Source: a virus. From it: 21,302 nt of DNA. The DNA is taken from positions 1 through 21,302 of IMG/VR virus record IMGVR_UViG_3300042507_004253; one strand, written 5' to 3'. Position numbers and translations under genes: made by a program. The notes under the pieces are model-generated. The model was not told where the DNA came from. It searched no databases and saw only the letters and a list, made by a program, of their open reading frames with translations. How positions within the stretch are numbered: position 1 is the first letter of the stretch; each line of letters opens with the position of its first letter. Below are positions 1-21,302 of the stretch, one piece after another.

Positions 1-763
1 CTGTAAGGTTACCGTTACCTACGAAAATTAGTGGGTCTGCTACAGCTAGGGTTGTAGTCTCAAGAGATGAGCTTTCTCCACCAAATGTAATAGAGCCGTT
101 GATGTTCACATCTCCGGAAATACCCACGCCACCCACAACAGTAAGAGCGCCTGTAGTAGGGCTAGTTGAAGCAGTTGGGATTTCAATGTGAACATTGACA
201 TCCGGAGTAATACTCATCTGCTCGTTGTCTGAGGCTAAACCACCAGCAGCAAAAATAATCTTATTTTGTGAGCCAGTATCGCCAGTAGCAAATACTAAGT
301 TACCTTGGTCAGTTCCGCCAGCAGCACCAACCATGAAGATATAGCCGTCGCCCTTGCCGGTAATTGTGAACTCTGCGTCAGCAAAATTTGAAGATGTGAT
401 ACCCATGTCAATGTAGCCATCAGTATCAGAGCCGTTGTTAGAGTAAGCAATAAAGTCAGTTGAAGCATCAGCAGAAGTGCTTGAGTTTTTAAAAGCAATT
501 TGAGCGTAGTCTGCGGCTGTAACATTAAATACAGCTACAGGATTGGTAAGAGCCGCAGCTGAAGAAAACCCAGCTGCTCCGCTACCCACATAAAGGATTC
601 CGCTAAGGTTGGCGTCAACAAAGGTACCGCCGCTAGCTTCGGCGTTTGCTAGGGCCTCAATAGCTTTTGAAACGTAGACAAGGTCTTTAGCGTTAAATAG
701 GGATGCCGCTAGCGAAGAGGCTATCTCCGTCTTAACTAAACCAATTTCTGTTGTAAGTGCCAT
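1..763 (-). CDS. Tail fibre paralogue P1 (3' end outside the window)
   Basis: Open frame of 254 codons reading leftward from an ATG at 763 to the window edge with no stop. The start is supported by AAGGAG about 9 nt upstream. After a short helical N-terminus (MALTTEIGLVKTEIASSLAA) it follows the shaft of the fibres at 6011-7900 and 2380-4296 almost block for block: DYAQIAF, YIDMGITSSNFAD, ITGKGDGYIFMVGA, NKIIFAAGG, ITPDVNVHIEIPT, TGALTVVGGVGISGDVNI, GSITFGG. It is closer to P3 than to P2. By family logic it is a trimeric, beta-rich virion fibre; its receptor-binding end lies beyond the edge. It is the last gene of the fibre run in the window and follows a 43-aa coupled ORF. The fibre role is inferred from paralogy and position; no enzymatic motif is seen. 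Confidence 0.85.
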   Translation of the reverse strand, partial: MALTTEIGLVKTEIASSLAASLFNAKDLVYVSKAIEALANAEASGGTFVDANLSGILYVGSGAAGFSSAAALTNPVAVFNVTAADYAQIAFKNSSTSADASTDFIAYSNNGSDTDGYIDMGITSSNFADAEFTITGKGDGYIFMVGAAGGTDQGNLVFATGDTGSQNKIIFAAGGLASDNEQMSITPDVNVHIEIPTASTSPTTGALTVVGGVGISGDVNINGSITFGGESSSLETTTLAVADPLIFVGNGNLT

Positions 764-786
764 ATGTGGGTCTCCTTAGATTTTTA

Positions 787-918
787 TTATACGCTAACGC
801 CGAGCTGTAAATCTTCTATATCGCCTTGCATTTCAACAATTGTGGCGTTGACCGTTGTAACGTCAGCCTGGCTAGCTGGCAAAAAAGCCACTAGGCGGTT
901 GCTTAGATATCCTGGCAT
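787..918 (-). CDS. Small 43-aa protein coupled to the LamG adhesin gene
   Basis: Short frame starting MPGYLSNRLVAFLPAS and ending DIEDLQLGVSV. Its ATG (918-916) overlaps the TAA stop (920-918) of the upstream adhesin gene as TAATG, which implies re-initiation by the same ribosome. The stop at 789-787 is followed by the Shine-Dalgarno sequence of fibre P1, so the ORF fills the gap exactly. A stretch around residues 18-40 has hydrophobic residues at heptad-like spacing, so a short coiled coil or chaperone-like role for a neighbouring fibre is possible. I recognise no family. It is below usual ORF-length cut-offs and easily missed. Confidence 0.55.
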   Translation of the reverse strand: MPGYLSNRLVAFLPASQADVTTVNATIVEMQGDIEDLQLGVSV

Positions 919-2378
919 TATAGTTGGTACCTATTCCTGTAGTAATCAAATAGGGAAGCTACCTCAGAGTCAGTAAGGCCCCTGTCGTACGCTAGGAAGT
1001 GCCCATACTCCGCAAAGGCAAAGTTGGTTCCAATATTGTCTTGGGCAATAATTAGCTTATTGATAGTGCCTATAGCGTCAGACATGGTACTTCCTGTGTT
1101 ATTTAATACGCCGTTTACATAGGCGTACAGGACATTTGATCGACGTACAAATACAAAATGTTTCCAAGCTGTTGAGCTAAACCCAAAAGTTGCTGTTCCA
1201 AACAGGCTACCGGTACTGTTATATCCAGTGGTCTGTCCGCCACCCCAGTTTTGTCGCATAGAGAATAGGTCTCGACTTCCGTTGGTATTACAAAAGTCCC
1301 AAACCATAGCGTTATCGTCTGTCCCGAGACTCTTATACATAACAGATACGGTAGCTTCGGTTTTTCCACTTAAAAGGCTTGCCATAGAGGTAGACTCAAA
1401 CTTAGCGCTGCTTCCGTTCATAGACCAAGCTCCACCGGAAAGAGTTGTAGAGTAAACTGCGTTAGTGTTTGTAAGATGCCTTGCATTTGCTGTGATGTCT
1501 TGCCACCCAGAAGTTGCTGGCATAGTTACAGTGTTATACGCGTTCCAAGAGCGCAGGTCTGCGGCATCGTAATGCAAAACTAAGTTAGTAGCTACCGGAG
1601 CAGTTGGGCTGGTAATAGACCACTTATCAATAAGAAAATTTTCAATATCAATTATTTGCTGGTTAGTTAAATCTGCTTTGCATATAATAATCTCAGAAAC
1701 AACACCCTTTGTATAAATGCCAGTTCCGCCTCTAGACATAAAGTAAACTTTTCCAGCTTCTGACCCAAAACCAGTACCGTCTAGGCTATCGTCTATTCCC
1801 GCTGGGTCGGCTACGGTATCAAAAGCATGTTCAACTTTGTTTGAGCGTAGCCTTAATTTCTTACTAATACCGTGATAACCAAATGTAATTACTTTTCTTC
1901 CACCGTCAGCTGCCCATGTGGGGCCGTTCGGGTACACGTGACGGGCTGTTTGGCGGGTTGCATCTTGAGCATATTTAATACTGTGGCCTCGTCCAGCGTT
2001 AATATACCAACCGCCGTCGTTTCCGGTGATAGTGTGCTCAGCAATAATTGCAACGTTTGGGTTTTGGATGTTGCATACCATAAACATTACAAACCCTGGA
2101 GCGCCAAAGGTAATTGTGTCATTGATAGTTGCTAAGCTATTTGCTACACCATCAAATGTAATACCTGGTTTATTGTTAAATGAGGTTGCGGAATAAACAG
2201 GCGTTGTTGAAGGGGAAGGAACACTAAGGTGGTACCCGCCCCCAGATATATCATTCCATTGAGTTACGTTAGACCCAGAAAGCGTTACTGAGGATGTAAC
2301 TGAAGCATCGTATCTGGCAAAAAGTCCTGGAAATAAATCTCCACCAGAAGCTGCCGTGTTACCAAATAATAACGGCAT
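918..2378 (-). CDS. Adhesin with two concanavalin A/LamG-like domains
   Basis: 486-aa protein built from two successive lectin-like jelly rolls. Domain 1 (about residues 15-255) opens with LFARYDAS, has VTQWNDISG and ITFDGVANS, and closes with the helix LTNQQIIDIENFLIDKW. Domain 2 (about 263-485) repeats the plan: LVLHYDAADLRSW, GWQDITANARHL, SMNGSSAKFES, and the closing helix LTDSEVASLFDYYRNRY. The 'hYDA...W.D.s' opening and closing helix are typical of LamG-like (Laminin_G_3) carbohydrate-binding domains in phage tails. The likely role is binding a host surface glycan; the ligand cannot be read from sequence. The ATG lies one base after the stop of fibre P2 and there is no good Shine-Dalgarno, so translation is probably coupled. 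No catalytic motif is visible, so a glycan-degrading enzyme is less likely but not excluded. Confidence 0.8.
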   Translation of the reverse strand: MPLLFGNTAASGGDLFPGLFARYDASVTSSVTLSGSNVTQWNDISGGGYHLSVPSPSTTPVYSATSFNNKPGITFDGVANSLATINDTITFGAPGFVMFMVCNIQNPNVAIIAEHTITGNDGGWYINAGRGHSIKYAQDATRQTARHVYPNGPTWAADGGRKVITFGYHGISKKLRLRSNKVEHAFDTVADPAGIDDSLDGTGFGSEAGKVYFMSRGGTGIYTKGVVSEIIICKADLTNQQIIDIENFLIDKWSITSPTAPVATNLVLHYDAADLRSWNAYNTVTMPATSGWQDITANARHLTNTNAVYSTTLSGGAWSMNGSSAKFESTSMASLLSGKTEATVSVMYKSLGTDDNAMVWDFCNTNGSRDLFSMRQNWGGGQTTGYNSTGSLFGTATFGFSSTAWKHFVFVRRSNVLYAYVNGVLNNTGSTMSDAIGTINKLIIAQDNIGTNFAFAEYGHFLAYDRGLTDSEVASLFDYYRNRYQL

Positions 2379-2379
2379 A

Positions 2380-4296
2380 TTAAGCCGCCAAATTGCCGAT
2401 AAGAAGGAAAGTGTTAGTAGCGGTTACAATAATTTGAGCAGAAGCCCACTGGCCGTTTAACTTTAACTTATTTCCATTAGAGTTCAAAGTACCGCTTGAA
2501 GCAATAGTGATCTGTCCGGTACCAGTTTGAACAATAGTCAAAACAGTTCCTGTTGCAAAAGTTCCTGTTGGGATTGTTACAGTTCCTGCAGTTGAGCTAT
2601 TAGAGGCCAAGATGATCTTGTCTTTATCTGACGCTTGCAAAGTGTAAGCATTAGATGTAAATGTAGGAGTTGTTGTTGTTTGAAGAAGTGGGGCGTAAGG
2701 CGCGATAGCTGTGCTGATATCTGCAGTTGTAGCTAATGTTGATGTAGTTGTAGGTAGTGTTAGTACAACTGAAGAAGGCGCAGTAATAGTTGCTGGCACT
2801 GTAACTGTTCCTGTAAAGGTTGGGTTAGCAGAAGGTGCTTTAGCATTTAATTGGGTTTGAATAGCTGAGCTTACGCCATCAAGATAGCCAATCTCTGTTG
2901 CGCTTACATCCCCAACAGTAAGAGAAGAAGCTGTAAGACCGCCTACGCGGACATCTGCAAATGCAAGACCTGCTTCAGAAAAATCAATTGTAGATGTTGG
3001 CTTTGTAGTTGCGTCTTTAAATGCTTTAATCACACCGTCTGAAGCATCACGCGCCATACCAGCAAACTTACGACGAGCAGATACTGCTGCTGAGCCTGAG
3101 GCTGCAGCCGATGTAACGTTTGCATTTGTTTTAGCGTAAGTAAAAGTAGTGGCGGTAGGAACTGCAATAATGTTAAATGTACCGTTGAACGTTGCGTCCA
3201 CACCAGATACTACAACAACATCTCCTGCAAGATACGTGTGGTTTGCTGAAGTAGTTAAAGTAGCAATATTAGAAGTCAATGCTTTGTTAGATACTGTTCG
3301 GGTAATCGTTGAAACTGTAGAAGCATATTCACCGATGAAAGCTAGGTCCACAGTATCCGCTTGGTTGTTAGTGCCTACAAATACAAACGGATCTGTAACA
3401 GAAAGGTTTGCGGTTTCTACAGTTGTACCCGCTCCACCAAAAGTAATAGTTCCTGCAATAGACACATCACCATCAATGTTCATATCTCCTTGAACACCTA
3501 CGCCACCAACTACTGTTAAAGCTCCAGTAGTTGCTGATGTTGAAGGGGTATCAATCTCAATGTGAACATTTACGTCTGGGGTGATCTCCATCTGTGTTGT
3601 TCCTGAGGAGTAACCGCCAGCGGCAAAAATAATCTTGTTATCTGTTCCGTTATCGCCTGTAGCGATAACTAGGTTACCCGCACCTGATGTACCAACAGGG
3701 GCTGACATAAAGATGTAACCGTCGTGTGGTCCTGTAATTCCGTAAGTAGCAGAGTTAAAGGTTGCTCCTGTAATACCCATGTCAATCCAACCAGCAGCGT
3801 CTGTTCCATTGTTGGCATAAGCAATAAAGTCGGTAGAGGAAGATGAGGTAGCGTTGTGTAGAGCTAGCTGACCATAAGAATCAATAGCACTGGATATGTT
3901 AAACACAGCCACCGCGCTTGTAAGAGCGGCGGAGGTATTAAAGGATGAGGCACCCGTTCCAACGTATAACGTTGTCATAGCCAAAGTTGTAAAAGTAGGA
4001 GCGTTTGTCCAAGAGGCTGCGGATCCGTTAGTAGTCAATACCTTGTTAGCATTATCTACTTGAGAAGGCAGGGCATTAGTAAGCTGTGCTGCGGGTACTT
4101 GAATATTTCCGTCTAGTGAGGCTACGCCGTTAGCTAGGCCCTTAACGGCAAGGGTGGATACAGCGTTAGAAATCTCAATGGCGTCTTTTACGGCCTTGGT
4201 AAGGAGTAGGTAGTCCTGAGCGCTTAGGGAGACGTTAGCTGTATTTAGCTTGTTCTGTAACGCCGTCTCAAACGTCGTCATAGTAAATGTTGGCAT
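2380..4296 (-). CDS. Tail fibre paralogue P2
   Basis: 638-aa Ala/Thr/Ser/Gly-rich fibre. Residues 1-60 are largely helical and polar and may attach to the virion. Residues about 110-486 share the shaft of P1 and P3: TGALTVVGGVGVQGDMNIDG, GTITFGGAGTTVETANL, and a compact block around DVVVVSGVDATFNGTFNI that is common in phage fibres, then DASDGVIKAFKD and IQTQLNAK. The last 150 residues are its own: LQASDKDKIILASNSSTAG through a Thr/Gly-rich beta domain to NTFLLIGNLAA. This end is unrelated to the P3 end and is the likely receptor-contact tip. AGGAG lies 8 nt before the ATG. It sits between cap B and the LamG adhesin. It is a trimeric fibre by family resemblance; the exact place on the virion is unknown. 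Confidence 0.85.
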   Translation of the reverse strand: MPTFTMTTFETALQNKLNTANVSLSAQDYLLLTKAVKDAIEISNAVSTLAVKGLANGVASLDGNIQVPAAQLTNALPSQVDNANKVLTTNGSAASWTNAPTFTTLAMTTLYVGTGASSFNTSAALTSAVAVFNISSAIDSYGQLALHNATSSSSTDFIAYANNGTDAAGWIDMGITGATFNSATYGITGPHDGYIFMSAPVGTSGAGNLVIATGDNGTDNKIIFAAGGYSSGTTQMEITPDVNVHIEIDTPSTSATTGALTVVGGVGVQGDMNIDGDVSIAGTITFGGAGTTVETANLSVTDPFVFVGTNNQADTVDLAFIGEYASTVSTITRTVSNKALTSNIATLTTSANHTYLAGDVVVVSGVDATFNGTFNIIAVPTATTFTYAKTNANVTSAAASGSAAVSARRKFAGMARDASDGVIKAFKDATTKPTSTIDFSEAGLAFADVRVGGLTASSLTVGDVSATEIGYLDGVSSAIQTQLNAKAPSANPTFTGTVTVPATITAPSSVVLTLPTTTSTLATTADISTAIAPYAPLLQTTTTPTFTSNAYTLQASDKDKIILASNSSTAGTVTIPTGTFATGTVLTIVQTGTGQITIASSGTLNSNGNKLKLNGQWASAQIIVTATNTFLLIGNLAA

Positions 4297-4320
4297 AAGG
4301 GCTCCTAAGGTCTTCTTGTA

Positions 4321-4719
4321 TTATAGATTAACTAGTGAGTAAGTTAAGGCTGTATTAGCGATATCTAATACAGTTTGATACTCAGTGCCCGACACATTGG
4401 TGTTATCAATGCCTGAGAGGGTAAAAGAGATATCCGCAGTTGAGGCTCGGACGTAGACCTTGTCATTTGGGGTTACTGGAAAGCGGAAAGTCTCAAGGGA
4501 GTTATTCCCAGCAACAGATGAGTTATAGGCAATAGTGGCGTGATTTGCGGGGGTTGAGTCTTGCCCAGAAGGAACAACCCAGACCCTGATAGTTGCATCA
4601 GTAGAAGACTTATTAGTAGCAATAATTGAGGCCAAGGCATCACGAGAACCAGAGCGTGTGTAAATAAGCGTGCTTGTATCCGCGCTTGGATTAGATACTG
4701 CGAGTCTTGAGATTGCCAC
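4321..4719 (-). CDS. Small beta-rich structural protein, cap B
   Basis: 132-aa protein starting at GTG with a strong AAGGAG 5-6 nt upstream, overlapping the end of the 138-aa gene by 29 nt. It is a paralogue of the protein at 7909-8364: both open MA[IV][ST]R followed by V[AS]NPxxxTST, then SxIATNK, the RxWVVP block, the N[SG][IL]E[TS][FH]RF block, and V[RY]VxAxTAD[IV]SF[ST]L[SN]GI. The alternating hydrophobic/polar pattern suggests a single beta-sandwich. Each copy is encoded directly upstream of a shaft-type fibre, so a role as an adaptor or cap for that fibre is plausible. This is inference; I do not recognise a named family. Confidence 0.7.
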   Translation of the reverse strand: MAISRLAVSNPSADTSTLIYTRSGSRDALASIIATNKSSTDATIRVWVVPSGQDSTPANHATIAYNSSVAGNNSLETFRFPVTPNDKVYVRASTADISFTLSGIDNTNVSGTEYQTVLDIANTALTYSLVNL

Positions 4720-5107
4720 TGTCTACTCCTTCGTATAGATACATATCCTCTGGGTCTACCCAGATCTTGTTTGTAAAGAACGGAATGTTCATCTCCCGCA
4801 TGCGGTTCTGAACCTTCTGTTGTGCACCTGGTCCATAGTATGTTTCCACACCATAGCCTTGCGCTTCCTTCTGCCAGCCTACACGGATCATGTAGAACTC
4901 AGCATAAGGACACCAAGCTGCATATACGCCAACTGCTCCGCCTTGCTCGTAGATAACTTCCCAGATATCTACATCTTCAACTTGAAGCTCTCGTGCGTAA
5001 TCCCAATCGTACTTTGGTGGATAGATAACCTTGTCGGAATCCATCCAGTTAATATCAAATACTTCACCAAAATCTTTAAATATATTGTGCGTTGATTTAA
5101 ATCTCAT
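4691..5107 (-). CDS. 138-aa phage protein of unknown function
   Basis: Protein rich in Trp and Tyr and acidic residues: MRFKSTHNIFKDFGEVFD at the start, a central WEVIYEQGGAVGVYAAW, then YGPGAQQKVQNRMREM and a WVDPEDMYLYEG end. It looks like a compact cytosolic or virion protein with no membrane segment or signal peptide. Composition differs sharply from the Thr/Ala-rich fibres around it. The ATG follows the glycine-rich adhesin stop by one base (TAA-C-ATG), so it is probably translated by re-initiation, and its 3' end overlaps cap B. The position after an adhesin parallels the 43-aa ORF after the LamG adhesin. A fibre assembly factor or minor tail component is possible; function unknown. Confidence 0.7.
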   Translation of the reverse strand: MRFKSTHNIFKDFGEVFDINWMDSDKVIYPPKYDWDYARELQVEDVDIWEVIYEQGGAVGVYAAWCPYAEFYMIRVGWQKEAQGYGVETYYGPGAQQKVQNRMREMNIPFFTNKIWVDPEDMYLYEGVDSGNLKTRSI

Positions 5108-5108
5108 G

Positions 5109-6002
5109 TTAGATAGCGTACCTGACTATTACAATACCGTTAGCTCCAGCACCGCCGCCAGCAACAGACCCTTCGTACTCTGCTCCGCCACCGCCGCTGC
5201 CAGTGCTCTGTACAACTGCAGTTCTAAAACCACCGTCAAGTGTGTTTCCACCAAAACCACCTACGTTGGAACCACCGGTACCTGCGTTAAGGTTTACAGG
5301 TGTGTCAGGAATGTTAAAATTGTAACCACCTCCGCCACCGCCAGCGTAAAATAAAGATGTTCCAGAAATAGAAGATGCTAAACCCGCACCACCATTTCCT
5401 CCTAAACCAATTGTAGAAACTTCTGTTATAGCGTCTGCTCCCGCAGCGCCAGCGCCTCCGCCTCCGCCTCCTGCACCATATGCAGCCGCATTGCTTCTTC
5501 CACCACCATTACCTTGCCCTACTGTGCCAGTAGTTCTTGTAGCAGTTGGGGTATCACCACCCTGCCCACCACCAGAACCTCCGTTATCGGCGTTTGCCCC
5601 CCCGGCAATACTGCCGCCACCACCAGCAACTGTAGTTAAAGAAAAAACAGAAGAGTTAGTTCCAGGATTACCTTTGGGTACACCCCCTCGCGTACCACTG
5701 ATGCCGCCTGCACCGCCAGAACCAACAACAACGGTGTAATTTGTTGCGGATACGGAGGACGTACCTGACAGTAGTCCCCCAGCCCCACCACCGCCGTGAC
5801 CCCCGCCGCCGCCACCAGCAACAATTAAATACTCAACTGTTCCTGTGCCACTTGCAGTAAACGTAGAGGAACCTACTGTAGTAAAAGTATGGATGCGGTA
5901 CCCCCCGGACGTGGTAATAGCCCCTCCAATAGAGTTTGCAAGCGCACTTACGCTACCGCTAAATGGTGTAAGTAAATTTCGTAAGGTTTCAATGTATGGC
6001 AT
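5109..6002 (-). CDS. Glycine-rich adhesin / tail fibre tip protein
   Basis: 297-aa protein dominated by long glycine runs. Residues 1-35 are an ordinary N-terminus (MPYIETLRNLLTPFSGSVSA). Residues 35-62 carry the entry signature of phage glycine-rich tail proteins: GGYRIHTFTTVGSSTFTASG then VEYLIVAGGGGGG. From there to about 285 come Gly/Ala stretches separated by short hydrophobic or polar loops, ending in GIVIVRYAI. In glycine-rich phage adhesins such as the S16 gp38 type, such runs form polyglycine II helices and the loops between them contact the receptor. That fold is a family-based expectation here, not seen directly. It starts at ATG with TAGGAG upstream, in which the TAG is the stop of fibre P3. 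Low complexity makes the region prone to alignment and assembly errors. Confidence 0.8.
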   Translation of the reverse strand: MPYIETLRNLLTPFSGSVSALANSIGGAITTSGGYRIHTFTTVGSSTFTASGTGTVEYLIVAGGGGGGHGGGGAGGLLSGTSSVSATNYTVVVGSGGAGGISGTRGGVPKGNPGTNSSVFSLTTVAGGGGSIAGGANADNGGSGGGQGGDTPTATRTTGTVGQGNGGGRSNAAAYGAGGGGGGAGAAGADAITEVSTIGLGGNGGAGLASSISGTSLFYAGGGGGGYNFNIPDTPVNLNAGTGGSNVGGFGGNTLDGGFRTAVVQSTGSGGGGAEYEGSVAGGGAGANGIVIVRYAI

Positions 6003-6010
6003 TAAAACTC

Positions 6011-7900
6011 CTAAGCAAATCTAGATTGAGCGCCGAGTACTGTAAATGTTGCGGATGCGGTTTTAATAATTGTAAATGTGTAAGAGTCAATAGAGTTAGC
6101 GTTACCAGCAGCAGGGGCATTTCCGCCATTCCACTTAGGAGTAACAGCTGAACCATCTACTTGGAATACTGTTGGCTTATAAGCTGTAGAGCCGTTAGTT
6201 ACTAAGAAAGCAACAGTAATGGATTGACCGGTAGACATCAAAGAGTTAAGGGTAGTTGACCCGTCTCCACGGAAGTTAAACGTCCAATCAGCGGTTGCGT
6301 TAGAGGTAAAGTACTTAACACCAGAGGTGACAATATCAACTTGGACTGTGCCTGTGGCCGCTGTTGCTGCAATTGTAATTGGCTCTAAAGGAGAGACAAG
6401 CACTGGTCGAGTTAAAGTTGCTGATGTTAGAGGGGCATAAGTAGAAGAAGCTGTTGCTGACTTTAGGTAACCTTGACCTACAACGTAAGCTGTAGTAGCA
6501 ATTTGAGTTGTGTTTGTGTCGACAGAGGCTGTTGTAGAAAGTGGTGTGCCTGTTAATGATGGGCTTTCTAGTGGTGCATAAGTAGAAGCTGCTGTAGCAG
6601 TAGCTAACTTAGCATCTAGCTGTGTCTGAATAGCAGAGGTTACGCCATTAACATATTGAAGTTCTGTATTAGATACATCTCCAATTGTGGCTGAAGTGGC
6701 TGTTATAGCGCCCATCTGTACTGCTGCAAAACTAGAACCAGCTTCTGCAAAGTTAATAGTAGACGTAGGCTTTGTGGTAATGTCTTTAATAAATTTAATA
6801 ACGCCATCAGAGGCATCGCGGGAAACCGCAGCAAATCTACGCTGTAGGGATACTGATACAGAGCCAGTAGCTACTGCTGAAGTTACGTTAGCGTTTTCCT
6901 TAGCAAATGTAAAAGTAGTTGTTGTTGGTACGCCTGTTACATAGTGAGTACCGTTGAAGGTAGCATCCACACCTGTTACAACTGCGATATCGCCAACAGC
7001 AAATCCGTGCGTTGCTGAGGTGGTCAGTGTTGCTACATTTGAAGTTAACGCCTTGTTAGACACAGTCTTTGTGATTGTAGATATTGTATTTGCGTACTCT
7101 CCAACAAATCCAAGGTCAAGAGCATCACCTTGGTTTACGTTTCCTGTAAAGATAAGTGGGTCAGATACCGCAAGGTTTGCAGTCTCAACTGTAGTACCAG
7201 CTCCGCCAAAAGTAATTGTTCCATCAATGTTTACATCGCCTGAGATACCAACTCCGCCGACTACAGTAAGAGCACCAGTTGTAGGTGATGTAGATGGTGT
7301 AGGGATTTCAATGTGGACGTTTACATCAGGTGTGATAACCATCTGTGTGTTATCTGAAGATAGGCCACCGGCAGCAAAAATAATCTTGTTCTGTGTACCT
7401 GTATCAGAAGTAGCAAATACTAAGTTTCCTAGGTCAGTAGCGCTTGCGTCAGCGCCCACCATGAAGATATAGCCATCGCCTTTACCTGTAATAGTAAAGT
7501 CTGGGTCTGCAAAGTTGCTTGAAGTAATACCCATGTCGATATAACCAGATGCATCGGTACCATTATTAGAGTAAAGAATTAAATCTGTAGAGGCATTAGC
7601 GTTAGAAGAACGGTTGCTAAACGCAATCTGTGCATAATCTGTAGCTGTAGTAGTTACTACTAAAGTTGGGTTTGTAAGGGAAGCAGTTGTTGCAAAAGCT
7701 TCAGCGGCTGTGCCAAGATAGATGTTGTCGTTAACAGTGATATTAGAAACACCATCAGGTGCTACGACGTGGCTTACCGCCTCAAGTGCCTTAGCTACAT
7801 AGACTAGGTCCTGAGCGCTGTACTGTGACGCCGAAAGTCCAGAAGAGATTTCTGCTTTGATTGCGGTGACCTGGGTCTCCAGGCTTGTATAGTTTGGCAT
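6011..7900 (-). CDS. Tail fibre paralogue P3
   Basis: 629-aa fibre with the same shaft as P1 and P2 over about residues 58-431: SNNGTDASGYIDMGITSS, ITGKGDGYIFMVGAD, NKIIFAAGGLSSDN, TGALTVVGGVGISGDVNIDG, AVVTGVDATFNGTHYV, IQTQLDAK. The middle has STYAPLxSxxLTxPxL repeats (about 445-505) seen in many tail fibres. The C-terminal domain (about 510-629) includes GVKYFTSNATADWTFNFRG, ITVAFLVTNGSTAYKP, and a TFTVLGAQSRF end. This type of terminal domain is frequent in phage fibres but differs from the P2 tip. The start is supported by TAGGAG, whose TAG ends cap A. It is presumably a homotrimer, but which attachment point it uses is unknown. Confidence 0.85.
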   Translation of the reverse strand: MPNYTSLETQVTAIKAEISSGLSASQYSAQDLVYVAKALEAVSHVVAPDGVSNITVNDNIYLGTAAEAFATTASLTNPTLVVTTTATDYAQIAFSNRSSNANASTDLILYSNNGTDASGYIDMGITSSNFADPDFTITGKGDGYIFMVGADASATDLGNLVFATSDTGTQNKIIFAAGGLSSDNTQMVITPDVNVHIEIPTPSTSPTTGALTVVGGVGISGDVNIDGTITFGGAGTTVETANLAVSDPLIFTGNVNQGDALDLGFVGEYANTISTITKTVSNKALTSNVATLTTSATHGFAVGDIAVVTGVDATFNGTHYVTGVPTTTTFTFAKENANVTSAVATGSVSVSLQRRFAAVSRDASDGVIKFIKDITTKPTSTINFAEAGSSFAAVQMGAITATSATIGDVSNTELQYVNGVTSAIQTQLDAKLATATAASTYAPLESPSLTGTPLSTTASVDTNTTQIATTAYVVGQGYLKSATASSTYAPLTSATLTRPVLVSPLEPITIAATAATGTVQVDIVTSGVKYFTSNATADWTFNFRGDGSTTLNSLMSTGQSITVAFLVTNGSTAYKPTVFQVDGSAVTPKWNGGNAPAAGNANSIDSYTFTIIKTASATFTVLGAQSRFA

Positions 7901-7908
7901 CTTATCTC

Positions 7909-8364
7909 CTAGTCAAAAATTCCCAAGCCTAATTCTAGCGAAATTAGGCGAGTATTGAGGGCGTTGGTGGTGGTAAGTGTAGCTAAGTTCGCAGTATCGG
8001 CTATACCGTGAACATTTGTAGTTTGCGGGATATGCGCATCAATTGAGGCCGATGAGTCATATATACCGTTTAGTGAGAAAGATACATCCGCGGTTGTAGC
8101 TGAGACACGTACAGTGTCTCCAAGAGAGATAGCGAAGCGGTGGGATTCAATACCGTTACTAATAGGAAGAGCAACGTTGTAGAGCATATAAGCATGGTCT
8201 GCCGATGAGGTTGATCCGTTAGGGACAACCCAAGCGCGGACAGTGCTTGCAGCAGCGCCTTTGTTAGTTGCAATAACTGAACATAAGTAGGCAGCATCTG
8301 CTGTAAAGATTGTTGTAGAGGTGTTGGACGCGGGGTTAGCAACACCCATTCTAGTTACAGCCAT
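7909..8364 (-). CDS. Small beta-rich structural protein, cap A
   Basis: 151-aa paralogue of the 4321-4719 product, matching over the first ~120 residues (VANPASNTSTTIF, SVIATNKGAA, RAWVVPNG, GIESHRFAISLGDTVRVS, ADVSFSLNGI). It has an extra C-terminal segment of about 30 residues, ALNTRLISLELGLGIFD at the end. It is encoded immediately upstream of fibre P3, as cap B is upstream of P2. The ATG directly follows the stop of the tip-like gene to the right, with a G-rich stretch (GGGGGTC) as a poor ribosome site. The predicted all-beta character and pairing with a fibre suggest an adaptor, but no named family is recognised. Confidence 0.72.
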   Translation of the reverse strand: MAVTRMGVANPASNTSTTIFTADAAYLCSVIATNKGAAASTVRAWVVPNGSTSSADHAYMLYNVALPISNGIESHRFAISLGDTVRVSATTADVSFSLNGIYDSSASIDAHIPQTTNVHGIADTANLATLTTTNALNTRLISLELGLGIFD

Positions 8365-8694
8365 TTAGACCCCCAAGAACCAGGCAGAGGTAAGATCCGC
8401 TGCACTAGCTGTAGAAGTTCCACCACCGCCGGTGCTAACAAACTCACCGTCGTAATAGACAAGTAAAGAGTCTGATGTTGGATCAAACCACAAAAGACCT
8501 TCACGAAGGTTTGTAGTCGGCTCGGACTCAGCAACCGTTACTCCACCGCCAGCCTCAGACCAAACTGTCCCGTTCCATACGTAAAGCGCCTTAATGTCTG
8601 TATTAAAATACAGGTCACCCACCTTAATAGTGGGTACTGTAGGCGCTGCCGCTAGGGCAGGTATGTTTACGGGAGTTAGGTTTAGGCGACTCAT
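8365..8694 (-). CDS. Small tail fibre-associated protein with two beta-hairpin repeats
   Basis: 109-aa protein containing two copies of a short motif common in phage fibre and tip proteins. Copy 1 (residues ~25-45) is GDLYFNTDIKALYVWNGT and copy 2 (~66-86) is EGLLWFDPTSDSLLVYYDGE. The same motif appears once near the N-terminus of the next fibre (GQVYFNTAANEMRIYNGT). A GGGGTSTASAA linker leads to a short C-terminus. The ATG overlaps the stop of that fibre as TAATG with no separate ribosome site, so the two are probably made in fixed ratio. It is probably a minor fibre or baseplate-edge component. Confidence 0.7.
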   Translation of the reverse strand: MSRLNLTPVNIPALAAAPTVPTIKVGDLYFNTDIKALYVWNGTVWSEAGGGVTVAESEPTTNLREGLLWFDPTSDSLLVYYDGEFVSTGGGGTSTASAADLTSAWFLGV

Positions 8695-10157
8695 TATGCG
8701 TGTACTACGACCCTGTACTTATTAGTAGTTGGAGCAACAGAGAATAGCACAGTAATAGTGTTTGTAGTTGTATGCTCAACATCGGCCATAACTTCTGCGT
8801 ATGGAGAAGCTGTGTCGTAGAGACTTACAACTACATCGCGGGTGTTTAGGTTGTGGGTCACTGTGTAAGAAGTGTTTGTACCATCTCCAATGCTGGCCGC
8901 ATACTTAGTAACAACTACTGTGCGGTCAATTACTACGCTATCAGCGTTTACAGTAATACCGTCTCCGCCAACTACATTAAGTGTATTAGCAGTCTTAGTT
9001 AAACCATCTCCAGCAGTGATTTGGCCAAGGCCAGTAAACTGTGTGAAGCTTAATTCGCTTGTTCCAACGGTGATTGTTCCGTTGTTAGTTAGTGTCCAGC
9101 CAGAGTCAGCGTTTACAGTTCCTTCTTCTACAAAGACTGCAAAGGAAGCTGTGATTTCCGCTGCTGTATCTGCGTCAGATGAACGAGCGGGTGCTCCAGA
9201 TGCGGCTACTACATAGATACCGTTTTCTGTTGCGTCTGTTTGATTCTTAACAAGTATTCGGTTGCCTGTAGCAAGAGTTACTCCGTCAAGAGTATCCCCG
9301 TTTTCAAAAGCTGTTGCAAGAGTAACGGCTGCTGTAGTTGCTGCACGAACAGAGGCTTTCCAGTCAATACCTACAACTGCCGCATCAACATAACGCTTGT
9401 TAGCGGCATCTTGTGGGTTAGTTGGGTCTGTAAGATTTGTGATCTTCTGGTTATTAAGGTCAACAGAAGCAGTTGCAAGAGCAAAGTCATGAAGCTTGTT
9501 CTCAACGCGAGCAAGAGTACCGTTAGCGTCTGGCACATAGATTGTGCGGTCAGCTGTTGGATCTACGAACGAGAGCGTGGTTTCAAAGCCGTCTGTGGTT
9601 GAACCTTCAACAACAATACTAAGGTCAGAAAGGTATAGCCCAGAAACAACTGGGGCTGTAATTGTTTTATTTGTAAGAGTATCGACTGTGTCGCGACCAA
9701 CAAGAGTGGTTGTTAAGTCTGGAAGAGTTACTGTACGATCTTCAGTCGGGTCACCAGCTGTAAGAGTAAGCTCAAAAGCGTTAGCAGTTGCTCCTTCAAA
9801 TACAAGATTAACACCAGTATCAAGGGTTACTGTGCCAGTAAAAGTTGGGTTAGCTGAGGGAGACTTAGTATCAAGCTGAGCTTGGATGCTAGAGGTTACG
9901 CCGTCTACATAGTTAAGCTCTGTAGTAGTAAGTGTGGCACCATCAAGGATGTTGATTTCTGCAGCGTCGGCTGTAACACCGTTAAGGCCAATTGCTTCAA
10001 AGATCGTACCGTTATAGATACGCATTTCATTGGCGGCTGTGTTGAAGTAGACCTGACCAAGAACTGGGCTAGATGGGTCTGTTGCCAGATTTTGAACTAC
10101 CGCGTTTTGTAGTTCATTCTTCGCCAAATCAATTGACGTTAGAAACTTACGTGCCAT
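8694..10157 (-). CDS. Tail fibre protein with KRYVDA-type domain
   Basis: 487-aa fibre with blocks widespread in phage tail fibres. A GQVYFNTAANEMRIYNGT hairpin lies near residue 33. Next are TTTELNYVDGVTSSIQAQLD and NPTFTGTVTL, two copies of a 'FETTLSFVDPTADRTI(YV/TL)PD' block, and LNNQKITNLTDPTNPQDAAN followed by KRYVDAAV. A domain around WKASVRAAT, RILVKNQTDATENGIYVV and FVEEGTVNADSGW is familiar from many tail fibres. The C-terminal module (about 415-487) is SYTVTHNLNTRDVVVSLYD, shared with the next gene upstream. AAGGAGAGAG precedes the ATG, so this gene has its own good ribosome site. Its position next to the connector suggests it may be the fibre closest to the tail, but that is inference. 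Confidence 0.85.
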   Translation of the reverse strand: MARKFLTSIDLAKNELQNAVVQNLATDPSSPVLGQVYFNTAANEMRIYNGTIFEAIGLNGVTADAAEINILDGATLTTTELNYVDGVTSSIQAQLDTKSPSANPTFTGTVTLDTGVNLVFEGATANAFELTLTAGDPTEDRTVTLPDLTTTLVGRDTVDTLTNKTITAPVVSGLYLSDLSIVVEGSTTDGFETTLSFVDPTADRTIYVPDANGTLARVENKLHDFALATASVDLNNQKITNLTDPTNPQDAANKRYVDAAVVGIDWKASVRAATTAAVTLATAFENGDTLDGVTLATGNRILVKNQTDATENGIYVVAASGAPARSSDADTAAEITASFAVFVEEGTVNADSGWTLTNNGTITVGTSELSFTQFTGLGQITAGDGLTKTANTLNVVGGDGITVNADSVVIDRTVVVTKYAASIGDGTNTSYTVTHNLNTRDVVVSLYDTASPYAEVMADVEHTTTNTITVLFSVAPTTNKYRVVVHA

Positions 10158-10168
10158 TTACTCTCTCC

Positions 10169-10468
10169 TTATGAAAGATAAGCGTTTCCGCTGAATGCTC
10201 CACTAAAAGTTACGGTAAGGGTGTTCGTGCTAGTGTAAGAGATTTCGCCCTCCACTACAGAACCGCCCGAGTCCTGAACAGTGACGTTTGGTTGCCACCC
10301 CAGATTGTGGGTTATGTTCCACACAGCCGAAGAAACTCCCTGCGTATGATGATACGCGACAATAGGTTGGTTTATACCGCTAACTACAATGTCGTTTACA
10401 GTTATTGATGGTGCTGCTTGCGGCGTGACTGTAACGACAATTGGGATGTGACTAGGAACAGTTGTCAT
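10169..10468 (-). CDS. 99-aa beta protein related to the C-terminal module of the adjacent fibre
   Basis: The first ~38 residues are Val/Thr/Ile-rich and extended. The rest (SSAVWNITHNLGWQPNVTV through NTLTVTFSGAFSGNAYLS) matches the last ~70 residues of the 487-aa fibre next to it (YTVTHNLNTRDVVVSLYD, TNTITVLFSVAPT). The two appear to share one domain, stand-alone here and fused there. The ATG follows the connector stop by one base and the stop TAA abuts the AAGGAG of the fibre gene. It is probably a minor tail or connector-associated protein. Confidence 0.7.
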   Translation of the reverse strand: MTTVPSHIPIVVTVTPQAAPSITVNDIVVSGINQPIVAYHHTQGVSSAVWNITHNLGWQPNVTVQDSGGSVVEGEISYTSTNTLTVTFSGAFSGNAYLS

Positions 10469-10469
10469 A

Positions 10470-11528
10470 CTAATCCAATGTTACTTGCTGTTGAGTAAAT
10501 ATTTGGCCCCTAACATATGTCTGCTCAAAGTTAGGGTCAGAAGGCATCGTTGCTTGTAGATCCCAAAAAGCTCGTGCAGGCATGTATCTAGTAGCACTTG
10601 ACGGAAGAGTTAGTTGGATAGTTCCATTAGCAGCACTAGTTTTTGCAATTGTAAACGTTGCGTAAATTGCTGGGCTGTTTGGGTAGGTTCGCACTTGAGC
10701 TTTAAAATCCAAGTTTGTTACATCAAATGGGAAGTCAAATGTGCCCGACCAGTTATCGCCCTGGTAAAGGATGATGTCGTAGGTGCCCGCGTAAGAAGGT
10801 AGCGGAACGCGCCCCTTCAAATCGTTATTAATATAGATGCGCTCTGGCTTGCGAGAGTCATCAACCTCTTGAGCTAGGTAGATAGGGACTAGCTTGTTAG
10901 TTCTGCGTGATACTCTGCGTAGAGTACCCATCTCCAACCGCCACAAACCAATGTTAAGTGCGGCGCATAGCTGCTTGTACTGCTCCATACGTTGAGCAAT
11001 TATTCCTGTGAGCTGCTGGTAACGCTGTGCTCGCGGAATCATAACTCCATCTGGAGCGGTGATGTTAATGTCAAAAGCTGAATCAGTAGCTAACGTCCAT
11101 AGGCCCTCAATAGCCGACAGGATGGCTACAGGATACTCTTCAACAGGTGGTAGAGACGCCATGGTAACTTGAGTACCAAACTGGTCTGTACGGTTGTCTG
11201 TGTGCTGTAGAACGGCTGTATTAACGAACTCTTCAAGCTCACTATCTAGGAAATATCTAGAAGACATGCCTTCAACTACAATTGCAGCGTTAAGGGCTGG
11301 AGCGGTTACAAAGTGAATCATGCCTATGCTCTGTTCAAGGGTGTATCCAGCTGGGTAGGCAATTGCTGTTCCATTTACGGTTACATACAGCCCTGTTAAC
11401 TCAACAGGTTTTACATTCAAATAAAAGTCTTTTAGAGAGCCTGTTCCTGTAGCAGTAAATCTAAACTGCTTTTTTGAGTCCCCTAGTTCGGTGCGTACAC
11501 GCGTAACTATGTCTGCAAGTAGGGCCAC
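10470..11528 (-). CDS. Connector/neck-like protein fused to a C-terminal beta domain
   Basis: 352-aa protein. Residues 1-230 have an N-terminal helix (LLADIVTRVRTELGD), a small beta insert around residues 40-85, and a helical core (YFLDSELEEFVNTAVLQHT; RYQQLTGIIAQRMEQYKQL), the plan of head-tail connector or neck subunits. Residues about 247-352 form a separate beta domain: YDIILYQGDNWSGTFDFPFD, LDFKAQVRTYPNSPAIYA, and FWDLQ. This block also occurs in upper-baseplate and fibre-attachment proteins. The start is GTG with GAGGAG upstream. It is the first gene after a strong stem-loop and heads the fibre run. Connector role and fibre-docking tail are inferred from position and fold pattern. Alternatively it is a baseplate/tail-hub protein. 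Confidence 0.6.
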   Translation of the reverse strand: MALLADIVTRVRTELGDSKKQFRFTATGTGSLKDFYLNVKPVELTGLYVTVNGTAIAYPAGYTLEQSIGMIHFVTAPALNAAIVVEGMSSRYFLDSELEEFVNTAVLQHTDNRTDQFGTQVTMASLPPVEEYPVAILSAIEGLWTLATDSAFDINITAPDGVMIPRAQRYQQLTGIIAQRMEQYKQLCAALNIGLWRLEMGTLRRVSRRTNKLVPIYLAQEVDDSRKPERIYINNDLKGRVPLPSYAGTYDIILYQGDNWSGTFDFPFDVTNLDFKAQVRTYPNSPAIYATFTIAKTSAANGTIQLTLPSSATRYMPARAFWDLQATMPSDPNFEQTYVRGQIFTQQQVTLD

Positions 11529-11583
11529 CGGCTGCTCCTCTAATTCTTAATTACATAGTGCCATTAATTTAATAAAAAATCTC

Positions 11584-11626
11584 TACAAACGAAGAAGCGG
11601 GCTCAAGAGCCCGCCCCCTGTTTGTA
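11584..11626. terminator. Two-stage stem-loop, likely bidirectional terminator
   Basis: An inner perfect 8-bp stem GCGGGCTC/GAGCCCGC (11597-11604 with 11607-11614) sits inside an outer 7-bp stem TACAAAC/GTTTGTA (11584-11590 with 11620-11626). T-runs lie outside it on both strands: six T on the plus strand at 11631-11636, and six T on the minus strand (A-run at 11574-11579). On the minus strand it separates the 120-aa gene from the connector-fibre run. Confidence 0.65.
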
Positions 11627-11634
11627 ACTGTTTT

Positions 11635-11997
11635 TTAAATAACTCCTGCTAGGTAGCCCTTTTCCTTAAGGTGCTGAGCGACCTGCTTAGTTACTTTGTA
11701 CTTTTGACCAGCTTTGAAGTTGTAGTTGTTACCTGCTCCTAGGGTCATGTTTTCAATGGTCTCAATAACGCGGATTTCTACGCTGTCATTTGACTCACCG
11801 ACTGTGATGACTTCGTCAACAATTACTGTTTGACGGTCTGGGACAGTTGCATCAATTACTTCTGTTTCAAGTCTTACAGCGGCAGAGGCAGATGCCATAG
11901 ACATCTCGGCTGCACGTTCCTGCATAACTTCTAAGTTTTCTTCTAGTTGCTGCTCACGCATACGACCAGTTACATCGGTAGGCTTCTTTGTAGCCAT
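11635..11997 (-). CDS. 120-aa post-capsid protein (head decoration or completion candidate)
   Basis: Residues 1-50 are a charged helix rich in Glu, Gln, Met and Ala (GRMREQQLEENLEVMQERAA). The middle is beta-like and acidic (RQTVIVDEVITVGESNDSVE). The end is a compact basic module: YNFKAGQKYKVTKQVAQHLK then EKGYLAGVI. Small proteins encoded right after the capsid gene in actinobacterial phages often end in a similar 'Y.f..G..Y.V...vA.HL...Gy' module, but this is resemblance by eye only. TAGGAG precedes the ATG. Stem-loops on both sides isolate the gene. Decoration or head-completion protein is the best guess. Confidence 0.65.
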   Translation of the reverse strand: MATKKPTDVTGRMREQQLEENLEVMQERAAEMSMASASAAVRLETEVIDATVPDRQTVIVDEVITVGESNDSVEIRVIETIENMTLGAGNNYNFKAGQKYKVTKQVAQHLKEKGYLAGVI

Positions 11998-12033
11998 TTG
12001 TATTCTCCTAATTAGTGACTGTGGATGATGTAA

Positions 12034-12081
12034 TGGGGCGAGAGTGTGGCCCTGTTTCAGGCCGTGCTTAACCTCGCCCCA
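12034..12081 (-). other. GC-rich stem-loop after the capsid gene
   Basis: Perfect 8-bp arms GGGGCGAG (12035-12042) and CTCGCCCC (12073-12080), extended by a T-A pair, enclose a second imperfect stem (GGCCCTG ... CAGGCC, 12048-12063). There is no T-tract after it on the minus strand, so it is not a standard intrinsic terminator. It could slow transcription or protect the 3' end of the capsid message. Confidence 0.5.
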
Positions 12082-12095
12082 CCACTATTTAGTTA

Positions 12096-13166
12096 TTAGT
12101 TGGTTTCTGCAATGATTACAGACTGATCTGTGATTAGACCAAGTCCGAAGATTGAGTACCAAGCAAGTGCGTGCTCACGACCGAAGTCAAGAATACCGCC
12201 ATCGCGGAGTTCAACTGGTAGAGAGATTGCGTGACCGAATGCGTTATCTCCAATGAAGATAGCTGAGTAGCGGTCAGATGCACCGTTACCGGTGAATGTA
12301 GCAGGGGTTGTGTAACCTCCACCAGCAGTTACTGTTGGGTTAGCAACAGCTGTATCAGCTGAGTAACCAGCACCTGCACCACCAGCAACCTTGAGAACCT
12401 GTGTGGTCTCAATGAATACTGTGTCGTACAAACGGCCGATCTCACCAAGCATGAAGTTACCTGGAGCTGCGTACTTTGTGACTTCAATGAATTCTGGATT
12501 GTCACGAAGCTTACGGCTCTGGTGTGGGTGAATGAAAGCAACATATGTCTCACCTAGGCGAGGGATGTTCTTTGTAGCAAGTGTCTCAACTGCATCCTTG
12601 ACTGTCTTAGGTGTCAAGTTAAATGCACCTGTCATAGAAGCGCGGTTTGTACCCTTTGTGCCATCTGCATACCAGTTATTAACTGCTGAGAGGTTAGAGC
12701 GGTCTTCACCGTAGATTGTTGATGTAGCTGCATAAAGTGTGTCGCGTGAAAGCTGATCTAGATAGATAGCCATGTTACGACCTAGAAGACGTGAGGCTGA
12801 AGCCATTACGTCATCGAATGAAGCGTTAAGCAATAGCTCTGAAACAGCAAGAGCATAACCATGCTCTGATACTGTGATTGAGAACTGCTGTGCTGTAAGT
12901 GCGTTTGTCTGCATACGTACACCTTCAACTAGGCTGTTTGCAAAGCCGAGGTTGTTGTAACGCATGAAGTTGATCTGAAGACCAGGTGCGACACCTAGTT
13001 CAGTCTTCTTTACTGCGAACTGCTCAAAGCGCAAGATTGGCATGGCCTGGAAAAGAATTTCCTTTGACCAAATAGTCTGGATCGCTTGAGTCAGCTGGGT
13101 ATTTGTACCTGAGTACGCTGTAGGTGCTGCGGCTAAATTGCCGGTACCTGTAATACCTGATGCCAT
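12096..13166 (-). CDS. Major capsid protein, N4-gp56 family (HK97 fold)
   Basis: 356-aa capsid subunit. Features of the N4-gp56 group are visible. There is an N-terminal helix leading to ILRFEQFAVKKTEL, then INFMRYNNLGFANSLVEGV (the 'F.Ry..l....l.EGv' block). The spine-helix region follows: EHGYALAVSELLLNASFDDV and ASRLLGRNMAIYLDQLSRDT. Then come TYVAFIHPHQSRKLRDNPEF and YAAPGNFMLGEIGRLYDTVF, and a C-terminal beta end. An Ala/Gly/Thr-rich insert at about residues 260-295 probably forms a surface loop. The length is normal for the family. AAGGAG lies about 9 nt before the ATG. The gene follows the scaffold and is flanked downstream by a stem-loop, which suits the most abundant virion protein. 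Confidence 0.87.
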   Translation of the reverse strand: MASGITGTGNLAAAPTAYSGTNTQLTQAIQTIWSKEILFQAMPILRFEQFAVKKTELGVAPGLQINFMRYNNLGFANSLVEGVRMQTNALTAQQFSITVSEHGYALAVSELLLNASFDDVMASASRLLGRNMAIYLDQLSRDTLYAATSTIYGEDRSNLSAVNNWYADGTKGTNRASMTGAFNLTPKTVKDAVETLATKNIPRLGETYVAFIHPHQSRKLRDNPEFIEVTKYAAPGNFMLGEIGRLYDTVFIETTQVLKVAGGAGAGYSADTAVANPTVTAGGGYTTPATFTGNGASDRYSAIFIGDNAFGHAISLPVELRDGGILDFGREHALAWYSIFGLGLITDQSVIIAETN

Positions 13167-13204
13167 TTAAATTGACTCCTTGTTAGATTTGGGTTGGGTG
13201 GGAT

Positions 13205-13984
13205 TTAACCGAACAGCCCGCGAGACTTACCACGAGCGGAATCGCTCATGATTCGGTCTCTGATTTTTGCGTATTCGTTCATCGGCATGGCAGCAATTTC
13301 TTGCGCCGTTAAGGTTCGTTGCTCCGAATTAGTTTCCAATGGTCCAGCGGGAGGAGTAGTAATACTCGTACCCTTCATTTCTTTTCTAGCGTTCTGCATG
13401 GCAGACTGCGCTGATTCAAGAATGCTTGCTGAACGTTCCTTTAGTCGCTCCACGCTTTCAGCGAGTTCTTCACGGGTATTACCCTGAATGAAATCAACTA
13501 GCTGTGGAATGATATTGTCACGTTCTTGTTCAATTACTTGTTGACGATAAGATTGCAAGTCTGCATATGTCTTTTCGCGCTCCAGAAGAGCGAAGGCTCG
13601 TTCGCGTTCTTGACGCTCACGCTCCAACTGCTCCTGCAACTCACGAGTTTTAAGTTCAGCATAAGACTTTGCATCTAGCTCAGACTCTTCTGCTTCCTTA
13701 ATACGTAGTGCTTCAGCTTGCGCTTCTGCACTTCTACGAGCTGCTTCTTCTTCTTTTTCTTTTCGTAGTGAGTTAAGTTCTTCCTTCAAACTTTCAATTT
13801 GAGGGTAGAGCTTATCTTTCTCCTGGGAACGGACACGTGATAAGTCTTCGTCCGTATAGAACCGAGACTTAACTTCATCCGTAGTAGTAACAGTCGGCGC
13901 GTCAACGCCCGACACATTTACAACTGGAGCTATACCAGCATCTGCTTCAAAAGCAGCTACCATGTTTTCTGCAGTTTCTGACAT
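13205..13984 (-). CDS. Capsid scaffolding protein
   Basis: 259-aa, highly charged, coiled-coil protein directly before the capsid gene, the standard place for a scaffold. Residues 1-40 are an Ala/Val/Thr-rich acidic tail. Residues about 45-160 are near-continuous helix dense in Glu, Arg, Lys and Gln (SLKEELNSLRKEKEEEAARR, LQEQLERERQERERAFALLE). A second helix runs to about 205 (ELAESVERLKERSASILESA), and the C-terminus is a flexible segment with a basic end (ARGKSRGLFG), where scaffolds usually bind the capsid. No serine-protease motif is visible, so a protease-scaffold fusion is unlikely. AAAGGATG precedes the ATG. Confidence 0.8.
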   Translation of the reverse strand: MSETAENMVAAFEADAGIAPVVNVSGVDAPTVTTTDEVKSRFYTDEDLSRVRSQEKDKLYPQIESLKEELNSLRKEKEEEAARRSAEAQAEALRIKEAEESELDAKSYAELKTRELQEQLERERQERERAFALLEREKTYADLQSYRQQVIEQERDNIIPQLVDFIQGNTREELAESVERLKERSASILESAQSAMQNARKEMKGTSITTPPAGPLETNSEQRTLTAQEIAAMPMNEYAKIRDRIMSDSARGKSRGLFG

Positions 13985-14065
13985 TCTTACATCCTTTGTA
14001 TTCTAGGGGTCGTTTTCCGAAATGAGAGCACATATGACCAAACGTTGTATTACATGTTTATTTTC

Positions 14066-14094
14066 TCTATACCTATGAAAAATTACAGGCTAAA
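14066..14094 (-). promoter_or_regulatory. Candidate promoter before the scaffold-capsid genes
   Basis: Minus-strand TTTAGC (14094-14089), 17 bases, then TATAGA (14071-14066). Matches to the sigma-70/SigA consensus are 3/6 and 4/6. It lies in the 115-bp gap between portal and scaffold, the longest gap inside the head module. A weak hairpin (AGGC-GTTTA-GCCT followed by T5) overlaps it. An extra promoter here would raise scaffold and capsid output, but the match is modest. Confidence 0.25.
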
Positions 14095-14099
14095 CGCCT

Positions 14100-15821
14100 T
14101 TATTTTTCGTAGACTTCTGGAACTCTCCTTTGCGGAAGTTGTGTTCCATAAGCTTGTGTGACGAGGTTAGCGCGGATACCGTCTCTACCCATTTGGGCCG
14201 CGATAGTTGCGTCGTCAATTACTGGTGGCAATACCGATTGAGGTACCCCTTGTTCAGGACTTCCGCCGCCAACAGGTTGAGCTGGAGCGCCGCCAGGGCC
14301 TAGCTGAGCAGACTGCATTCCTGTGAGGGTCATGATGTCGTTTTCAATTTGAGTCTGAACCATCTTTAGAGCGCCGTCAGACTTGGCATCTTCAATAAGT
14401 TCTTGACGAATTTCAGTTAACTTCTCTGCTGGGAACGCCTCGCCTAGTGCGCGTAGAGCGCCTTCCTTAGACTCAAGGCCCAAAGACAACTTGCTTTGAA
14501 TCTCGTTAAGAACAATTAGATTATCTAATGGCAACGGAGGTGGGAACTTAACGTAATTCTGGAAAGTAATTGGGTCGTTAGGGTCAAGCTGAGCTGCCTG
14601 TCCGGGCTTTAGAGGCACCTGGCTAGTGTTAGGGTCCCAGGTAAAGGTCTCAGGCTCTTTAACAGCAAGTGATATAAGGATGAGCTCGTTAACACGCTCT
14701 ATGCCGTGAGTGTATTGAATAATCTTTTGGTGGTAGCGGTTCATCAAAGGCTGGAACATAATAGAAAGCGCAACGCCTGACGTGTTAGAGATAGGCATAG
14801 CTTGTCCAAGAGCCGTCTCTGGAATACCAATCATTTCGTGCATTGACTTCTTTAACAAAGCCATGAAGTCCATAGCACCCTTTAAGCCTTGTGCTCCGCC
14901 TTCTAGGTTTTCTACTTTTGCGTCTTTAGGAAGTCCGCCCCAGACTTTGTTAGCGCCCTTTTCCAATTGTGAAGCTTTGGCACCAATGATGACTGTGACG
15001 GGAGCAGCGTGATAGTTAACAATGTCAGCGATGTCAGTAGCAGTCTCGTTATAAGCACGGTTAATATTAATAATATCATTACAGTCGCTAAGACCCCAAG
15101 GGCTACCACTAATGCGAACATTAGGTATATGAACAATGGGAATAATGCCAAGCGGATTAGGGCGCGAATCAATGAGTTCGTCGTTAATGTATTCTTCAAT
15201 GATGTCATCAGTTAGAATTTCTGTGTAAGTAAAGACTTGACGTGTGCCTTCAAGAGAGGTTCCCCAGAAGCGGTACTTTAGCTTAAAACGAATTAAACGT
15301 TCACGGTCATGCGGGTGAAATTCTGGAAACGCAAACGATGAGTTAAGCGGAAGAATGCGAATACGTCCAGGGTGTGGTCGACCAACTGTGTCAACCCAAG
15401 CTTCTTCATAAGCAACTTTAATAAAGCAGTCTCCAGATACAGAACCCTGCTGTCCCATTTCCCAAAGAACTGTTGCCTTGTTGTTATCTACTTCCCACAC
15501 ACGTTCTAGTAGCTGCGGAACAATAGCTTCTGTGTACTTTGATGAGGCAAAGCTTACGCCTTTACCAAAACAGAAATTAATAAGGAAATCTGTAAATGCT
15601 CTGTAATAGTTGAGCATGATTTGCGCTTCGCCTGTTTGACGGCGGTATGAATAGTGATGACCAAGGTACATTGCCCAGTTAAGAGAATAACGATTTAGAC
15701 GAGGGCCGTGTACTTCAAACTCTTCATCTGCAAGTTCTACTAGCCCCAGCGGGGAGATGGAGATTGTTAAGTCAGAGGAAGCTGCGCGATAACTCGGTGG
15801 GGAGAAATCAATACCGCTCAC
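14100..15821 (-). CDS. Phage portal protein
   Basis: 573-aa portal, the dodecameric ring at the packaging vertex. It lies between TerL and scaffold in the usual order. The N-terminal wing contains NYYRAFTDFLINFCFGKGVS and VDNNKATVLWEMGQQGSVSG followed by DCFIKVAYEEAW, the 'G.v.GdaflkV..d' block of portals. The crown and clip region includes NPLGIIPIVHIPNVR, SPWGLSDCNDIININRAYNE, then GALKGAMDF-like linker sequence and HEMIGIPETALGQAMPISNT followed by SGVALSIMFQPLMNRY, the portal tunnel-loop/stem area. The last ~90 residues are Gly/Pro/Gln-rich and flexible. The start is GTG with AGAGGT upstream. Length and order fit the broad siphovirus/podovirus portal superfamily; I cannot assign a narrower class. 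Confidence 0.87.
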   Translation of the reverse strand: MSGIDFSPPSYRAASSDLTISISPLGLVELADEEFEVHGPRLNRYSLNWAMYLGHHYSYRRQTGEAQIMLNYYRAFTDFLINFCFGKGVSFASSKYTEAIVPQLLERVWEVDNNKATVLWEMGQQGSVSGDCFIKVAYEEAWVDTVGRPHPGRIRILPLNSSFAFPEFHPHDRERLIRFKLKYRFWGTSLEGTRQVFTYTEILTDDIIEEYINDELIDSRPNPLGIIPIVHIPNVRISGSPWGLSDCNDIININRAYNETATDIADIVNYHAAPVTVIIGAKASQLEKGANKVWGGLPKDAKVENLEGGAQGLKGAMDFMALLKKSMHEMIGIPETALGQAMPISNTSGVALSIMFQPLMNRYHQKIIQYTHGIERVNELILISLAVKEPETFTWDPNTSQVPLKPGQAAQLDPNDPITFQNYVKFPPPLPLDNLIVLNEIQSKLSLGLESKEGALRALGEAFPAEKLTEIRQELIEDAKSDGALKMVQTQIENDIMTLTGMQSAQLGPGGAPAQPVGGGSPEQGVPQSVLPPVIDDATIAAQMGRDGIRANLVTQAYGTQLPQRRVPEVYEK

Positions 15822-15854
15822 TATTTACCTCTTTCAAAATAAGTAAAACTCAAT

Positions 15855-15876
15855 GTCGATATATTAACATATCGAC
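15855..15876. other. Perfect 8-bp inverted repeat before the portal gene
   Basis: Arms GTCGATAT (15855-15862) and ATATCGAC (15869-15876) around a 6-base ATTAAC loop, in the 58-bp gap between the 101-aa gene and the portal gene. There is no solid T-tract after it. The GTCGAT/ATCGAC half-sites recur at 18420-18433 before the terminase gene, so a protein-binding site is as likely as an RNA hairpin. Confidence 0.45.
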
Positions 15877-15879
15877 GGC

Positions 15880-16185
15880 TTATATGAAGCGTTCGCCTCG
15901 TATGTTGCCTTGACCAACCTTCTTGGTTACTTTCTTTTTCTTTTGCTCTTCTTCTTTGTCACGCTTTTCTTGAGCGTAATCGCGAAACCTAGGGTCTATA
16001 TCTTTCTTAGATTTAACGTATTGACCACCTAATTGGTTGTATTTAGCATGAATCCAGTGACCGCGAGCTGGGGAGTTTTTAGAAAACCTTGTAGCCGCTT
16101 GAGCAGTAACCATGTTCCAAAGTTTAGGGTTGGCAGCAACCTGCGTTGGGGTTTCTTTTGCTTCTCTACCTGAAATCAGTGCCAT
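15880..16185 (-). CDS. 101-aa basic protein of unknown function in the head module
   Basis: Small basic protein: MALISGREAKETPTQVAANP start, a central WIHAKYNQLGGQYVKSKKD, and a lysine/glutamate-rich helix (EKRDKEEEQKKKKVTKKVGQ). There is no membrane segment. It lies between TerL and portal, so a packaging accessory or minor head role is possible. The lysine-rich segment could bind nucleic acid; this is inference only. AAGGAT precedes the ATG. No family recognised. Confidence 0.65.
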   Translation of the reverse strand: MALISGREAKETPTQVAANPKLWNMVTAQAATRFSKNSPARGHWIHAKYNQLGGQYVKSKKDIDPRFRDYAQEKRDKEEEQKKKKVTKKVGQGNIRGERFI

Positions 16186-16205
16186 TTATAATCCTTAGAT
16201 AGGCA

Positions 16206-16244
16206 GTCGCCCCCTGCCACCACGTAAGGAGCAGGGGGAACGAC
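16206..16244 (-). other. GC-rich stem-loop between two head-module genes
   Basis: Arms CCCCCTGC (16210-16217) and GCAGGGGG (16231-16238), extended outward by GTCG/CGAC (16206-16209 with 16241-16244) across a two-base bulge. It follows the 132-aa gene and precedes the 101-aa gene on the minus strand. No T-tract follows, so it resembles the post-capsid stem-loop more than a standard terminator. Confidence 0.5.
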
Positions 16245-16259
16245 TTGCTATTTAATTTA

Positions 16260-16658
16260 TTAGTCTTGTACTACTGCTGGATTAAGCGCTGCTTGGCGTG
16301 CTCCGCTTAGGAACACTTCTTCAAAGCGATTATCTCCGTGATCTGCAAATGCTCCAGCAGCAAAGTCATTTAGACTTTGTGGTGCTTCTACCCAAGCTGC
16401 AGAACCAACGTGTGCGCGCTCGCGCATTGTCTCTTCTGGAAGCTTTTCAAATACGTTTGCATTACGGTTTGGGCGACCTGGTGCAGGCATGTATCCATGC
16501 ATTGCGCCTTCTGTAAATGACTGTGGAACGTCTGTATCAGTTGCAATACCTTCTTCAAAACGAAGTGGTCCGCGTTGTCCTGGGACAGCGCCAGCCATCT
16601 TGCGGTCGTATACAGGGTTGTGCTTCTCAGGGAAGCGTGGTGCTGGTGAAATTGACAT
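16260..16658 (-). CDS. 132-aa protein of unknown function after TerL
   Basis: Pro/Gly/Ala-rich protein with many charged residues and little predicted hydrophobic core: MSISPAPRFPEKHNPVYDRK, LRFEEGIATDTDVPQSFTEG, and GAFADHGDNRFEEVFLSGAR. It looks partly disordered. TAGGAG lies 7-8 nt before the ATG and a GC-rich stem-loop follows its stop, so it is probably well expressed. The position between terminase and portal suggests a virion-internal or packaging-linked role. I recognise no family. Confidence 0.65.
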   Translation of the reverse strand: MSISPAPRFPEKHNPVYDRKMAGAVPGQRGPLRFEEGIATDTDVPQSFTEGAMHGYMPAPGRPNRNANVFEKLPEETMRERAHVGSAAWVEAPQSLNDFAAGAFADHGDNRFEEVFLSGARQAALNPAVVQD

Positions 16659-16735
16659 ATAAACTCCTAATTGGTTTGAGGACCTCAGTAAATAGTGTGC
16701 TGCCTAAGCAGAACAAAATCAGGCTAAAGTCAAAA

Positions 16736-18304
16736 CTATCTGTAGAAGGGTGAACTTGATACCTCTACGGAAGGCATAGTTAAATCCATAGTTAAAGCGC
16801 AAGCAATGGCTAGGGAGTCTGCAAAGTCGTCGTGGGCATGGGCTTCTTCTGGAGCATGGGCTAAGAAGTTAGGCCCAGTGAACTTGGTCTCCAAATCCGT
16901 CATCTGCTGGTAGAAGCGCTTCCACGTACGTAGGCGACGTGTTTTTGCATGAGCAGGCCAACCAACTAACCGTCGGTCAATTAAAGCCTTTAAGTGCTTC
17001 CAACGCTTTGACTGCTCAGGTTGGCTACTGCCAATAGAGTGAACCTCAGAGTTTGGTAATAACAGCTTTAGACGTTGAGCTACAGCATCTCCCACACCAT
17101 TAGCGTCTACTCCAACTGCTAGTACATCGTAAGCACTTAGGAAGTTAACAATCTGAAAGTACTGGTCTTCCCAGTCATCGCCTTGAATCTCTAACCAGTT
17201 AAGGATTCGGTGGTCAAAGTAGCCAAACTCATCTGGCCTATCCCAGTCAACCCAGACAACGGTTACTACGGTTGAGTCAAGTTTACGCGCAGGGTCAATG
17301 CCAACAACAACAGGTGTTCGGTGCCACGCTTTTACAATCTCCTGCGATGTATCTCCTAGCTCATCCATAATTACAGAGGTAACGAACATACCTCGCTCTA
17401 GTAGCCACTTGCATGAGTACGACATCTGAAATTCATCTGAGTCTTCGCCAATACGTAGCATCTCTTTTTTAATGAATTTGCCGTAGTTAGCGTTGCACTT
17501 TGCCACATCTCGCCAATCCCATTCAAAATGGTTTTGTTTGGCTTTGGTTCCAGTAGCTCTTCTTTTGTTTAATTGGATAGAGCGGTAAAAGTTATTTTTA
17601 CTTGTAGTTGGGGTACCTGTCTTAACCATAGTTCCTGAGTAATAAGCAAGCATAGGGCTAATAGATTTTGATACAACAAAGTCATCTGCTTCTTGGCACT
17701 CGTCAATAACAATAAGGTGGAAAGACTTAGATTCAATCTTTGCGCGTGGGTTAGCGGTCATCATCATTAGGCTACTGCCTGAGTTCTTTAATTTAATCTG
17801 TCGGGTTACTCCTGGCACTTTACCAAGGGAGTCATCAATCTCGGGGTCTCCCAAGATCTCTAGTGCACGTTCAGATGTAAGGCGGTTTACTGTACGGCCA
17901 AAGAGGGTTTCTACCTGGCCCTCAACAGGAGCAAACATTCCAATCCAAATACCATCTGCAAATTTACCAAGCAAGTCTGGGTACATCTTAGCTAGTCGTG
18001 GTAGTAGAACCATCAGTGTAGCTACAGTGTTTGCAATAGTCTCTGACTTACCGGACTGACGTGCTGCTAGCGCGGTTACCTCTTCACCATCATTAATAAT
18101 TACAGATTCAATTACGCGCCTAGCAAGAGGCATCTGATAAGGGTGAAGCTCATGGCCCACTAGGGCTGTCATAAACTGAATACATTTATCTACAAGCTTT
18201 TTAACAAACTCTTTGGACAGCTCATCTAATTCTTCTATTTCTTCTTCAACAAAGTCTTCGTCCTCATCGGGAAAGAACTCTTCATCATCTAATTCTGTAT
18301 CCAT
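16736..18304 (-). CDS. terL: Terminase large subunit (DNA-packaging ATPase/nuclease)
   Basis: 522-aa packaging motor. An unusual, very acidic tail (residues 1-30, mostly Asp/Glu) precedes the ATPase domain. Walker A is ARQSGKS (81-87), with the P-loop Lys at 86. Walker B is LIVIDE (197-202), with Asp201 and the catalytic Glu202. A coupling-like motif KTGTPTTSKN follows at 228-237. The RNase H-like nuclease begins at VVVGIDPARKLDST (Asp337), continues with AVGVDANGVGDAVAQRL (Asp400), and ends at HDDFADSLAIACAL (Asp492/493/496), the expected acidic metal-binding residues. Both domains look intact. AAGGG precedes the ATG. An intrinsic terminator and candidate promoter lie directly upstream. The packaging strategy (cos or pac) cannot be read here. 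Confidence 0.95.
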   Translation of the reverse strand: MDTELDDEEFFPDEDEDFVEEEIEELDELSKEFVKKLVDKCIQFMTALVGHELHPYQMPLARRVIESVIINDGEEVTALAARQSGKSETIANTVATLMVLLPRLAKMYPDLLGKFADGIWIGMFAPVEGQVETLFGRTVNRLTSERALEILGDPEIDDSLGKVPGVTRQIKLKNSGSSLMMMTANPRAKIESKSFHLIVIDECQEADDFVVSKSISPMLAYYSGTMVKTGTPTTSKNNFYRSIQLNKRRATGTKAKQNHFEWDWRDVAKCNANYGKFIKKEMLRIGEDSDEFQMSYSCKWLLERGMFVTSVIMDELGDTSQEIVKAWHRTPVVVGIDPARKLDSTVVTVVWVDWDRPDEFGYFDHRILNWLEIQGDDWEDQYFQIVNFLSAYDVLAVGVDANGVGDAVAQRLKLLLPNSEVHSIGSSQPEQSKRWKHLKALIDRRLVGWPAHAKTRRLRTWKRFYQQMTDLETKFTGPNFLAHAPEEAHAHDDFADSLAIACALTMDLTMPSVEVSSSPFYR

Positions 18305-18329
18305 GTCGCCCTTAGTGTAAGAGAAAACA

Positions 18330-18361
18330 AAAAGCCTGGGCGTTTAAACCCAGGACCTTTT
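18330..18361. terminator. Intrinsic terminator upstream of terL
   Basis: Stem CCTGGG/CCCAGG (18335-18340 with 18349-18354) with an 8-base loop. On the minus strand it is followed by CTTTTTGTTTTC, a good T-tract; on the plus strand by ACCTTTTT. It ends transcripts of the small-gene cluster at 18.4-19.9 kb and lies only ~26 bp before the terL start, inside the leader of the candidate promoter at 18398-18406. Confidence 0.7.
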
Positions 18362-18397
18362 GGTGCCATCACGGGAAGAGGAAGAGAGGCAAGCATA

Positions 18398-18406
18398 AGT
18401 GTAGCA
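18398..18406 (-). promoter_or_regulatory. Candidate extended -10 promoter for the terL operon
   Basis: On the minus strand, TGCTACACT (18406-18398) fits an extended -10 (TG-N-TANNNT). There is no good -35 at 17 bp; AATCGA occupies that place. It lies downstream of the 81-aa gene stop and upstream of terL, where a late promoter would be expected. The transcript would cross the terminator at 18330-18361 before reaching terL. Confidence 0.3.
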
Positions 18407-18409
18407 CAA

Positions 18410-18433
18410 TTGTCGACAAGTCGATTTATCGAC
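18410..18433. promoter_or_regulatory. Adjacent GTCGA palindromes, possible operator
   Basis: A 10-bp perfect palindrome TTGTCGACAA (18410-18419) abuts GTCGAT-TT-ATCGAC (18420-18433), directly upstream of the candidate terL promoter. GTCGAT/ATCGAC half-sites also form the inverted repeat at 15855-15876. Repeated half-sites near gene starts suggest a DNA-binding protein site; no cognate regulator is in the window. Confidence 0.35.
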
Positions 18434-18671
18434 GCGTCGTTCTGGTCTTTAGCTCATGGACAACGGCATGTAAAGCCTCTGCCCCAAGCAAAGCTTCTTC
18501 TAAAAATATAGGCTCTCTCTGCTTTGAGTAGGCCGACATACATCTACCTATCTCATAGATTGATTGCTCAATCCATTGTTCTAGCTCAACTGTAGGTATT
18601 TTACCTACGCGGTTTGATACCTTCTCAGAAAACGGCTTTACCCATACCTCTTTACGTTTAAAAAGATTCAT
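18426..18671 (-). CDS. 81-aa helical protein of unknown function before terL
   Basis: Starts MNLFKRKEVWVKPFSEKVSN and then is mostly helical: VELEQWIEQSIYEIGRCMSA and EEALLGAEALHAVVHELKTR, ending in a basic TRTTRR. I chose the ATG at 18671, which overlaps the upstream gene by 14 nt, over an in-frame TTG at 18701 that would overlap more. A small helical protein next to terL could be a small terminase, but it lacks a clear helix-turn-helix and is short, so this is only a possibility. It is the last gene before the terL terminator. Confidence 0.6.
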   Translation of the reverse strand: MNLFKRKEVWVKPFSEKVSNRVGKIPTVELEQWIEQSIYEIGRCMSAYSKQREPIFLEEALLGAEALHAVVHELKTRTTRR

Positions 18672-18948
18672 CAAATAACCCGTCCTTTGGTGTCCACGCA
18701 ACTCTAGATTTCATAGCTCCAGATAGTAACTCATCAATCTCGTCTTCGTCATCCCACCCAATATCAGGGCGGCTTACCCACATACCTAAGTAAAAGCCAG
18801 GAGTTGTAAAGGGCAGTCTAAATACCAAACACTTACCTTTACGGTAAGGCATTTCAGTTTCTTGAGTGGTTCCTACCTCAATGATGGGTAGTAACTTTTT
18901 GTGCCAGTACCTAAGGCTTCCTGCGTATAGTGGTCCGTATGATTTCAA
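18658..18948 (-). CDS. 96-aa protein of unknown function
   Basis: Compact protein with an aromatic N-terminal half (SYGPLYAGSLRYWHKKLLPI), a beta-like KGKCLVFRLPFTTPGFYLGM, and an acidic SRPDIGWDDEDEIDELLSG. The start is a TTG at 18948, supported by AGGGAG 5-6 nt upstream and a 2-base gap from the preceding stop. The first in-frame ATG would remove a third of the protein. Its end overlaps the 81-aa gene. No domain recognised. Confidence 0.65.
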   Translation of the reverse strand: MKSYGPLYAGSLRYWHKKLLPIIEVGTTQETEMPYRKGKCLVFRLPFTTPGFYLGMWVSRPDIGWDDEDEIDELLSGAMKSRVAWTPKDGLFDESF

Positions 18949-18950
18949 AG

Positions 18951-19502
18951 CTACTCCCTAGAGCCAAACAATTGCTCGTCTAGCGTACTAATTCCGTTTT
19001 GCATTCTACCCGCAACCTCTGCGCTGTAGCTTAATCTTTCTTTTGTACCAGCAGAAAGTGCGTCTAAGTCTGCTGGCCCCATATCGCCCCAGTTATCAAG
19101 GCCTGAATCTCTTAAATATCTTCCAGTAGAGGTGGTGTTCTTTAGACCTTGCCATGTAGACACAGGTACCTTGTTATACTGCCACCAAACGTTCTTTCTA
19201 AAGATGACTACTAAAGTGTTTGTGTTGAAGTTATAGGCAATAGTGTAAGCCCGTGGACGCTTAGGGTTAGTTGTAGGCGCAGTCTGTACATCAAGACCTG
19301 CGTCCTTTACATCATTAGGGATTGATACATCCCACCCGCTAGAGTCAGAGGTTGATTTGGTTGACTCTTCAAAGTCGCTTTCTATATCCCAGTTAATTTG
19401 ACGGTCAACTGTGTTGGCGTTTCGTTCTTGTGCGGAATTAAAAGCCTCTTGCGCCTCATCAAGGCGCGCCTTCATTATCTTATTAAGGTCTTTTTTAGCC
19501 AT
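18951..19502 (-). CDS. KTSC-domain protein
   Basis: 183-aa protein. Residues 1-45 form a charged helix (MAKKDLNKIMKARLDEAQEA). A Ser/Asp-rich linker follows. Residues about 80-135 are a KTSC domain: YTIAYNFNTNTLVVIFRKNV, then WWQYNKVPVSTWQGLKN and STGRYLRDSG. KTSC is the small module also attached to some lysyl-tRNA synthetases; in phages its role is unclear, with nucleic-acid binding a common suggestion. The start at 19502 is chosen because its ATG overlaps the previous stop as TAATG and GAGGAC lies upstream; an in-frame start at 19565 would overlap that gene by over 60 nt. The remaining C-terminal part (AEVAGRMQNGISTLDEQLFG) is helical. Confidence 0.75.
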   Translation of the reverse strand: MAKKDLNKIMKARLDEAQEAFNSAQERNANTVDRQINWDIESDFEESTKSTSDSSGWDVSIPNDVKDAGLDVQTAPTTNPKRPRAYTIAYNFNTNTLVVIFRKNVWWQYNKVPVSTWQGLKNTTSTGRYLRDSGLDNWGDMGPADLDALSAGTKERLSYSAEVAGRMQNGISTLDEQLFGSRE

Positions 19503-19765
19503 TAGTCCTCGCAGATATGGTTTTCGGTCTCGGTTTCTAAAACTCGCACTAAGCATAACGCACACCGTAAATACTTAGGTGGCTGAAAGTTATTTTGAAC
19601 TGTAGCGCCTAAAGGAAAGTTAGCACCATCTTCAGCATACTCTGGCGAGTAATCATCAATTATCTCTGGCTCTTTAAAAAGCTCACGTGGAAATGGCCCC
19701 TTTGGGGTCACCGCCATTGAAGGTACTGGGTGTACCTGTATTGCTTGCTTTTTACTTATCCTCAT
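19502..19765 (-). CDS. 87-aa protein with a C-terminal Cys/His cluster
   Basis: Residues 1-65 are Pro-rich and acidic with little predicted structure (SMAVTPKGPFPRELFKEPEI). The last ~22 residues carry C-x2-C ... H-x-C (LRCALCLVRVLETETENHIC), a plausible single zinc site. It overlaps the preceding Cys-rich gene by 14 nt and the KTSC gene by one base. Small zinc-finger proteins are frequent in actinobacterial phages and may act as regulators or nucleic-acid binders, but no target can be inferred here. Confidence 0.65.
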   Translation of the reverse strand: MRISKKQAIQVHPVPSMAVTPKGPFPRELFKEPEIIDDYSPEYAEDGANFPLGATVQNNFQPPKYLRCALCLVRVLETETENHICED

Positions 19766-19937
19766 CTGAAGAGGTCTTCTTTAACTTTTCAGTTTTTAGC
19801 TCTGGAAGTGGGAAGTGGTTAGCTGCGGCACGTTCATGCTGCCAAACTGGCAAGCAAGATGCGCAGTAGTACACAGGGTTAGCTCCTGGGTCGTTCACAC
19901 AGTAAACAGCTGGTAGATCACAGTTATCGCATTTCAT
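19752..19937 (-). CDS. 61-aa zinc-ribbon-like protein
   Basis: Two CxxC knuckles, CDNC (residues 3-6) and CASC (25-28), with an extra Cys at 13, in the spacing of a zinc ribbon; the C-terminal half is a charged tail (LPELKTEKLKKTSSDEDK). The ribosome site is the best in the window (AGGAGG, 7 nt before the ATG). It is the first gene after the terminator of the holin pair and probably opens the small-gene operon. Function beyond zinc binding is unknown. Confidence 0.7.
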   Translation of the reverse strand: MKCDNCDLPAVYCVNDPGANPVYYCASCLPVWQHERAAANHFPLPELKTEKLKKTSSDEDK

Positions 19938-19965
19938 AGTTAAACCTCCTATAGAAAGTGTACAG

Positions 19966-19996
19966 CAAAAAGGGAGGCAGGTCGCCCCGCCTCCCT
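19966..19996 (-). terminator. Intrinsic terminator after the holin candidates
   Basis: Stem AGGGAGGC/GCCTCCCT (19971-19978 with 19989-19996) with a short loop, followed on the minus strand by TTTTTGCTG. It follows the stop of the 87-aa membrane protein by 8 bp and separates that transcript from the zinc-ribbon gene. Confidence 0.8.
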
Positions 19997-20004
19997 AATT
20001 AAAT

Positions 20005-20268
20005 TTACTTCTTTTTTGCTGCCTTCTTTGCTGGCTTAGCTGTCTTTGCTTCTAGATCTGCTAGAAACCCTGCTGCTACCTTTGCTGCCACACCGAACGC
20101 TGGGTCCTTAGGGTTGATTGCGCGGAGAGCTACTGGGAGTGTTGAGGCAAGCGCTGCGATAATAATTGACTTCACATCGTGATTACCTGTTGCATAGACA
20201 GCAGTCGCTGCTGCAAGGAATGAACGGCCATATGATGCCGCCATTGCTTTAATTTGATTGGTGCTCAT
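20005..20268 (-). CDS. Putative holin (small membrane protein)
   Basis: 87-aa protein. It has two apolar stretches: about residues 8-26 (SYGRSFLAAATAVYATG) and 33-52 (SIIIAALASTLPVALRAINP). A third weakly apolar stretch (FGVAAKVAAGFLADL) leads to a very basic tail (KPAKKAAKKK), as in many holins. The motif ALRAINPKDPAFG closely resembles proteins annotated as holins in actinobacterial phages. Holins pierce the membrane at a set time so that lysin or proton loss can act. It overlaps the upstream gene as ATGA, with AAGGAG inside that gene. The divergent secreted transglycosylase gene supports a lysis role. Alternative: a virion or host-membrane protein of another kind. Confidence 0.6.
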   Translation of the reverse strand: MSTNQIKAMAASYGRSFLAAATAVYATGNHDVKSIIIAALASTLPVALRAINPKDPAFGVAAKVAAGFLADLEAKTAKPAKKAAKKK

Positions 20269-20513
20269 TTTTCTCCTTCTTCTACGTGTTGGTCGAAACG
20301 ACCCTCAAGTCTTGCTAATGATACACGCATTTCGGTAACGTCAAGTCCAATTCTGTTAACAGCGTCACGCAAAGATGACCCGCCGTTTGGCTTGAGTTCT
20401 GCAAGGTAGTGTTTAATAGTCCACTTAATGCCTACAGTTGTAATTCCGCCAGCTGCTACTATAACTGAAGTAAGCGCAGCCCAGTCTGATATTGTCAATT
20501 TATCGCCAATCAT
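20265..20513 (-). CDS. 82-aa single-span membrane protein with coiled coil, possible second holin or lysis regulator
   Basis: One membrane span near the N-terminus (WAALTSVIVAAGGITTVGIK) is followed by KWTIKHYLAELKPNGGSSLR and a coiled coil ending LARLEGRFDQHVEEG. Actinobacterial phages often carry such a protein beside the holin. I place the start at the ATG at 20513. An in-frame GTG at 20579 would add 22 residues but lies upstream of the predicted start of the candidate promoter (-10 at 20569-20574) and lacks a ribosome site. The chosen ATG also lacks a clear Shine-Dalgarno, so the start is uncertain. The stop overlaps the holin start as ATGA. Confidence 0.6.
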   Translation of the reverse strand: MIGDKLTISDWAALTSVIVAAGGITTVGIKWTIKHYLAELKPNGGSSLRDAVNRIGLDVTEMRVSLARLEGRFDQHVEEGEK

Positions 20514-20568
20514 ATAGTAAGTATGTGCAAGCGCGATAAGATTATCCGTATTAAAGCCCGATGCATAA

Positions 20569-20598
20569 ACTATACGCACTTTCTATTAGAATTGTCAC
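20569..20598 (-). promoter_or_regulatory. Candidate promoter for the holin pair
   Basis: Minus-strand GTGACA (20598-20593), 18 bases, TATAGT (20574-20569): 5/6 matches to each SigA hexamer, the best promoter in the window. An AT-rich tract (20603-20622) lies directly upstream of the -35, as an UP-like element would. Confidence 0.55.
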
Positions 20599-20602
20599 AT
20601 TA

Positions 20603-20622
20603 AATTAAATATTTATTTAATT
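20603..20622. promoter_or_regulatory. AT-only near-perfect palindrome between divergent promoters
   Basis: Twenty consecutive A/T bases whose halves AATTAAATAT and TTATTTAATT are inverted repeats with one mismatch. It lies upstream of the -35 elements of both candidate divergent promoters and could be a shared UP element or operator. Confidence 0.4.
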
Positions 20623-20633
20623 AGGGGTTCAAC

Positions 20634-20664
20634 TTGACACGGCATGTAACTCCTGTGCTACCGT
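20634..20664 (+). promoter_or_regulatory. Candidate promoter for the lysin gene
   Basis: A perfect -35 hexamer TTGACA (20634-20639) is followed after 19 bases by TACCGT (20659-20664), preceded by TG-C as an extended -10. The spacing is longer than ideal and the -10 is weak. The same stretch contains the inverted repeat GTTCAAC (20627-20633) / GTTGAAC (20663-20669), which could be an operator or RNA stem. Confidence 0.35.
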
Positions 20665-20675
20665 TGAACTTGACG

Positions 20676-20699
20676 AAGCCACTAGTAATAGTGGCTTTT
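20676..20699 (+). promoter_or_regulatory. Leader hairpin before the lysin ribosome site, attenuator-like
   Basis: Perfect 9-bp stem AAGCCACTA/TAGTGGCTT (20676-20684 with 20689-20697), 4-base loop, followed by TT. It ends 9 nt before the Shine-Dalgarno (GAGAGGAG, 20707-20714). Stem plus short T-run resembles an attenuator; CTCCT at 20650-20654 could also pair with AGGAG at 20710-20714. Confidence 0.45.
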
Positions 20700-20719
20700 G
20701 CCAACTGAGAGGAGCAGAA

Positions 20720-21259
20720 ATGCTTAATATCAGAATCAACTTCCAAGTTGATCTAAAGAAAGTAGGAGCGGTATGGGTAACAACCTTATTAATGTTCTCA
20801 CACCTAATAGTTCCACCGACGGCTGCGGCGCTAACTGTGCCTGCACCTGCGGAGAAACCGATAACGGTGAGCCTGACCTACTTGAAAGTAACGACAACTA
20901 AAACAGCAGCCAAGGCCGCCTTGGCAAGTGACACCGTCAAATACTTTGACGCTGAAGCGCTCGCTTTCTTAACAGTCTACGCAAGTGACTGGCCTATGAA
21001 AGAGTGGAAGTGTCTCCGAGCCATCTGGGATCGAGAGAGCAACTTCAACCCTAAAGCAGAGAACAAGAGCTCTGGCGCATATGGAATTGCCCAGTTCATG
21101 CCATCTACTTGGGGCAACTACAAAGTAGAAAAGACAGCTGAAGCAAAGCTTCAGATTAAATACGGTCTTCGCTATATCTTTAAACGATATGGTTCAGAAA
21201 ACGATCCGCATGGCGCATGTAATGCATGGGCCTTCTGGCAAAAAAATAAGTGGTACTAA
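20720..21259 (+). CDS. Secreted SLT-type lytic transglycosylase (endolysin or host-wall enzyme)
   Basis: 179-aa enzyme that would cleave the glycan strand of peptidoglycan. Residues 1-14 are polar and basic, 15-33 a hydrophobic segment (VGAVWVTTLLMFSHLIV), then PPTAAAL, a possible signal-peptidase site or signal-anchor boundary. A Thr/Ala/Lys-rich linker reaches about residue 90. The catalytic domain follows: WKCLRAIWDRESNFNPKAEN, with the expected catalytic glutamate at 106, then SGAYGIAQFMPSTWGNY, the SLT 'GlmQ.mP' block, and a final LRYIFKRYGS, HGACNAWAFW end. The domain is compact but holds the main motifs. GAGAGGAG lies 5 nt before the ATG. It is the only plus-strand gene here and forms a single-gene unit with its own terminator. 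A signal peptide suggests export by host Sec without holin need. It could instead be a moron acting on the host wall. Confidence 0.82.
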   Translation: MLNIRINFQVDLKKVGAVWVTTLLMFSHLIVPPTAAALTVPAPAEKPITVSLTYLKVTTTKTAAKAALASDTVKYFDAEALAFLTVYASDWPMKEWKCLRAIWDRESNFNPKAENKSSGAYGIAQFMPSTWGNYKVEKTAEAKLQIKYGLRYIFKRYGSENDPHGACNAWAFWQKNKWY

Positions 21260-21262
21260 AGC

Positions 21263-21295
21263 AAAAAACCCCCGGCTATTAGCCGGGGGTTTTTT
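21263..21295. terminator. Strong bidirectional intrinsic terminator after the lysin gene
   Basis: Stem CCCCCGGCT/AGCCGGGGG (21269-21277 with 21281-21289), 3-base loop, extended by A6/T6 (21263-21268 with 21290-21295). T-tracts lie on both strands, so it can end transcription from either side. It begins 3 bp after the lysin stop. Confidence 0.93.
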
Positions 21296-21302
21296 GTTTG
21301 TG

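Follow-up and report, generated by a model that had tools for sequence, protein, structure and literature searches.

This locus raises the question of how a repeated set of phage fibre genes can carry adhesins that are unrelated to one another. It lies in a 21,302-nucleotide stretch of viral DNA, referred to here as the window. We consider it quite probable, from comparisons at the sequence level, that the locus is a host-recognition cluster in which three paralogous fibres end in tip sockets and separate adhesins bear a matching plug of ~16 residues. The source is a freshwater phage related to BRock and LuckySocke, two Streptomyces phages with contractile tails, and its array is flanked by two conserved head-tail genes. 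The window overlaps a second contig, L169, by 5,324 bases at 100% identity; L169 is its exact continuation and provides the full-length fibre P1, which is truncated at the window end. Following P1, L169 encodes a third adhesin (Gly-rich, 289 aa), an 81-aa gene and then a BRock gp142 homologue, with the tail sheath farther along. The hypervariable fibre region thus delimited, from p352 to the gp142 homologue, is situated inside the structural module upstream of the sheath and is unlike between phages with near-identical MCP. The gene order and coordinates of the original prediction were borne out.

Features of the fibre array and its left flank, in order of transcription (positions refer to the window unless stated).
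Feature	Position	Strand	Description	Evidence
p352	10470..11528	−	Conserved left border of variable region	BRock gp143 homologue
p487	8694..10157	−	Further fibre or virion structural protein, upstream of array	phrog_2647 'head decoration', E 2e-74; short motif common to P2 and P3
p109	8365..8694	−	Small fibre-like protein, probable partner of cap A	C-terminus AWFLGV
Cap A	7909..8364	−	Jelly-roll (residues 1-102) and C-terminal helix (112-150); putative adaptor or virion decoration before P3
Fibre P3	6011..7900	−	629 aa, unit 1	Paralogue of P1 and P2; mean identity 77% across seven arrays
Tip module, type A	6011..6388	−	C-terminal 125 aa of P3	phrog_5906, E 3e-27; tip A alignment
Slot-1 adhesin	5109..6002	−	Glycine-rich, 297 aa; TNF-like plus glycine-rich fold	Gly_rich_2, E 1e-18; model matches Bxb1 tail tip and Pam3 fibre
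Putative docking peptide, type A	5955..6002	−	MPYIETLRNLLTPFSG, start of slot-1 adhesin	Conserved in 85 proteins next to tip A whose bodies are largely unrelated
p138	4691..5107	−	138-aa accessory gene, travels with Gly-rich adhesins
Cap B	4321..4719	−	132 aa, GTG start	Overlaps p138 by 29 bases
Fibre P2	2380..4296	−	638 aa, unit 2	Paralogy and seven-array comparison
Tip module, type C	2380..2697	−	C-terminal 105 aa of P2	phrog_21978, E 7e-12; tip C alignment
Slot-2 adhesin	918..2378	−	LamG domain, 486 aa	Laminin_G_3, E 2e-8; same body behind tip-A dock in L340
Putative docking peptide, type C	2337..2378	−	MPLLFGNTAASGGD, start of LamG adhesin
43-aa gene	787..918	−	Leader of unit 3	C-terminus resembles cap tails
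Fibre P1	2..763	−	First 254 of 610 aa, unit 3	Paralogy; L169 overlap
P1 tip, type B, and Gly-rich adhesin with type-B dock	L169 4562-7273, outside window

Protein comparison confirmed the predicted paralogy of the three fibres, with pairwise identities of 57-67% (P1/P3, 67% over 252 aa; P1/P2, 58% over 204 aa; P2/P3, 57% over 455 aa). The same shaft is repeated in each fibre, and each ends in its own tip, one of several types (A-D), followed by its own matched adhesin. Tips A and B are diverged relatives that occur partly in different phage lineages; tip A yielded no meaningful match among PDB sequences. Depending on the phage, P2 carries either tip C with C docks or tip B with B docks, and at least two tip types were present within one genome in nine cases.

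In all three slots the adhesin gene lies directly downstream of the fibre gene, and its product opens with a peptide of ~16 residues (the dock) that is specific to the tip type. The bodies behind this peptide are glycine-rich, LamG, SPRY, FN3 or others, span 150-1400 aa and are mostly mutually unrelated. That the adhesin slot holds unrelated folds had been predicted and is upheld by the two Pfam assignments in the window. The LamG adhesin had been described as a double LamG protein; Pfam assigns it a single LamG domain (residues 330-474), the sole match of its N-terminal half is a PHROG of virion structural proteins, and a search against PDB sequences gave no match. A fold search with the model of the slot-1 adhesin placed its glycine-rich fold closest to Pam3/Bxb1/ALK, with Z-scores well above those of unrelated rows (Bxb1 tail tip, 14.4 over 189 aa; Pam3 fibre, 13.2 over 188 aa). 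S16 gp38 was absent among these fold matches, which is no argument for a different fold; at the sequence level, Pfam returned no gp38 family at E<=1 and no gp38 appeared among the PDB sequence matches. Residues 1-17 of the slot-1 adhesin, comprising the dock, have no secondary structure and a pLDDT below 50 in the monomer model.

Seven complete arrays were compared, giving 21 pairwise comparisons per position. Caps and fibres were homologous in 21/21 pairs, with the exception of P2 (17/21), and their order was kept; adhesins were homologous in 0/21 (slot 1), 0/21 (slot 2) and 1/21 (slot 3) pairs. The test set out with the original prediction, namely a variable adhesin slot against a constant cap and shaft, thus holds, and slot exchange is supported by this constant scaffold and by adhesins unrelated in 62/63 pairs overall. 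Exchange also occurs between slots, since the LamG body that occupies slot 2 behind tip C in the window recurs in slot 1 of the array G008 (75% over 470 aa), where it stands behind a tip-A fibre and its dock is changed from type C to type A. The matched tip and dock peptide, which would make such exchange possible, was missed in the original prediction.

The definition of the repeated unit fared less well than the exchangeable modules. A 'small-protein slot' filled by the 43-aa gene in unit 2 and the 138-aa gene in unit 1 was rejected: homologues of the former stand directly before P1 in 7/7 complete arrays, tying it to unit 3, and the latter is a companion of Gly-rich adhesins, the preceding ORF being Gly-rich for 13/16 of the homologues that have one. 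Caps A and B are paralogues, as proposed (44% over 110 aa, E 6e-28). The cap A model (AF2, pLDDT 84) has many relatives of ~105 aa among phage proteins in BFVD; matches to the PDB were weak (Foldseek E > 1e-3, Z <= 9.1), and the cap fold is therefore left without assignment to a solved family. The pairing of each cap with the following fibre proved ambiguous. Cap-family genes usually stand after a gene ending in W[WF]LG[VA] or LMGA, and p109 is likewise located immediately before cap A; cap B is an exception, its preceding gene lacking the usual W[WF]LG[VA] ending. Caps may thus often be partners of the preceding gene.

The plug-and-socket rule is seen again in well over a hundred phage loci besides this one; isolates that follow it include Roseobacter phage CRP-3 and cyanophage S-CAM22. 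In a set of 147 tip/next-gene pairs, conservation of the next protein ends after residue 16 when members with non-homologous bodies are compared. Residues 3-22 of that protein predicted tip A or B correctly in 144/147 cases, as against 91/147 for residues 41-60 and 85/147 for residues 71-90, the majority class being 85. With tip C included, the dock was correct in 154/163 cases versus 72/163 and 71/163 for the two body segments; tip C docks are weaker (10/16 assigned correctly). Within types, tip identity correlated with dock similarity (Spearman 0.39 for A and 0.42 for B; 0 of 500 permutations as high) and not with residues 46-64 (0.00 and 0.04), pairs with homologous bodies having been excluded against phylogenetic confounding and residual tip relatedness not being fully removable. 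In genomes with at least two tip types, for 23/24 docks the most similar dock type in another genome was their own (probability of 1.4e-4 under random assignment of docks within each genome). A further array, L086, has a P1 with tip C, and its next gene carries a C-type dock, MTYPILFGVMAGQGG, as forecast before its DNA was examined.

At identical dock residues, the same codon was used at a frequency of 0.35 against 0.33 expected for tip A, and 0.43 against 0.35 for tip B. Selection therefore appears to act mainly on the dock protein, as synonymous codon use there lies close to random expectation or exceeds it modestly. A recombination linker at the DNA level, or a signal for translation, with a peptide that has no role, would fit the sharp, linker-like end of conservation at the module boundary, but this explanation of the conserved gene starts is disfavoured by the codon-use result and highly improbable, given also that third codon positions are the least conserved of the dock and that the peptide tracks tip sequence within types.

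Collectively, these data suggest a mechanism in which the C-terminal tip module of the fibre would act as a socket and the first ~16 residues of the separate adhesin encoded by the next gene as the matching plug, with the adhesin docking physically onto the tip. Each of the tip types A, B, C and D would have its own plug sequence, type D acting via the jelly-roll 'cap' as an adaptor, and any binding body (glycine-rich TNF/polyglycine, LamG, SPRY, FN3 or others) could be placed behind it. Phages would change receptor binding by swapping the adhesin body alone or the tip together with its adhesin, both between slots and from one genome to another. The fibres are presumably trimeric, located on the tail and receptor binding, and all three may be displayed on one virion.

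Tail location bears on the strongest alternative, namely that these are head or neck decoration fibres whose variable part binds surfaces or host cells from the capsid. The array does lie between head-completion and tail genes, p487 matches a 'head decoration' PHROG, and the cap jelly-roll weakly resembles capsid cement and turret proteins (Z 9.1 and 8.1). We nevertheless regard this reading as unlikely: the Gly-rich adhesin model matches solved tail-tip and tail-fibre proteins, BRock and LuckySocke have an annotated tail fibre/tailspike gene one gene away, after gp142, and in P-SSM7 and S-CAM22 annotated tail fibre genes have tip-A homologues in their vicinity. The label of p487 counts against treating the tail location of the array as settled.

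It is quite unlikely that P3, P2 and P1 join end to end into a single long composite fibre, in the manner of T4 gp34-gp37, with the last adhesin alone binding the receptor. The repetition of shaft, individual tip and matched adhesin in every fibre, and a number of units that varies among relatives, speak against it, even though the genes are consecutive in one orientation and the cap A helix and the similar cap B/43-aa tails precede fibres with helical-looking N-termini (by inspection). Very unlikely, too, is a role of the slot products as fibre-assembly chaperones of the Tfa or T4 gp38 type, which leave after folding the tip and for which the N-terminus would be a client-recognition signal. 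Chaperone genes, too, are found immediately after fibre genes (T4 gp38, Mu Tfa, Pam3 gp25; PMC9608196), but the slot bodies are lectin-like or Gly-rich receptor-binding folds, mostly unrelated, whereas Tfa-type chaperones conserve a trimerising C-terminal domain; p138 fits the role better and is the better chaperone candidate.

The proposed plug-and-socket arrangement has its closest parallel in the T-even gp37/gp38 pair (T2, PP01, Salmonella phage S16), where a separate, glycine-rich variable adhesin is likewise encoded right after the fibre. gp37 and gp38 from different phages can be incompatible, and a swapped gp38 N-terminus restores function; that N-terminal part fits its fibre tip and cannot be exchanged at will between phages (PMC12892980), and a tip-specific adhesin N-terminus is seen here at the sequence level. 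The array differs in having no detected gp38 sequence homology, a dock of only ~16 residues, several tip/dock types, non-glycine bodies (LamG, SPRY, FN3) on the same docks and three fibres. By analogy, the mechanism may resemble that of gp37/gp38 in a multi-allelic form repeated three times. Pam3 fibre gp24 (TNF-like plus glycine-rich) and the Bxb1 tail tip protein share their fold with the Gly-rich body; gp24 is anchored to the baseplate through N-terminal helices of its own, whereas the 297-aa adhesin has no such helical baseplate-docking domain and appears to plug onto a separate fibre by a short peptide. Several receptor-binding proteins in one genome, as encoded here, are also known from phiK64-1, RaK2, phiKp24 and Ackermannviridae. 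Their tailspikes or fibres are described as joined in branched assemblies; the exchange point here is the distal fibre tip instead. The host recognition cluster of pelagimyophages and cyanomyophages likewise forms a large hypervariable island that sits within the structural module and holds several fibre genes (PMC7029224); the part of that report considered here documents gene-content variability and describes no array of paralogous fibres whose tips and docks are matched.

In uncultured phages, the lack of homology among the bodies of receptor-binding proteins makes these proteins difficult to identify. A dock peptide matched to a tip offers a sequence handle that finds such proteins and assigns them to their fibre, and tip/dock matching would explain how host-recognition genes are swapped without breaking virion assembly. 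We lean towards a widespread, multi-allelic docking code by which many unrelated phage lineages would attach adhesins to fibres via short tip-specific peptides, pooling bodies and letting receptor-binding proteins be recognised and paired with a fibre from sequence alone. A search of open-access texts on exchangeable or docked adhesins, LamG phage fibres and related subjects found no account of such a code. The lineages concerned would be freshwater actinophage relatives, T4-like cyanophages, roseophages and uncultured phages. The depositors of phage MW202481 labelled the gene that follows its tip-A protein 'phage tail fiber adhesin gp38'.

The fibres of the array are paralogous (67% identity between P1 and P3, 57% between P2 and P3, and 58% between P1 and P2), as are caps A and B (44% identity, E 6e-28), and the window's two adhesins are unrelated (Gly_rich_2 and Laminin_G_3). 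Relatives of the same gene order were retrieved by fibre and cap searches, and seven complete arrays, namely the window joined to the overlapping locus L169 and the related loci L086, L088, L171, L172, L173 and G008 (21 pairs), were compared by low-complexity-masked BLAST, a pair counting as homologous when the alignment covered 40% or more of the shorter sequence. Cap A (mean identity 70%), P3 (77%), cap B (72%), the 43-aa gene (53%) and P1 (74%) were homologous in 21/21 pairs and P2 (70%) in 17/21, whereas the first proteins of the slots directly after P3, P2 and P1 (slots 1, 2 and 3) were homologous in 0, 0 and 1 of the 21 pairs, respectively. These comparisons uphold the original observation of paralogous fibres and caps, and also the hypothesis of exchangeable adhesins. 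Its assignment of the 43-aa and 138-aa genes to a small-protein slot did not stand: the former is the leader of unit 3 rather than part of unit 2, and the latter is a companion of the Gly-rich adhesins, occupying slot 1 of the window and of L170, and slot 2 of L086, L088 and G008.

Side-by-side reading revealed that slot proteins with unrelated bodies share their N-terminal start, and that this putative dock varies with the C-terminal module, or tip, of the preceding fibre. Tip A, at the end of P3, precedes proteins starting approximately MP[LI][LI]xTxGAASAxGFG. Tip B, which terminates the window's P1 as well as P2 in L086, L088, L090 and G008, precedes starts resembling MPFISSVRGSFGPQGR, and tip C, the end module of the window's P2, precedes approximately PLLxGNTAxxGG or ILGxIASGISGHL. 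Behind tip D (P1 in L088, L090, L091, L171, L172, L173 and G008) comes first a jelly-roll cap and next adhesins whose sequence begins approximately MAISRxSxSS. The Gly-rich adhesins of the window's own array carry an A dock in slot 1 and a B dock in slot 3, matching P3 and P1. The LamG adhesin provides what we consider the strongest single case for the dock rule: in G008, a body 75% identical to it across 470 aa stands behind a tip-A fibre, and the first ~20 residues are of type A in the G008 copy (MPLLETRGSSSAVAYGLNSG) and of type C in the window copy (MPLLFGNTAASGG). The tandem Gly-rich adhesins of L340 (see table) could represent alternative or mixed tips.

For statistical analysis, loci were fetched with tip A and tip B profiles, blind to the dock, which yielded 147 distinct pairs of tip and next gene. 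Among next-gene proteins with non-homologous bodies, similarity stops at residue 16. Using a nearest-neighbour rule that excluded homologous bodies, residues 3-22 gave the correct tip type in 144/147 cases, compared with 91 for residues 41-60 and 85 for residues 71-90 (majority class 85), although these tip/dock statistics retain some relatedness among tips. With tip C included, the dock was correct in 154/163 cases versus 72 and 71 for the control segments; tip C by itself was weaker (10/16). Tip identity correlated with dock similarity within type A (0.39) and type B (0.42), exceeding all 500 permutations; residues 46-64 showed no such correlation within either type. At dock positions sharing an amino acid, the same codon was used in 35% (A) and 43% (B) of cases, against a codon-usage expectation of 33% and 35%, which argues that selection acts mainly on the peptide. 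In the nine genomes with at least two tip types, the most similar dock from another genome was of the matching type for 23 of 24 docks. A forecast made before the DNA was fetched, namely that a C-type dock would come after the tip C of P1 in L086, was also borne out (MTYPILFGVMAGQGG).

Slot bodies among the relatives comprise LamG (1-3 domains), SPRY with DUF7483, FN3, glycine-rich and other, unassigned types. The structure model of the Gly-rich adhesin (pLDDT 77, pTM 0.81) matched the folds of the Bxb1 tail tip (Z 14.4) and Pam3 tail fibre (Z 13.2) and, to a lesser degree, the ALK/LTK glycine-rich domain (Z 7-8). The dock rule is also seen in isolates, namely the Roseobacter phages CRP-3 and CRP-738 and the cyanophages P-SSM7, S-CAM22 and S-MbCM6; most of these have a tip-A protein directly before a Gly-rich protein. 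In phage MW202481, the depositors gave the label tail fibre adhesin gp38 to the gene behind the tip. The proposed logic is the one known from T-even gp37/gp38, where PP01 gp38 was incompatible with T2 gp37 until the gp38 N-terminus was exchanged (PMC12892980); the window adhesins are not T-even gp38 by sequence. Hypervariable host-recognition islands of pelagimyophages and cyanomyophages have been described (PMC7029224), and multi-RBP phages are likewise already known. In the searchable literature we found no description of fibre paralogues arrayed with a multi-allelic tip/dock code.

Cap A is modelled as a jelly-roll followed by a C-terminal helix. It has weak matches in the PDB but resembles numerous small virion proteins of phages. 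With cap B left out, the gene preceding a cap-family gene ends in a hydrophobic, glycine-containing stretch (for example WWLGV or FMLMGA) in 56 of 71 distinct cases, and a cap may therefore act as partner to the tip before it. Cap A would then pair with the window protein p109 rather than with P3. Cap B lacks a neighbour with such an end and does not fit this pairing. The proteins ending in WWLGV or PFLFGVI in L344 and L345, with their cap-family genes, possibly form a further tip/partner pair.

The window, a virus contig of 21,302 bases, encodes terminase, portal, scaffold and major capsid proteins on its minus strand. Its capsid protein shares 71-73.5% identity with those of Streptomyces phages BRock, LuckySocke, Alone3, pSt2308 and GiJojo, which makes an actinobacterial host likely; genes for a tail sheath and baseplate in the BRock and LuckySocke records indicate contractile tails. 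Related capsid loci in IMG/VR number at least 599. Past the capsid gene follow p120, p352 (a homologue of BRock gp143) and the array region. L169, which overlaps the window by 5,324 bases with 0 mismatches, supplies the array end: the full P1 (610 aa), a 289-aa glycine-rich protein and an 81-aa gene, followed by homologues of gp142 and gp139 and the tail sheath gene. Since gp143 adjoins gp142 in BRock and LuckySocke, the whole array is, relative to them, an insertion between two conserved genes. In L004, L005 and L008 (capsid protein 97-99% identical), no close homologues of the caps or P3 were found in the fetched DNA, and the entire array region seems to have been exchanged in L004 and L005. 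In these two loci (capsid 98-99% identical to that of the window), a distant relative of the type-C tip instead precedes a protein starting MGKRVGKKSQASNDF.

The hairpin at the window end is a probable bidirectional terminator. The tryptophan halogenases encoded near adhesins could possibly modify virion proteins.

Additional features of the window and of related phage loci
Locus	Position	Feature
Window	20720-21259	Transglycosylase-like gene, plus strand, opposing the structural genes
Window	21259-21299	GC-rich hairpin, A and T runs on flanks, -31.9 kcal/mol, z -6.7
L086	5252-6202	PASTA-domain protein with weak Hint (intein-like) match, after a distant relative of the type-C tip
L086	6199-6780	2OG-Fe(II) oxygenase (prolyl-hydroxylase-like) inside fibre/adhesin array
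L086	18054-19646	Tryptophan halogenase gene (Trp_halogenase E 2e-102) within adhesin region
L088	13579-14079	2OG-Fe(II) oxygenase (prolyl-hydroxylase-like) inside fibre/adhesin array
L186 (Actinomycetia phage DSL-LC01)	13791-15362	Annotated tryptophan halogenase just past the gene following a tip-B protein
L340	14627-16551	Two tandem Gly-rich adhesins after a single tip-B fibre, both with type-B docks
L344	2901-3947	Glycosyltransferase with TPR repeats at array end, adjoining gp142 homologue
L344	13250-17984	Before each fibre: short fibre-like protein (end WWLGV or PFLFGVI), cap-family gene, ~90-aa gene
L345	13250-18804	Same arrangement as in L344 13250-17984
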